Below, piece after piece: positions 1 to 64,000 of a stretch of DNA of 64,000 nt. The position numbers were made by a program, and so were the translations under genes. The stretch lies in assembly GCF_027532025.1 (NCBI RefSeq), contig NZ_JAPZSY010000012.1:1-64000 (forward strand), given 5' to 3'. Positions within the stretch are counted from its first letter, which is position 1. The number at the start of each line of letters is the position of its first letter. This DNA is from Inhella sp. (GTDB lineage Bacteria > Pseudomonadota > Gammaproteobacteria > Burkholderiales > Burkholderiaceae_C). A model generated the notes under the pieces. It was not told the origin of the DNA, did not search any database, and was given only the letters and a program-made list of their open reading frames with translations.

Positions 1-102
1 TTCAACCATCACCGACTGATGGAACCCCTGGGCTACCTACCGCCAGCCGAGTTCGAGGCCAACTACCATCGACAACGCGCTGGTCAGGCCGCGACCGTCT
101 GA
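1..102 (+). CDS. IS3-family transposase (OrfB / integrase core), C-terminal fragment cut by window edge
   Basis: Frame 1 reads FNHHRLMEPLGYLPPAEFEANYHRQRAGQAATV*, a typical C-terminus of IS3-family OrfB (R.H..LGY.sPaeFE..Y). Confidence 0.85.
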   Translation, partial: FNHHRLMEPLGYLPPAEFEANYHRQRAGQAATV

Positions 103-140
103 CTTAAACCAACGGGCCCCCGCGAAACCCGGGGCGGTTC
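103..140 (+). mobile_element. Right terminal region / inverted repeat of an IS3-family insertion sequence
   Basis: Sequence after the transposase stop, ...aacgggcccccgcgaaacccggggcggttca, ends in ..TCA. Its reverse complement TGAACCGCCCCGGGTTTC begins TGA.., as IS3-family termini do. The left end lies outside the window. Confidence 0.7.
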
Positions 141-147
141 AGAGATC

Positions 148-786
148 TTGATCGTCAGTGTGACGTTGATCCTCGCCTTCTTTGGCCATTCAGCGTGGAC
201 AAAGCATGTGGAGGCCCGCAGAGACATCAAGCTGCGAGAGATCCAAGATGAGACTCAGCGAGCCACATTGCTAGCGCTGCAGACCAACTCTCAGCAGTCG
301 ACTCAACAGATGAAGATCATGGCGGACGCACTTACGTCGTACGGCCGCCTACGGGACGTTGAAGCCCTTGCTCACGATGCGCACAACGACATCCTGAGGA
401 TGGCGCGCAGCGCAGACTCGGCGAAGGTTGGAGGCATTGAGATAAGCGGTGGGGCAGCGGTTTCCCTTGTCGAAAATGCGCGGCGCAAATCAGAAGAAGT
501 GCGCCTGGATGGCATCTACCGGATCGCAAGAGTGGATTGGTCAGGACCGACGGGTACACGTTTACGCATCTTGAATCTCTCAAGCGGAGAGGGCCTAGAT
601 GCTGACCTCCAGGACAACTTGAGTGGCGACTACAAGAAGGTCATTCAAGCCGCCGAGTGGGAGAGAAAGCCTGTTGCGCTGAGCATCAATGCCCGGCGTA
701 TCGGAGGTCAAGTTCGCGCTGCAGTTGTCGTGAAGGCCGAGGACGCACCGATACAGGCTGATCCCGCTGGTTCAGCATCCGCTTGA
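148..786 (+). CDS. Hypothetical protein with N-terminal hydrophobic segment; possibly 5'-truncated by the adjacent IS
   Basis: 212-aa ORF with TTG start 8 nt after the IS end; visibly lower GC than the rest of the window; no recognised domain. Confidence 0.55.
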   Translation: MIVSVTLILAFFGHSAWTKHVEARRDIKLREIQDETQRATLLALQTNSQQSTQQMKIMADALTSYGRLRDVEALAHDAHNDILRMARSADSAKVGGIEISGGAAVSLVENARRKSEEVRLDGIYRIARVDWSGPTGTRLRILNLSSGEGLDADLQDNLSGDYKKVIQAAEWERKPVALSINARRIGGQVRAAVVVKAEDAPIQADPAGSASA

Positions 787-847
787 CACTTGACTAGCCA
801 ACTTGCCTCTCCTGTCGAAAGGAGCGGCAAGGCTGGATGGATGGTCT

Positions 848-2134
848 TCAGCGCGGGGGCAAGTAGCGCCCCAACTCGTTCTTCGCGATGGTCACGCGGT
901 GCACCTCGTCCGGCCCGTCGGCCAGGCGCAGCGTGCGCGCGCCGCCGTAGAACTCGGCCAGGGGCGTGACGTCGCTGACGCCCGTGCCGCCGTGGGCTTG
1001 GATGGCCCAGTCGATGACCTGGCAGGCGACGTTGGGCGCCACGACCTTGATCATGGCGATCTCGTTCTTGGCCACCTTGTTGCCCACGGTGTCCATCATC
1101 CACGCGGCCTTGAGCGTGAGCAATCTGGCTTGCTCGATCATCAAGCGGCTTTGCGCCACGCGTTCGTGCCACACGCCTTGGGTGGCCAGGGGCTTTCCGA
1201 AGGCGACGCGGCTGCTCAGGCGCTCGCACATCAGGCGCAGCGCGCGTTCGCTCATGCCGATGAGGCGCATGCAGTGGTGGATGCGGCCGGGGCCGAGGCG
1301 GCCTTGGGCGATCTCGAAGCCGCGGCCTTCGCCCAGCAGCATGTTGGCGGCGGGCACGCGCACTCCTGAGAAGCGCATTTCGCAGTGGCCGTGCGGCGCA
1401 TCGTCCTGGCCGAAGACGGGCAGCGGGCGCACCACCTCGACGCCCGGGGTGTCGGCCGGCACGAGGATCATGGACTGGCGCTCGTGCTTGGGCGCCTCGG
1501 GGTTGCTTTGGCCCATGACGATGTAGATGGCGCAGCGCGGGTCGCCGGCGCCGCTGATCCACCACTTGCGGCCGTTGATGACGTAGTCGTCACCGTCGCG
1601 CTCGATGCGCGTGGCGATGTTGGTGGCGTCGCTGCTGGCCACGTCGGGCTCGGTCATGGCGAAGGCGCTGCGGATGCTGCCGGCCAGCAGGGGCTTCAAC
1701 CAACGCTCTTGCTGGGCGGGCGTGCCGTAGCGGGCCAGCACTTCCATGTTGCCGGTGTCGGGCGCGCTGCAGTTGAAGACCTCGCTGGCCCACAGCACGT
1801 GGCCCATGCGCTCGGCCAGGGGGGCGTACTCGGCGTTGGTGAGGCCCGCGCCGAGTGAGCGGGCGCCGCCGGGCCGCCCCAAGGCGCCCACGCCCCCTTG
1901 GGGGGCCGGACCCGTACTCGGGGCCCCGGGGGCCTCATCCGGCAGGAAGAGGTTCCACAGGCCTTCGGCCTGGGCTTCCTTCTTCAGCGTCTCGATGGTT
2001 TGCAGCGGCGTCCAGCGCTTGCCCGCCAAGGTGTTGGCGGCCAGCTCGTCGCGGGCGGCTTGCTCTTGGGGCTCGATGCGTTCGCGCATGAAGGCGTCCA
2101 CACGGGCCAGCAGGGCGTTGCCCTTGTCAGTCAT
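848..2134 (-). CDS. Acyl-CoA dehydrogenase family protein (with a 27-aa repeat-derived insertion)
   Basis: [22 protein letters not shown]..., [61 protein letters not shown] at 2146 is an alternative start. Confidence 0.93.
1853..1933. repeat. Palindromic REP-like element inserted in frame inside the acyl-CoA dehydrogenase gene
   Basis: GGCCgCCCCAAGG-N11-CCTTGGGGGGCC (1872-1907) within an 81-bp low-complexity block splitting LFLPDE...GAGLTN. Confidence 0.75.
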
Positions 2135-2142
2135 TCCAAAGT

Positions 2143-3228
2143 TCACGGCGCGATTCCTTGTTGGGCGAGGTGCCAGCCGAGTTGCGCCACCTGCGGCGCC
2201 AGCGCGCCTTGGGCCACGGCCTGCTGGCTGCTGGCGATGCCTTGCGCGGCCCGGGCGGCCACGCCTTGCATGATGGCCGCGAGGCGGAAGAGGTTGTAGG
2301 CGAAGTAGAAGTTCCAGCGCTGGCCCACCTGCAAGCCCGTGCGGGCCTCGTAGCGGGCGCAGTAGTCGCGCAGGGCGGGGATGCCTTGGGCCGCCAAGTC
2401 CACGCCGGCCAGCCCCCGCATGGGGCCCGGCGGGGCCACCCAGGCCAGCGCGTGGTAGGCGAAGTCGGCCAGGGGGTCGCCCAGGGTGGACAGCTCCCAG
2501 TCGAGCACGCCGATGACTGAGGTTGCCACGTTCGCTTGGTCGCGCGTCCACACCAGGTTGTCCAGCCGGTAGTCGCCGTGCACCAGGCGCGTGAGCACGG
2601 TGTCGGGCGCCGGGGCATTGGCGGGCAGCCACTCGATGAGGCGCTCCATCGCGTCGATGGCCGGGGCGTGCGCGCAGCTGGCGCGGTATTGCTTGGTCCA
2701 GCGGCCGAGCTGGCGGTCGTAGTAGTTGCCGGGGGCGCCGTAGTCGCGCAAGCCCGCGGCGTCGAGGTCCACCGTGTGGATGGCGGCGATGGTCGCGTTC
2801 ATGGCGTCGAAGATCGCGCCGCGCTGTTCGGGCGTGTGGGCTTTCAGGCGCGGGTCCCAGTGCACCTCGCCGTCCAGGTAGTCCATCACGTAGAAGGCGC
2901 GGCCCAACAGGGCTTCGTCTTCGCACAGCGCGTGCACGCGGGGCACGGGCACGGCGCTGCCGGCCAGGGCCGTCATCACGCGGGCTTCGCGCTCGATGGC
3001 GTGGGCCGTGGGCAGCAGCTGGGCCACGGGGCCGGGCTTGCAGCGCATCACGTAGGCCTTAGGCGGCGTGATGAGCTGGAAGGTGGGGTTGCTTTGGCCG
3101 CCGTTGAAACGGGCCACCGTCAACGGCCCTTGGAACCCGGCCACGTGGGCCTGCAGCCAAGCCTCGAGGGCCGGGACGTTCAACCAGGGCGTGTCGTCGG
3201 CCGCGCGGGTGCCGGCAAAGGAACTCAT
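2143..3228 (-). CDS. Phosphotransferase (APH) family protein, ACAD10/11-type, partner of the acyl-CoA dehydrogenase
   Basis: [32 protein letters not shown] and [19 protein letters not shown] kinase-like motifs. Confidence 0.9.
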
Positions 3229-3281
3229 CGGGGGTCTCCTCGTTCGAGCCGCTGATCATCGCGCGGCCCATGGCCACAATC

Positions 3282-3304
3282 TGTCCCCCAGGCGACAACC
3301 TGGG
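3282..3304. promoter_or_regulatory. Candidate Crp/Fnr-type operator in the divergent intergenic region
   Basis: TGTCCCCCAGGCGACA (3282-3297, 6/8 half-site symmetry) overlaps CCCAGG-N6-CCTGGG (3287-3304, perfect arms), between APH and crp-like starts. Confidence 0.4.
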
Positions 3305-3335
3305 AACGACCCTGCCCTGGGCCCTCTACTGCGCC

Positions 3336-4043
3336 ATGACCGACGACCCCACGCTCGACCCCTTGCCCATCCTGCGCCGCCACCCCTGGTTCGCACAGTT
3401 GCCGGAGGCTTTGCAGCAGGCCGTGGTCGCACGCTCGCGGCCCATGCGTCTGGCGCATGGGCAACTGCTGTTCCGCCGGCGCGACCCGGCCGACGCTTGG
3501 TACGGCATCTTGCAAGGCGCCATCCGCATCGGCGCGGCCTCGGCCGAGGGGCGCGAACTGACGCTGACCTACCTGGAGCCGGGCGCCTGGTTCGGCGAGA
3601 TTTCGCTGTTCGACGGCGAGCCGCGCACGCACGACGGCCAGGCCCAGGGCGACACCGTGCTGCTGCGCGTGGCCCGGGCCGAGTTCGAGGCCCTGCTGGC
3701 CGAGCACCCGGCGCTGGCGCGCGCGCTGCTGCAGCTGCAAAGCCAGCGCCTGCGCATGATGTTTGGACTGATTGAGGCGGCCAGCCTGCTGCCCCTGCCG
3801 CAGCGCTTGGCGCAACAGCTGCTGAGCTTGGCCGACACCTACGGCGAGCCCGGCCCGCAGCCGGGCACGGTGCGCATCGCGCTGCGCCTGCCGCAAGACG
3901 CGCTGGGCCAGTTGCTGGGCACCAGCCGGCAGCGCATCAACCAGGCGCTGAAGGCCTGGGAGCGCGACGGCTGGCTGCAGCAGCGCTACGGCGAGATCGT
4001 GTTGCTGCGCCTGGACGCGCTGCGCGCCGAGGCCGGCGGCTGA
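3336..4043 (+). CDS. Crp/Fnr family transcriptional regulator
   Basis: cNMP-binding fold (WYGILQGAIRIG..., YLEPGAWFGEISLFDGEPRTHD) plus C-terminal HTH (LPQDALGQLLGTSRQRINQALKAWERDGWL). Confidence 0.92.
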   Translation: MTDDPTLDPLPILRRHPWFAQLPEALQQAVVARSRPMRLAHGQLLFRRRDPADAWYGILQGAIRIGAASAEGRELTLTYLEPGAWFGEISLFDGEPRTHDGQAQGDTVLLRVARAEFEALLAEHPALARALLQLQSQRLRMMFGLIEAASLLPLPQRLAQQLLSLADTYGEPGPQPGTVRIALRLPQDALGQLLGTSRQRINQALKAWERDGWLQQRYGEIVLLRLDALRAEAGG

Positions 4044-4064
4044 ACCGGCCCGGCTGGTCGGCGA

Positions 4065-4754
4065 TCACTCGCCGACGAGTTGCACCGCGTCGACTTCTTT
4101 GTAGCCCGAGCTGACCGCGTTGGCGAAGGTCAAACGCACGCCCACGATGGGCTTGTCGGTCTTGGGGAAGGTGTGCACCACCCAAGTCCGCGGGCCGCGC
4201 TCGTCGAGCTTGAAATCGCTGATGCCGCTCCACACGGCTTGCAGCCCACCGGCCTCGTCCACCAGCTCGACCTTGGTGATCGCCTTGACGGCGTGGTTGT
4301 TGGTCAGCACCGCCCGCACTTCGGTGGCGCGCACCGGCTTGGCGTAGCGGGTTTCGAGCCAGTCCAGGCCCATGTCTTGGCTTTGCTGGGACCACTCGTC
4401 GTGGTCAGGGGCGCCCACCGCCTTCCAAGCCTGGCCCTTGGTGGGATCTGCCTTCACGGCCTCGGGTTTGTCGCCGAAGCCGCTGCTGGCTTGTGCGCTC
4501 GTGGCCCATTGGGCCAGGCTGTCGCTGAGGTAGCGCTGCTCCATGTTGGCGTAGTCCAGCTTGGCTTGCAGTTGCGCCCGCTTGCGCTCCTCCTCGGTGG
4601 GTTCAGCGCTCACGGCCGGGCTCGGCGCCTGAGTCGGCGTGGCGGCGGGGGTCGGGGTCGCCGCGCCAGATGGAGGGGCGGGCTCCTTTTTGTTGCAGGC
4701 GGCCAGCACCACGACAACGGACAACAAGGCAACAACGAGGGTTCGCATGGGCAT
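4065..4754 (-). CDS. Lipoprotein with C-terminal discoidin-like (NADase-type glycan-binding) domain
   Basis: Lipobox LAAC; C-terminus AWKAVGAPDHDEWSQQ...WLETRYAKPVRATEVRAVLTNN...DFKLDERGPRTWVVHTFPKT resembles that domain family. Confidence 0.65.
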   Translation of the reverse strand: MPMRTLVVALLSVVVVLAACNKKEPAPPSGAATPTPAATPTQAPSPAVSAEPTEEERKRAQLQAKLDYANMEQRYLSDSLAQWATSAQASSGFGDKPEAVKADPTKGQAWKAVGAPDHDEWSQQSQDMGLDWLETRYAKPVRATEVRAVLTNNHAVKAITKVELVDEAGGLQAVWSGISDFKLDERGPRTWVVHTFPKTDKPIVGVRLTFANAVSSGYKEVDAVQLVGE

Positions 4755-4874
4755 CAGGAAGGAGGGAAGGAAAAAACGGGCGCGAGCGTAAGCGCTGCCG
4801 ACGGCTTCAAGCCGGGCACGCAGCCCTCAAACAAGGGCGTCCGTTGCGATTGGTAACAAGCGCCGCGCGGCGGT

Positions 4875-6116
4875 TCAGGCCAGCGCCAGGCCGGCCATGG
4901 CGCCCGCCGCCAGCAGCTGCGCCACCAGCGCGCCAGTGACCCAGCGCCCGTAGGCAGCCCCGCCCGCCGTGAAGGCCACGACGCTGCGCGTCAGGCCGTT
5001 GGCGCCCAGGGCGAGCAGCAGGCCGAGGATGAGGATGGAGGCCTGGATCCGGCCCTCGTGCGCCAAGCCAGCCAGGGACGGCAGGGCGGCGTGGGCGTCG
5101 GCCAAGCCCGCCAAGGCCGCGCCGCCCAAGGCACCGAGGTTGCCCATGGCATGCTGGGCCGCGCTGACGGCCACCGTGACGCCCGTGAGCAGGGCGGCGA
5201 GCAGCAAGGCCTCGCGCGGCCGCAGCGGACGGCGGCCAGCCGGCGCCGCCTCGGGCAGCTGGGCGGGCGCCAGCCACCAGCCCCAGGTCAGCGCCAGCAG
5301 CAGACCCGCCAAGGCCACCGGCGTCCAAGCGCGGGCGCCCTCGGGCGCCAGGGGCCACAGCATCAGCAAGGTTTGCAGCCAGGTGGCGGCGGTGGACATG
5401 ACCGCCGCCGCCGCGTGGGCCCGCACATCGCCGCCATGACGCCGCGCCTGCGCCCCCAGCGCCGCCACCGTGGCCGTGCTGGACACCAGCCCCCCCAGGA
5501 GGCCCGAGGCGAGCCAGCCGGCGCGCGACCCCAACAGGCGCAAGGCCACGTGCGCCAGCCCCTGCAGCGTCAACAGCACCAGCACCAGCCCGCCCAGCTG
5601 CCGGGCGCTGACCCCGCCGAGCCAGGCGAGCGGCTGCGCGGGCAACAAGGGCATGACCAGCAAGGCAATGGCGCCCAGCAGCAGCAGGTCGTGCAGCTCC
5701 TCTTCGCGCAAGACGCTGCGGGCGAAGTGGTGCAGCCGGGTGCGCAGCGCCAACAGGCCGGTGAGCACCAGCGCCGCCACGGCGGCGCCCATGGGCCGAT
5801 CCAAAGCCAGAGCACCGATGAGGTAGGTGGCCAGCAGGGCCAGTTCGGTGGTCAGGCCCGGGTCCTGCTGGCGTTGCCGCCACAAGGTGGCGGTTAGCAC
5901 GGCCGCCACGGCCAGCAACCCGGCGGCCACCAGCCAGGGCTCGGCCAGCCAGGCGGCCAGCACGCCCGCCATCGCGGCCACGGTGAAGGTGCGCAGGCCC
6001 GCCACGTCGCGGTCGGGGCCCTCGCCCTTGCGACGCTCGCGCTCCAGCCCCACCAGCAGGCCGCAGCCCAGGGCCACGGCCAAGCCAACGAGGGGCAGGC
6101 CTTCCAGCGTCATCAA
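4875..6116 (-). CDS. MgtC/SapB-like DUF4010 membrane protein
   Basis: N-terminal GLAVALGCGLLVGLERERRKGEGP..AGLRTFT typical of MgtC/DUF4010; many hydrophobic segments. Confidence 0.85.
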   Translation of the reverse strand: MMTLEGLPLVGLAVALGCGLLVGLERERRKGEGPDRDVAGLRTFTVAAMAGVLAAWLAEPWLVAAGLLAVAAVLTATLWRQRQQDPGLTTELALLATYLIGALALDRPMGAAVAALVLTGLLALRTRLHHFARSVLREEELHDLLLLGAIALLVMPLLPAQPLAWLGGVSARQLGGLVLVLLTLQGLAHVALRLLGSRAGWLASGLLGGLVSSTATVAALGAQARRHGGDVRAHAAAAVMSTAATWLQTLLMLWPLAPEGARAWTPVALAGLLLALTWGWWLAPAQLPEAAPAGRRPLRPREALLLAALLTGVTVAVSAAQHAMGNLGALGGAALAGLADAHAALPSLAGLAHEGRIQASILILGLLLALGANGLTRSVVAFTAGGAAYGRWVTGALVAQLLAAGAMAGLALA

Positions 6117-6448
6117 GCGTCGAAAAAGTAGGCCTTGGCGATCAAGCCGTCGCGCACCTCGTACACGGCCGCCACCTCGAAGGGCTCGGGCCGCACGCCG
6201 TGCACGCGCTCGTGGTCGAACACCTTGCTACCGACCACCAAGCGGCCCAGCAACTCGGCGTGCAGCGCCGGCAGGTTGAAGCGGTTCGCCGCGTAGTGCG
6301 CGGCCAGCGCGACCTTGCCTTGGATCGAGGGCTCGGCCGCGGGCGGCCGGTACAGCGCGATGTCCTCGCTGTAGCAGGCGATGAAGCGCGCCAGGTCGCG
6401 GGCGTTGTAGGCGTCGAGTTGTTCTTGGGCGAGTTGTTCGGGCGTCAT
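6113..6448 (-). CDS. Nuclear transport factor 2 / SnoaL-like (steroid delta-isomerase) family protein
   Basis: LDAYNARDLARFIACYSEDIALYRPP..., VAAVYEVRDGLIAKAYFF. Confidence 0.85.
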   Translation of the reverse strand: MTPEQLAQEQLDAYNARDLARFIACYSEDIALYRPPAAEPSIQGKVALAAHYAANRFNLPALHAELLGRLVVGSKVFDHERVHGVRPEPFEVAAVYEVRDGLIAKAYFFDA

Positions 6449-6464
6449 GGCCCGAGGATAACGA

Positions 6465-7895
6465 TCACCCGACTCGGCAGACCTTCAACATGTTCGTGCC
6501 GCCCGGGTAGCCCATGGGCTCGCCGCAGGTGATGGCGTAGGTGTCGCCCGGCATGAGCACGCCGCGGTCGACCAGTAGCTTCTCGGCCGCCAGCAGCGCC
6601 GTGTCGCGATCTTCGAACTTGGGCATGAGCAGCGGGTAGACGTTGCGGTACAGCGCCATCTTGCGCTGGCTGATGGGCTGCGTGGTCAGCGCAAAGATGG
6701 GCACCTTGATGCGGTGGCGGCTCATCCACAGCGCGGTGCTGCCCGACTCGGTCAGCGCCAGGATGGCCTTGCAGCCCAGGTGGTGCGCGGTGAACAGCGC
6801 GCCCATGGCGATGGACTGGTCGATGCGGGCGAAGCGGCGGTCGGCGAAGTCGGTCTCGATGCTGACGTACTCGGCGCGCTCGGCCTCGAGGGCGATGGCG
6901 GCCATCTGCTCGACGGTTTCGACCGGGAACTTGCCGGCCGCGGTTTCGGCGCTGAGCATCACGGCGTCGGTGCCGTCCAGCACGGCGTTGGCCACGTCGC
7001 TGACCTCGGCGCGCGTGGGCACCGGGTTGACGATCATGGACTCCATCATCTGCGTGGCGGTGATGGTCAGCTTGTCCATGTCGGCCGCCATCTTGATCAT
7101 GCGCTTTTGCAGCGCGGGCACGGCGGCGTTGCCCACCTCCACGGCCAAGTCACCGCGGGCGACCATGATGCCGTCGCTGGCCTTCAAGATGGCTTCCAGC
7201 TGCGGAATGGCTTCGCTGCGCTCGATTTTGGCGATCAGCGCCGCCTTGTGGCGATAGGGCTCGCCGGCCACGTTGGCCAGTTGGCGGGCCAGCTCCATGT
7301 CGGTGGCGTTCTTGGGGAAGCTGACGGCCAGGTACTCGCACTGGAAGGACATCGCGGTCTTGATGTCCTCCATGTCTTTGCCGGTCAGCGCCGGGGCCGT
7401 GAGGCCGCCGCCTTGCTTGTTGATGCCCTTGTTGTTGCTGAGCTCGCCACCCATCTTCACCGTGGTGTGCACGGCGGCGCCGCGCACCGCGTCCACCGTC
7501 AGCACCAGCAGGCCGTCGTTCAGCAGCAGGGTGTCGCCGGGCTTCACGTCGCGCGGCAGCTCTTTGTAGTCCAGGCCCACGGCGTTGACATCACCCGGCT
7601 CGGTGCGCTCGGCGTCCAGGACGAAGGGGGCGCCGTTCTCCAGCATGACCTTGCCTTCGGCGAACTTGCCGACGCGGATCTTGGGGCCCTGCAGGTCGGC
7701 CATGATGGCCACTTCTTTGCCCACGCGGCGCGCAGCCTCGCGCACCATGGTGGCGCGGTCGATGTGGTCCTGCGCTTTGCCGTGGCTGAAGTTCAGGCGC
7801 ACGACGTCAACGCCGGCGCGGATCAGGCGCTCCAGCATCTCGGGGGTGTTGGAGGCGGGGCCCAGGGTGGCGACGATCTTGGTGGCGCGGGTCAT
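6465..7895 (-). CDS. pyk: Pyruvate kinase
   Basis: RATKIVATLGPASNTPEML, VVRLNFSHG, IMVARGDLAVEVG, ATQMMESMI, TAAGKFPVETVE. Confidence 0.97.
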   Translation of the reverse strand: MTRATKIVATLGPASNTPEMLERLIRAGVDVVRLNFSHGKAQDHIDRATMVREAARRVGKEVAIMADLQGPKIRVGKFAEGKVMLENGAPFVLDAERTEPGDVNAVGLDYKELPRDVKPGDTLLLNDGLLVLTVDAVRGAAVHTTVKMGGELSNNKGINKQGGGLTAPALTGKDMEDIKTAMSFQCEYLAVSFPKNATDMELARQLANVAGEPYRHKAALIAKIERSEAIPQLEAILKASDGIMVARGDLAVEVGNAAVPALQKRMIKMAADMDKLTITATQMMESMIVNPVPTRAEVSDVANAVLDGTDAVMLSAETAAGKFPVETVEQMAAIALEAERAEYVSIETDFADRRFARIDQSIAMGALFTAHHLGCKAILALTESGSTALWMSRHRIKVPIFALTTQPISQRKMALYRNVYPLLMPKFEDRDTALLAAEKLLVDRGVLMPGDTYAITCGEPMGYPGGTNMLKVCRVG

Positions 7896-7972
7896 GACGA
7901 TGTAACTCGGTTACGCAGTCTTGCGATTATGCGATTACATGCGCCGGCCGTGTGCACGGTCTGGGGCCGCGA

Positions 7973-8437
7973 TCAGCGCTCCAGCGGCAAGGGGCTGTTT
8001 TTGAGGCAGCGCAGCACGAAGCTGGACTTGCTGTGGCGGATGCCCGGAATCCGGTAGAGCCGCTCGCGCAACAGGCGCTCGTAGTCCTGGGTGTCGCGCA
8101 CGGCGATGCGGATGAGGTAGTCGTAGTCGCCCGACACCAGATAGGCCTCGAGCACCTCCGGGATCTCGGCCAGCGCGCGGCCGAAGGCGAACAAGGTGTC
8201 GTCGGAGTGGCTGTCCAGGGTGAGTTGGACGATCACCGTGTCGCCCAGGCCCAAGCGGCCCGCATTCAGGCGCACCGTGTAGCCCTCGATCACGCCGTCG
8301 GCCTCCAGCCGCTTGACCCGCGCCCAGCAGGGCGAGGCCGACAACCCCACCGCCTTGCCCAACTCGGCCAAGCTCAGTCGCGAATCGCGTTGCAGCTCGC
8401 GCAGGATGGCGCGATCGAAAGCATCCAGGGTTTTCAT
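7973..8437 (-). CDS. Lrp/AsnC family transcriptional regulator
   Basis: LDAFDRAILRELQRDSRLSLAELGKAVGLSASPCWARVKRLEADGVIEGY; ligand-binding RAM domain. Confidence 0.95.
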   Translation of the reverse strand: MKTLDAFDRAILRELQRDSRLSLAELGKAVGLSASPCWARVKRLEADGVIEGYTVRLNAGRLGLGDTVIVQLTLDSHSDDTLFAFGRALAEIPEVLEAYLVSGDYDYLIRIAVRDTQDYERLLRERLYRIPGIRHSKSSFVLRCLKNSPLPLER

Positions 8438-8461
8438 GCTGATTGGTTTCGTTTTTGAAGA

Positions 8462-8478
8462 TGAATGTTCTGCATTCA
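8462..8478. promoter_or_regulatory. Palindrome TGAATG-N5-CATTCA, candidate Lrp/AsnC-type operator
   Basis: Perfect 6-bp arms in the 99-bp divergent region between the Lrp-family gene and the AHAS gene. Confidence 0.35.
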
Positions 8479-8536
8479 ATCGACAAACGCAGCAAAACGG
8501 AAGCCTTTTCCGCGTCTTTTTCGGCAAATTCTTGCC

Positions 8537-10279
8537 ATGAACATCGATCTTTGCACCGGCCGACTCCCCCCATCCGACGCCCCCGCCACCACGGGGGCCG
8601 AGTGCCTGATTCGGGGCTTGGTGGCCCTCGGGGTGGACACCGTGTTCGGCTACCCCGGCGGGGCGGTGCTGCCCATTTACGACGCGCTGTTCGGGGAGCC
8701 GCGGCTGCGCCACGTGCTGGTGCGCCACGAACAGGCCGCCGTCCACGCCGCCGAAGGCTACGCGCGCAGCACCGGGCACCTGGGCGTGGTGCTCGTCACC
8801 TCCGGCCCAGGGGTGGCCAACACCGTCTCTGGCCTGCTGGACGCGCAATCCGACTCGCTGCCGGTGCTGTGCATCAGCGGCCAGGTGGCGCGGGCTGCCA
8901 TCGGCACGCAAGCGTTCCAGGAATGCGATGCCCTGTCGATCACTCGCTCGGTGACCAAGTGGCAGGCGCAAGCGCGGGAGGCCGCGCACATCCCAGCGCT
9001 GCTGCACCAAGCCGTCGCGGCGGCCTGCAGCGGCCGCCCAGGTCCGGTGCTGCTGGACATCCCCAAGGACGTGCTGGCCGAGGCCTGCCACGCCGCCGCC
9101 GTGCCTGCTCCCACACCGCAACCGCCGCCCGCCGCCGCGGTGGACGAAGCGCTCGCCGCCGCGGTGGTCGACGCCCTGGCCTGCGCCGAGCGCCCGGTGT
9201 TCTATGGCGGCGGCGGTTTGGTGCAGGCGGGCGAGGCGGCTTGCGCCGACTTTGCGGCCCTCGTCAACGACAGCGGTGCGCCCTGCACCCTGACCCTGCA
9301 GGGCCTGGGCGCCCTGCCGGCCAGCAACCCGGCATGGCTGGGCATGCTGGGCATGCACGGCACGCTGGAAGCCAACATGGCCATGCACGAGGCCGACCTG
9401 GTGCTGGCGCTGGGCAGCCGGTTTGACGACCGGGTGACCGGCCGCTTGGGCGACTTTTGTCCACGGGCGCGCTTCGTGCACCTGAGCATCGACCCGCTCA
9501 ACATCGGCCGGGTCGTGCGGGCCGACTTTCCGCTCGTGGGCCCGGCCGATGCCTGGCTGCAGGCCCTGCGCCGCGCCTGGCACCAGCGCCCGGCGCTGGC
9601 GGCCGATCGCCTCGCGCCCTGGTGGGCACGCATCGAGACCTGGCGGCAGCGCCGCTCGCTGGCTTTCGCGGAACGCCGCCCGCACATCGCCCCGCAGGCG
9701 CTCATGCAAACCCTGGACCGTCACCTGCGCGGGCGCGACGCCATCGTCAGCACCGACGTCGGCCAGCACCAGATGTGGGCCGCGCAGCACTTGGGTTTCG
9801 AAAAGCCACGGCGCTTTCTGACCTCGGGCGGCGCCGGCACCATGGGCTTCGGCCTGCCAGCGGCCATCGGGGCGCAAATCGCCCACCCCGGGCGGCTCGT
9901 GGTCTGCGTCAGCGGCGACGCTTCCTTCTTGATGAACCTGCAAGAGATGTCAACCGCCGTGCAGCACGGCTGCCCCGTGAAGGTCGTGCTGGTCAACAAC
10001 GGGCGCATGGGCATGGTGCGCCAGTGGCAAGCGCTGCACCACGGCGGCCGCTACAGCCACAGCTACACCGAGGCCCTGCCTGACTTCGTGGCCCTGGCAC
10101 AGAGCTTCGGCTGGCAAGCCCGGCGCCTGACGCAGCACGACGAACTCGAGGCCGGCGTGCTCGAAGCACTCAACCAACCGGGCCCCGTCCTGCTCGACGT
10201 GGAGGTGCTCGCCGAAGAGAACTGCTACCCCATGATGCCGGCCGGCGCCGGCCAGCACGAGTTGCTGCTGGCCCCCTGA
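8537..10279 (+). CDS. Acetolactate synthase large subunit-like, thiamine-diphosphate-dependent enzyme
   Basis: VFGYPGGAVLPIYDAL, VRHEQAAVHAAEGYARSTG, SGPGVANTVSGLLDA, GDASFLMNLQEMSTAV. Confidence 0.92.
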   Translation: MNIDLCTGRLPPSDAPATTGAECLIRGLVALGVDTVFGYPGGAVLPIYDALFGEPRLRHVLVRHEQAAVHAAEGYARSTGHLGVVLVTSGPGVANTVSGLLDAQSDSLPVLCISGQVARAAIGTQAFQECDALSITRSVTKWQAQAREAAHIPALLHQAVAAACSGRPGPVLLDIPKDVLAEACHAAAVPAPTPQPPPAAAVDEALAAAVVDALACAERPVFYGGGGLVQAGEAACADFAALVNDSGAPCTLTLQGLGALPASNPAWLGMLGMHGTLEANMAMHEADLVLALGSRFDDRVTGRLGDFCPRARFVHLSIDPLNIGRVVRADFPLVGPADAWLQALRRAWHQRPALAADRLAPWWARIETWRQRRSLAFAERRPHIAPQALMQTLDRHLRGRDAIVSTDVGQHQMWAAQHLGFEKPRRFLTSGGAGTMGFGLPAAIGAQIAHPGRLVVCVSGDASFLMNLQEMSTAVQHGCPVKVVLVNNGRMGMVRQWQALHHGGRYSHSYTEALPDFVALAQSFGWQARRLTQHDELEAGVLEALNQPGPVLLDVEVLAEENCYPMMPAGAGQHELLLAP

Positions 10280-10300
10280 TCAACAGGCCGCAGCCCCTCT

Positions 10301-11593
10301 TCACTCGCGCCACCGGAAGCGCCACACCGCCACCGCCGCGAACAGCAAGGCAAAGCCCAGTTGCACCGCGCTGGGCCACAGCGCCGCGTCCAGGCCCAGG
10401 CCGCGCCACGTCATGGCATCGATGCCGTCCACCGCCCAGCGGGTGGGCACGAACAGGCTCACCGTCTGCAACCATTCGGGAAAGACGAACGAGGGCACCC
10501 AAGCGCCGCCCAGCATCACCATCAACAAGGTGGCCACGATGGCCAAGCTGCGCGTGGCCTCGGGCGTGCGGCCCAAGGCGGCCACCATCAGGCCGAAGCT
10601 GGCCGTCATGGCCGAGAACGCGACCAAGACAGCGGCCAGCCCCAGCCAACTGCCGTGCACGCGCACCCCGAACACGGCCATGCCCACGCCCAAGATGGCG
10701 GCGAACAGCCCCAAGGCGATGAGCGCGGCGCTGGCCATGCGGCTGCCCAGCAAGGTCGCACGGCTCAGCGGCGCGGCGCGCAAACGCTTCCACAGGTCTT
10801 GGCGGCGCAGCAGCAACAGGCCCACGCCGATCTCCACGCCCAGCATCAGGATGAACTGCACCCCCATGCCGCCAAACGAGTGGGCGTAAGCGTTGTAGCC
10901 CTGGGCTGGCCCCGTGCCCGCGGTGGCCTCCACCTTGCGCAGCACGAAGGGCTGACTGAGCCCACCCACGCCCGTCCCAGCAGCGGAAGCGGCAGGTGCT
11001 TGCGACTGGACCTTTTCGATGCTGCGGAACATCTCCGCCAAGTCCTGTCGCTGCTGCGGTGGCAGGCCTTCGGCGGTCTCCGCCTCCTGGCGGAGCGCGC
11101 GAAAAGTGGCGCCCGACGGTGACATGGCGTCTCGCCCCACGACCTGCATGACCGCCTGCGACAAGAGCCCCTCGACCATGGGCAGCACCACGGCCTGAGA
11201 AGGGTCGTGCGTGACCACGATCTCGGGTCGGGGGCCCGCCCCAAAAAGCGCTCGCCCGGCTTGTGCGCCAAAACCCGAGGGCAGGGTGACAGCCGCGCGC
11301 AGCTTGCCCTTGCGCACCCAGTCCGCCGCCGAGTCGGCAGGCAAGATCTGAACATCCAAACTGGCGTTGGCCCGCAGGGCCTCCAGCACTTGGGTGCTGC
11401 CAGGGCTGCCATCCAGGTCGGTGACCGCCACGGGGATGCGCGAGGGCTTGCCCGCACTGCCGCTGCCGCCGAACAGGGAACCAAAGAAGGCGGCGATCAG
11501 CACCGGCGCCAGCAGGTTGAGCAAGAGCGCACGGCGATCCTGCAAGAACAGGCGCAGGTCCTTGCGCACCAGGGCGAAGAAGGCGGGGCTCAT
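10301..11593 (-). CDS. ABC-2 type transporter permease
   Basis: Large extracytoplasmic loop flanked by TM segments; VRKDLRLFLQDRRALLLNLLAPVLIAAFFGSLFGG; overlaps the ATPase start by 4 bp. Confidence 0.9.
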   Translation of the reverse strand: MSPAFFALVRKDLRLFLQDRRALLLNLLAPVLIAAFFGSLFGGSGSAGKPSRIPVAVTDLDGSPGSTQVLEALRANASLDVQILPADSAADWVRKGKLRAAVTLPSGFGAQAGRALFGAGPRPEIVVTHDPSQAVVLPMVEGLLSQAVMQVVGRDAMSPSGATFRALRQEAETAEGLPPQQRQDLAEMFRSIEKVQSQAPAASAAGTGVGGLSQPFVLRKVEATAGTGPAQGYNAYAHSFGGMGVQFILMLGVEIGVGLLLLRRQDLWKRLRAAPLSRATLLGSRMASAALIALGLFAAILGVGMAVFGVRVHGSWLGLAAVLVAFSAMTASFGLMVAALGRTPEATRSLAIVATLLMVMLGGAWVPSFVFPEWLQTVSLFVPTRWAVDGIDAMTWRGLGLDAALWPSAVQLGFALLFAAVAVWRFRWRE

Positions 11594-12531
11594 GCCGACG
11601 CTCCATCGCGCAGGGTGCGCCCGGTGAGGTGCAGGAACACGTCCTCAAGCGAGGCGCGTCCGCTGCTCAGATGCTTCACGCGCCGCCCCTGGGCGGCCAG
11701 GGCCTGCAAGACCGCCGGCGCGACCTCGAGGTCGTCCACCCCCAGCACCAAGCGCGCATCGAAGGCCTGCACGCGTTTGACCCCCGGCAGGGCCGACAAG
11801 GGCGGCAGCGCGGGAGGCCCGTCCAGGTCGATTTGCAATTGCTGCGCCGCCGGCAACTGCGCCAGCAACTGCGTCAGGGTGCCCTGGGCCACCACGCGCC
11901 CGTGGTCGACGATGACGATGGCGTCGGCCAGGCGCTCGGCCTCTTCCATGTAATGCGTGGTGTAGAGCAGGGCCTTGCCCTCGCGCTTGAGGCCTTCCAG
12001 CGTGTCGAAGATGGCGTTGCGGCTTTGCGGGTCCACGCCGGCGGTGGGCTCGTCCAGCAGCAGCACCTCGGGGCCGTGCACCAGCGCGCAGGCGATGTTG
12101 AGCCGGCGCTTCATGCCGCCGCTGAAGGTCAAGGGCTTGTCGCCGGCGCGGTCCAGCAGGCCCACGCGGGCCAGCACCTCGGCGGCACGTTCGCGCTGCT
12201 GCGCGCGGCTCAGGCCGTACAGCGCGCCGAACAGCTCGACGTTGGCCTGCGCGGGCAGGTCCTCGAAGAGGGCGATTTCTTGCGGCACCAGGCCGATGCG
12301 GCGCTGGTAGGCGTTGCGGTCTTGCGCCAGGGTGTGGCCGCCGATGGCCACGCTGCCGGCGTCGGGTGCGGTGAGACCACACACCATGCCGATGGTGGTG
12401 GACTTGCCGGCGCCGTTGGGGCCCAGCAAGGCCAGCAACTGGCCGGGGGCCAAGGACAGCGAGACGCCGTCGACGGCGACGCGGCTGCCGTAGGTTTTGC
12501 GCAGGTGCTGCGCTTCAAGACCGAGGCTCAT
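11590..12531 (-). CDS. ABC transporter ATP-binding protein
   Basis: Walker A LLGPNGAGKSTT, signature LTFSGGMKRRLNIA, Walker B VLLLDEPTAGVDP. Confidence 0.96.
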   Translation of the reverse strand: MSLGLEAQHLRKTYGSRVAVDGVSLSLAPGQLLALLGPNGAGKSTTIGMVCGLTAPDAGSVAIGGHTLAQDRNAYQRRIGLVPQEIALFEDLPAQANVELFGALYGLSRAQQRERAAEVLARVGLLDRAGDKPLTFSGGMKRRLNIACALVHGPEVLLLDEPTAGVDPQSRNAIFDTLEGLKREGKALLYTTHYMEEAERLADAIVIVDHGRVVAQGTLTQLLAQLPAAQQLQIDLDGPPALPPLSALPGVKRVQAFDARLVLGVDDLEVAPAVLQALAAQGRRVKHLSSGRASLEDVFLHLTGRTLRDGASA

Positions 12532-12647
12532 GGGGGCTCCTGGAGGGGATGGCGCGCATCTTCTCCGCCCCCCCGGCCTGAACCATCCCCCTGGCGACGG
12601 ATGGCGCGCGCGCGGCGCCAATCGACGGCCGCGCGGCGCCAGCAGCG

Positions 12648-13841
12648 TCAGCCCGCCGCGCGCTTCGCCAGGATCTCGAAGGCCGGCAGGGTCTTGCCTT
12701 CCAGCACTTCCAAGAAGGCGCCGCCGCCGGTGCTGATGTAGCTGACCTGGTCGGCGATGCCGTACTTGGCGATGGCCGCCAGGGTGTCGCCGCCGCCCGC
12801 GATGGAGAAGGCGCTGCTGGACGCGATGGCGCGGGCCAGGGTTTCGGTTCCGTGCGAGAAGGCCTCGAACTCGAACACACCCACCGGGCCGTTCCAGACG
12901 ATGGTGCCAGCGGCCTTGAGCTGCTCGGCCAGCATCGCGGCCGTCTTGGGGCCGATGTCCAGGATCAGGTCGTCGTCGGCCACCTCGTCGGCCGCCTTGA
13001 CGGTCGCCGGCGCGTCGGCGGCAAAGGCCTTGGCGGTCACCACGTCCACGGGGATGGGCACCGCAGCGCCACGGGCCTTCATGGCCTCGATCACGGCACG
13101 GGCCTCGCCCAACAGGTCGGGTTCGGCCAGGCTCTTGCCGATCTTCAAGCCTGCGGCCAGCATGAAGGTGTTGGCGATGCCGCCGCCCACGATGAGCCCG
13201 TCCACCTTGGACGAGAGGGCCTGCAGGATGGTGAGCTTGGTGCTGACCTTGCTGCCGGCCACGATGGCCACCAGCGGGCGCGCCGGTTGGGCCAGGGCCT
13301 TGGAAATGGCGTCGATCTCGGCCGCCAGCAGCGGGCCGGCGCAAGCGATGGGCGCGTACTGGGCGATGCCGTAGGTCGTGCCCTCGGCGCGGTGCGCGGT
13401 GCCGAAGGCGTCGTGCACAAAGATGTCGCACAGCGCGGCCAGCTTGCGGGCCAGCTCGTCGTTGTTCTTCTTCTCGCCCTTGTTCAGGCGGCAGTTTTCC
13501 AGCAGCACCAGCTCGCCCGGGGCCACGTCCACGCCGTCCACCCAGTCGGCCACCAAGCGCACGGGGCGGCCCAGCAACTCGGCCATGCGCTCGGCCACGG
13601 GGGCCAGCGAGTCCTCGGGCTTGAACTCGCCCTCGGTGGGACGGCCCAGGTGCGAGGTGACCATCACGGCGGCGCCGGCGTCCAGCGCCATGCGAATGGC
13701 GGGCAGCGAGGCGCGGATGCGGGTGTCTTCGGTGATGGCACCGCTGTCGTCTTGCGGCACGTTGAGGTCGGCGCGGATGAAGACGCGCTTGCCTTGGGCA
13801 GCGCCTTGCGCAACGAGATCGGCGAAACGGATGACGTTCAT
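12648..13841 (-). CDS. pgk: Phosphoglycerate kinase
   Basis: [70 protein letters not shown]. Confidence 0.98.
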
Positions 13842-13872
13842 GGTCGTTTGAGGGAGTGAAGAAAAAAAAGGG

Positions 13873-14202
13873 TTACCAACCGAAGCCGAGCTTGAGCACC
13901 AGCAGGGCGGCCATGCCGCAGACGATGGTGGCCAGGATGCTGCGGCGCCAAAAGTAGGCCAGCGTGGCCACCACGGCGGCGGGCCAGCGGGGGTCTTGCC
14001 AGGTGTCGATGAGCTGCCCTTGCGTCATGAACACCTCGGGGGCCACCACGGCCACCAGCGCGGCCAGGGGCGCCACCTTGAGCGCCTCGCGCGCCCAGTG
14101 CGGCATGGGCCAGGGGCGCTGACTGAGCATGAAGAAGTTGCGGGCCAACACGGTCATGCCCGCCAGGCCGGCAATGACGAGCCACACCTCGGCCTCCGTC
14201 AT
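13873..14202 (-). CDS. AzlD-family branched-chain amino acid transport protein
   Basis: 110-codon membrane protein [25 protein letters not shown]...; overlaps an AzlC-like gene. Confidence 0.8.
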
Positions 14203-14912
14203 GCCCGACCCTCCCGCGCGTCCAGCCACCAACCCAGGGCGCCGGCCACCACGATGGCGGCCACGATGTGCAGCTTGAAGGGCAGCGCGTAGGCTGCGAT
14301 GGACACCGCGCCGGCCACCCCGGCCACGGCCCACAGCACGCGCTCGTTGAGCAACGAATAGGCCATGCCCAAGAGCGCCAACACGCCCGCAAAGCCCAGC
14401 CCCCAGGCGGTGGGAATGCGCTCGGCCAGCAGGATGCCGGTGACGGAGGCGGTCTGCCACGCCGTCCAGTTCACCGACACGCTGCCCCAAAAGTAAGCCT
14501 CTTGGCCCGGGCCCGGCTGCGGGTCGGGGAAACGTTTGACGAAATTGACGAAGTTCAGGTCGCCGGCCAAGTAGCCGATGGCCCAGCGGCGCGGGCGCGG
14601 CAGGTGGCCGAAGTAGTGGCGCCACTGCGCGCTGAAGATGACGAAGCGCAGGTTCACGCAAAACGCGGTGCCCAACAACACCCACAGGGGCGCACCAGCG
14701 GCGATGAGCGGCAGGCTGGCCAGTTGCGCGCTGCCGGCGAACACCAGCAGGGTCATGCCCAGGCACTGGGCCAGCGTCAGCCCGCTCTTGACCATGGCCA
14801 CCCCGGTGACCAAGCCCCACGCCGCAATGCCCAGCGCCGGGCCGACCATCTCGCGGGCGCCGCGCTGGAATTCCGGGTGACGGTAGAGGGGGGTGGGGGT
14901 GGATGCGTTCAA
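14199..14912 (-). CDS. AzlC-family permease
   Basis: REMVGPALGIAAWGLVTGVAMVKSGL...FAGSAQLASLPLIAAGAPLWVLLGTAFCVNLRFVIFSA. Confidence 0.88.
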   Translation of the reverse strand: MNASTPTPLYRHPEFQRGAREMVGPALGIAAWGLVTGVAMVKSGLTLAQCLGMTLLVFAGSAQLASLPLIAAGAPLWVLLGTAFCVNLRFVIFSAQWRHYFGHLPRPRRWAIGYLAGDLNFVNFVKRFPDPQPGPGQEAYFWGSVSVNWTAWQTASVTGILLAERIPTAWGLGFAGVLALLGMAYSLLNERVLWAVAGVAGAVSIAAYALPFKLHIVAAIVVAGALGWWLDAREGRA

Positions 14913-14959
14913 GGCCCACCATTGTGGCGGGCCCGGGTTTCACCCGAGTACCGGCGGCC

Positions 14960-15754
14960 TCAGAACTTGCGGACGGTGCCGGCGCCAGCGATGCTGCTGG
15001 TCAGTTCGGCATCGCCGCGGTAGCGCACATCGCCACTGCCGGCGATGCTCACCTTCAGCTTGCGGTTGGCCTGCACCGCCGCGTCCCCGCTGCCCGAGAT
15101 GCTGACCTTGACCTCATCGGCCACGAAGTCGGCCAACTGGACATCGCCACTGCCAGTGATGGACACACCCAGTTCGGCGCTGCGCCCGTCGGCCACCACG
15201 TCACCGCTGCCCGTCACGTTGATGCTGAGCTTGTCGGCCTGCAACTGGCTGGCCTTGACGTTGCCGCTGCCCGTCACGCTCAGGTCCAGCACGCCCGCCT
15301 TCATGGGGCCCAACTGCGCCTGGCCCGAACCCGCCAGCACCACCGCTCTCAGGGTGGGCAGGTCGATTTCCACCTTCAACGCTTGGCTGGACTTCAACTG
15401 GTAGCCGCGCTTCACGCCCACCTCCAGCACCTTGCCTTTGTTCCCGTCGACAACGCGGGTCTCGACGTAGGACAGCAGGTTGCCATCGCCCTCCAAGGAC
15501 ACCCGGTGCGCGGGCTGCTGGCGCAGCACCACCTGGAAGGGGCCCGCCACGCGCACCGCTTCGAAGCCGCTCGCATCGCGCGCCTCGCGCGCCGAGGTGC
15601 CACTGCCTTTGACACTTTCTCCGGCTCCCCATTGGAAGGAAAGCGGCAGGGCTGCCGCGCTGAAGGTGAGGGCCACGGCAGCGGCGCCGGTGAGCAGGGT
15701 GCGGCGAAGGAACTGTGATGGCATGTCGAAACTCCGGGTGGGGATGCGATGCAC
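14960..15754 (-). CDS. Exported DUF2807 (head GIN domain) protein
   Basis: Signal peptide then repeated (T/S)GSGDV/N motifs typical of the GIN/DUF2807 fold. Confidence 0.85.
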   Translation of the reverse strand: MHRIPTRSFDMPSQFLRRTLLTGAAAVALTFSAAALPLSFQWGAGESVKGSGTSAREARDASGFEAVRVAGPFQVVLRQQPAHRVSLEGDGNLLSYVETRVVDGNKGKVLEVGVKRGYQLKSSQALKVEIDLPTLRAVVLAGSGQAQLGPMKAGVLDLSVTGSGNVKASQLQADKLSINVTGSGDVVADGRSAELGVSITGSGDVQLADFVADEVKVSISGSGDAAVQANRKLKVSIAGSGDVRYRGDAELTSSIAGAGTVRKF

Positions 15755-15858
15755 GCATGCTGCCCAGTTGGAGCCCGCGCATCAGCCGCGCTGCGACGAA
15801 CTGCGGTTCACGGCGCCCCAAGCGCACCGAAGCGGGGCCGAATGGCCCCGGCCCGCGG

Positions 15859-16275
15859 TCACTCGCTGGCGGCCTTCTTCTTGGCGGGCGCCGGCGCGTC
15901 GTCTTCGGCCGCGTCTTCCTTCTTGGGCTTCTTGCCCTCCGCCCGAGGCAGCACGGGCGCCACCCCCTCGAGCTTGTTCTCGCGCATGTACTCGTCCATC
16001 TCGCGCCAACCGGTGTACACCGCCGACTTGAGGGCCTTGGGGTTCAGGGTGTAGCAGTCCTCGATGGCGCGCATGGCGTGGCGGCAGGCGCTGCCGATGG
16101 CCTTGCCCTCGGCCTCCTTCGCCGCCGCTTCCTTGGCCGGATCGGGGATCCCCAGCATTTCGCAACCGGCCAGCAAAACACCCAACGCCAAAGCGCTGAG
16201 CAGGGGCAAGACGGAGCGGGGCGGCGTCATGGTGTCAATGTCGGCGGGCATCGGCCTGGGCTTGAGCGAGAACAA
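15859..16275 (-). CDS. Putative lipoprotein of unknown function
   Basis: Lipobox VLLAGC; charged Lys/Asp/Ala-rich C-terminus; 138 aa. Confidence 0.65.
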   Translation of the reverse strand: MFSLKPRPMPADIDTMTPPRSVLPLLSALALGVLLAGCEMLGIPDPAKEAAAKEAEGKAIGSACRHAMRAIEDCYTLNPKALKSAVYTGWREMDEYMRENKLEGVAPVLPRAEGKKPKKEDAAEDDAPAPAKKKAASE

Positions 16276-16295
16276 CGCCTGCTTTGCCGGTCAAT

Positions 16296-17144
16296 TCAGG
16301 CGCCCCGGGCCAGAGCCCGGAGGCGCGCCACGCGCTCTTCGGTGCTCGGGTGCGTGCTGAACAGCCCGCGCAAACCGCCGCCCGAGAGCGGGTTCATGAT
16401 CATCATTTGCGCCGTTTCCGGGTGCGCCTCGACAGCCGCCATCGGGATGCCCCGCGCATGATGGTGGATCTTTTCCAACGCACTGGCCAGCGCCGCCGGA
16501 TCGCCAGCGATCTCGGCGCCGCCGCGGTCGGCCTCGAACTCCCGCGCGCGGCTGATGGCCATTTGGATCAAGCTGGCCGCCAGCGGCGCCAGGATCATGA
16601 CCGCGATCGACGCGATGGGGTTGACCGGACGCCCCTCGCTGTCTCGCCCGCCGAACAGCATGGCGAAGTTGGCCAAGGCCGAGATGGCGCCGGCCATGGT
16701 GGCGCTGATGGTGCTGATCAGGATGTCGCGGTGTTTGACATGCGCCAATTCGTGCGCCATCACGCCGCGCAATTCGCGCTCGCTGAGCAAGCGCATCAGC
16801 CCCGTCGTCGCGGCCACGGCGGCGTGCTGCGGGCTCCGGCCGGTGGCAAATGCGTTCGGTGCGGCCTCGTCGATCAGATAGACACGCGGCATCGGCAGGT
16901 TCGCGCGCTGGGCCAATTCCGCCACCATCGCGTAGAAGCGCGGCGCCGACTGGGCATCCACCTCCTGGGCGTTGACCATCTTCAGCACCAACTTGTCGGA
17001 GAACCAATAGCTGAAGAAGTTCATCGCCAAAGCGAACAGCAGCGCCAGGGTCATGCCCTGCTGGCCGCCCAGCAGTCGCCCCACGACCATGAACAGCGCC
17101 GTGATGGCCGCCATCAGCACAGCGGTTTTCAACATATTGAACAC
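16296..17144 (-). CDS. htpX: Zinc metalloprotease HtpX
   Basis: [30 protein letters not shown] (HExxH), [25 protein letters not shown]. Confidence 0.97.
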
Positions 17145-17198
17145 GTCGTCCTCCTTGCAGGGCCCCGGCGGGTGAGATGGGTACCGCCCGGCCTCATT

Positions 17199-18140
17199 TC
17201 AAGCCCAACGGCTTCCCACGGGCAGGCCCAAGGGCTTGAGCACGGCCGAGGCGGGACCCCGCTTTCCGCCCGGGCGCTGCGCCTGCGTCAGCACCAAGCT
17301 GCCCTCGCCACAAGCCAGTTCCGGGCCGTCGGCGTGCCAGGCCAGCACGGTCCCCGGCAGGCCCTGCCCCGAGCCCAAGCGGGCGCGCCAAACCTTGACG
17401 GGTTCGCCAGCCAAGGGTGCGGAGCCACCGGGGAAGGGATCGAAAGCCCGCAGCCGACGCTCGATGACCGCGGCGGGCTGCGTCCAATCCACCTGCCCCT
17501 CGGCCTTGTCGATCTTGGCGGCGTAGGTCACGCCCGCCTCGGGTTGCGCCGTGGGCACCAAAGCATCCAGGCGCGCCAGGGCCTCGACGATCAACCGGGC
17601 CCCTTGAGCCGCCAGGCGGTCGTGCAAGGTGGCGGTGGTCTCGTCGGGCGCCAGGGCGAACGCCTCTTGCAGCAACATGGCGCCGGTGTCCAGGCCGGCA
17701 TCCATCTGCATGATGGTGTTCCCGGTGTCACGGTCGCCCGCCTCGATGCAGCGCTGAATGGGGGCTGCGCCCCGCCAGCGGGGCAGCAGGCTGGCATGGA
17801 TGTTCAGGCAGCCCCGTGGCGGCAGGGCCAGCACCCAGGCGGGGAGGATGAGCCCGTAAGCGGCCACCACCAGCACCTCGGGCGCCCAGGCCAGCAACTG
17901 AGCCTGCGCCGCTTGCGCCTGGGCATCGAAGCGCCCCCCCAAACGCAGGCCCTCAGGCTGAATGACCGGCACCCCGGCCGCCACCGCCGCCTGCTTGACG
18001 GGCGAGGCTTGCACCTTCAGGCCGCGCCCCGCGGGCCGGTCGGGCTGCGTCATCGCCCCCACCACCTCGTGGCCGGCTTGCAACAGCGCCTCGAGCGCCT
18101 GGGCCGCGAACGCCGGCGTGCCGGCAAAGACGAGGCGCAT
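17199..18140 (-). CDS. fmt: Methionyl-tRNA formyltransferase
   Basis: [53 protein letters not shown]. Confidence 0.98.
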
Positions 18141-18148
18141 CGAAACAC

Positions 18149-18679
18149 TCAACCCAAGCGGTGCGCCGTGCGCGCCTGCTCCTCGCGCGTTCGCTTCATC
18201 ATCTTGGTCTTGATGCGCTCGCGCTTGAGCGGGCTCAGGTACTCCACGAACACCTTGCCCATCAGGTGGTCCATCTCGTGTTGCACGCAAACCGCCAGCA
18301 GGCCCTCGGCGTCGAACTCGTAGGGCTGCCCATCGCGGTTCAGGGCCCGCACCCGCACCCGGGCATGGCGGCGCACGCGGTCGTAGGTCTGGGGCACGGA
18401 CAGACAGCCCTCCTCTTCGTCGCGCATGTCCCGGCTGGCTTCGACGATCTCCGGATTGATCACGACCATGGGCTGGTCCCGGCCTTCACTGCAATCCATC
18501 ACCAGCACTCGAAGGTGGCGGTCCACCTGCGTGGCGGCCAAGCCCACGCCTTCCGCGGCGTACATGGTCTCCAGCATGTCGTCGACCAGTTGGCGCACGG
18601 TGTCGTCCACGACGGCAACCGGTTGGGCGACCGTGTGCAGGCGGGGATCGGGGTAGCGAAGGATGCTCAGGCGGGCCAT
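18149..18679 (-). CDS. def: Peptide deformylase
   Basis: [50 protein letters not shown]. Confidence 0.98.
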
Positions 18680-18841
18680 GGGCTTGTATCGGGGTGTAGT
18701 CAGCGGGTTCACGCCAGCTTGGCGCACGCCCAGTTGGCGGCAGAATGGGCGCCGGCCAAGGGGCGGTGCGATTGTCGCGCACGCCCCCTGGGCCGTGGAT
18801 GCGCCAGCCCTTGCTGGCGACCGCCAACCCGGGAGAGTCCG

Positions 18842-19981
18842 TTGAAGCCTTATCGCCTGAGCCCCCTTCCCCTGCTGCTGGCCCTGAGCCTCGGCGCCGG
18901 TCTGGCCCACGCCACCAACTACCCCGTCACCGACGCCCAGCGCGGCACCGCCGAGCGCGTGGCCCAAGCGGGCGTGCCCTTGAGCGAGTTGGCGCCCGAC
19001 GCACCCGACAGCTACACCGTCAAGCGCGGCGACACCCTGTGGGCCATTTCCGGCTTGTTCCTGCGCAGCCCGTGGCGCTGGCCCGAGCTGTGGGGCATGA
19101 ACCGCGCCGAAATCGCCAATCCACACCTGATCTACCCTGGCCAAACGCTCTACCTGATCAAGAAAGACGGTCGGGCGATGCTCAGCTTCGAGCCCGATGG
19201 CAGCGGCTCGCCCTCGGCCCGCATGAGCCCACGGGTGCGCTCCAGCGCGCTGGACGAGAACCCGCTGGCCGCCATTCCGCAGCACCTGATCGAACCGTTC
19301 CTGAACGAAGCCGTGGTGTTCGACACCAACGCTTTGGCCAGCGCGCCACGCATCGTGGCCGCCCGCGAAGACCGCGTCCTCATGACCGAGAACGACCTCG
19401 GCTATGTGCGAGGCATTCGCGAGCCCTTGGCCGAGTACCGCGTGTTCCGCAACCCCGTGCCGCTGCGCGACCCGGGCACGGGGGAGATCCTGGGCTACGA
19501 AGCCCGCTACGTCGCCAAGGCCGAGTTCGTCCGCGCTGGCGGTGTGTCCCCAACCGACAAAAACGTGGAAGTGCCCGCCACCATCCGGCTGGGCAAGGTG
19601 CGCAGCGAAGTCGGCGTGGGCGACCGGTTGGCGCCCGTCCCGCCTCGCACCTTCGGCCAGTACGTCCCGCACGCGCCGGCAGGCGCCATCGAGGGCCGGG
19701 TCGTGTCCATCTACGGCGACGGCATCACCGCCGGCCAAAACCAGATCGTGGCCCTGAACCGCGGGCAAGACGACGGCCTGGAGCGAGGGCAGGTGCTCGC
19801 TTTGTGGCGCGCCGGTCAACGCGTGACCGACCGCACCGGCGCGCGCCCCGAATCCGTGCAACTGCCCGACGAACAGCACGGCGTGCTCTTTGTCTTCCAA
19901 ACCTTCAAACGCGTGAGCTACGCCTTGATCATCTCGGTCAAGGAGCCGGTGGGCAAGGGCGATCGCTTCAGCCAACCCTGA
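18842..19981 (+). CDS. LysM peptidoglycan-binding domain protein (TTG start)
   Basis: Signal peptide then [48 protein letters not shown]. Confidence 0.92.
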
Positions 19982-19986
19982 CCGGC

Positions 19987-21039
19987 GTGCAAGAACGCGC
20001 CGAGCTCCGGGCTTGGCTGGACCTGCTCGGACGCGTCGGGCGCAGCACCGCCCGACGCCTGCTGAGCCGCCATGGCGGACCCGAGGCGGTGCTGTCCGAA
20101 GCCGCCTTGCCCGAGCCCAAGCAGCCGTTCGACGCGGTCTGGGACAACACCCAGCGCTGGCTGGACGCTGACCCCCGCCACGGCGTGCTGCTGCTGGGCG
20201 ATCCGGATTACCCGGCGCCCCTGTTGGCCTCGGCCGACCCCCCGCTGGCCCTGTTCCTGGCCGGCGATCGAAGCCAACTCGGTCGCCCCGCGGTGGCCAT
20301 CGTGGGCAGCCGACAGGCCACACCCCAAGGCCTGGAGCTGGCCCAAGTCTTTGCCGCCGAGTTGACCACCTTGGGCTGGGTGGTCGTGTCGGGCTTGGCG
20401 CGCGGCATCGACGGCGCGGCCCACCGCGGCGCTTTGGCCGCTGGAGGTGCCACCTGGGCCGTGCTCGGCAACGGGCTCGACGCCCCCTACCCCAACGCCC
20501 ATCGCCCGCTGGCCGCAGAAATCCGGGACCGCGGGCTGTTGCTCAGCGAGCATGCCCCAGGCACCCCGCCCCTGCCCCCGCACTTCCCGGCACGCAACCG
20601 TGTCATCGCCGGCCTCAGCCAAGGCTGCTTGGTCGTGGAGGCGGCGCCGCAATCGGGCTCCCTGATCACCGCCCGGCAGGCCCTCGATGCCGGCCGAGAA
20701 GTGTTCGCCCTGCCCGGCCCCATCCGCTCCCCCCAGAGCCAAGGCTGCAACGCCCTCATCCAACAAGGGGCGCTGCTCGTGCAGTCGGCCGCCGAGATCG
20801 ACGCCGCGCTGTCGCCCCAACGGGCCCGCCCTGCGCCGACGCCACCCACGGCAGCACCAACGCCGACGAGCCCGCAAGACCCGCTGCTGCTGGCGCTGGG
20901 CTGGGAGCCCAGCAGCTTGGACGCCCTGCAAGCCCGCCTGGGATGGGCCACGGACGCCCTGTCCGCGCAGTTGCTGACGCTGGAGCTGGAGGGGCATGTC
21001 CGTCCCCTGCCCGGCGGGCGTTACGAGCGGGTGCGCTGA
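19987..21039 (+). CDS. dprA: DNA-processing protein DprA
   Basis: [71 protein letters not shown] start. Confidence 0.96.
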
Positions 21040-21125
21040 ACGCCACCTGCAAAGCGGGGAAAGCACGGGGTTTCGCCGCCCGATTCGACGCGGTGCTCCA
21101 CCCCCTGCCGGGTATCATGCCTCGC

Positions 21126-21578
21126 ATGTTTGATGTGCTCGTCTACCTCTACGAGACCTACTGGCGCCCTGACGCCTGCCCCGATTCCGCCCAGCTGCAC
21201 CGCAAGCTCACGGCGATGGGCTTCGAGCGCGACGACATTCAGGAAGCGCTGAGTTGGCTCGACGGCCTGGCGGCCAGCGCCCAGGCCGTTCAAGCCCAGG
21301 CCCGGGCCAGCAGCCTGCGCGTTTACACCGACGACGAGCGCGATCACCTGGGCGAAAGCTCCATCGGCTTCATCCGCTTCTTGGCCGACGCCGGCGTGCT
21401 GCCGCCACCCATGCGGGAGGTGGTGATCGACCGCGCCATGGCGGCGGGACAAGCCCCCATCGCCCTGGAGGACCTCAAGATCATCGTCTTGATGGTGTTC
21501 TGGAGCTTGGGCGAAGAGCCGGACGCCCTCATCCTCGACGAGCTGTTCGTCGACCCCGAAGAACGCCTCATCCACTGA
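21126..21578 (+). CDS. smg: Smg family (DUF494) protein
   Basis: MFDVLVYLYETYW...KLTAMGFERDDIQEALSWLDGL; located directly after dprA as in many proteobacteria. Confidence 0.92.
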   Translation: MFDVLVYLYETYWRPDACPDSAQLHRKLTAMGFERDDIQEALSWLDGLAASAQAVQAQARASSLRVYTDDERDHLGESSIGFIRFLADAGVLPPPMREVVIDRAMAAGQAPIALEDLKIIVLMVFWSLGEEPDALILDELFVDPEERLIH

Positions 21579-21605
21579 AGGCTGGCGCCCCAGCGCCTCG
21601 GGCCC

Positions 21606-24056
21606 TCACTTCAGGACATCCGGCTGCGCCTCGAGCATGGCCAGTGCGTCTCGCGTCGCCTTGACGGTCAGCGACTCTTCTTCAGCCGGCCTCAGCAACC
21701 CCGCCTGGAGGTAGCCCGCCAAACGGTGCAACGGGAACAAGATCGCCCGCCCCTGCGGCGAAACGAACAAGTGCAAGGTCTGCTGCGCCCCCACCCAGGC
21801 CAATTGCAGGCTCTCGTCCCGCCCCCGGAAGCGCAGGCGGTACCAGCTTCCCATCGGCAAGTCTCGCGCCCAAAGGAAGGTCGATTCCGTGGGCGGCTGC
21901 CCGCCTTCGGAGACCACCTCCAAGCCCTCTCGCTCGTGCCCCGACAGGTCGCGCACCATCTCTTCGTCGAGATCGATTTCGGCCACACTGGGCAGCATGG
22001 ACTCGAGGTCCTGCAAGCGTTCGAACAGTTCGTCGAGGCGTTGCTTGGGAATGGGCGCCGCTTTGGCCGTGAACGCGGTGGCCAACACCGCATTCAAGCG
22101 GCGGATGTGTTCGTCTTGCCTCTTGGGAGGCACGGCGGACTGCACCATGCCATCGCGCAGGGTTTTGAGCAGCGCCGGAAGCCGCCGGATGACCTCGGCC
22201 CGCTCCTCGGGCGAGGACTTGGCCCCTCCCGACCAGATCAGGTCAGCCGCTGCTCGCTTCATCTTGATCGTGATCTCGCCATGTCCGCCATGACGCACCG
22301 CGGTCACCGCCAGCACGTCCGCCCACACCTGGAACAAGAAGTCGCGCAGGCCCTCGTCGACGGGCATGTCGGCCAGCATCTTGCGCAACTCGATCGTGTA
22401 CTGGATGGCCAGTGTCTCGCGCTGTTCAACCTGCTGAGCCAGCGAGACCCCCTTCTTGGTCGCCGAGTTGTCCTCGGCAAAGAAGTGCGACAAGAAGGAC
22501 TCGAACTCGGTGAGCACCGTTTGGAAGACCTTGCGTCCGGTGTCGGGGTAGGCCTCGATCACCTGCACGATCCGCTTGACCTCGCGCTCCAGCACCTCGC
22601 CCAGGGCCTGCGCCGGGTCGAAGCCCAAGGCGCAAGAGCCCATGCGGTCGATCAACAGCCGGGCGGGGTGGTCGCTGGAGGCGAAAAAGTCCGGCTCCAG
22701 CACAGCCACTCGCAGCACGGGCATTTGCAGCCGCGCGAACCACACGCGAATGGAGGCGGGCAAACGGTCGTCTTGCAAGATGCTCTGGAACATCATGGCC
22801 ACCAGCTCGATGGTGGCCCGCTCCTCGGCCGTGGCGGCGGCCTGCTTCAGGACTTGCTTGAAGGCTTGACTGCGCGCTCGCGTTTCCTCCAAGGCCACTG
22901 GCGTGGCCCCCGAGGCGGCCGACAAACCGACGGCACCAGAGCCTGGCACCGAGTTCGCCTGCGGTCGCTGCAGCGCCACCTGGGCGCGCTGGATGACGGC
23001 CTGCAACCGGGGCGAGATGCGCGCCAATTCGGTCGCGCTCATCGGCTCGCCACCCAGGGGCTCTGCCTCGCTCCAAGCCCCCGGGCCCGGCGCAGCCCCC
23101 AAAGACGCACGAGACATCGCCAAACCAGGCACCTCGCGCGCCAACACCTGCTGCATCTGCGCGAGAACCGCCTGCTCGCGAGCCACCAGGGCGTGCGCGC
23201 CCGCACCCGAGGCCCGCGAGGGGGCTGGATCGACGAGCACTTGGTAGGCGGCGCCCGGTCCGGCATCGACCACGCCGTCGCGACCTCGACCCCGCTCGGG
23301 AGCGATGGCTCCCCTGACCATGGGCGCGGTGGACTCCGAAAAGCTCCCGCCCATGGACGAGCCGGCCTGAACGCCCCGCGTGCGTCGGATGAACGGACGC
23401 AAGTCGACGTCGGGCATCACCCCCTGCTCCACCAACCACTGATTCGCGTCGTGGTAGGCCGCGCCCAGCCACTGTGCAAACTCTTGCTCGAGCGTTTCGT
23501 GCAGGATCTGCCAGTGGGGTGGACTCAACTCGGCCTGCACCCAGGCGTCGATCCACATCGCGGCGGTGGTCTGCGGTCGCAGCATGTCATCGGCCGGCAG
23601 GTCGCTGCGCGACTCCAGGGTCTGCATGCGCGTGCGCAAATCGGTGAACTGCCAATGCGCGTCGCCCACCAACGCCAGGGCCAAACGCCCACTGGCGATC
23701 TCTCGCTCGATGGCGGCATCGCCAACCAGCGACAAGCCACGCACCCCTTTGGGCGCTGGCGGCGGCGCAGCGGCGGGACTGGGCGCCGCCGCGCGCGTGC
23801 TTGCCGCCGGGGCCCGGTGACGGGCACGAAGCGCCGCGATGAGGGCCATCTGCCACGTCGCCCCGTGCTGCTGCAGGCTGGACAAAGCGTCGCGCAACTG
23901 AGCCGGCTTGACCGCGTCGCGTTGCTTGCCCATCAGGCGTTGCTGCAGCGCATCCGTCAAAACCGCCGGTACGGCGGCCGAGCCCCTCACCAAGCAATCC
24001 ACGAACACCCGCCGCGCAGACTGCGCCAAAGTGGCGGGAGCGGGAGCCTTGCTCAT
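21606..24056 (-). CDS. DUF1631 domain-containing protein
   Basis: 816-aa protein with layout typical of DUF1631 (VFQTVLTEFESFLSHFF; SWYRLRFRGRDESLQLAWVGAQQTLHLFVSPQG). Confidence 0.85.
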   Translation of the reverse strand: MSKAPAPATLAQSARRVFVDCLVRGSAAVPAVLTDALQQRLMGKQRDAVKPAQLRDALSSLQQHGATWQMALIAALRARHRAPAASTRAAAPSPAAAPPPAPKGVRGLSLVGDAAIEREIASGRLALALVGDAHWQFTDLRTRMQTLESRSDLPADDMLRPQTTAAMWIDAWVQAELSPPHWQILHETLEQEFAQWLGAAYHDANQWLVEQGVMPDVDLRPFIRRTRGVQAGSSMGGSFSESTAPMVRGAIAPERGRGRDGVVDAGPGAAYQVLVDPAPSRASGAGAHALVAREQAVLAQMQQVLAREVPGLAMSRASLGAAPGPGAWSEAEPLGGEPMSATELARISPRLQAVIQRAQVALQRPQANSVPGSGAVGLSAASGATPVALEETRARSQAFKQVLKQAAATAEERATIELVAMMFQSILQDDRLPASIRVWFARLQMPVLRVAVLEPDFFASSDHPARLLIDRMGSCALGFDPAQALGEVLEREVKRIVQVIEAYPDTGRKVFQTVLTEFESFLSHFFAEDNSATKKGVSLAQQVEQRETLAIQYTIELRKMLADMPVDEGLRDFLFQVWADVLAVTAVRHGGHGEITIKMKRAAADLIWSGGAKSSPEERAEVIRRLPALLKTLRDGMVQSAVPPKRQDEHIRRLNAVLATAFTAKAAPIPKQRLDELFERLQDLESMLPSVAEIDLDEEMVRDLSGHEREGLEVVSEGGQPPTESTFLWARDLPMGSWYRLRFRGRDESLQLAWVGAQQTLHLFVSPQGRAILFPLHRLAGYLQAGLLRPAEEESLTVKATRDALAMLEAQPDVLK

Positions 24057-24104
24057 GGACAGGGGAGGGGTGGGTGAAGAAGACGTTTCGAGCGGACTGA
24101 AACC

Positions 24105-25139
24105 TTACACCACCGCCCCGGCATTCGGATCGTTCGGATCGTCCGTTTTCACTGTGGTCTTCACCAAGTCCTCGCGCTTGACACCCAGCCACATCGCGAT
24201 GGCTGCCGCCACGAACACCGACGAATAGATGCCGAACAAGATGCCGATCGTCAGGGCCACGGCGAAGTACTTGAGCGTCGGCCCACCGAAGATCAGCATG
24301 GACAGCACCATGATCTGCGTGCTGCCGTGGGTGATGAACGTGCGGCTCATCGTCGAGGTGATGGCGTGGTTGATGACCTCTGCGGGCGTCATCTTGCGGT
24401 ACTTGCGGAAGGCCTCGCGCACGCGATCGAAGATCACCACCGATTCGTTCACCGAGTAGCCCAGCACCGCCAACACCGCCGCCAACACCGCCAGCGAAAA
24501 CTCCCACTGGAAGTACGCGAAGAAGCCCAGAATGATCACCACATCGTGCAGGTTGGCCACGATGCCCGCCACCGAGAACTTCCACTCGAAGCGGAAGGCG
24601 AGGTAAATCATGATGCCGATGATGGTGAAGGCGAGCCCATAGGCCCCATCGCGCGCCAACTCCGCCCCGACGGACGGTCCGACCACTTCCGTGCGGGACA
24701 GCTTCAGGGGCTCGGTGCCGTCCGCCTTGGCGCACACCTCTCGGCTCACCTGCTCGCCTTTGTCGGACACCGACTGCCGGCTTTCCACCTGCCCACCCTG
24801 GGCCGAGCACAAGCGCGCGAACACCTCGGTCACCACTTCGCCCTGCTTGCGACCTTCGCGCACCGGCAGGCGCAGCATGAGATCGCGCGACGAGCCGAAC
24901 TTCTGCACCTGGAACTCACCCAACTGCATGGGCTCCACCGCATGGCGCACCGCTTCTGGGTCGGCGGCTTGCGCGTACTCCACCTCCATCACCGTGCCGC
25001 CGGTGAACTCGATGGACAGGTACAGGCCCCGCGTCACGAGGAAGAAGACCGCCACCGCGAAAGTCAGGAACGAGATCGCGTTGAACACCAACGCGTACTT
25101 CATGAACGGGATATCCCGTTGGATGCGGAACAACTCCAT
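24105..25139 (-). CDS. secF: Protein translocase subunit SecF
   Basis: SIEFTGGTVMEVEY, AYGLAFTIIGIMIYLAFRFEWKF, SVNESVVIFDRVREAFR. Confidence 0.97.
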   Translation of the reverse strand: MELFRIQRDIPFMKYALVFNAISFLTFAVAVFFLVTRGLYLSIEFTGGTVMEVEYAQAADPEAVRHAVEPMQLGEFQVQKFGSSRDLMLRLPVREGRKQGEVVTEVFARLCSAQGGQVESRQSVSDKGEQVSREVCAKADGTEPLKLSRTEVVGPSVGAELARDGAYGLAFTIIGIMIYLAFRFEWKFSVAGIVANLHDVVIILGFFAYFQWEFSLAVLAAVLAVLGYSVNESVVIFDRVREAFRKYRKMTPAEVINHAITSTMSRTFITHGSTQIMVLSMLIFGGPTLKYFAVALTIGILFGIYSSVFVAAAIAMWLGVKREDLVKTTVKTDDPNDPNAGAVV

Positions 25140-25140
25140 G

Positions 25141-27063
25141 TCAGGCCTCCTCGCCTTGCACCGCCGGCTTGGCGGCTGGGCGCCACACTTGACCGATCGA
25201 CACCTTCGCCAGCTTGCGGCGCCCGCCATACCAAAGGTTCACCAAACCGCGCGAGAACATCACGGCGGAGAACATCGACGTCAAGATGCCCAGGCAGTGC
25301 ACCACGGCAAAGCCCTTGACCGGCCCGGAGCCGAAGGCCAACAGGGCCACGCCGGCAATCAAGGTTGTGATGTTCGAGTCCAAGATGGTGGCCCAAGCGC
25401 GCTCGTAGCCGGTGTGGATCGCCATTTGCGGCGCCATGCCCGCGCGCAACTCCTCGCGGATGCGCTCGTTGATCAGCACGTTGGCATCGATGGCCATGCC
25501 CAGCACCAGGGCGATGGCCGCCATGCCCGGCAAGGTCAACGTGGCCTGCATCATCGACAACGCCGCCACCAGCAGCAGCAGGTTGAACCCCAAGGCCAGG
25601 GAGGAGAACAGACCGAAGAGCAGGTAGTACACGCACATGAACACCGCCACCGCCACGAAACCCCAGACGACGGAGTGGAAGCCACGGGCGATGTTCTCGG
25701 CGCCGAGGCTGGGGCCGATGGTGCGCTCTTCGATGATGTCCATCGGCGCTGCCAACTGGCCAGCGCGCATCAGCAGCGCCAGGTCGGTGGCCTCTTGGGG
25801 GTTGGCCATGCCCGAGATGTGGAACGAGGCGCTGAGCTCCGACTGGATCGTCGGCGCCGTCAGCACCTCCTTCTTGCCCTTTTCCACCAAGATGACGGCC
25901 ATGCGGCGCTTGACGCCGTCTCGCGTGGTGGCCTTCATCGAGGCCGCTCCGGCACTGTCCAAGCCCACCACCACCACGGAGCCGCCACCGCCTTGTTGGT
26001 CGAAGTTGGCATCGGCTCGCACCAAGTTGTCCCCGGTGAACACGGTCTGCCGAGACACCAGCAAAGGCTCGGGCGCGCCGCCATTGCGCTCGCGGCCGTA
26101 CAGCAGCTCCATGTCCGCCGGCACATCGCCGGCCAGCGCCGCCTGCAGTCGAGAGGGGTCGTAGTCGCGCACGCCCGGCTGACCGTGGGCCTCGACCATG
26201 CTCACCTCCAAGGTGGCGGTGCGGCCGATGATGCCTTTGGCGCGGGCCGTGTCCTGAACGCCCGGCAGTTGCACCACCACGCGATTGAGGCCCTGCTGCT
26301 GAATCACGGGCTCGGCCGTGCCCAGCTCGTTCACGCGGTTGTGCAGGGTGTTGATGTTTTGCTTGAGCGCCGCTTCCTGGACCGCGCGCAGCGAGGCCGG
26401 CTTGAAGCGACCGGTCAGGCTCAATGCCTCCCCTTGTCCGCCCTCCGTCCACTCCATGTCCACGATGCGATCCGTCAGCAGATTGCGCGCCGCCGTGCGC
26501 AACTCGGGGTCGCTGAAGTTCAGCACCAAGGAGTCGCCCACCCGGCTGACGCTGGCCCGCAGCTTCTTCTCCCGCAGAGCCAGCCGCGCCTCGCCCATCA
26601 GGGTGTCCACCTTCTTGCTCACGGCGGCCTTCATGTCCACCTCCAGCAAGAAGTGCACGCCGCCGCGCAAGTCCAGCCCCAGGTACATGGGGAAGGCGTG
26701 GATGGAAGCCAACCACTGCGGCGAGCGCGACACCAGGTTCAGCGCCACGACGAAGTCGGGCTCATCGGGCTTGCGGTTCAGCGCCCTGGAGATGGCGTCC
26801 TTGGCTTTGAGCTGGGTGTCGGTGTCGCCGAAGCGGGCGCGCACCGAACTGCCTTCCCACTGCACGAAGTCGGCCGTGATCTTGGCCTCGGCCAGGGCTT
26901 GCAGCACGCGGTCGCGCACCGCGGCATCCACCTTGACGGTGGTGCGAGCCGCTGACACCTGGACGGCCGGCGCTTCGCCGAAGAAATTGGGCAGGGTGTA
27001 CAGCAGCCCAATGACCAGCGCGACGGCCAGCACCAGGTACTTCCACAGGGGATAGCGGTTCAT
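25141..27063 (-). CDS. secD: Protein translocase subunit SecD
   Basis: MYLGLDLRGGVHFLLEVD, GPSLGAENIARGF, LGMAIDANVLINERIREELR. Confidence 0.97.
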   Translation of the reverse strand: MNRYPLWKYLVLAVALVIGLLYTLPNFFGEAPAVQVSAARTTVKVDAAVRDRVLQALAEAKITADFVQWEGSSVRARFGDTDTQLKAKDAISRALNRKPDEPDFVVALNLVSRSPQWLASIHAFPMYLGLDLRGGVHFLLEVDMKAAVSKKVDTLMGEARLALREKKLRASVSRVGDSLVLNFSDPELRTAARNLLTDRIVDMEWTEGGQGEALSLTGRFKPASLRAVQEAALKQNINTLHNRVNELGTAEPVIQQQGLNRVVVQLPGVQDTARAKGIIGRTATLEVSMVEAHGQPGVRDYDPSRLQAALAGDVPADMELLYGRERNGGAPEPLLVSRQTVFTGDNLVRADANFDQQGGGGSVVVVGLDSAGAASMKATTRDGVKRRMAVILVEKGKKEVLTAPTIQSELSASFHISGMANPQEATDLALLMRAGQLAAPMDIIEERTIGPSLGAENIARGFHSVVWGFVAVAVFMCVYYLLFGLFSSLALGFNLLLLVAALSMMQATLTLPGMAAIALVLGMAIDANVLINERIREELRAGMAPQMAIHTGYERAWATILDSNITTLIAGVALLAFGSGPVKGFAVVHCLGILTSMFSAVMFSRGLVNLWYGGRRKLAKVSIGQVWRPAAKPAVQGEEA

Positions 27064-27129
27064 GGTTCTCGTTCCTCGGCGCGCCTGCACCCGGCCGCGC
27101 ACCGGAGCCCGGCCGAGGCCGGGTGGGGT

Positions 27130-27453
27130 TTACTTGAGCGTGCCTTTGGGCAGCACCTGGGCGACCGAAGCGCGCTGCACTTGCAACTCGATGCCCGAGG
27201 CCACTTCCACGTGCACGATGCTGTCGCCCATCTTGGTGATGCGACCCAAAACGCCGCCGGCGGTCACCACCTCGTCGCCCTTGGCCAGGGCGTCGAGCAT
27301 GGCCTTGTGCTCCTTTTGACGCTTCATCTGCGGGCGGATCATGATGAAGTACAGCACCACGAACATCGCCACAAAGGGCAGCAGGTTCAACAGGCTGGAC
27401 TCAGGGGACGCGGCGGGCGCGGCGGCTTGGGCGTAAGCGGCAGAAATGAACAC
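27130..27453 (-). CDS. yajC: Preprotein translocase subunit YajC (GTG start)
   Basis: FVVLYFIMIRPQMKRQKEHKAMLDALAKGDEVVTAGGVLGRI. Confidence 0.96.
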   Translation of the reverse strand: MFISAAYAQAAAPAASPESSLLNLLPFVAMFVVLYFIMIRPQMKRQKEHKAMLDALAKGDEVVTAGGVLGRITKMGDSIVHVEVASGIELQVQRASVAQVLPKGTLK

Positions 27454-27589
27454 GGTGTGGCGGCTTTCTGAAAAAGTCCTGGGCAGCCAAGCACCTGCGC
27501 CCGGCCGTCGAACCCACCATTCTAGGAGGTGGGGGCATTCCCTTAACTGGGGCGCCAAGCCGCCATCGCCACCCCGGACAATCCCGGCC

Positions 27590-28342
27590 ATGCCCACGCC
27601 CCACCTGTCGATCGACGGCGCCACCGCCACCCTTTGCCTGCGGCGCCCGGAGCAAGCCAACCGCCTGGAGTTGGACGATCTGGAGGCGCTGCACGCCCAC
27701 ATCGCCGCCCTGCACACCACACCCACCGTGCGCCTCGTGCTGCTGCGCGGCGAGGGGCGGCACTTCTGCAGCGGCTTTCACATCGACGCCGTGCCCGGCG
27801 TTGACGCCCCGGCGCTGTTCGACGCCCTGTGCACCGCGTGGGAGGCCCTGCCCTGCCTGACCCTGGCCGTGCTGCACGGTGGCGTTTGGGGCGGCGCAAC
27901 CGATTGGACTCTGGCCTGCGACTTCCGGCTGGGCAGCCTGGCCACGCAGATGGCCATCCCCGCCGCCCGGCTGGGGCTGCTCTACCACGCGGGCGGCATG
28001 CGGCGGTTGGTGTCCCGCCTGGGCTTGGGGCCCGCCAAGCGCCTGCTGCTGGCGGGGCAAACGCTGGAGGCCGATGCGATGTGGGCCGCCCACCTGCTCG
28101 ACGAACTGCACCCCGACGCTGCCGCGCTGGAGACCGCGGTGGGTCGATGGCAGCACAACCTGACCGGGCTCGCGCCCTTGGCCGTGGCGGGCATGAAGCG
28201 CCACCTCAACGCACTAGCCCAGGGCCCTTTGGACGCCGCCGCCCATGCCCAGGACGCCGCACGATGCGCCGCTTCGGCCGATCTGGCCGAGGGCGTGGCG
28301 GCGTGGCGGGCTCGGCGGCCCCCGGTTTTCACCGGGGAGTAA
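27590..28342 (+). CDS. Enoyl-CoA hydratase/isomerase family protein
   Basis: Crotonase fold: VRLVLLRGEGRHFCSGFHIDAV, LAVLHGGVWGGATDWTLACDFRLG. Confidence 0.9.
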   Translation: MPTPHLSIDGATATLCLRRPEQANRLELDDLEALHAHIAALHTTPTVRLVLLRGEGRHFCSGFHIDAVPGVDAPALFDALCTAWEALPCLTLAVLHGGVWGGATDWTLACDFRLGSLATQMAIPAARLGLLYHAGGMRRLVSRLGLGPAKRLLLAGQTLEADAMWAAHLLDELHPDAAALETAVGRWQHNLTGLAPLAVAGMKRHLNALAQGPLDAAAHAQDAARCAASADLAEGVAAWRARRPPVFTGE

Positions 28343-28441
28343 GACCCCGATGGCAAGGCGCACGTTGCTTGAGCGACAATAACGGGCTGCGCCCCTCGCG
28401 CACGCGACCCACTCCAACCATTCGAACAGGCGAGAACCAAC

Positions 28442-28681
28442 GTGGCCAAGGACACCACAAAAACGTTGATCGAGGCCGATGGCCTGCGCTACAAGTCCAA
28501 GGCACCGGGTTCGCCCTTCGCGGCCACCTCGTCGTTTGGCGCAGCCACCATGTCGTGCTTTCTCTGCGGCAAGCACCGCCCGCGCGCCATGCTGAAGTCG
28601 CGCAAGTTGCTGGGCAAGAGCCAGCCCGTGTGCGCGCCCTCGTGCAAAGAGCTCGAAGAACAACTGGCCGCCAAGAAGTGA
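28442..28681 (+). CDS. Small Cys-rich (putative zinc-ribbon-like) protein, paralog 1 (GTG start)
   Basis: DGLRYKSKAPGSPF...SCFLCGKHRPRAMLKSRKLLGKSQPVCAPSC; clear similarity to the next ORF. Confidence 0.75.
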   Translation: MAKDTTKTLIEADGLRYKSKAPGSPFAATSSFGAATMSCFLCGKHRPRAMLKSRKLLGKSQPVCAPSCKELEEQLAAKK

Positions 28682-28686
28682 GCGCA

Positions 28687-28702
28687 CCCGGGTTCGCCCG
28701 GG
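28687..28702. repeat. GC-rich hairpin CCCGGG-TTCG-CCCGGG between the two small paralogs
   Basis: Perfect 6-bp inverted repeat with TTCG loop; no following T-tract, so terminator function is uncertain. Confidence 0.4.
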
Positions 28703-28776
28703 GCCGGGCAAGCCTGTAGGCTCAGCGTCACAAGACAGGCCTAGCATCGGGTTCGGTTTTCACCACCGGACTGCGC

Positions 28777-28977
28777 ATGACCCCCGACACCCACACCGCC
28801 GTTCGCGAAGACGGCCTGCGTTTCGAGGCCAAGCTGAACGGCTCGCCGTTCTTCGGCAGCGGCAACATGCGCTCTTGCTTCAAATGCGGCAAGCATCGCT
28901 TGCCATCGGCGCTGCGCACCTTCAAGTTCATGGGCCGGCAAGAGCGCGTGTGCGCCCCGGCCTGCGAGCCGCGCTGA
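28777..28977 (+). CDS. Small Cys-rich (putative zinc-ribbon-like) protein, paralog 2
   Basis: DGLRFEAKLNGSPFFGSGNMRSCFKCGKHRLPSALRTFKFMGRQERVCAPAC. Confidence 0.75.
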   Translation: MTPDTHTAVREDGLRFEAKLNGSPFFGSGNMRSCFKCGKHRLPSALRTFKFMGRQERVCAPACEPR

Positions 28978-28983
28978 GCCGAA

Positions 28984-29652
28984 TCAGCCCTTGGAGGGCC
29001 GTGCGGGCCGGCCTGGCCGGTCGGATCGGGGCCCTCGGGCCTCGGGGCGCTGCTGCCCCGGCCGACCGGGCGGCGCGCGCCGCGGCGGGACGGGCGCCGC
29101 GGGTGGCATGGCCGCCAGCTCTTCTTTCGCCTGGGCCAGCAAGGCATCCAAGGCCCCGTCCTCCACCCCCTTGAGCGCGCAGAAGTTGGCGCGGCTCAGC
29201 GAGGTGCGCTGCCAATCGGCCAACAGGTCCAGGCGCCAACGGCGGGCGGCCTGCATCTCTTGTTCCCGCGCTTGCTGGCGCTCGCGGCGCTCGGCCAGCG
29301 CCTTCTTGGCGGCTTCGCGATGTTCTTCGGCAATCTCACCGGCCGGCTGACCCTCCAAGTCCAGGCGGTGGGGCTCCCGCACCAGCGCGCGCAGGTAAGC
29401 ATTGCCCGCCGTGTGGCGGCGCAAGAAGGCCGTCAACACGGGCTTGGGGAACACACCGGGCGCGCGCGCTTCGATGTCGGCTTGGATGCGCAGCTTGATG
29501 GGCTTGGGCGCGCCCGCGAAGAGCGCGGGAAACAAGGCCTTGAGGCGCTCAGCCGCAGCCTCGGGGCTGCGTACCTTGCCCGAGACAGCAGGCGCCTGCG
29601 GCCCCTCGGATGCGTCGGGGGTCTCGGGCGCGGAAGGTTCGGACGACGACAT
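28984..29652 (-). CDS. ProQ/FinO-domain RNA-binding protein
   Basis: AAERLKALFPALFAGAPKPIKLRIQADIEARAPGVFPKPVLTAFLRRHTAGNAYLRAL; basic disordered C-terminus. Confidence 0.92.
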   Translation of the reverse strand: MSSSEPSAPETPDASEGPQAPAVSGKVRSPEAAAERLKALFPALFAGAPKPIKLRIQADIEARAPGVFPKPVLTAFLRRHTAGNAYLRALVREPHRLDLEGQPAGEIAEEHREAAKKALAERRERQQAREQEMQAARRWRLDLLADWQRTSLSRANFCALKGVEDGALDALLAQAKEELAAMPPAAPVPPRRAPPGRPGQQRPEARGPRSDRPGRPARPSKG

Positions 29653-29756
29653 GGCAATGCAGCACAAGGAAAGCCCGCCATCGTAAGCCAGGGGCTTGAA
29701 AGCTTTGCCCTTGCCCCCAGATGGCGCGGCATCCCTCGGCAACCCCCGAAAGCACC

Positions 29757-31649
29757 ATGAGCAAGCACACCCATGCCTTCCAGGCTGAAGTCCAGCAGAT
29801 CCTGCACCTGGTCACGCACAGCCTGTATTCCAACAAAGAGATCTTTCTGCGCGAGTTGGTGTCCAACGCCAGCGACGCCTGCGACAAGCTGCGCTTTGAA
29901 GCCTTGGACCACCCCGCCTGGCTCGAAGAAGCGCCTGCGCTGGAGATCCGCCTGGTGCTGGACAAGGAGAAGCGCACGCTGACGATCCGCGACAACGGCA
30001 TCGGCATGAGCGCCGACGAGGCCATCGCCCACCTGGGCACCATCGCCAAAAGCGGCACGCGCGATTTCCTGTCGAAGCTGGGCGACGACAAGAAGGGCGA
30101 CGCCCACCTGATCGGCCAATTCGGGGTGGGCTTTTACTCGGGCTTCATCGTGGCCGACCGCATCACGGTGGAGAGCCGCCGCGCCGGCCTGGAAGCCAGC
30201 CAGGGCGTGCGCTGGGTCAGCGAGGGCACGGGCGAGTTCGAGGTCGAAGCGATCGACAAGGCCGAGCGCGGCACCGACGTCATCCTGCACCTGCGCGAGG
30301 GCGAGGACGACTTCCTGCAGCCCTGGCGCTTGCGCAGCATCGTCTCCAAGTACAGCGACCACATCAGCCTGCCCATCCTGCTGAAAAAGGAGGTGTGGGA
30401 CGCCGAAAAGAGCGCCTACGTGGCCACCGACGAGTGGGAGACCATCAACCAAGCCAGCGCGCTTTGGAGCCGCCCCAAAGCCGAGGTGACCCAGGAGCAG
30501 TACGACGAGTTCTACAAGACCCTGAGTCACGACAGCGAGCCGCCGCTGGCGCACACGCACAACCGCGTGGAGGGCCGCAGCGAGTACACGCAGCTGCTCT
30601 ACATCCCGGCCAAGGCCCCGTTCGACCTGTGGAACCGCGACAAGAAGCCGGGCGTGAAGCTCTACGTCAAGCGCGTGTTCATCATGGACGACGCCCAGGA
30701 GCTGATGCCGACCTACCTACGCTTCGTGCGGGGCGTCATCGACTCGGCCGACCTGCCGCTGAACGTCAGCCGCGAACTGCTGCAAGAAAGCCGCGACGTG
30801 CGCGCCATCCGCGAGGGTTCGACCAAGCGCGTGCTGTCCATGCTGGAAGCGCTGGCGAACCACGACGATGCCGCCGAGCGCGACCAGTACGCCCGCTTCT
30901 GGAAGGAGTTCGGCGCCGTCTTGAAGGAAGGTGTGGGCGAGGACTTCCAGAACCAGGAGCGCATTGCCAAGCTGCTGCGCTTTGCGTCCACGCACGCCCC
31001 CGAGGGCCAACAGGGCCTGGTGTCGCTGGCCGACTACGTCGGCCGCATGAAGGAGGGTCAGGAGGCCATCTACGTCATCACCGCCGACAGCCTGGGCGCG
31101 GCGCAAAGCAGCCCGCAGCTCGAGATCTTCCGCAAGAAGGGCATCGAGGTGTTGCTGCTGACCGACCGCGTGGACGAGTGGCTGCTGAGCCACCTGCACG
31201 AGTTCGATGGCAAGCCGCTGCAGTCGGTGGCCAAAGGGGCAGTGGACCTCGGCAAACTGCAGGACGAGACCGAGAAGAAGGCCGCCGAAGAAGCGGCTGA
31301 AGCCTTCAAGCCCTTGCTGGAGCGCCTGAAGTCGGCCCTGGGCGAGCGCGCCAAGGACGTGCGCGTGACCACGCGCTTGGTCGACAGCCCGGCCTGCATC
31401 GTGGTGGAGGAGGGCGACATGAGCGCCCACTTGGCGCGCTTGCTGAAGCAAGCCGGACAAACCGCGCCCGATGTGAAGCCGACGCTGGAAGTCAACCCCG
31501 AGCACCCGCTGGTGAAGGCCCTGGACGGGCATGCGAAGTTCGACGAGCTGGCGCAGGTCTTGTTCGACCAAGCCCTGCTCGCCGAGGGCGGCACGCTCGA
31601 CGACCCGGCGGGCTACGTCAAGCGCGTGAACAGCCTGCTGCTGGGCTGA
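29757..31649 (+). CDS. htpG: Molecular chaperone HtpG (Hsp90)
   Basis: [58 protein letters not shown]. Confidence 0.98.
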
Positions 31650-31659
31650 TCAGGCCGGA

Positions 31660-32721
31660 TCACGCAAAGCCGTCGCCGTCGAAATCCGCGCCGCCTTCGT
31701 CCCGCCAAACGGGAGGCGGCGCGTCGGTGGCGGCGTCGGCCATGGCTTCCAGCTGCTCGGCCAGCAGCGCCACTTGGTCCTGCCAGTAGTTGGGCGTGCC
31801 AAACCAGGGGAAGGCGACGGGGAAGGCCGGATCGTCCCAGCGCTTGGCGATCCAACCGCTGTGGTGAACCATGCGCAGGGTGCGCAGAGGCTCGATGAGC
31901 CGGCTCTCGCGCGGATCGAAGTCGAGCACCTGCTCGTAGCCGTCCAACAGGCAGGCCAGTTGCCCGCGAGCCTGGGCGGCATCGCCGCTGAGCAGCATCC
32001 ACAAGTCTTGCACCGCGGGGCCGGTGACGGCGTCGTCCAAGTCCACGAAATGCGGGCCACCACCGGGCGTCCACAGCAGGTTGCCGGGGTGGCAATCGCC
32101 GTGCAGGCGCTGCACGCGCAGGTCGGGCAAGGCGTCGAATGCAGCCTGCACCGCGTCCAAGCAACGACCGACCACAGACAGCCAGCGCTCACGCACGTCG
32201 GGCAGCAACAGGCCACTGGCCAGCACCGCCTCCCGCGCCACGTCGCCCGGCGCGCGGCCGACCCAATGCGGACGATGCTGGAACGGACGCTCACGTCCCG
32301 TGCGGTGGATGCGCGCGATGAAGCGGCCCAAGGCCTCCAACACCTCGGGGTCTTCCAACTCGGGCGCCCGTCCACCCTGCCGCGGAGCGACGGCGAAACG
32401 CAGCCCCTGCCAATGGGCCAGGGTGGGCGGCTCGCCCGACACGACCGCGCCTGCGGCGCACAAGGTCAATGGCGCAGCGATGGGGACCTCGGCCGCAGCC
32501 AAGTCGCGGGCGAAGCCATGCTCCTCCAGCAGTTGCTCGTCCGTCCAACGCCCGGGGCGGTAGAACTTGGCCACCACGGCGCCGCCGTCCTCCAGGTGCA
32601 CGAGGTACACCCGGTTTTCGTAAGAGTTGAGCTGCAGCAAGCGGCCGTCGCCGCGCAGGCCGGCCGCGTCCAAGGCATCGAGCACCTTGCTGGGGTCGAG
32701 ATCGGCGTAGTCGAGATTCAC
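31660..32721 (-). CDS. srkA: Stress response kinase A (RdoA/YihE) family kinase (GTG start)
   Basis: LLQLNSYENRVYLV, VAKFYRPGRWTDEQLLEEH, RLHGDCHPGNLLW, FVDLDDAVTGPAVQDLWMLL. Confidence 0.93.
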   Translation of the reverse strand: MNLDYADLDPSKVLDALDAAGLRGDGRLLQLNSYENRVYLVHLEDGGAVVAKFYRPGRWTDEQLLEEHGFARDLAAAEVPIAAPLTLCAAGAVVSGEPPTLAHWQGLRFAVAPRQGGRAPELEDPEVLEALGRFIARIHRTGRERPFQHRPHWVGRAPGDVAREAVLASGLLLPDVRERWLSVVGRCLDAVQAAFDALPDLRVQRLHGDCHPGNLLWTPGGGPHFVDLDDAVTGPAVQDLWMLLSGDAAQARGQLACLLDGYEQVLDFDPRESRLIEPLRTLRMVHHSGWIAKRWDDPAFPVAFPWFGTPNYWQDQVALLAEQLEAMADAATDAPPPVWRDEGGADFDGDGFA

Positions 32722-33413
32722 GGCGGCGGGTCGGCGGGCGGGGGGCCGGCATCATCTCCCAACAGCCCTCGTGGCAGGCGCCCTTGCACGGCGCCCAGCC
32801 AGTCTTGCCACTGCTTGGCCTGGTGCTTGAACCGGAAGTCCCACTCGCCCAACTGACTTTCGATGGCCTCCTCGGTGTGACTGACCCAGTCGTCCGGCGG
32901 CAGATGCAAGCGGCTGGTGACCGAGCCGTCATCCATCGCCTCGGGCCACGCGCCGGCTCGCTCGGCGATGCGCAGCATGGGCGCGTTTTCGGCCAAAGCG
33001 TGGATGAGCAAGAAGCGCTTGTTGCGGTTGCGGGCGTGCAGGCAGGCCAGCTGGAACAGTCGCCCGCCCAAGCCACGGCCGCGGTAGCGCGGCAGCACCG
33101 AGACGCCGAACTCGGCGGTGTCGTCGTGCCACTCCGCATCGGGCGGGTAGGCGATGTGGGCGGCGGCCACCAACTCCAGCCGGCGGTTGAAGATGCCCAG
33201 CACCTCGTCGCGCACGAAGTCGAGCGACAAGGCGTAGCGGGTGGTTTGAGCGTCGCTGGCGGCGTAGCCGTAGCGCAGGTAGCGATCCCCTGGCGAGAGC
33301 GCCAGCAGGTGTCGCAACAGGCGACGCCGGTGTCGCCGCGCCAGCGCACGGATGGGCACCCAAGCGACCAGCTCGCGCCAGCGCTGCAAAGCGGCATCCA
33401 GGGGGGCATTCAT
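32718..33413 (-). CDS. GNAT family N-acetyltransferase
   Basis: FGVSVLPRYRGRGLGGRLFQLACLHARNRNKRFLLIHALAENAPMLRIAERAG. Confidence 0.88.
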   Translation of the reverse strand: MNAPLDAALQRWRELVAWVPIRALARRHRRRLLRHLLALSPGDRYLRYGYAASDAQTTRYALSLDFVRDEVLGIFNRRLELVAAAHIAYPPDAEWHDDTAEFGVSVLPRYRGRGLGGRLFQLACLHARNRNKRFLLIHALAENAPMLRIAERAGAWPEAMDDGSVTSRLHLPPDDWVSHTEEAIESQLGEWDFRFKHQAKQWQDWLGAVQGRLPRGLLGDDAGPPPADPPP

Positions 33414-33431
33414 GGCGGTGAGCGTCGCAGC

Positions 33432-33461
33432 TTGCTGGCTCGGGGTCAACCCTGTTAGACT
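33432..33461 (+). promoter_or_regulatory. Possible sigma-70-like promoter for rplM-rpsI
   Basis: TTGCTG (33432-33437), 18-bp spacer, TAGACT (33456-33461), upstream of a ~140-nt leader; weak consensus match. Confidence 0.3.
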
Positions 33462-33598
33462 CGAGGGCTTTCCTGCGTCCGCATGGGCTGGGTCGCGGGA
33501 GCCGGTTGGAGAGCCTGCCGAGCGTTTTGAGAGAAGCGCTCCTTCACAAGCAGGGCCGAGAGCTGGCGTTTCAAACAGCCCGAAACAGAGAACATCTC

Positions 33599-34027
33599 AT
33601 GAAGACCTTCAGCGCCAAGCCGGCCGAAGTGACGCACGAGTGGTTTGTGATTGACGCCACCGACAAGGTGCTCGGACGTGTTGCCAGCGAAGTGGCACTC
33701 CGACTGCGCGGCAAGCACAAGGCCATTTACACGCCTCACGTCGACACCGGCGACTTCATCATCGTCGTCAACGCCGACAAGATCCGTGTCACCGGCACCA
33801 AAGCCGACGACAAGATCTACTACCGCCACAGCGGTTTCCCGGGCGGCATCTACGCCACCAAGTTCAAGGACATGCAGGCCAAGCACCCCGGCCGCGCCTT
33901 GGAAAAGGCCGTCAAGGGCATGCTGCCCAAGGGCCCGTTGGGTTACGCCATGGTCAAGAAGCTGAAGGTCTACGCCGGTGGTGAGCACCCGCACGCCGCT
34001 CAGCAGCCCAAGGCTCTGGAAATCTAA
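33599..34027 (+). CDS. rplM: 50S ribosomal protein L13
   Basis: [41 protein letters not shown]...HSGFPGG. Confidence 0.99.
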
Positions 34028-34036
34028 GGACGCACG

Positions 34037-34429
34037 ATGATCGGAAATTGGAACTACGGTACCGGCCGTCGCAAGTCGTCGGTGGCGCGTGTCTTCATCA
34101 AGAAGGGCACGGGCAAGATCGTCGTGAACGGTCGCCCCATCGAGCAGTACTTCGGCCGTCAAACGTCGATCATGGTCGCCCGCCAAGCCCTGGTGCTGAC
34201 GAACAACGCCGAAGCCTTTGACGTCAAGGTCAACGTGCACGGTGGTGGTGAGTCTGGCCAAGCCGGCGCCGTGCGCCTGGGCGTGACCCGCGCACTGATC
34301 GACTACGACGCCGCCCTGAAGCCCGAGCTGAGCAAGGCCGGTTTCGTGACCCGCGACGCTCGCGAAGTGGAACGGAAGAAGGTCGGTCTGCACGGCGCCC
34401 GCCGCCGGAAGCAGTTCAGCAAGCGCTGA
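34037..34429 (+). CDS. rpsI: 30S ribosomal protein S9
   Basis: [33 protein letters not shown] ... [16 protein letters not shown]. Confidence 0.99.
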
Positions 34430-34451
34430 TCGGCGCTCGCCCCGACAAGAA

Positions 34452-34478
34452 GGCCGCAGCCCTGCTGCGGCCTTTTTT
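34452..34478 (+). terminator. Rho-independent terminator after rpsI
   Basis: GGCCGCAG-CCCTG-CTGCGGCC followed by TTTTTT. Confidence 0.9.
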
Positions 34479-34518
34479 CTTCCACCCGATAATCGGATCC
34501 TCTGCTGAAAGGTTTGCC

Positions 34519-34884
34519 ATGTCCGCTCTTGCCGCCGAAGCCCCCGTCGCCATGCCCGCCCCGCTGGTGTTCACCGACAGCGCCGCCTCCAAGGTGGCCG
34601 AGTTGGTGGCCGAAGAGGGCAACCCCGAACTGAAGCTCCGCGTGTTCGTGCAGGGCGGTGGCTGCTCGGGCTTCCAGTACGGCTTCACCTTCGACGAGGT
34701 GGCCAACGACGACGACACCCAGATGAGCAAGAACGGCGTGACCCTGCTGATCGATTCGATGAGCCTGCAATACCTGATGGGCGCCGAAATCGACTACAAG
34801 GACGATCTGCAAGGCGCCCAGTTCGTGATCAAGAACCCGAACGCAACGACCACCTGCGGCTGCGGCTCCAGCTTCTCGGTCTGA
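34519..34884 (+). CDS. erpA: Iron-sulfur cluster insertion protein ErpA
   Basis: [23 protein letters not shown] ... [12 protein letters not shown]-type carrier motifs. Confidence 0.96.
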
Positions 34885-34906
34885 CCCTTCGCGCGCCCCA
34901 CGAACC

Positions 34907-34931
34907 AGCCGCCCCACGAGGCGGCTTTTTT
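34907..34931 (+). terminator. Rho-independent terminator after erpA
   Basis: AGCCGCC-CCACGA-GGCGGCT followed by T-run. Confidence 0.88.
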
Positions 34932-34954
34932 GTGACCAGATCCGCCAGGGCGCA

Positions 34955-36043
34955 TCAGGCCGGGTACAGGGCCCCCAGCACGCGCGGCCCGCGGGCGCCC
35001 GTCACCGCCGGCAAGTTGCCGGGCAGGTGGTGCACGAACCGGTGCGCCAGCCAAGCGAAGGCGGCGGCCTCGACCTGCATGGGCGGCAGGCCCCGATCCG
35101 CGCTGCTCACGAAACCAACCCCCGGCAGGCGCTTGGCCAGGCGCCCCAGCAGATCGCCGTTGAAGGCCCCGCCGCCGCAGACGATCACCTCGCGGACCTG
35201 CGGCTGATGGCTGCGCAGGGCCTCGGTCACGGACCAAGCGGTGAGTTCGGCCAAGGTGGCCTGCACGTCCTCCGGCGCCGCACCGGCCAAGGGCTGACGA
35301 AGCAACCAAGGCGCATCGAACAGGTCGCGGCCCGTGGACCGCGGCGGCGGGAGGGCGAAATAGGGTTCCGCCTGCATCGCTGCGAGCAGCTCAGGCAACA
35401 CCTGGCCCTGCGCCGCCCAGGCCCCGTTCGCATCGAAGGGCTGTCCGCGATGCCGAGCCACCCAGGCGTCGAGGAGGGCGTTGGCCGGACCGGTGTCGAA
35501 GCCGGTGGTGCGGCCGTCGGCATGCAGCAGGCTGAGGTTGCCCATGCCGCCTAGATTGAGCACGGCCACATCGACGCCGGGTTGACCGAACACCGCGCGG
35601 TGAAAGGCCGGCACCAGCGGTGCGCCCTGCCCGCCCGCGGCCACGTCGCGGCTGCGCAAATCGGCCACCACGTCCAGACCGGTCAATTCAGCCAGCAGCG
35701 CGGCATCCAGCAATTGGCAGGTGTAGCCGAGCTCGGGGCGGTGGCGGACGGTCTGTCCGTGGGCACCGACGGCGCGCACCGACGGCAGGGGCCCCAGGTC
35801 GAGCACGGCGTCGGCGTACAGCCGGGCCAGCGCTTGGCCGGCCCTGGCGCTGCGGTGGAGCTCATCCGAGCCGGCCTGGTTGAGGGCCAACAGCTCGGCG
35901 CGCAGCTCGGCGGAAAAGACGCGGTGAGCGTGGGCGCGCACCACCAGCCCCGCCATCGACACCTCCGCCAAGACGGCATCGACGCCGTCCAGCGAGGTGC
36001 CCGACATGAGGCCGATGAAGGCCTCAGTCGCGGCCGGTGACAC
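34955..36043 (-). CDS. anmK: Anhydro-N-acetylmuramic acid kinase
   Basis: FIGLMSGTSLDGVDAVL, GAHGQTVRHRP, NLGGMGNLSLL, VCGGGAFNGDLLGRL; GTG start. Confidence 0.96.
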   Translation of the reverse strand: MSPAATEAFIGLMSGTSLDGVDAVLAEVSMAGLVVRAHAHRVFSAELRAELLALNQAGSDELHRSARAGQALARLYADAVLDLGPLPSVRAVGAHGQTVRHRPELGYTCQLLDAALLAELTGLDVVADLRSRDVAAGGQGAPLVPAFHRAVFGQPGVDVAVLNLGGMGNLSLLHADGRTTGFDTGPANALLDAWVARHRGQPFDANGAWAAQGQVLPELLAAMQAEPYFALPPPRSTGRDLFDAPWLLRQPLAGAAPEDVQATLAELTAWSVTEALRSHQPQVREVIVCGGGAFNGDLLGRLAKRLPGVGFVSSADRGLPPMQVEAAAFAWLAHRFVHHLPGNLPAVTGARGPRVLGALYPA

Positions 36044-37409
36044 CCTCGGCGAGCGTGGACGCCACCGTGAGTTGCGTGCGGGCCGTGGCCACTTGGGCCT
36101 CGAAGGGCGCGCGAGCGGCGGCGGCCAGTTTCACGGCTTCGCTGGCCCGCGCCAGCAAACGCGGGTCTTGGTGTTGGCCGTTGACGCGGAACTCGAAATG
36201 CAGGTGCGGGCCGGTGGCCCAACCGGTGGCCCCGACGGCGCCCAAGCGCTGGCCCTGTTCGACGCGCTGCCCCTGGCGGACATCGATGCGGCTGAGGTGG
36301 GCGTACAGGGTTTCCTTGTTGGCCCCGTGACGAACGATGACGACGTTGCCATAGCCGCTTTGGCGGCCCGCAAAGCTCACCCATCCGTCGCCCACGTTGC
36401 GCACCGGCGTGCCGGTGGGGGCGGCGTAGTCGATGCCGTTGTGCTTGCGCCAGGTCTGCAGCAGCGGGTGGAATCGCATGGCAAAACCAGAGCTGACGCG
36501 CGAAAACTCCATGGGGCTGGCCAGAAACGCCCGGCGTTTGCTCTGACCATCAAAGCCGTAGTAGCCGCCTTTGCTGGATGTGGCCTCGTCGCGGAACCAC
36601 ACCGCTTGGTGCGTGCGCCCGGCGTTGACGAACTCCGCCGCCAGCACTTGCCCGGCGCCCTGGCCCCACGTGACGGGTTCGCCATCGGCCGTCAGGGACT
36701 CGAACACGATGGAGAAGCGATCGCCCCGGCGCAGGTCCCGGTGAAAGTCGATGTCGCCCGAGAACATGTCGGCCAGTTGCGAGGCCACCGCATCGGGCAG
36801 GCCGGCTTCGTCCGTGGCGGCAAACAGGGTGCTGGTGATCTGACCGCTGCCCAGGCGAATCTGGCTCTCGTAGCGCCCCAGCTCCACCCGCGCGGCCCAG
36901 CGGCTGCGCGCATCGCGCTCGACGATCAGGCGCGAGAAGTGCGTGCGCTCCAAGTCCGGGTGGCTGGCCGGGTAACGCGCCACCAGGCGCTCGACGCGCC
37001 CGTTGGCGTCGGCCGCCAACTCCACGCGCTTGCCCGTGCGGCCTTGCAACAGCTGGCGCGCCGTGGCGTCGCTGCGCAAGAAGGCGGAAAACTCGGCATC
37101 GAAGGCGCCCAGGCGCGTCAGCAAGCCTTCGACGCTGTCGCCGGGGCGCGTTTGGTCGTGCCGGCTCAGGCTCAACTGGTGGCGAGCCAGCGCCTCGATC
37201 TGGTCGTCGATGCTCAGCGCGGGCAGGGTTTCGACCACGGCCTGCCGGGGCACGGCATCGCTGTCGGGCACCAAGGGGCCGAGGGCGAAGGCGGTGAAGG
37301 CCGAACCGCCGAGCAGCGCCAGCACGGCGCCGGTGAGCGCGCGCGGGTAACGGGCGGCAAAGCTTTCCAAGGGGCGGAGCCAAGTGCTCCAGCGGTCAAG
37401 ATCCGACAT
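36024..37409 (-). CDS. M23 family metallopeptidase (peptidoglycan DD-metalloendopeptidase)
   Basis: MRFHPLLQTWRKHNGIDYAAPTGTPVRNVGDGWV...GPHLHFEFRVNGQHQDP; N-terminal TM. Confidence 0.94.
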   Translation of the reverse strand: MSDLDRWSTWLRPLESFAARYPRALTGAVLALLGGSAFTAFALGPLVPDSDAVPRQAVVETLPALSIDDQIEALARHQLSLSRHDQTRPGDSVEGLLTRLGAFDAEFSAFLRSDATARQLLQGRTGKRVELAADANGRVERLVARYPASHPDLERTHFSRLIVERDARSRWAARVELGRYESQIRLGSGQITSTLFAATDEAGLPDAVASQLADMFSGDIDFHRDLRRGDRFSIVFESLTADGEPVTWGQGAGQVLAAEFVNAGRTHQAVWFRDEATSSKGGYYGFDGQSKRRAFLASPMEFSRVSSGFAMRFHPLLQTWRKHNGIDYAAPTGTPVRNVGDGWVSFAGRQSGYGNVVIVRHGANKETLYAHLSRIDVRQGQRVEQGQRLGAVGATGWATGPHLHFEFRVNGQHQDPRLLARASEAVKLAAAARAPFEAQVATARTQLTVASTLAEGVTGRD

Positions 37410-37751
37410 GCAAATCGACAGTGAGGCGGCCGCGGGCCGCTGTGGGTTGTTGGCAGCCGCGCTGAAGCGCGGGCGTCGAACAAGGCCTAGCGCCGGAGCC
37501 GCGTGCTCGACCGACCGTCGAGGCCGGGAGCGCGGCACAGACCGCTCACCTAGAATCTGGCGCTTCGGGCGGGCCGCAACCCAAGTCCGTCAGACGCGAG
37601 AGCGTGAAGTTTAACCGCGCGAGCCATCCCCCCACGTTCATGGGATGCCCGCTTCGGGTTTGCCCGAGTTCAGGACCGAGCCCACTGAATCCGTCGCGCG
37701 AGGATCGATGCATTTGGTGATTTTTGCCGTCATTTGAAAGACAAAGTCGAC

Positions 37752-38987
37752 ATGAGCTCGCATTCAGCCCCTCATCCCGTCACCGATTCGGTGCGCGAGG
37801 CCTTGGCCGTCACGCGCCGCGGGGTGCAGGAGCTGCTGCCCGAAGACGCCTGGGTGGCCAAGCTGGCACGGGCGGAGGCCACCGGCACGCCCTTGCGCAT
37901 CAAGTTGGGACTGGACCCGACGGCGCCCGACATCCACCTCGGGCACACGGTGGTGCTCAACAAGATGCGGCAGTTGCAGAACCTGGGGCACCAGGTGATC
38001 TTCCTGATCGGCGACTTCACCAGCATGATCGGCGACCCTTCCGGCCGCAACAGCACCCGCCCGCCACTGACGCGCGAGCAGATCCAGGCCAACGCCGAGA
38101 CCTACTACGCCCAGGCCAGCCTGGTGCTGGACCCGAGCAAAACCGAGATTCGCTACAACTCCGAATGGAGCGAGCCGCTGGGCGCGGCCGGGCTGATCCA
38201 GCTGGCGGCGAAAACCACGGTGGCGCGCATGATGGAGCGCGACGACTTCACCAAGCGCTTCCAGGCGCAAACGCCCATTTCCCTGCACGAGTTCCTCTAC
38301 CCGCTGATGCAGGGCTACGACTCGGTGGCGCTCAAAAGCGACCTGGAGCTGGGCGGCACCGACCAAAAATTCAACCTGCTGATGGGCCGCCAGCTGCAGC
38401 AGGAATTTGGGCAAGAGCCGCAGTGCATCCTGACCATGCCGCTTCTCGAAGGCCTGGACGGCGTCGAGAAGATGAGCAAGAGCAAGAACAACTACATCGG
38501 CATCACCGAGCCGGCCAACAGCATGTTCGCCAAGGTGCTGTCGATCAGCGACACGCTGATGTGGCGCTGGTACGAGTTGCTCAGCTTCGAGTCGCTGGAG
38601 GCCATCGCCAAGCTCAAGGCCGAGGTCGAGGCCGGTCGCAACCCCAAGGATGCCAAGGTGGCCTTGGCGCGTGAGATCACCACCCGCTTTCACAGCGCGG
38701 CGGCAGCCGACGCGGCGCAGGCCGACTTCGAGAACCGGGCCCGCGGCGGCATCCCCGACGACATGCCCGAGCTGACGCTTCCCGGCGGCCAAGGCATCGG
38801 GGCGCTGCTCAAGGCCGCCGGGCTGGTGCCCAGCAGCAGCGAAGGGCTTCGCAAGGTGGAACAAGGCGGTGTGCGCGTGGACGGCACCGCGATCAGCGAC
38901 AAAGGCCTGAAGCTGCCGGCCGGCACTTACGTGCTGCAGGTGGGCAAACGGCAATTCGCCCGCGTGACGGTGCAACCCCATGACTGA
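37752..38987 (+). CDS. tyrS: Tyrosine--tRNA ligase
   Basis: [55 protein letters not shown]-terminal S4-like segment. Confidence 0.98.
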
Positions 38988-39285
38988 ACCCCAAGCCCCC
39001 GAAGGCGGCCGCTCCCCCTGGGCGCCGCCGCCTGAATTCACCGCCAAACCGCCGCGCACGCTGTCGTGGCACGCCTGGTGGGCCGTGCCCCTGATCGGCT
39101 TGATCCTGCTGGGCGTGGTGCGCCCCTGGGAGGGCGAATCGGCCGTGGTGTTCACGATGAAGGCGCCGGCCTGGGCCACGGCACCGTCGCCCCGTGCCTC
39201 GGCGCCGATCCCGCCGGCCACGGCGACCATGCCGGTGCAGGTGCTGGTCAGCCCCGCACCGGCGGCGTCGGCCGCCTCGCGCTGA
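38980..39285 (+). CDS. Small single-TM protein of unknown function, overlapping tyrS by 8 bp
   Basis: 101-aa [13 protein letters not shown]...[19 protein letters not shown] with Pro/Ala-rich tail. Confidence 0.6.
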
Positions 39286-39289
39286 GTCT

Positions 39290-40204
39290 TCAGCGCGGCG
39301 GGTTGGCCACGCCCGCGGCCACGTGCCCCGCAGGCACGTGCTGGCTGGCGTGGGCGATGTGGCCGAGCTGGTCGTCGAAGAAGAAATCGGGCTCGAATTC
39401 GCGCAAGAACTCGCCCTTGGGCAGGCCGCCGAGGAACATGGCCTCGTCCACTTCCACCTGCCAGTTCATCAGCGTGCGCACAGCGCGTTCGTGCGCGGGC
39501 GCACTGCGCGCCGTGACCAACGCGGTGCGCACGCGCATGGGCGCACCGGCTTCGCCGCCGACGGCTTGCAGGCGGATCAGGGCGTCGAGCACCGGCTTGA
39601 AGGGCCCCGGTGGCAGCGGCTCGTGCTGGTGCGCGCGCTCGTGGGCCTGGAAGGCATCGAGACCATCGCGCTGGAACACGCGCTCGGCTTCGTCGCTGAA
39701 CAGCACGGCGTCGCCGTCGAAGGCGATGCGCAACTCGTGCGGATTGGCGTCGCTGGCGCGAGCGCTGGTGGGGTAGACGCGAGCGGCAGGCACACCGGCA
39801 GCCAGGGCCTCGCGCACATCCGACTCGTTCGCACTCAAGAACAACTGCGCGTTCAAGGGCTTGAGGTAGCGCCAGGGGCTGCGGCCACGCGTGAACACGC
39901 CGCGCTGGATGGGCAAGCCCAGGGCCTGGGCCGAGCGGTAGACGCGCAGGCCACTGATGGGGTCGTTGCGACTGAGCACCACCACTTCGACCTGCGGGGC
40001 CTGCCCCGGGGCGTTGAAGGCCAGCAGCTTGTTGACGAGCGAGAAGGCCACGCCGGGCTTGGCCGGCTGCTCCAGGCGCTGCTGCTGCAGGGCCATGTAG
40101 GCGTGGTCGTCGCGGGCCTCGAAGAGTTGGTTTTCCTCTTCAAAGTCGAAGAGCGCACGCGAGCTGATCGCGACGACGAGGCAGCCTTCCAACGATGCGG
40201 GCAC
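39290..40204 (-). CDS. Cytosolic 5'-nucleotidase (PF06189-type)
   Basis: LVVAISSRALFDFEEENQLFEA...VEVVVLSRNDPISGLRVYRSAQ...IAFDGDAVLFSDEAERVFQ. Confidence 0.88.
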   Translation of the reverse strand: MPASLEGCLVVAISSRALFDFEEENQLFEARDDHAYMALQQQRLEQPAKPGVAFSLVNKLLAFNAPGQAPQVEVVVLSRNDPISGLRVYRSAQALGLPIQRGVFTRGRSPWRYLKPLNAQLFLSANESDVREALAAGVPAARVYPTSARASDANPHELRIAFDGDAVLFSDEAERVFQRDGLDAFQAHERAHQHEPLPPGPFKPVLDALIRLQAVGGEAGAPMRVRTALVTARSAPAHERAVRTLMNWQVEVDEAMFLGGLPKGEFLREFEPDFFFDDQLGHIAHASQHVPAGHVAAGVANPPR

Positions 40205-40206
40205 GG

Positions 40207-40749
40207 TCAGCCTTTCAAGCCCAGCTTGCGCCAGCCTTCGATGCCCAGCTTTTCCAGGGTCTCCATGTTCGTGTCGAAGATGGACTCGGGGTTCGGGAAG
40301 GCGGCCACCGCGCGGTCGATGCTGTCCTCGCGCAGCAGGTGCAGCGTCGGGTAGGGCGAGCGGTTGGTGAAGTTGGTGATGTCGTCGGGCTCGGTGCCTT
40401 CGAACTGGTACTGCGGGTGAAAGCTCGCCACCTGCAACTCGCCCTCCAGGCCGATGTCGGCCACCAGCGCATCGGCAGCCTCCAAGAAGTCGTTGTAGTC
40501 CAGGAAGTCGGTCAGCACCCGCGGGTGGATCAACAAAGTGGTGTCGGTCTGCTCGGGCGGCGTGTCGTGCAGGTGGTTCAGCTCCGCGGCCAGCTCGTAC
40601 AGCAGGTCTTCCACCGCGGTGGCCGCGCTGACGACGTAGCGCACCTTGCCCTGCACCTGCACGGCCTTGGCAAAGGGGCACAGGTTCAGGCCGATGACGG
40701 CCTTCTCGACCCAGGCTTGGGTGTCTTGCAGGACTTGCGCGTCGGTCAT
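40207..40749 (-). CDS. DUF1415 domain-containing protein
   Basis: TQAWVEKAVIGLNLCPFAKAVQV...NFTNRSPYPTLHLLREDSIDRAV. Confidence 0.9.
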   Translation of the reverse strand: MTDAQVLQDTQAWVEKAVIGLNLCPFAKAVQVQGKVRYVVSAATAVEDLLYELAAELNHLHDTPPEQTDTTLLIHPRVLTDFLDYNDFLEAADALVADIGLEGELQVASFHPQYQFEGTEPDDITNFTNRSPYPTLHLLREDSIDRAVAAFPNPESIFDTNMETLEKLGIEGWRKLGLKG

Positions 40750-41933
40750 GGGGTGGCGTTCAAAAAGGCCTCGGCCAGGCGCACCCACATGGTGCCGCCG
40801 ACGGGGATCAAGGCGTCGTTGAAGTCGTAGCTGGGGTTGTGCAAGGTGCAGGGGCCCAAACCGTGGCCGCCCACGCGGTGGGTGCCGTCGCCGTTGCCGA
40901 TGAGGAAGTAGCAGCCCGGCTTGTGCAGCAGGTAGTAGCTGAAGTCTTCAGCGCCCATGGTGGGCTCGAAGTCCTGCACCGTGGCGCCCATGTCCACCAG
41001 GGCCTGGCGCACGAAGGCGGTCTCGGCCACGTGGTTCACGGTGGGCGGGTAGTTGCGGTGGAAGTCGAACTCGGCCGTGAGTTCGAAGGCGCCGGCCAGG
41101 CCTTCGGTCAGCTCCTTCATGCGGCGCTCGATCAAGTCGAGCACCTCCACCGTGAAGGTGCGCACCGTGCCCTGCAGTTCCACGCTGTCGGGGATGACGT
41201 TGGTCGCTTCGCCGGCCTTGAGCATCGTGACGCTGATGACACCAGTGTCGATGGGCCGCTTGTTGCGGTTGATGATGGTTTGGAAGGCCGTCACCAGCTG
41301 GCAGGCGGCTGGCACCGGGTCCAGGCCCAGGTGGGGCATGGCGCCGTGGGCGCCCTTGCCGCGCAGCGTGATCTTGAACTCGTTGCTGCTGGCGAACACC
41401 GGCCCCGGGGCCAGCGCAAAGGTGCCGGCGGGCATGCCGGGCCAGTTGTGGGCGCCGAACACGGCGTCCATGGGGCAGCGCTCGAACAGGCCGTCCTTGA
41501 TCATTTCGCGCGCGCCGCCACCGCCCTCTTCGGCCGGTTGGAAGATCAGGTAGACCGTGCCGTCAAAGTTGCGGTAGCGGCTCAGGTGCTGGGCGGCGGC
41601 CATCAGCATGGCCGTGTGGCCGTCGTGCCCGCAGGCGTGCATGCGGCCGGGGATGCTGCTCGCGTGCGCGAAGGTGTTTTTCTCGGTCATGGGCAGCGCG
41701 TCGATGTCGGCGCGCAGGCCCACGGCGCGGGGGCTGCTGCCGTTTTGCACGATGCCCACCACGCCCGTCTTGCCCAGCCCGCGAATCACCGGGATGCCCC
41801 ACTCGGTGAGCTTGGCGGCGATCAGGTCGCTGGTGCGTTGTTCTTGGAAGCAGAGTTCGGGGTGGCGGTGGATGTCGCGCCGCAGCGCGGTGATCGCCTC
41901 GCCTTGGGCGAGCACGGTGTCGAGCAATCGCAT
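40746..41933 (-). CDS. M20 family amidohydrolase/aminoacylase
   Basis: ALRRDIHRHPELCFQE, GLRADIDALPMTE, GRMHACGHDGHTAMLM, FIFQPAEEGGGG-type motif, GAEDFSYYL. Confidence 0.95.
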   Translation of the reverse strand: MRLLDTVLAQGEAITALRRDIHRHPELCFQEQRTSDLIAAKLTEWGIPVIRGLGKTGVVGIVQNGSSPRAVGLRADIDALPMTEKNTFAHASSIPGRMHACGHDGHTAMLMAAAQHLSRYRNFDGTVYLIFQPAEEGGGGAREMIKDGLFERCPMDAVFGAHNWPGMPAGTFALAPGPVFASSNEFKITLRGKGAHGAMPHLGLDPVPAACQLVTAFQTIINRNKRPIDTGVISVTMLKAGEATNVIPDSVELQGTVRTFTVEVLDLIERRMKELTEGLAGAFELTAEFDFHRNYPPTVNHVAETAFVRQALVDMGATVQDFEPTMGAEDFSYYLLHKPGCYFLIGNGDGTHRVGGHGLGPCTLHNPSYDFNDALIPVGGTMWVRLAEAFLNATP

Positions 41934-43267
41934 CAGTCGTTCTCCAGGGTCCAAGTCACTCCGGCGTCGGCCAAGACGGGCATGGCTTCGGGGCCGAACG
42001 CAGCGCCCGGGCTCAACACGCCGGCGCGGCCGGTACCCAAGCGCCCCTCGGCCAAAGCCAAGCCCACGGCGGCCATCATTTCCGGGGTGGAGCGGTAGCC
42101 CGGGTGGCCTTGGGCCACCAACTCGCCATGCAAGGCCCCGCCTCCCTCGCCCACGGCTCGCCAGCGCAAGGCATAGCCCATGGTGTCCAAGGCCTCGGGG
42201 CTGGGGCCTTCGCCGGGCTTGGGGCCCACCAGCTCGATCAGACGCTGAAGCGCTTGGCGCCCGAGCTCAGAAGGCGCGCCCGCCGCCGCGCTCATGGCCG
42301 CCAGGGGCGCGGACAAGGTGGCCGCCGTGGACCACTGTGCGGCGCGGCTGGTGGCCCCCAAACCGGCTTGCACCCAAGGACTCGCGGGCAACACGCCAGC
42401 GATGGGGCCCAGCCAGGGCTCCACGCCATCGCGCATGGCCATGCCTTCGCGGTAGCGGAACCCCGGCGCGAAGGCCTCAGACCGCAACACGGCCGATCGC
42501 AGCACCAATGGCGGGTTGATGAACGGAGCGGGCAACGTGGGCGCCATGACCGAGTTCCAGCGCTCGTCCCACCAGGGGGACAGGGGCGCAGCGTTGCGCT
42601 GCGCCACGGCGTTGGCGTTCCAGCCTTCGGGCAACTCGTCGGGCAGCAGGCAGTCCATGCGCTGCAGGCTGTTGCTGCGGTCCAGGGCCAGCACCGTGCC
42701 CATCGAAGCCAAGGTGCCCCCGCTCACCGCGTCCGACAGGCGGCGGATGCCCGGGCCGGTGAAGCGCACCGCCACGTCCAGGTCGGCCAGGCGTTGCCCG
42801 TGCCGCGTCAGCATCTCGGCGGCCACGGTTTGGGCCAACACGTCAAACGGCAGCGCCTCGTAGCCGCAAGCGTTCACCACCAGCAAGCCCTTGCGTTGCG
42901 CCTCTTCGTGGTGGCGCTGCACCATCTGCCGCATCCAGAAGGTCTCGCCACTCAAGTCCAGGTGATGACAGCCGCCGGCGAGGCAGGCTTGCACCACCTG
43001 CTCGCCGGTCAAGGCATAGGGTCCGGCCAGGTTCAGCAGCACACGTCCGCTGCGGGCCAGCTTGGCGATGGAGGCTGGGTCGTCCAAGTCGGCCGGCAGC
43101 ACCTGGAAGGAGCCCCCGCTGACCGCCGCCAGCGCGTCGGGTCGGCGGCCCGCCAGCGCGACGCGCAGGCCTCGGCCCGCGACTTGGCGCCGCAGGGCGC
43201 GCACCAGCTGGTGCCCGGTGAATCCGGTCGCGCCCAGCACCATGAGATCGAAGGGTTTCTTGGTCAC
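41933..43267 (-). CDS. Saccharopine dehydrogenase-like / trans-acting enoyl reductase family protein
   Basis: FDLMVLGATGFTGHQLVRALRRQ...LAGRRPDAL; NADP-binding Rossmann N-terminus. Confidence 0.88.
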   Translation of the reverse strand: MTKKPFDLMVLGATGFTGHQLVRALRRQVAGRGLRVALAGRRPDALAAVSGGSFQVLPADLDDPASIAKLARSGRVLLNLAGPYALTGEQVVQACLAGGCHHLDLSGETFWMRQMVQRHHEEAQRKGLLVVNACGYEALPFDVLAQTVAAEMLTRHGQRLADLDVAVRFTGPGIRRLSDAVSGGTLASMGTVLALDRSNSLQRMDCLLPDELPEGWNANAVAQRNAAPLSPWWDERWNSVMAPTLPAPFINPPLVLRSAVLRSEAFAPGFRYREGMAMRDGVEPWLGPIAGVLPASPWVQAGLGATSRAAQWSTAATLSAPLAAMSAAAGAPSELGRQALQRLIELVGPKPGEGPSPEALDTMGYALRWRAVGEGGGALHGELVAQGHPGYRSTPEMMAAVGLALAEGRLGTGRAGVLSPGAAFGPEAMPVLADAGVTWTLEND

Positions 43268-43365
43268 CGTGACATCATCGCCGGATTCACAGGGCTCCCG
43301 CTCGGCCTGGGGTGGCCAGCCCCAAGCGGGCGCGCGCCCTTCACCGTTCTGCTTGAATCGCTCGC

Positions 43366-45393
43366 ATGACCTCCCGAATCGTTCACGGCGCCTGCCCCCA
43401 CGACTGCCCCGACACCTGCGCGCTGGCGGTGCACGTGCAAGGGGAGCAGGTGATCAAGGTGCAAGGCCGCGCCGACCACCCCAACACCCACGGCGCGCTG
43501 TGCACCAAGGTCAGCCGCTACGCCGAGCGCACGCACCACCCCGAGCGGGTGCTGACGCCGCTGAAGCGCGTCTCCAAGAAGACCGAGCCGCCGCGCTTCG
43601 AGCCCATCGGCTGGGACGAGGCCTTGCGGACCATCGCCACGAAGTTCAACGCCATCGACGACAAGCAGGCCATCCAGCCCTACAGCTACGCGGGCACCAT
43701 GGGCCTGCTGCAAGGCGGCAGCATGGCCGACCGCCTGTGGAACCGCCTGGGCGCCGCCCGCCTGGACCGCACCATCTGCGCCAGCGCCGGCGCCGCCGGC
43801 CTGACGGCCGCCTACGGGCACCGCATCGGCATGCACGTGCGGCACTTCGCCGACGCCAAGCTGATCCTGATCTGGGGCAGCAACAGCATCGCCAGCAACC
43901 TGCACTTCTGGACCTACGCCAACCAGGCCAAGCGCAACGGCGCCAAGCTCATCGCCATCGACCCCCGCCGCACCGAAACCGCCGACAAGTGCCACCAGCA
44001 CCTGGCCCTGCGCCCGGGCAGCGACGGCGCCTTGGCGCTGGCGCTGATGCACGAGTTGATCAAGAACGACTGGCTGGACCTGGACTACATCGAGCGCGCG
44101 GTCGAGGGCTTTGAGGGCCTGCGCGCCAAGGCGCTCAAATGGTCGCCCGAGCGCGCCGCGCCCGTGACCGGCCTGAGCGTGGACGAGATCCGCGGCCTGG
44201 CGAAGGACTACGCCCAGACCGCCCCGGCCGCCATCCGCCTGAACTACGGCATGCAGCGCGTGCACGGCGGCGGCAACGCGGTGCGCCTCATCGCCCTGCT
44301 GCCCTGCCTGACCGGCGCCTGGAAGCACCAAGGCGGCGGCCTGCTGCTCAGCGCCTCGGGCTGGGCCGCGCCCTTCAAGAACAACGACGCGCTGGAGCGC
44401 CCCGACCTGCTGGCCGGCCGCCAGCCGCGCATGGTGAACATGAGCGCGATTGGCGACGCGCTGCTGCACCCTGGCTCGGCCGAGTTCGGCCCGCCCATCC
44501 AGGCCCTGGTGGTCTACAACAGCAACCCCGCGGCCGTGGCGCCCGAAAGCGCCAAGGTGGTGAAGGGCCTGCAGCGCGAGGACCTGTTCACCGTGGTGCT
44601 GGAGCACTTCATGACCGACACGGCCGACCTGGCCGACCTCGTGCTGCCGGCCACCACGCAGCTGGAGCACCTGGACGTGCACACCAGCTACGGGCACACC
44701 GACGTGCTGATCAACGAGCCGGCCATCCCGGCGCAAGGCCAGGCCAAGCCCAACACGCAGATCTTTCGCGAGATCGCCGCCGCGCTGGGCTTCACCGACC
44801 CCTGCTTCGCCGAAGACGATGAGGCCCTGGCCCGGCAGGCGCTGACGGGCATCGACTTCGACGCCCTGCGCGCCCAAGGCTGGCTGCCCCTGCCCGTGCC
44901 CGAGCACCCGCTGGCCGATGGCGACTTCCCCACCCCCAGCGGCAAGGCCTGGGCCACGCACCCCACCCTCGGCGTGCCCGACTTCGTGCCCAACCACGAG
45001 TGCGCCGAAGTGGACCCTGCCTTGGCCGCGCGCTTCCCGCTGGCCATGATCAGCCCGCCGGCGCGCAACTTCCTCAACAGCAGCTTCGTCAACGTCAAGA
45101 GCCTGCGCGACATCGAGCGCGAGCCGGTGCTGGAGATGCACCCCGACGACGCCGCGGCCCGTGGCATCGTCGACGGCGCGATGGTGCGCGTGTTCAACGA
45201 CCGCGGCGAGCAGTTGCTGCGGGCCGCGGTGAACGGCCGCGCGCGGCCGGGCGTGGTCAACGGCCTGGGCATCTGGTGGCGCAAGTTCGGTGTGGACGGC
45301 AAGAACGTCAACGAGCTGACGCACCAGCGCCTGACCGACCTGGGCGCCGCCGCCACCTTCTACGACTGCCTGGTCGAGGTGGCCCTGGCGTGA
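43366..45393 (+). CDS. Molybdopterin oxidoreductase family protein
   Basis: N-terminal Fe-S motif CPHDCPDTC...GALCTK; ILIWGSNSIASNLHFW; IDPRRTETA; C-terminal molydop-binding domain. Confidence 0.94.
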   Translation: MTSRIVHGACPHDCPDTCALAVHVQGEQVIKVQGRADHPNTHGALCTKVSRYAERTHHPERVLTPLKRVSKKTEPPRFEPIGWDEALRTIATKFNAIDDKQAIQPYSYAGTMGLLQGGSMADRLWNRLGAARLDRTICASAGAAGLTAAYGHRIGMHVRHFADAKLILIWGSNSIASNLHFWTYANQAKRNGAKLIAIDPRRTETADKCHQHLALRPGSDGALALALMHELIKNDWLDLDYIERAVEGFEGLRAKALKWSPERAAPVTGLSVDEIRGLAKDYAQTAPAAIRLNYGMQRVHGGGNAVRLIALLPCLTGAWKHQGGGLLLSASGWAAPFKNNDALERPDLLAGRQPRMVNMSAIGDALLHPGSAEFGPPIQALVVYNSNPAAVAPESAKVVKGLQREDLFTVVLEHFMTDTADLADLVLPATTQLEHLDVHTSYGHTDVLINEPAIPAQGQAKPNTQIFREIAAALGFTDPCFAEDDEALARQALTGIDFDALRAQGWLPLPVPEHPLADGDFPTPSGKAWATHPTLGVPDFVPNHECAEVDPALAARFPLAMISPPARNFLNSSFVNVKSLRDIEREPVLEMHPDDAAARGIVDGAMVRVFNDRGEQLLRAAVNGRARPGVVNGLGIWWRKFGVDGKNVNELTHQRLTDLGAAATFYDCLVEVALA

Positions 45394-46445
45394 ATCGCCG
45401 CCGGCTCTTGGGGGCGCTCGCCATGCCAGCCCTGTCAGGCCTGACGGGCTGTGCCGGGATGGGCGAATGGGCCTACCGCCTGCGGCAGTTCAACGGCCAC
45501 GCCGAGCTGCTGAACCGCGCCCTCCCCGTGGACGCCTGGCTGGCCGACCCGGCCACGCCCGAGGCCACGCGCCAAGCCCTGCAGCTGGCGCTGCGCCTGC
45601 GCGCCTTCGCCGTGCGCGACTTGGACCTGCCCGACAACGCCAGCTACCAGCGCTACGCCGCCCTGCCCGTTGAGGCCCAAGGCAGTGTGGTGTGGAACGT
45701 GGTGGCCGCCCCAGCCCACAGCCTGAAGCCCCGCACCTGGTGCGCGCCGGTCATGGGCTGCGTGGCCTATCGCGGCCACTTCGAACGCGCCCGCGCCGCG
45801 GCGCAAGCCGCCGATCTGCGCGCCGAAGGCTGGGACGTATACCTTTACGGCGTGCCCGCCTACTCCACCCTGGGGTGGAGCAACGCCCTCGGCGGCGACC
45901 CGCTGCTCAGCAGCTTTCTGCACTGGCGCGAGGACGACCTGGCCCGCCTGCTGTTTCACGAGTTGGCGCACCAGCGGGCTTATGCCCCCGACGACACCGG
46001 CTTCAACGAAAGCTACGCCACCGCCGTGGAGCGCCTGGGGGTGGCGGCCTGGCAGCGGGCCCAAGGCCGCAGCACCGAGGCCACGCCGGAGGATGTGGTC
46101 CGCGAGCAGCGCCGCGAGCGCTGGCGGGCCCTGGCCCTGGCGGCCCGTTCCGACCTGGCGGCCTTGTACGCCCTGGCCCCGCCCGATGTGGCCGCGCGCA
46201 AGCAGGCCCGCTTTCGGCAGCTGGTCGACGACCTGGCCGTGCTGACCGCCGACGATCCGGGTTACTCGGGTTACCTGGCCTGGGCGCGGCAGGCCAACAA
46301 TGCCCACCTCGCCTTGGTGTCGGCCTATCAATCCCAAGTGCCGGCGTTCGAGGCTTTGTTCCACCGCTTGGGCGGGCAGTGGTCGGCGTTCCACGCCGAA
46401 GTCGCCCGCCTGGCCGCCCTGCCGCCCCACCAACGATCGTTCTGA
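45390..46445 (+). CDS. Predicted aminopeptidase / zinc protease lipoprotein (DUF2265-like; GTG start)
   Basis: Lipobox LTGCAG; LLFHELAHQRAYAPDDTGFNESYATAVERLG (HExxH). Confidence 0.9.
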   Translation: MNRRRLLGALAMPALSGLTGCAGMGEWAYRLRQFNGHAELLNRALPVDAWLADPATPEATRQALQLALRLRAFAVRDLDLPDNASYQRYAALPVEAQGSVVWNVVAAPAHSLKPRTWCAPVMGCVAYRGHFERARAAAQAADLRAEGWDVYLYGVPAYSTLGWSNALGGDPLLSSFLHWREDDLARLLFHELAHQRAYAPDDTGFNESYATAVERLGVAAWQRAQGRSTEATPEDVVREQRRERWRALALAARSDLAALYALAPPDVAARKQARFRQLVDDLAVLTADDPGYSGYLAWARQANNAHLALVSAYQSQVPAFEALFHRLGGQWSAFHAEVARLAALPPHQRSF

Positions 46446-46452
46446 GGAAGCC

Positions 46453-46776
46453 ATGTCCCACATCCGCATCCACCGCGACCACCACCTGGGCCTGGCCAAA
46501 GCCCGCAAGATCGCCTGGGCCTGGGCCGAACAGGTCGAGGCCGAGTTCGGCATGGAGTGCACCGTCGAGGAAGGCGACGACAGCGACATCGTCGAGTTCA
46601 CGCGCAGCGGCGTGAGGGGCCAATTGGTCGTCACCGCCACCACCTTCGAGCTCGACGCCAAGCTCGGCCTCCTGCTGGGCGCGCTGCGCGGCACCATCGA
46701 GTCTCACGTCGAAAAGGAGCTGGACAAGCTCTTGGCGGCGTCCAAGAAGCCCGCCGCCAAAAAGACCAAGGGCTGA
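46453..46776 (+). CDS. Polyhydroxyalkanoic acid system family protein
   Basis: MSHIRIHRDHHLGLAKARKIAWAWAEQVEAEFGMECTVEEGDDSDIVEFTRSGVRGQLVV. Confidence 0.85.
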   Translation: MSHIRIHRDHHLGLAKARKIAWAWAEQVEAEFGMECTVEEGDDSDIVEFTRSGVRGQLVVTATTFELDAKLGLLLGALRGTIESHVEKELDKLLAASKKPAAKKTKG

Positions 46777-46802
46777 GCGCGGCCCGCGCCGCGCCCGCCG
46801 AC

Positions 46803-48248
46803 ATGCACCCCGCCCCGCTGCTCGCCCGCATCCCGCCGGGCTCCGCCGTGCTGTTCTTCGTGCAGATGGCGTCCACCCTCGGTTACGCGGTGCTGTACTC
46901 CACGCTGGTGCTGTACGCCACGCAGCGCTTGGGCTACCCCAACGACAAGGCGGCGGCCGTGATGGGCGTGTTCGGCGCCTTCAACTACGGCCTGCACCTG
47001 TTCGGCGGCATGCTGGGCGGGCGCTGGATGAGCAACCGCAACCTGTTCGTCGGCGGCATGCTGCTGCAAGTGGCTGGCTGCGCGGCGCTCACCCGCGGCG
47101 ACGAGGCCGGGCTGCTGTGGGGCCTGGCAATGTTCCTGAGCGGCTGCGGGCTGAATGTCACCTGCCTGAACATGATGCTCACACAGCGTTTCGCCCCCGA
47201 GGACCCTCGGCGCGAAGCCGCTTTCCTGTGGAACTACGCCGGCATGAACGTGGGCTTCTTCGTCGGCTTCGCGGTGGCGGGCCATTACGAGCAGACCCAG
47301 GCGTACACGGCATTGTTCACCTTCGCCACCCTGGGCAACGTGGTGGCCATCGTCCTGGCGCTGGCTTTCTGGCGCACCTTGGCCGACCGCGACACGCCAC
47401 TGACGCTGCTCGGCCCCACGGCCTGGCGCTGGCGCTTTGCCGCGGCCACCGGCGTGATGCTGGGTCTGGTGCCCGTGCTGTGGTGGGCGCTGCAGCGGCC
47501 CGGCGACACCGCCTGGGCGTTGAAGGGCTTTTGCGCCCTGGTGGCCCTGTGGCTGGCGCTGCTGACGTGGCGGCATCCCGTGCCGGCCGAGCGCCAGCGC
47601 ATGCAGGCCTACGGCGTGCTGACCCTGGGCTCACTGGTGTTCTGGTCGCTCTACCAAATGGCGCCCAGCGGCTTGCAGCTGTTCGCGGTCGGCAACGTCG
47701 ACTTGCAGCTCGGAGGCTGGCGTATCGCCCCGCAGTGGGTGCAGAACATCAACACCCTGGTGATCGTGATCGGTGGGCCCTGGCTGGCCCACCTGTTCGC
47801 GCGCTGGCGGGCTCTGGGTTGGCCGGTGGACGTGCCGCAGCAGTTCGCCGCTTCGCTGTTGCTGATGGGCCTGGGCTTCTTGGCGCTGCCGCTGGGCATT
47901 CAATTGGCGGGCCCCGATGGGCGCGTCGCTTTCGGTTGGCTGGCAACGAGCTACGTGCTGCAGAGCCTGGGCGAACTGCTCATCTCGCCCGTGGGCTACG
48001 CCATGATCGGCCGGCTGGCCCCCCGGCAGCACCAAGGCCTGATGATGGGCGCCTGGATGCTGGTGACCGGCCTGGCCTCGCTGTTCGCGGCCGATTTCTC
48101 TGGCTGGGTGGCCCAGCCGGCGGATGGCTCGCCCCTGAGCAGCAACCCCGCTTACGCGCTGCTGTTCACCCAACTGGGCCTGGGCAGCCTGGGCGTGGGG
48201 GCGGTGATGCTGGCGATGGTGCCCCGGTTGAGGCGGCTGATCGGGTGA
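46803..48248 (+). CDS. POT/PTR-family oligopeptide:H+ symporter (MFS)
   Basis: 12-TM pattern, VLYSTLVLYATQRLGYPNDKAAAVMGVFGAFNYGLHLFGGMLGGRWMSNR, SLGELLISPVGYAMIGRLAP. Confidence 0.88.
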   Translation: MHPAPLLARIPPGSAVLFFVQMASTLGYAVLYSTLVLYATQRLGYPNDKAAAVMGVFGAFNYGLHLFGGMLGGRWMSNRNLFVGGMLLQVAGCAALTRGDEAGLLWGLAMFLSGCGLNVTCLNMMLTQRFAPEDPRREAAFLWNYAGMNVGFFVGFAVAGHYEQTQAYTALFTFATLGNVVAIVLALAFWRTLADRDTPLTLLGPTAWRWRFAAATGVMLGLVPVLWWALQRPGDTAWALKGFCALVALWLALLTWRHPVPAERQRMQAYGVLTLGSLVFWSLYQMAPSGLQLFAVGNVDLQLGGWRIAPQWVQNINTLVIVIGGPWLAHLFARWRALGWPVDVPQQFAASLLLMGLGFLALPLGIQLAGPDGRVAFGWLATSYVLQSLGELLISPVGYAMIGRLAPRQHQGLMMGAWMLVTGLASLFAADFSGWVAQPADGSPLSSNPAYALLFTQLGLGSLGVGAVMLAMVPRLRRLIG

Positions 48249-48270
48249 CGACCCACCAAGACCCATGAAA

Positions 48271-48292
48271 AACGGCTCCCAAGGGAGCCGTT
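48271..48292. terminator. Hairpin terminator shared by convergent POT transporter and ACBP genes
   Basis: Perfect AACGGCTCCC-AA-GGGAGCCGTT; minus strand is followed by a T-tract (GAAAAA on +). Confidence 0.75.
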
Positions 48293-48317
48293 GTCGTGCC
48301 AGCGCCGGGGGCCGGGC

Positions 48318-48569
48318 TCACTTGAGCGATTCGACCAAATCGATGTACTGCTGCATCGCATCCTTCGGGTCGGTGCCCTTGAGCTCGTCCCAAGCGCCCC
48401 ACTTGGCGCGACCCACCATGTCCATCATGCCGGGCTTCTTGGTCTCGTTGTCGCCCTCGGTGGCCTGCTTGAAAAGCGCGTAGAGCTGGAGCAGGGTCGC
48501 GTTGTCCGGGCGCTCGGACAACTTCTTGGAGTCGGCCACGGCGGTATCGAATTTCTTCTGCAGGCTCAT
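48318..48569 (-). CDS. Acyl-CoA-binding protein
   Basis: LLQLYALFKQATEGDNETKKPGMMDMVGRAKWGAWDELKG is classic ACBP. Confidence 0.97.
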   Translation of the reverse strand: MSLQKKFDTAVADSKKLSERPDNATLLQLYALFKQATEGDNETKKPGMMDMVGRAKWGAWDELKGTDPKDAMQQYIDLVESLK

Positions 48570-48663
48570 CGTGTCTCCTTCGGCAAACAGCCAGTGAAAA
48601 AGGGGGGTGCGGCAATGATGTTAGCGACAGAATCGAGGCCCTTCCCTCGTCTTTCTGCTGCCC

Positions 48664-50118
48664 ATGTCAGTTCCGCACGAACGCATGTCCCGCGTCGACA
48701 CCGCCTGGTTGCGGATGGACACGCCCGAGAACCTGATGATGATCGTCGGGGTCTGGCTGCTCAGCCCCCGTCTGGAGCTGGAAACGCTGCGGCAGCGGGT
48801 GGGCGAACGCCTGTTGCAGTACCGACGCTTCACGCAACGCGTCGTCGAAGACCCGATGGGCGCGCAGTGGGTCAATGTGCCCGACTTCGACCTGACCGAC
48901 CACGTCATCGCCGTCGACCTGGAGGCGCGCCCCGGCCAGAGCCGGACGGACGCCCTGAAAGAGCACGTGGCGGCGCTGACCGCCGACCCCCTGGACGCCC
49001 GCCTGCCGCTGTGGCAGATCCAACTCATCCAGGACGTGGACGGCCGCAGCGCGATGGTCTCGCGCATCCACCATTGCATCGCCGATGGCATCGCCCTCAT
49101 CTCGGTCATGCTGTCCATCACCGACGGGGGCCTGCCGCCGCCGGTACGCCGCAAGCGCTCCGAACCCGAAAGCGACGAGGGCGAGTTCGACTGGGTGATC
49201 GACACCCTGGTCAAGCCCGTGACCCAGCTGACCATGCAAACGGTCAAGCTGGCCAGCAAAGGCGTCTCCAAGGGCATGGACGCCTTCATGCACCCCGACC
49301 AACCCATGGACGGCACGCTGCACCTGGCCCGGCTGGGCTTCCAGGCGGTGAACGACGTGAGCGCGCTGGCGGTGATGCCCAACGACTCGGCCACCCGGCT
49401 GAAGGGCAAACCGGGCATCGCCAAGCGGGTGGCTTGGAACGACGACCTGCCGCTGGACCGCGTCAAGGTCGTGGGCAAAGCGCTGATGGGGTCCATCAAC
49501 GACGTCCTGCTCAGCTGCGTGGCCGGCGCCATCGGCGAGTACCTGCGCAGCAAGGGCGACGACCCCACGGGGCTGGAAATCCGTGCCATGGTGCCCGTGA
49601 ACCTGCGCCCCATGGACAAGGCCTACCAGTTGGGCAACCGCTTCGGTTTGGTCCCGCTGGTGCTGCCGATCGGCATCGACAACCCGGTGGAGCGGCTGTA
49701 CGCGGTGCGAGCGCGCATGCACGACCTCAAGGGCAGCTTCCAGCCGCTGATGGCCTTTGGCCTGCTCAGCGTGGCGGGCCTGCTGATCAAGCCGGTGCAG
49801 CACGCCCTGCTGGGCCTGTTTGCCAAGAAGGCCACGGCGGTGATGACCAACGTGCCGGGCCCGCAAAAGCCGCTTCAGTTTTGCGGCTGCACCGTGGACC
49901 AGGTGCTGTTTTGGGTGCCCCAGAGTGGCGACATCGGCATGGGGGTGAGCATCCTGACCTACGCCGGCAAGGTGCAGTTTGGGCTCATCACGGACGCCGG
50001 CCTGTGCCCCGACCCCCAGGCCATCGTGGACCGCCTGCCCGGCGCCTTCGAGCGCCTGGAGACGCTGACCTTGATGCTGCCTTGGGGCGAGGATCAGCTC
50101 GAAGGTTTGCCCGGCTGA
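48664..50118 (+). CDS. Wax ester synthase / diacylglycerol acyltransferase (WS/DGAT)
   Basis: HHCIADG (HHxxxDG) active site; NDVLLSCVAGAIGEYLRSKGDD; TNVPGPQKPLQFCG. Confidence 0.95.
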   Translation: MSVPHERMSRVDTAWLRMDTPENLMMIVGVWLLSPRLELETLRQRVGERLLQYRRFTQRVVEDPMGAQWVNVPDFDLTDHVIAVDLEARPGQSRTDALKEHVAALTADPLDARLPLWQIQLIQDVDGRSAMVSRIHHCIADGIALISVMLSITDGGLPPPVRRKRSEPESDEGEFDWVIDTLVKPVTQLTMQTVKLASKGVSKGMDAFMHPDQPMDGTLHLARLGFQAVNDVSALAVMPNDSATRLKGKPGIAKRVAWNDDLPLDRVKVVGKALMGSINDVLLSCVAGAIGEYLRSKGDDPTGLEIRAMVPVNLRPMDKAYQLGNRFGLVPLVLPIGIDNPVERLYAVRARMHDLKGSFQPLMAFGLLSVAGLLIKPVQHALLGLFAKKATAVMTNVPGPQKPLQFCGCTVDQVLFWVPQSGDIGMGVSILTYAGKVQFGLITDAGLCPDPQAIVDRLPGAFERLETLTLMLPWGEDQLEGLPG

Positions 50119-50134
50119 GCGCAGCAGCGGCGCC

Positions 50135-50602
50135 TCATTCGGCGCACCAGATCAAGTCCAACGGGTAGCGTCGCCCGGCCTCGTAGTCGTCCAGCCCGCG
50201 CAGCATCAGCGGCGAGCGAAGCTCGTGGGCGCGCGCGCGGATTTCGTCGGCGCTCAACAGCACCGTCTCGATGATGGGGGCGTCCAATTCGGTGCGCTCG
50301 CGCGCCCCCACCGTGCCCACGAAAGCGATTCGCAGAAAGCGCACCACCTCGCCACTGGCTTGGCGACGGATGTCGCTCAAGTAAAAGCCCAGGATGGCCT
50401 CGGGCCGAAAGGGGTGGCCGGTTTCTTCCAGCACCTCGCGACACACGGCCTGCAGTGGGGTTTCCTCCGCCTCCAGGTGGCCCGCGGCGTTGTTGATGCG
50501 AATGCCATCGCGGCTGGTGTGCTCACGCACCCACAGGAGCTTGCCCTCGTGCTCGATGTAAGCGGCGACGGTGACGTTGGGCTTCCAGCGAATCTCGGCC
50601 AT
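50135..50602 (-). CDS. NUDIX hydrolase
   Basis: GHLEAEETPLQAVCREVLEETGH matches the Nudix box. Confidence 0.95.
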   Translation of the reverse strand: MAEIRWKPNVTVAAYIEHEGKLLWVREHTSRDGIRINNAAGHLEAEETPLQAVCREVLEETGHPFRPEAILGFYLSDIRRQASGEVVRFLRIAFVGTVGARERTELDAPIIETVLLSADEIRARAHELRSPLMLRGLDDYEAGRRYPLDLIWCAE

Positions 50603-50765
50603 GGGGGGGTGGATTGCAAGGGTTCGAACAGGCCCAGCCTAGCGCATGGCAAGACGCTGCCCACGCTTCGAACTCGCGCAGCCCAGCCATCGCTGGCCGC
50701 ACAGGGGCGCCGCCAGTCGATGTAACCGCCGTGTAAGCTGCGCCCTCCTTCGAGGAGACAAGCCC

Positions 50766-51896
<1,131 letters not shown>

Positions 51897-51907
51897 GGAG
51901 CCCCACC

Positions 51908-52219
51908 ATGGACGCCGTGTCCCCGACGATCATCAACCTGATCATCTTCGTGCTGGCCATCTACGTGGGCTACCACGTGGTGTGGAACGTCACCCCCGCG
52001 CTGCACACGCCGCTGATGGCCGTCACCAACGCCATCTCCGCCATCGTCATCGTGGGCGCCATGCTGGCCGCCGCACTGACCGAAACCCCGCTGGGCCGCG
52101 TGATGGGCGTGGCGGCGGTGGCCCTGGCCGCGGTGAACGTGTTCGGTGGCTTTTTGGTCACCCGGCGCATGCTGGAGATGTTCAAGAAGAAGGACAAAAA
52201 GGCCGGGGGCGCGAAATGA
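51908..52219 (+). CDS. pntAB: NAD(P)+ transhydrogenase subunit alpha (part 2, TM)
   Basis: IYVGYHVVWNVTPALHTPLMAVTNAISAIVIVGAML. Confidence 0.95.
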   Translation: MDAVSPTIINLIIFVLAIYVGYHVVWNVTPALHTPLMAVTNAISAIVIVGAMLAAALTETPLGRVMGVAAVALAAVNVFGGFLVTRRMLEMFKKKDKKAGGAK

Positions 52220-53655
52220 GCATGAACTTCGTCGTGCTGGCGTACTTGGTCGCCAGCGTCTGCTTCATCCAGGCCCTCAAAGGCCTGAGCCACCCCACCA
52301 CCTCCATCCGGGGCAATGTGTTTGGCATGGTCGGCATGGCCATCGCCGCACTCACCACCGTGGCCTTGATCGGCAAGCTGGCCGTCGACTTGGGCCAAGC
52401 CAACCCCTGGGGCGGCTTGGTCTACGTGCTGATCGGCCTCGTCGTTGGGGGGGGTCTGGGCGCCGTCATGGCGCAACGCGTCGAGATGACCAAGATGCCC
52501 GAGCTGGTGGCCTTCATGCACAGCATGATCGGCTTGGCGGCGGTGTGCATCGCCGTGGCGGCGGTGGTGGAGCCCTACGCGCTCATCCCGGGGCTGGCGC
52601 GCGGTGCCGAGATCCCGCTCGGCAACCGGCTGGAGCTGTGCCTGGGTGCGGCCATCGGGGCCATCACCTTCAGTGGCTCGGTCATCGCCTTCGGCAAGCT
52701 CAGCGGCAAGTACAAGTTCCGCCTGTTCCAGGGCGCGCCGGTGCAGTTCAAGGGCCAGCACGCGCTCAACGCCGTGCTGGGCTTGGCCATGCTGGGGCTC
52801 ATCGCCTACTTCATGGCCACCGAAAACTGGACGGCCTTCTTGGTGGTCTGCGCTCTGGCCTTCGTGCTGGGCGTGCTGATCATCATCCCCATCGGCGGCG
52901 CCGACATGCCCGTGGTGGTGTCCATGCTCAACAGCTACTCCGGCTGGGCGGCGGCGGGCATCGGCTTCAGCCTGGGCAACAGCATGCTGATCATTGCCGG
53001 CTCACTGGTGGGCAGCTCGGGCGCGATCCTGAGCTACATCATGTGCAAGGCCATGAACCGCTCGTTTTTCAGCGTCATTCTGGGCGGCTTTGGCGGCGAA
53101 GCGGCGGTGGCGCAAGGGGCGCAACAACAACGCAGCGTCAAGAGCGGCAGCGCCGACGACGCCGCTTTCATCTTGGGCAATGCCGAAACGGTCGTCATCG
53201 TGCCAGGCTACGGGCTGGCCGTGGCCCGCGCGCAGCACGCCGTGAAGGAGCTGGCCGAAAAGCTCACGCACAAGGGCATCACCGTCAAGTACGCCATCCA
53301 CCCCGTGGCCGGCCGCATGCCGGGCCACATGAACGTGCTGCTGGCCGAAGCCGAGGTGCCCTACGACCAAGTCTTCGAGATGGAAGACATCAACGGCGAG
53401 TTCGGCCAGGTGGACGTGGCCATCGTGCTGGGCGCCAACGACGTGGTGAACCCCGCCGCCATGGTAAAGGGCTCGCCCATCTACGGCATGCCCATCCTCG
53501 AGGCCTACAAGGCCAAGACCATCATCGTGAACAAGCGCTCGATGGCCGCGGGCTACGCCGGTCTGGACAACGAGCTGTTCTACATGGACAAAACCATGAT
53601 GGTCTTCGGCGACGCGAAGAAGGTGGTTGAGGACATGGTCAAGGCGGTGGAGTAG
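52216..53655 (+). CDS. pntB: NAD(P)+ transhydrogenase subunit beta
   Basis: IPIGGADMPVVVSMLNSYSGWAAAGIGF...VIVPGYGLAVARAQHAVKELAEKL...GRMPGHMNVLLAEA. Confidence 0.97.
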   Translation: MSMNFVVLAYLVASVCFIQALKGLSHPTTSIRGNVFGMVGMAIAALTTVALIGKLAVDLGQANPWGGLVYVLIGLVVGGGLGAVMAQRVEMTKMPELVAFMHSMIGLAAVCIAVAAVVEPYALIPGLARGAEIPLGNRLELCLGAAIGAITFSGSVIAFGKLSGKYKFRLFQGAPVQFKGQHALNAVLGLAMLGLIAYFMATENWTAFLVVCALAFVLGVLIIIPIGGADMPVVVSMLNSYSGWAAAGIGFSLGNSMLIIAGSLVGSSGAILSYIMCKAMNRSFFSVILGGFGGEAAVAQGAQQQRSVKSGSADDAAFILGNAETVVIVPGYGLAVARAQHAVKELAEKLTHKGITVKYAIHPVAGRMPGHMNVLLAEAEVPYDQVFEMEDINGEFGQVDVAIVLGANDVVNPAAMVKGSPIYGMPILEAYKAKTIIVNKRSMAAGYAGLDNELFYMDKTMMVFGDAKKVVEDMVKAVE

Positions 53656-53772
53656 GGGTTGCCCCCGCCAGCGCAACGTCTTGGTGGGGCAGGGTCGCAC
53701 TGGGGCCTGGGAGTCTGCGCGGCAGAAGGGATCCTGGCGCCGCGCCGCAGTGTCCGTGCGAAGATGTTGCCA

Positions 53773-54330
53773 ATGTCCAAGGATGCTTCGCTGCCTGACT
53801 CGGACGCCGTCCCGGGATGGGAGGCGGCCTATGAGGAGCTCAAGCGCATTGCCCACGCCCGCCTGCATGCCGCCGGTGGCGCTGCCGGCGCGCAAGGCCT
53901 GACCCAACTCAACACCACGGCCTTGGTCAATGAAACCTTTGTCCGCTGGGGCCACCGCGCCGACGCCAGTCGCTTCCCAAGCCGCGGGCATTTCTTCGCC
54001 TACGCGGCGCGGGTGATGCGCTCGGTGGTGGTGGACTTGGTGCGCGAACGCCAGTCAGAACGACGCGGCGGCGGCTGGCAAGGCGTGACACTGGGCCCCA
54101 CTTTGGACAACCAATTGGCCGCCCCCCAGGAGGAGGAAGCCCTGCAAGTGGACGAAGCCCTGAAGGCCCTTCAGGCGGTGGAGCCGCGGCTGGGCCAAGT
54201 GGTGGAAATGCGCTACTTCGCTGGCATGAGCGAGGCCGAGATTGCCGAGGTTCTGGGCCTGAGCGAACGCACCGTGAGACGCGACTGGGAAAAGGCCCGT
54301 GCCCTGCTGCGCAGCATGCTGGCCGACTGA
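53773..54330 (+). CDS. ECF-type sigma factor (TIGR02999/PF07638-like)
   Basis: LTQLNTTALVNETFVRWGHRADASRFPSRGHFFAYAARVMRSVVVDLVRER; sigma4 GMSEAEIAEVLGLSERTVRRDWEKARALL. Confidence 0.92.
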   Translation: MSKDASLPDSDAVPGWEAAYEELKRIAHARLHAAGGAAGAQGLTQLNTTALVNETFVRWGHRADASRFPSRGHFFAYAARVMRSVVVDLVRERQSERRGGGWQGVTLGPTLDNQLAAPQEEEALQVDEALKALQAVEPRLGQVVEMRYFAGMSEAEIAEVLGLSERTVRRDWEKARALLRSMLAD

Positions 54331-54405
54331 ATCTCCAGCCGAATGGCCCAGGGAAGGGCGGACATTGACCGCTTTCAGGCGCCTGACCCGTTGGCTTTAA
54401 AGGCC

Positions 54406-57192
54406 ATGAACATGCCCCTGCCCTGCCCGCCCGAACACTGGAGCGCCTTCTCCCTTCGGCTGGATGAAGCCATGGCCATGCCTGAGGCTGAGCGCGAGGC
54501 TTGGTTGGCCGCCCTGCCGGCGTCCGACGTTGTCCTCGCGCCCTACCTGGCTGCGGTGCTGCGCCACTTGAGCGCGCCCGAGACGGGCGCGCCCCCGCTG
54601 CATGCGCCCCGCCTGAGCCCCACCGCAGAGCACCGGCCGGGGGAGGCCGTTGGCCCTTACGAGTTGCTGGCGCCCCTGGGCGAGGGGGGCATGGGGACCG
54701 TCTGGCGCGCGCGGCGAGCCGATGGCGCCTATGCGCGCGAAGTGGCCTTGAAGTTGCCCCATGCCCACTTGCTGGTCGGCTCGGTGCGCGAGCGCTTCGA
54801 GCGCGAGCGCGACATCCTCGCGAGTCTGGTGCATCCCCACATCGCCACCTTCCTCGACGCCGGACTGAGCGAGCGCGGCCAGCCCTACCTGGCGCTGGAA
54901 CTGGTCAGCGGCCAGCCCATCACCACCCACGCGCAGCAACGCGCCCTGAGCGTGGCGCAGCGCTTGGCCCTGTTCGATCAGGTGCTGGCGGCCGTGGCCC
55001 ATGCCCACAGCCGCCTGGTGGCGCACCGCGACATCAAGCCGGCCAACGTGCTGGTCAACACTCAAGGCCAGGTGAAGCTGCTGGATTTCGGCATCGCCAA
55101 GCTGCTGCACGGGCAGGACGACGGGCTTGCGCTGACGCGCGAATCGTTGCCCGCGACGCCACGCTACGCCGCTCCCGAGCAGCGCAAGGGGGGCGTCATC
55201 ACCGTGGTCACCGACGTCTACGCCCTCGGGCTGATGCTTCACGAACTGCTCAGCGGGCAGGCGGCGTGGCCACAAGGCTGGAGGGAGGCGCAATCTCAGC
55301 CTCCGTTGCCTTCCAGCGTCGTGGCCGAAGCCGCACTGCGCCGCACGCTGAAGGGGGATCTCGATGCCATCGTGCACAAGGCCTTGCAGCCTGAGCCCGC
55401 GCAGCGCTATGCCAGCGTGGCCGCCCTGGCCGAAGACCTTCAGCGCTACCGCCTGGGCAGGCCGATTGCAGCGCGCCGCATCACGCCGTGGGTGCGTGCG
55501 GGCAAGTTCGTGCAGCGCCACCGCCTTCCCGCCGCGCTGGGCTTGGGCTTGGCCGCCAGCCTGCTGGCCGGCGTGGTGGGCGTGGCTTGGCAGGCGCACC
55601 AAGCGAGTGAGCAAGCCCGCCGCGCCGAGGCGGTGAAGAACTTCCTCATCTCGGTGTTTGAGGGTGCCGACCCCCGCCTGGCCGGCAACCGCGCTCGCGG
55701 CATGACCCCAGTGCGCGAATTGCTGGATCGCCATGCATCACGGATCGACACGGATTTCGCGACCGATCCGCAGCTGCGCATCGAGCTGCTGGGCCTGGTG
55801 GCCGCGCTTTACCGTGAGTTGGATGAACCCGCCGCAGCTCAGCGCTTCGCCGATCGGTTCCTCAACCTGGCCACAGAGCATCTGGGGCCACAACATGCTT
55901 GGGTGCTGAGTGCGCGAGTCGAGCGCCTTGCACAGGTGTACTCGCAAGGCGACCTCCCGGACTGCCGCTCCCTGGCCGCGCCGCTGGACGCGGAGATACG
56001 GCAGGCCGGACTGGATGCCAGCGAACTCCGTGCTGCATGGTGGTTGAACACGGCCTTGTGCCATGCCGACGCACCCGAGCGCGGGCCCGAGCGGCTGCGC
56101 TGGCTGACCCAATCCGAGGCGCTGTTCGCCCGTACGGCGCCGGGCAGCCGAGGCCACGTGACGGCGTGGGTGGAACTTGCCAACCTGCACAGTGCGGCTG
56201 GCCGTTTCGAACCGGCCCTTCAGGGCTTCCAGCGGGCACTCGCATTGGCAGAGTCCCAGCCTCGCCGCAACGAGGTGGAGTTGCAGACCTTGCACGGCAA
56301 CATGGGCTTGACCCTGCAACAGATGGGTCGCCTCGACGAGGCCGCTGCCGCCTACGGACGTGCAGCCGAGGTGGCCGAACGCACCGTCGGCGCGGCCCAT
56401 CCCACCAGTTGGGAGCCCCGTGCCAACCACCTGCGCACCCTGCACCTGGCCGGCCAGCGGGAGGCCGCATGGGCCTTGCTGCCCGAACTGCAAGCCGCCA
56501 TCGAGGCCGCCGAACAGCGTCCCGATGTGCGCGTGCTGATGGCCAACACCCGCGAGCACATTGGCGAACGCATGGCCGCTGAAGGCCGCGGCGCGCAAGC
56601 GCTGCCCTGGCTGCGCAGCGCCGTGGCGCTGCATGAGCAGTCGAGCACCTACCCCTTTGCCCACCGCCGTGCGCTGCGCCACCTGGGAGACGCGCTGGCC
56701 CGCGCCGGCGAGGAGTCCGAAGCGGGCCGCGTGCTGGCCGATGCACTGGCACGCTACGAGGCTGCCGATCCTGCAGGACGGCAAGCGGTGGTGGCGGCCC
56801 GTGAGCGCTACGCCCGCTGGCTGCTGGCGGCCGGGCAATCAGCGCAAGCAGGCGCGCAGTTCGAACGTTGCATCGCCGACGCCGAGTCCAAAACTTGGGC
56901 CCATGTGGCCCTGGCACAGGCGGGCGCCGCCCGGGTGGCACTGATGGCGGGGAGACTCCTTGATGCGCAGGCGCACAGCGCCCAAGCGCTGGCCACGTGG
57001 TCCACCGTGACGGGGTTTCGCGACGTGCGCATGCAGGCCTATCTGTGGCGCGTGCGCGCCGCCGTGCTGGAGCGCGACCCCAGCACCCGGCAGGAAGCCG
57101 GCGCGCTGTGGGCCAAGGCGCTGGCTGCCGCGCAGCGCACCGATGCCCCCGGCGCGGCCACGCTCACGCAGCCCCAGACGCTTCCGCTGTGA
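54406..57192 (+). CDS. Transmembrane serine/threonine protein kinase with C-terminal helical/TPR-like region
   Basis: LGEGGMGTVWRARRADGAYAREVALKL, VAHRDIKPANVLV, LLDFGIAKLL, APEQRKGG; TM LGLGLAASLLAGVVGVAW; long A/L-rich repeat C-terminus. ATG at 54343 is an alternative start. Confidence 0.93.
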   Translation: MNMPLPCPPEHWSAFSLRLDEAMAMPEAEREAWLAALPASDVVLAPYLAAVLRHLSAPETGAPPLHAPRLSPTAEHRPGEAVGPYELLAPLGEGGMGTVWRARRADGAYAREVALKLPHAHLLVGSVRERFERERDILASLVHPHIATFLDAGLSERGQPYLALELVSGQPITTHAQQRALSVAQRLALFDQVLAAVAHAHSRLVAHRDIKPANVLVNTQGQVKLLDFGIAKLLHGQDDGLALTRESLPATPRYAAPEQRKGGVITVVTDVYALGLMLHELLSGQAAWPQGWREAQSQPPLPSSVVAEAALRRTLKGDLDAIVHKALQPEPAQRYASVAALAEDLQRYRLGRPIAARRITPWVRAGKFVQRHRLPAALGLGLAASLLAGVVGVAWQAHQASEQARRAEAVKNFLISVFEGADPRLAGNRARGMTPVRELLDRHASRIDTDFATDPQLRIELLGLVAALYRELDEPAAAQRFADRFLNLATEHLGPQHAWVLSARVERLAQVYSQGDLPDCRSLAAPLDAEIRQAGLDASELRAAWWLNTALCHADAPERGPERLRWLTQSEALFARTAPGSRGHVTAWVELANLHSAAGRFEPALQGFQRALALAESQPRRNEVELQTLHGNMGLTLQQMGRLDEAAAAYGRAAEVAERTVGAAHPTSWEPRANHLRTLHLAGQREAAWALLPELQAAIEAAEQRPDVRVLMANTREHIGERMAAEGRGAQALPWLRSAVALHEQSSTYPFAHRRALRHLGDALARAGEESEAGRVLADALARYEAADPAGRQAVVAARERYARWLLAAGQSAQAGAQFERCIADAESKTWAHVALAQAGAARVALMAGRLLDAQAHSAQALATWSTVTGFRDVRMQAYLWRVRAAVLERDPSTRQEAGALWAKALAAAQRTDAPGAATLTQPQTLPL

Positions 57193-58428
57193 TCACACCG
57201 AGAAGAAGTCCAGCACCGCTGCCGAGCCCAGCGTGCGCAGCGGTGTGGCCCCGGCCGCGCCCTTGGCGAGGAATTCATCGAAGTCGTAGAGCTTCTTCTC
57301 CCACAAGCATTGCTTGCAGCCGGGCAGCCACTTGAAGCGCACCCAGCCAGCGAGCATACCCGGGTCGGTGGTGGCCCAGTTGTCAGGCGATCTGAACAGC
57401 GTTTGCGTGCGACCGTTGCTCAGCATCAGCACCAGGCGGCCAGCGGTTCGGCTAGAAGCAGGGTCGTCAGGCATCCACACCATCACGTCCAGGGTGACCG
57501 GGTTCACATCCAGCAAGTAGGCCGGTCCCCAGGCCAGCGTGTTGGGCACACCGGCGTTGTAAGTGCCGCCGCTCACCAAGTGCTGGGTCACGGTGATGGG
57601 GAGAAAGCGTTGAGCGATTTCGTATCGCGCAGGCACCACACCGGGCGCGCTGAGCAAGCGGCCTTGCGTCATCTCCGTGACTTCGCGGTTGACGAGCAGG
57701 GTGTCACCCACCCAGAGCGGCATCCAGCACTTCACCGAATCGCGTCCTGATCCCACCACGAACACCGGCGGCGCCGGGTCGACCTGCGGTCGGGCCGTCA
57801 CGGCACCGGTATCGGTATTCACCGCCATCGTGTAGCCGCCGAACACACCCACGCCATCGTTGCCAAGCATGGAGATGGACGCGAAGTTTTGCGGACAAAA
57901 GGTCAGTTCGTGCCGCGTGGCATGCCAGGCCATCGAGCCCAGGTTGCCCGCGCCCACATGGCGCTCGTTGCTGCCATCGGTGTGGATGACGCGAATGCCG
58001 GCGCCATCCCGGCTGTCGCCGCCCTTGTTGCTGAAGAAGGCCACGCGCTGCCCGTCGGGCGACCAGCGGGCATGCTGTGGAAAGTCGTCGGTGAAGGTCT
58101 TCACCACCTGCAGGTCGCTGCCGTCGAGCCGGCTGTGGGCCAGCACATAGGTGTTGCGCGAGGGGTTGGAGACAAAGCCCATGCGCACGGTGGACGAGGG
58201 TGGCACGGGGGGTGGCGGCGCAGGAGGAGGCGGTGGGGGCGGAGGCGGAGGCGGGGGCGGTGGTGCGGGCGCCGGCGGTACCGGGCCACTGGGGAGCGCA
58301 CTGTCGCCGCCCCCGCCGCCGCAACCGGCCAACAAGGCGGCACTGACGCTCAGCAGTGCGCGCCGTCGAGACAGGTCAAGACCAGGCGACCAGGTGGGTG
58401 GGTTGGGCGGTGGCAAGGTGGCAGACAT
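57193..58428 (-). CDS. Exported lipoprotein with TolB/PD40-like N-terminal repeat and 14-residue polyproline linker
   Basis: LLAGCGGGGG lipobox; SRLDGSDLQVVKTFTDDFPQHARWSPDGQRVAFFSNKGG (PD40-like). Confidence 0.75.
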   Translation of the reverse strand: MSATLPPPNPPTWSPGLDLSRRRALLSVSAALLAGCGGGGGDSALPSGPVPPAPAPPPPPPPPPPPPPPAPPPPVPPSSTVRMGFVSNPSRNTYVLAHSRLDGSDLQVVKTFTDDFPQHARWSPDGQRVAFFSNKGGDSRDGAGIRVIHTDGSNERHVGAGNLGSMAWHATRHELTFCPQNFASISMLGNDGVGVFGGYTMAVNTDTGAVTARPQVDPAPPVFVVGSGRDSVKCWMPLWVGDTLLVNREVTEMTQGRLLSAPGVVPARYEIAQRFLPITVTQHLVSGGTYNAGVPNTLAWGPAYLLDVNPVTLDVMVWMPDDPASSRTAGRLVLMLSNGRTQTLFRSPDNWATTDPGMLAGWVRFKWLPGCKQCLWEKKLYDFDEFLAKGAAGATPLRTLGSAAVLDFFSV

Positions 58429-58522
58429 GAGGATGGGACTGACCGATGTGAGTAGGACAAGGACACCAACGCGAACTCGCCGCCGAAGCGGACACGCCCG
58501 ATGAGTGGGGAGGCGCGTGCCT

Positions 58523-59662
58523 TCAGGGAGCCACGCCCACGGGCATCCACGCCTGAATGCGGCCCATCCCGTAGGCGAGAAAACCGATGTCGCCGGCATC
58601 GGCCAGTCGCCAACGCACCCACAACTCGCGTCGTGTGGCATCCACCCCGACCTCCAGGCTGTTCTTCGATCCTTTCGGCCGCTCCACGGCAAGCTGCCAG
58701 GCCACGGGTTGGGCATAGGGGGGCAGATCGAAGGTCCAGCGATCGCTGCCCTCCACGGGCGCGCCGCCGAGCTCCGTGTCCGAGACATGCACCGCTCGCA
58801 ACGGCACCTCCGGCCCGAAGGCGCTTTTGAAGCCCACACACTGCAAGCCCTGGCACGGCGGCGACGAACCGCCCGCATGGCCTTGGCACCAGCCGCGCAC
58901 TGCAGGCTGGGCAACGCGAGCGTCGCAACTCAGGCTGCGTGCTCTCGCTTCGATGTTCACCAACTCCCATTGGGGCCAAAACTGCGCCTCAGCGGAGGCC
59001 AGCAGGCCGCGCGCCGTGGTCAGGTTCACCGTCGCTCGACCGGGTGGTACCCCTCGGATGTCCGTCGGCATGGCCAGTTGCAACTGCGAGGGCTTCCAGT
59101 CCACCACTTGGGCGTAAAAGCTGCGCTCCTGAGCAGCGCCGAGACGCAACTCCACCCGGCCGACGCCGTTGCCCAGGCAATGGCCGCGCACGATGAACAG
59201 CTCCCCAGGCACCAGGCGCTCGCCAGAGGCCGGCTCAACGGCCGTGATTTCCGGCTGCGGTGCTGCAACTTGATCGCACACCTTCACGGCGGTCGCGGCG
59301 GCACCACCGACCAAGCGCTGACGCTGCGATGGCGCCGCAGCAAAGCCAGCACGTTGCAGCGCACCGGCCGCCGGGCGTGGCGGTGGCGGTGCCGCCTGCG
59401 ACAAGTGCTGGACTGCAGTGGTTTGACGTTGGCTGGGTGCTGTGTTGGCGCTGGAAACCAAAGGCGCGACACCGCTCGCCGCCTGCACCTGCGGTGTCAT
59501 GACCTGCATCTTGGTGGCCATGGGCGGGCGCGCAGCTGGGCTCGGCAAGGACGATGGTGCCGCCAGGCCCTGAGCCTGCGCGCTCAAGGCCGTCCACAGC
59601 AGCCAGGCCCCACTGCAGGCATGAATGCTGCGCATCGTTCGGGATGGAGTCGGGAGGTTCAT
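58523..59662 (-). CDS. Exported protein A of a paralogous six-Cys FWPxW pair (IPT/TIG-like?), unknown function
   Basis: Signal peptide; PGELFIVRGHCLG...AQVVDWKPSQLQLAMPTDIRGVPPGRATVNLTTARGLLASAEAQFWPQWE. Confidence 0.75.
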   Translation of the reverse strand: MNLPTPSRTMRSIHACSGAWLLWTALSAQAQGLAAPSSLPSPAARPPMATKMQVMTPQVQAASGVAPLVSSANTAPSQRQTTAVQHLSQAAPPPPRPAAGALQRAGFAAAPSQRQRLVGGAAATAVKVCDQVAAPQPEITAVEPASGERLVPGELFIVRGHCLGNGVGRVELRLGAAQERSFYAQVVDWKPSQLQLAMPTDIRGVPPGRATVNLTTARGLLASAEAQFWPQWELVNIEARARSLSCDARVAQPAVRGWCQGHAGGSSPPCQGLQCVGFKSAFGPEVPLRAVHVSDTELGGAPVEGSDRWTFDLPPYAQPVAWQLAVERPKGSKNSLEVGVDATRRELWVRWRLADAGDIGFLAYGMGRIQAWMPVGVAP

Positions 59663-59719
59663 GGGGTCTCGGTGGGCAAAGGTTGAGGGGGGAGCGCGTC
59701 GCGCGGGGTGGTCCTGCCA

Positions 59720-60475
59720 TCAGTTCGGCGGTGGTGCAAACCGCTCCGCCAACAAACGCACGCCTTCTTCGATCGCCTCGCGCAGCGCCGCGTCCAGGCT
59801 TTGCTTGCGGCTGCTGCTGTGTTGCACGTCGGGCGTGTAAGGGCTCACGGTCTTGCCACGCTGAGCCATCACGGTGCTCACCAACGCGGCCACACCGCTC
59901 ACTTGAAGGCTGCCGCCCTGCAGGGCTTTGCGCACATTCACTGCATCCACCACCTCGCCGGTCGCGGCCTCCACGATCTGGATGTCGAGCCCCAACTCAT
60001 CGCGGTTGGAACCACCCCCCAAGAGCAGGCCACCCACGCCCAGAGTTGTGGCGGATTGACGGGCGCTGGCATTGACCTCGCTGAGTTCAGCCTGAAAGAG
60101 GTACTCCGCGCCGCGCAAGGCCTGATCGTTGGCACGCCCACGGGCTTGGCCAGTGGCGGCAAGCTGCTTCTCCACCATCACGCTGCCCGCCAAGCGCGAA
60201 CGGTCCAGCACGCGAAAGCGCCCGCTCTTGACCAGCGCCGTCTTGAACATCTCGGTGCTCCCCCGAGCGGGCAGCTCGGGCAAAGCGCTGGTCACCTCGT
60301 ACAAGGCCACAGCCACTCGGGCCTCGGCGCTGCGCCGGGGCAATCGCTTCAAGGCCTGATGCGTCGGCGAGGCATCTTCTTGGGCGCGCGGCGCAGCACC
60401 GCAACCCACCAGGATGCCGGCAGTGGCCAAACCGGCGCCCAGACACAGGCGCCGCCGTGCAAGAGCGCGGCTCAT
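59720..60475 (-). CDS. CsgG/HfaB-like lipoprotein
   Basis: Lipobox ILVGCG; EMFKTALVKSGRFRVLDRSRLAGSVMVEKQ...AEYLFQAELSEVN...LDIQIVEAATGEVVDAVNVRKALQG, as in CsgG family. Confidence 0.82.
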   Translation of the reverse strand: MSRALARRRLCLGAGLATAGILVGCGAAPRAQEDASPTHQALKRLPRRSAEARVAVALYEVTSALPELPARGSTEMFKTALVKSGRFRVLDRSRLAGSVMVEKQLAATGQARGRANDQALRGAEYLFQAELSEVNASARQSATTLGVGGLLLGGGSNRDELGLDIQIVEAATGEVVDAVNVRKALQGGSLQVSGVAALVSTVMAQRGKTVSPYTPDVQHSSSRKQSLDAALREAIEEGVRLLAERFAPPPN

Positions 60476-60960
60476 GGCGCCACCTTGGGCAGGTTGGTGT
60501 AGCGGGTGCTGCCGCGCACCTCGCCAGCGACTTCACGGTAGGGCAACCCGGAGTTGCGGCCGATCCACACCCGGCTCACCACCGTGTCACCCCCCATGTC
60601 CGGGGCGTTGAAGCGGTAGACGTCGGTGGCCTCGCCCTCAAAGCTCTCGCCTGAGCCTTCGCGCGCGCAGGCCGTGAGCAAGCTCTGCGACCGCTCCGCG
60701 GCGCGACGCATCGCTTTGGTCTGGCCCGCAATGTTCTTCCAGGGCTCGCCGTCTGCGCGGTGCAGCCACTGACCGCCTTGCTTGATCGTCTCGGAGCGCA
60801 GGCCCGGCATCTCCTGCACCAAGTAGAAGGCCGCTGCATCCAGGCGCTTGACGCTGGCCTGCGCCACCCGGACGCAGTCCTGCGGCGCCGCTGCGCTGAT
60901 ACCGGGCGACCCAGCCAGCCACAGCAAGCAGCAAGCAGACAGACAGGGGTTGATGTTCAT
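60472..60960 (-). CDS. Small exported protein, unknown function
   Basis: Signal peptide MNINPCLSACCLLWLAGSPGISAAA; C-terminus VVSRVWIGRNSGLPYREVAGEV; ATGA overlaps with both neighbours. Confidence 0.75.
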   Translation of the reverse strand: MNINPCLSACCLLWLAGSPGISAAAPQDCVRVAQASVKRLDAAAFYLVQEMPGLRSETIKQGGQWLHRADGEPWKNIAGQTKAMRRAAERSQSLLTACAREGSGESFEGEATDVYRFNAPDMGGDTVVSRVWIGRNSGLPYREVAGEVRGSTRYTNLPKVAP

Positions 60961-62153
60961 GGCATGCCTTTCATTTTTTTCAAAGGTTGGAGGAGCGCGG
61001 GCGCGCTGTGGGATTCGCGCTGGCCGGCTGGCCCCATGCCATGCGGAAAGGCGATGTCCAGCTTCAGCACGTACAGCAGCTCCTCGCCGGGCTGGGCCAG
61101 CTGCCAATCCACCTCCAGCGCGTAGCGCAAGGGGCGATGGCGCGGGGCGTTGTCGGCCACCGGCGGCAGCAGGCGTACAGCCACCTGGCCCTCCCGCGAG
61201 ACATCCATGTCGCTGATCACCGGCACGCCCCAGGCGGGCAGCTCCAGCACATACACATCGGTGTGGCGCCCCGTGGAGGCGCAGCCCTGGCCCGTGGAAG
61301 CGCACTGGTGCGCGCCTTCGATCAGGAATTCATTCAGGTGCTTGCTGCCCCGCTGGAACTGCGGCAAGGGCGCATGCGCTTGGCGACCGGAGCGGCAGGC
61401 ACCGGGCAGAGAGGCGGAGATGTCGGCACAGCGCTCCAACTGCGGCACCAGCTTCACGTCGTAGGGGTGGTGGTAGGTCCAGCGTGGCCAGAAGTGCCCG
61501 GTCATGGCCACCAGCGGTCGCGCCGCACCGGCCGGCTGAACGCTGAATGACACCTCCGAGGGCGCCCGTCCGGACAAATCGCCTGGCAACTGGGCGGTGA
61601 TGCGCCCGTCGTCCCAAGCCAACACCTGAGCCGAGATGGGTGGGGCGACCTCCAGCATCAGGCGTTTCGCGTCCTGACTGCTGGACGCAGGGGAACCGGG
61701 GAACTGCACCCACACTTGCCCCGTTTGCGCACCCAGGCAACGACCATGCAGGGTGAACGGCAGGCCCGGGGTGATGGCCGCCTGTGGCGGCGCGTAGCCA
61801 CCTCGCACCTGCACCATGCCGAGGGTTCGGCTGCGAGTGACGCTGTGGTAGGCCACCTCGACAGCGCCGCCCGACTCAACGCGAGTCAGTTGGGGACCTG
61901 CGTCCTCGCAAAGCCCGGCCTGCCGTGCCACCGAGGCACTCGGCTGCCCAGCTACCGTCTGGGCCTGTGACGGTGCTGGACCCAGCCTGGGCGTCGGGGC
62001 AGACGGCCAGGCAGGTTTTGCTGTGGCGGGCAAACTGCTTGGGGCGGTGGGCAAACTGCTTGGGGCGGTGGGCAGCTGAGCGTGGGCCGGAGCAAGCAGC
62101 AGGCCGACCGCGCTGAGCGCCAGGCCGGCCATTCGTTGAGGCAGCAGGAACAT
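60957..62153 (-). CDS. Exported protein B of the paralogous six-Cys FWPxW pair, unknown function
   Basis: Signal peptide; PGLPFTLHGRCLG...AQVLAWDDGRITAQLPGDLSGRAPSEVSFSVQPAGAARPLVAMTGHFWPRWT. Confidence 0.75.
   Translation of the reverse strand: MFLLPQRMAGLALSAVGLLLAPAHAQLPTAPSSLPTAPSSLPATAKPAWPSAPTPRLGPAPSQAQTVAGQPSASVARQAGLCEDAGPQLTRVESGGAVEVAYHSVTRSRTLGMVQVRGGYAPPQAAITPGLPFTLHGRCLGAQTGQVWVQFPGSPASSSQDAKRLMLEVAPPISAQVLAWDDGRITAQLPGDLSGRAPSEVSFSVQPAGAARPLVAMTGHFWPRWTYHHPYDVKLVPQLERCADISASLPGACRSGRQAHAPLPQFQRGSKHLNEFLIEGAHQCASTGQGCASTGRHTDVYVLELPAWGVPVISDMDVSREGQVAVRLLPPVADNAPRHRPLRYALEVDWQLAQPGEELLYVLKLDIAFPHGMGPAGQRESHSAPALLQPLKKMKGMP
62029..62070 (-). repeat. 21-bp tandem duplication (x2) in a coding sequence
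   Basis: GGCAAACTGCTTGGGGCGGTG repeated exactly twice; encodes LPTAPSS LPTAPSS. Confidence 0.95.
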
Positions 62154-62253
62154 GAGCTTGTTGAGGCGTGAAGTTGCTGATGCCACACACCAACGGCATG
62201 CCGCGGCCAGACCGGACAACGACGTGCCCCCTTGGGCTTCTGCCGCTCCGACT

Positions 62254-62271
62254 CCTAGGCCAATTCCCTAG
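62254..62271. promoter_or_regulatory. Palindrome CTAGG-N7-CCTAG, candidate regulator binding site
   Basis: cCTAGGccaattcCCTAG in the 172-bp divergent region between the exported-protein operon and fadD. Confidence 0.4.
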
Positions 62272-62325
62272 CCGACGCCGCCACGCACCCTCGCAGAATC
62301 AAGTCGCCCCCGAAGGAGACCACCC

Positions 62326-63999
62326 GTGGACAAGATCTGGCTCAAGCACTATTCGCCCGGCGTGCCGGCGGAAATCAACCCCAGCCGCTACGGCAACCTG
62401 ATCGAGTTGATCGAAACCGCCTTCAAGGCGCACGCCAGCAAGCCGGCCTACAAGATGATGGGCGCGTCCTTGAGCTTCGCCCAGGTGGACGAAGCCTCGC
62501 GCGCGCTGGCGGCCTACTTGCAAGGCCTGGGGCTGGTCAAGGGTGACCGCGTGGCCATCATGATGCCCAACGTCTTCCAGTACCCGGTGGCCATCGCCGC
62601 CGTGCTGCGCGCGGGCTTCGTGGCCGTCAACGTCAACCCGCTCTACACCCCGCGCGAGCTGGAGCACCAGCTCAAGGACAGCGGCGCCAAGGCCATCGTC
62701 ATCGTCGAGAACTTCGCTTCGACGCTGAAGGAGGTCTACGACAAGGTGCCCACCAAGCACGTGGTGCTGGCCGCCATCGGCGACCTGTTCGGCTTCTTCA
62801 AGGGCAAGCTGATCAATTACGTGGTGCGCAAGAAGAACAAGATCGCGCCGGTCGAGTTCCCGGGGATGGTGCGCTTCAACGCCGCCGTGGCCAAGGGCCG
62901 CGGCATGACCTACACGCCGCCCAGCCTCAAGGCCGACGATGTGGCCTTGCTGCAGTACACCGGCGGCACCACGGGCGTGAGCAAAGGCGCCGTGCTGCTG
63001 CACCGCAACCTGGTGGCCAACGTGCTGCAGGCCGAGGCCTTCTACGACGCCGCCTTGAAGAAGGTGCCCGCGGGCGAGCAGGTGCACACCGTGTGCGCAC
63101 TGCCGCTCTACCACATCTTCGGTTTCACGGCCAACCTGATGCTGTCCATGCACAAGGGCGGCGTGAACGTGCTGATCCCCAACGCGCGCGACCTGCCGGC
63201 CACGCTCAAAGAGCTCAGCCAGCACACCATCCACAGCTTCCCGGCGGTGAATACCTTGTTCAATGCCCTGGCCAACCACCCCGAGTTCAACACGGTGGAC
63301 TGGAGCCATCTGGTCATTTGCGTGGGCGGCGGCATGGCCGTGCAGCAGGGCACCGCCAAGCTGTGGCTCGAGAAGACCGGCTGCCCGATCTGCGAGGGCT
63401 ACGGCCTGAGCGAAACCTCGCCCGTGGCCACCTGCAACCCCTGCGACAGCACGGCCTACACCGGCACCATCGGCGTGCCCGTGTGCAACACCGAGCTGAA
63501 GTTGCTGGACGACGATGGCAACGAAGTGCCCTCGCCCGGCCCCGGCGAAATCGCCATCAAGGGCCCGCAGGTGATGGCCGGCTACTGGCAGCGCCCGGAC
63601 GAAACCGCCAAGGTCATGACGCCCGACGGCTTCTTCCGCACCGGCGACGTGGGCATGGTGGACGAGCGCGGCTTCTTCCGCATCGTCGACCGCAAGAAGG
63701 ACATGATCCTGGTCAGCGGCTTCAACGTCTACCCGAACGAGATCGAAGACGTGCTGTCGCAAATGCCCGGCATCCTGGAGTGCGCCGCGGTGGGCGTGCC
63801 CGACGAAAAGGCCGGCGAGGCGGTGAAGGTGGTCATCGTGAAGAAAGACCCGGCCGTGACCGACGCCGACGTGCGCGCCTTCTGCGAGGCCAACCTCACG
63901 GGCTACAAGCGCCCCAAGATCGTCGAGTTCCGCACCGAGCTGCCCAAGACCCCGGTGGGCAAGATCCTGCGCCGCGAACTCCGCGACAAACAGAAATAG
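62326..63999 (+). CDS. fadD: Long-chain-fatty-acid--CoA ligase (GTG start)
   Basis: LLQYTGGTTGVSKGAVLLHRN, EGYGLSETSPV, FFRTGDVGMVDERGFFRIVDRKKDMILVSGFNVYPNEIE. Confidence 0.96.
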   Translation: MDKIWLKHYSPGVPAEINPSRYGNLIELIETAFKAHASKPAYKMMGASLSFAQVDEASRALAAYLQGLGLVKGDRVAIMMPNVFQYPVAIAAVLRAGFVAVNVNPLYTPRELEHQLKDSGAKAIVIVENFASTLKEVYDKVPTKHVVLAAIGDLFGFFKGKLINYVVRKKNKIAPVEFPGMVRFNAAVAKGRGMTYTPPSLKADDVALLQYTGGTTGVSKGAVLLHRNLVANVLQAEAFYDAALKKVPAGEQVHTVCALPLYHIFGFTANLMLSMHKGGVNVLIPNARDLPATLKELSQHTIHSFPAVNTLFNALANHPEFNTVDWSHLVICVGGGMAVQQGTAKLWLEKTGCPICEGYGLSETSPVATCNPCDSTAYTGTIGVPVCNTELKLLDDDGNEVPSPGPGEIAIKGPQVMAGYWQRPDETAKVMTPDGFFRTGDVGMVDERGFFRIVDRKKDMILVSGFNVYPNEIEDVLSQMPGILECAAVGVPDEKAGEAVKVVIVKKDPAVTDADVRAFCEANLTGYKRPKIVEFRTELPKTPVGKILRRELRDKQK

Positions 64000-64000
64000 G

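Follow-up and report, generated by a model that had tools for sequence, protein, structure and literature searches.

A sigma factor of Inhella sp. that is probably active only once an adjacent membrane kinase phosphorylates one threonine

Described kinase-linked sigma factors and the Inhella locus

The hallmark of ECF43 sigma factors is a QTTA consensus, with a threonine in 88%, together with an adjacent Hanks kinase (PMC13147305, PMC8999054). In EcfP of Vibrio parahaemolyticus, whose kinase is PknT, it is the second threonine of the STTA motif that is phosphorylated (Iyer et al. 2020, as described in PMC8999054), and in EcfK of Xanthomonas citri, whose kinase is PknS, it is T51 of the QATE motif (PMC13147305). 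The T51A variant of EcfK is still functional in X. citri via T106, and therefore homologous phosphosites are not always essential (PMC13147305). These are the only two phospho-switched sigma pairs detailed in the accessible literature, and their outputs are unrelated, namely the polymyxin response, to which EcfP is linked (PMC8999054), and a type VI secretion system that is controlled by EcfK (PMC13147305).

Here, we describe a window of 64,000 nucleotides of Inhella sp. (the whole stretch of DNA that was analyzed), in which the gene of an ECF sigma factor is followed by the gene of a membrane kinase (Table 1). This pair is likely to act as an ECF43-type sigma switch that is turned on by phosphorylation, as known for EcfP and EcfK, and that has a predicted promoter motif and exported-protein regulon. 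The more informative part of the locus, being the promoter motif and the adjacent predicted target genes, lies outside the interval 53773-57192 that encodes the pair. When compared with canonical ECF sigma factors controlled by anti-sigma factors, the two-domain architecture with regions 2 and 4 and the -35/-10 type of the (predicted) promoter are shared, whereas the acidic region 2.2 and the anti-sigma partner of the canonical systems are both missing at this locus.

Table 1. Features of the window discussed in the text (positions are those of the window; matrix scores refer to the 42-site matrix)
Feature	Position	Strand	Remarks
ECF-type sigma factor, 185 aa	53773-54330	+	Sig-70_X6/Sigma70_ECF family
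Codons of N47, T48, T49 and A50 (region 2.2 motif)	53911-53922	+	T49 at 53917-53919
Promoter-like site TGACCGCTTTCAGGCGCCTGACCCGTTGG, before kinase	54366-54394	+	matrix score 18.6
Transmembrane Hanks-type Ser/Thr kinase, ~928 aa with revised start	54406-57192	+	ORF opens at 54343
Predicted lipoprotein (predicted target)	57193-58428	-	LAGC lipobox; weak TolB-like propeller similarity
Promoter-like site TGTCCGCTTCGGCGGCGAGTTCGCGTTGG, 37 nt before lipoprotein start	58466-58494	-	matrix score 27.0
Exported protein with Ig/IPT-like domain (predicted), 379 aa	58523-59662	-	gene 4 of predicted operon
CsgG-family lipoprotein, 251 aa	59720-60475	-	operon gene 3; PF03783 54.7 bits (cut-off 20.8)
Small exported protein, 162 aa	60472-60960	-	without known family
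Exported protein, 398 aa	60957-62153	-	operon gene 1; distant similarity to the 58523-59662 protein
Promoter-like site TGTCCGGTCTGGCCGCGGCATGCCGTTGG, 36 nt before first start codon of operon	62190-62218	-	matrix score 28.0

The sigma factor, its region 2.2 and the kinase

The sigma ORF and the codons of T48 and T49 (53914-53919) are found exactly where a preliminary description of this DNA had placed them, and the region 2.2 stretch reads TQLNTTALVNETFVRW. The protein matches TIGR02999 (155 bits, cut-off 126) and PF07638 (138 bits), which are the nearest proxies for ECF43 but are both broader than this group, such that the ECF43 assignment is made by features. In the tree, it is grouped with Rubrivivax sequences (support 99). 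The structure model (pLDDT 67) has ECF sigma factors as its closest PDB matches; a structure-based argument for the phosphosite was dropped, as the model is of moderate confidence and the superposition on the PDB structures is poor.

The comparison with EcfK is made through the kinase. The top PDB match of the window kinase is entry 9eed (1.6e-48), a 364-residue 'Kinase domain protein', and the alignment extends through the N-terminal extension. This entry is taken to be PknS 1-364 of X. citri, the structure of which has been reported (PMC13147305). With its sequence as query, a 91% identical kinase is found in a Xanthomonadaceae genome, and the sigma factor encoded beside it has the QATE motif with Thr at position 51, as well as Thr104, Thr106, Ser108 and Ser110, in agreement with the published EcfK numbering (PMC13147305). 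This sigma factor (locus L086) is treated as the EcfK ortholog. It also passes TIGR02999 (184 bits); its sequence identity with the window sigma factor is 32%, which counts against the switch model.

At the place of the canonical DAED motif, the window sigma factor has N47-T48-T49-A50, followed by L-V-N53-E54, being an uncharged motif of the QTTA type with a threonine at position 3. When the DxxDxxQE pattern is aligned with NTTALVNE (cf. PMC13147305), the acidic slots D1, E3 and D4 correspond to N47, T49 and A50. T48 falls on the alanine slot, and therefore only one threonine, T49, replaces an acidic residue; the earlier view that both threonines occupy acidic positions can be kept for T49, but is ruled out for T48 by this alignment. 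The motif had also been regarded as atypical, which is not the case within its family, since the T49 position is a threonine in 75 of 81 relatives. Because xTTA is a family property, a chance occurrence is of no concern, yet the motif is not special to the window gene. Nor is an entirely uncharged motif the rule in this family, as slot 1 is still an aspartate in 49 of the 81 sequences (asparagine in 19).

T49 aligns with T51 of the EcfK ortholog, although the motif is NTTA instead of QATE, and by motif (NTTA versus STTA) it would correspond to the second threonine of EcfP. In an alignment of 18 sequences, T49 is invariant and T48 is variable; this variability and its position on the alanine slot make T48 the weaker candidate phosphosite. 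The homology supports T49 as the predicted phospho-switch residue. The equivalent of the second functional phosphosite of EcfK, T106, is Gly108, not one of the Ser, Thr, Asp or Glu residues that are present at this position in 76.9% of ECF43 sigma factors, and because of this glycine the window protein looks like the single-site EcfP kind. Threonines are retained at the equivalents of T104 and S108 of EcfK (T106 and T110, respectively).

The kinase ORF (54343-57192) is the next gene on the same strand, and a same-strand kinase also begins at most 1.5 kb downstream of the sigma gene in 65 of 80 relatives. Its start is probably at 54406 (MNMPLPCPPEHW) and not at 54343, as the former matches the MKALPCPPALW-type starts of relatives, and the gap between the sigma and kinase genes would therefore be about 75 bp, containing a promoter-like site. 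The layout is an N-terminal extension, a kinase domain (Pkinase match at residues 106-362), one TM helix (a single strong hydrophobic helix with its peak at about residues 397-415) and a C-terminal part with TPR matches (607-709). The catalytic motifs GEGGMG, VALKL, HRDIKPAN, DFG and APE are intact, which bears out that this is a TM Hanks-type kinase. Its adjacency to the sigma gene, its N-terminal extension and its TPR part are shared with PknS, for which the published domain order is also kinase-TM-TPR.

No anti-sigma gene is found among the neighboring genes checked around the pair, as had been proposed, with transhydrogenase genes being upstream and the convergent exported-protein genes downstream. 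The adjacent kinase and the lack of an anti-sigma factor are also features of EcfP, as described in PMC8999054. The upstream neighbors are ordinary: a WS/DGAT wax ester synthase/diacylglycerol acyltransferase gene (48664-50118), followed by the NUDIX and transhydrogenase genes. The genome has six Pkinase and two PP2C matches. Some 12 kb beyond the window, the same contig encodes a second Hanks-type kinase (C140:76418-77191), and another one lies beside a PP2C-type phosphatase (C79:7755-8504 and C79:8711-9280). Given the PP2C matches, a phosphatase able to reset the switch would be available, although unlinked.

A promoter-like motif and the exported-protein genes

In relatives, the motif TGTCCG-N17-CGTTKG is found before the adjacent exported-protein genes and before the kinase gene. 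It was first seen upstream of the sigma gene as CCAACGC...CCGGACA in divergent gaps, which on the opposite strand is TGTCCGG-N16-CGTTGG, oriented toward the exported-protein gene. The same fixed-spacing motif precedes PEP-CTERM genes, genes of PKD lipoproteins and CsgG genes, and it is also present between sigma and kinase. The idea that the sigma gene regulates itself through this motif is rejected, as there is no motif site before this gene within the window and the sites at the divergent loci point away from it, toward the exported-protein gene.

A matrix built from 42 sites, all outside the window, was scanned on the loci. The window has exactly three strong sites, with scores of 28.0, 27.0 and 18.6; the next score is 8.4, and the maxima of 30 shuffled windows have a mean of 10.0 and a largest value of 16.1. 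The exact pattern is found twice in the window (0.02 expected), and these two copies are the only exact-pattern matches in the 3.5-Mb genome. The site before the kinase has one mismatch to TGTCCGNTT-N14-CGTTKG and is separated from the start of the kinase by about 11 nt. The window count and the uniqueness in the genome are both independent of the motif discovery set, whereas the binomial value for positional clustering is circular at the discovery loci, which provide no independent test, and is for this reason not relied on. Genome-wide enrichment is rejected, as the motif counts are no higher than for the reversed pattern (34 versus 29); the signal is in the position and not in the number, positional clustering alone being significant. 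The three window sites are predicted to be promoters read by the phospho-activated sigma factor, this regulon being a sequence prediction with independent positional support. On the kinase side, the distance from the site to the start codon is frequently no more than 8-15 nt, in the window (54366-54406) as well as in the gap between the sigma and kinase genes of relatives, and the kinase mRNA from this site may therefore be leaderless.

Downstream of the kinase gene, and convergent with it, are five genes for predicted exported proteins. The genes of the CsgG-family protein, the small exported protein and the 398-residue protein have 4-base overlaps each, which is an operon-like arrangement of these three genes. 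The assignment of an Ig/IPT-like domain to the 58523-59662 protein rests on its AlphaFold2 model, which is good only at residues ~138-247, and on the structures that Foldseek matches with it, being an Ig-like domain from type II secretion and NF-kB dimerization domains. The PF03783 match relates operon gene 3 to the curli CsgG/HfaB/LpoB-like lipoproteins. Unlike in curli, its partners are the Ig/IPT-like and other exported proteins, and none of its neighbors matches the curli subunit, CsgE or CsgF families; a curli system is thereby ruled out.

The same pair has a CsgG relative as its neighbor in a Rubrivivax locus (L010) as well as in L014, L021, L022, L023 and L045 (Stagnimonas, Lysobacteraceae, Nevskia), and the link between motif and CsgG recurs in Nevskiaceae/Lysobacteraceae. 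Among 369 genomes of the class, the window's own protein is the only one above 41% identity; among the other genomes of the sigma clade, 7 of 18 have a relative with at least 55% identity, as against 0 of 368 sampled class genomes (Fisher 1e-10). The small exported protein accompanies CsgG in L010, as well as in L120 and L121, where the motif is also present. In Roseateles puraquae (L017), the sigma-kinase pair sits with PEP-CTERM, whereas the CsgG cluster is on a distant contig, on which three copies of the motif accompany the genes of CsgG (59%), of the small exported protein and of another exported protein, one for each. This cluster, unlinked to the sigma gene, is a second independent check of the link between motif and CsgG. 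In the closely related L003, the pair is present and a similar site precedes the kinase, yet CsgG is absent from its genome, and no exact motif copy is found there.

In a sister clade, the gene of a PEP-CTERM surface protein is beside the pair instead, divergent from sigma in most loci. In four loci (L006, L007, L013, L017), there is a short palindrome (GGCCGAATTTTCGGCC or GGTCGAGTGTTCGACC-like) between the promoter-like site and the PEP-CTERM start codon. More distant relatives of the sigma family have motif variants at their loci (TGTCSGGTT...CGTNTG). The locus of the EcfK ortholog differs in having no comparable site, its top matrix score being 3.4, and the motif is therefore not a general feature of EcfK-type systems. 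In L041-L067 (Roseateles/Pelomonas), a separate clade of the family, a variant TGTCGGGTT...CGTTT is located before the sigma gene but on the other strand (at about position 9830), which suggests clade-specific promoter codes.

The proposed switch and its alternatives

The switch model is backed by the family, the region 2.2 motif, the kinase partner and a kinase architecture matching both characterized pairs. It combines computed properties (family, motif, kinase integrity, gene linkage and promoter-like sites) with a predicted residue and predicted promoter activity, and with a phosphotransfer, a direction of the effect and a signal that are transferred from the published pairs. In this model, the unmodified sigma factor would be a poor binder of core RNA polymerase, because its region 2.2 is without acidic residues (NTTA for DAED). 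The kinase would sense an envelope or surface signal, probably via its TPR-containing C-terminal part, and would phosphorylate T49, and the phosphate would restore the contact with the beta-prime subunit by its negative charge. Once activated, the holoenzyme would read TGTCCG-N17-CGTTGG promoters, transcribing the kinase gene from its own site in a positive feedback, as well as the lipoprotein gene and the four-gene operon, which encodes the small exported protein, the CsgG-like lipoprotein and two further proteins predicted to be exported (one of them Ig/IPT-like). As the target genes encode exported or surface proteins, the predicted output is a change in these proteins.

A phospho-activated switch in a different clade had been suggested by the preliminary description. 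The switch is retained as the best reading, by homology with EcfK/PknS and EcfP/PknT, but the different clade is not, because the sigma factor passes TIGR02999, as the EcfK ortholog does, and has the features by which ECF43 has been described. A convergently acquired switch is likewise rejected, as xTTA is found family-wide and the kinases are related.

It is rather unlikely that phosphorylation occurs chiefly at other residues (T48, or T106 and T110 of the linker) or at several sites, with T49 alone not being decisive. EcfK, in which there are five phosphorylated sites and either T51 or T106 is sufficient (PMC13147305), provides the precedent, and the retained linker threonines would allow it; the glycine at the EcfK T106 position and the invariance of T49, but not of T48, argue against it, as does the single phosphosite of EcfP with its similarly uncharged motif (PMC8999054). 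Very unlikely is a sigma factor that is itself not phospho-controlled, the kinase having another protein as its target or an unlinked anti-sigma factor being in control. The genome has five other kinases and the phosphotransfer is proposed by homology, but the conserved adjacency of sigma and kinase, the sigma-type promoter site before the kinase, the lost charges of region 2.2 and the existence of two characterized homologous pairs all favor the phospho-switch.

The motif could also be bound by another regulator or sigma factor, its linkage to the window sigma factor being incidental. The connection is made by sequence position, and L003 shows that the sigma factor can be present without an exact motif copy. 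Nevertheless, this is unlikely, since TGTC and CGT separated by about 17-20 bases is the shape of ECF promoters (ECF41/42), the sites are oriented toward the genes with spacers of 8-42 nt, most members of the clade have one of them in the gap between the two genes of the pair, and the variant forms accompany more distant sigma relatives of the same family.

With the phospho-switched sigma factor as the preferred reading, a wider proposal can be made tentatively, at somewhat less than even chances: a clade of phospho-threonine-switched sigma factors with its own code, TGTCCG-N17-CGTTKG, may control a so far undescribed surface-assembly or secretion pathway through the kinase, conserved between Burkholderiales and Nevskiaceae/Lysobacteraceae. 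The surface module of this pathway, proposed equally tentatively, would consist of a CsgG-family lipoprotein pore and the kinase of the pair, together with proteins of the Ig/IPT-like or PEP-CTERM kind. The accessible literature that was covered has no mention of an ECF43-type switch linked to CsgG or PEP-CTERM. This type of phospho-switch is already known; new within this literature is its probable link to a promoter sequence and to the surface-protein genes that it would turn on. The locus provides one more such system, and as a defined promoter-like sequence and a few predicted target genes come with it, the switch can be rebuilt in Escherichia coli with a clean reporter. Having naturally lost the second phosphosite, the sigma factor is well suited as a single-site case. 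In addition, a possible regulator is assigned to an unstudied cluster of CsgG-like surface proteins.
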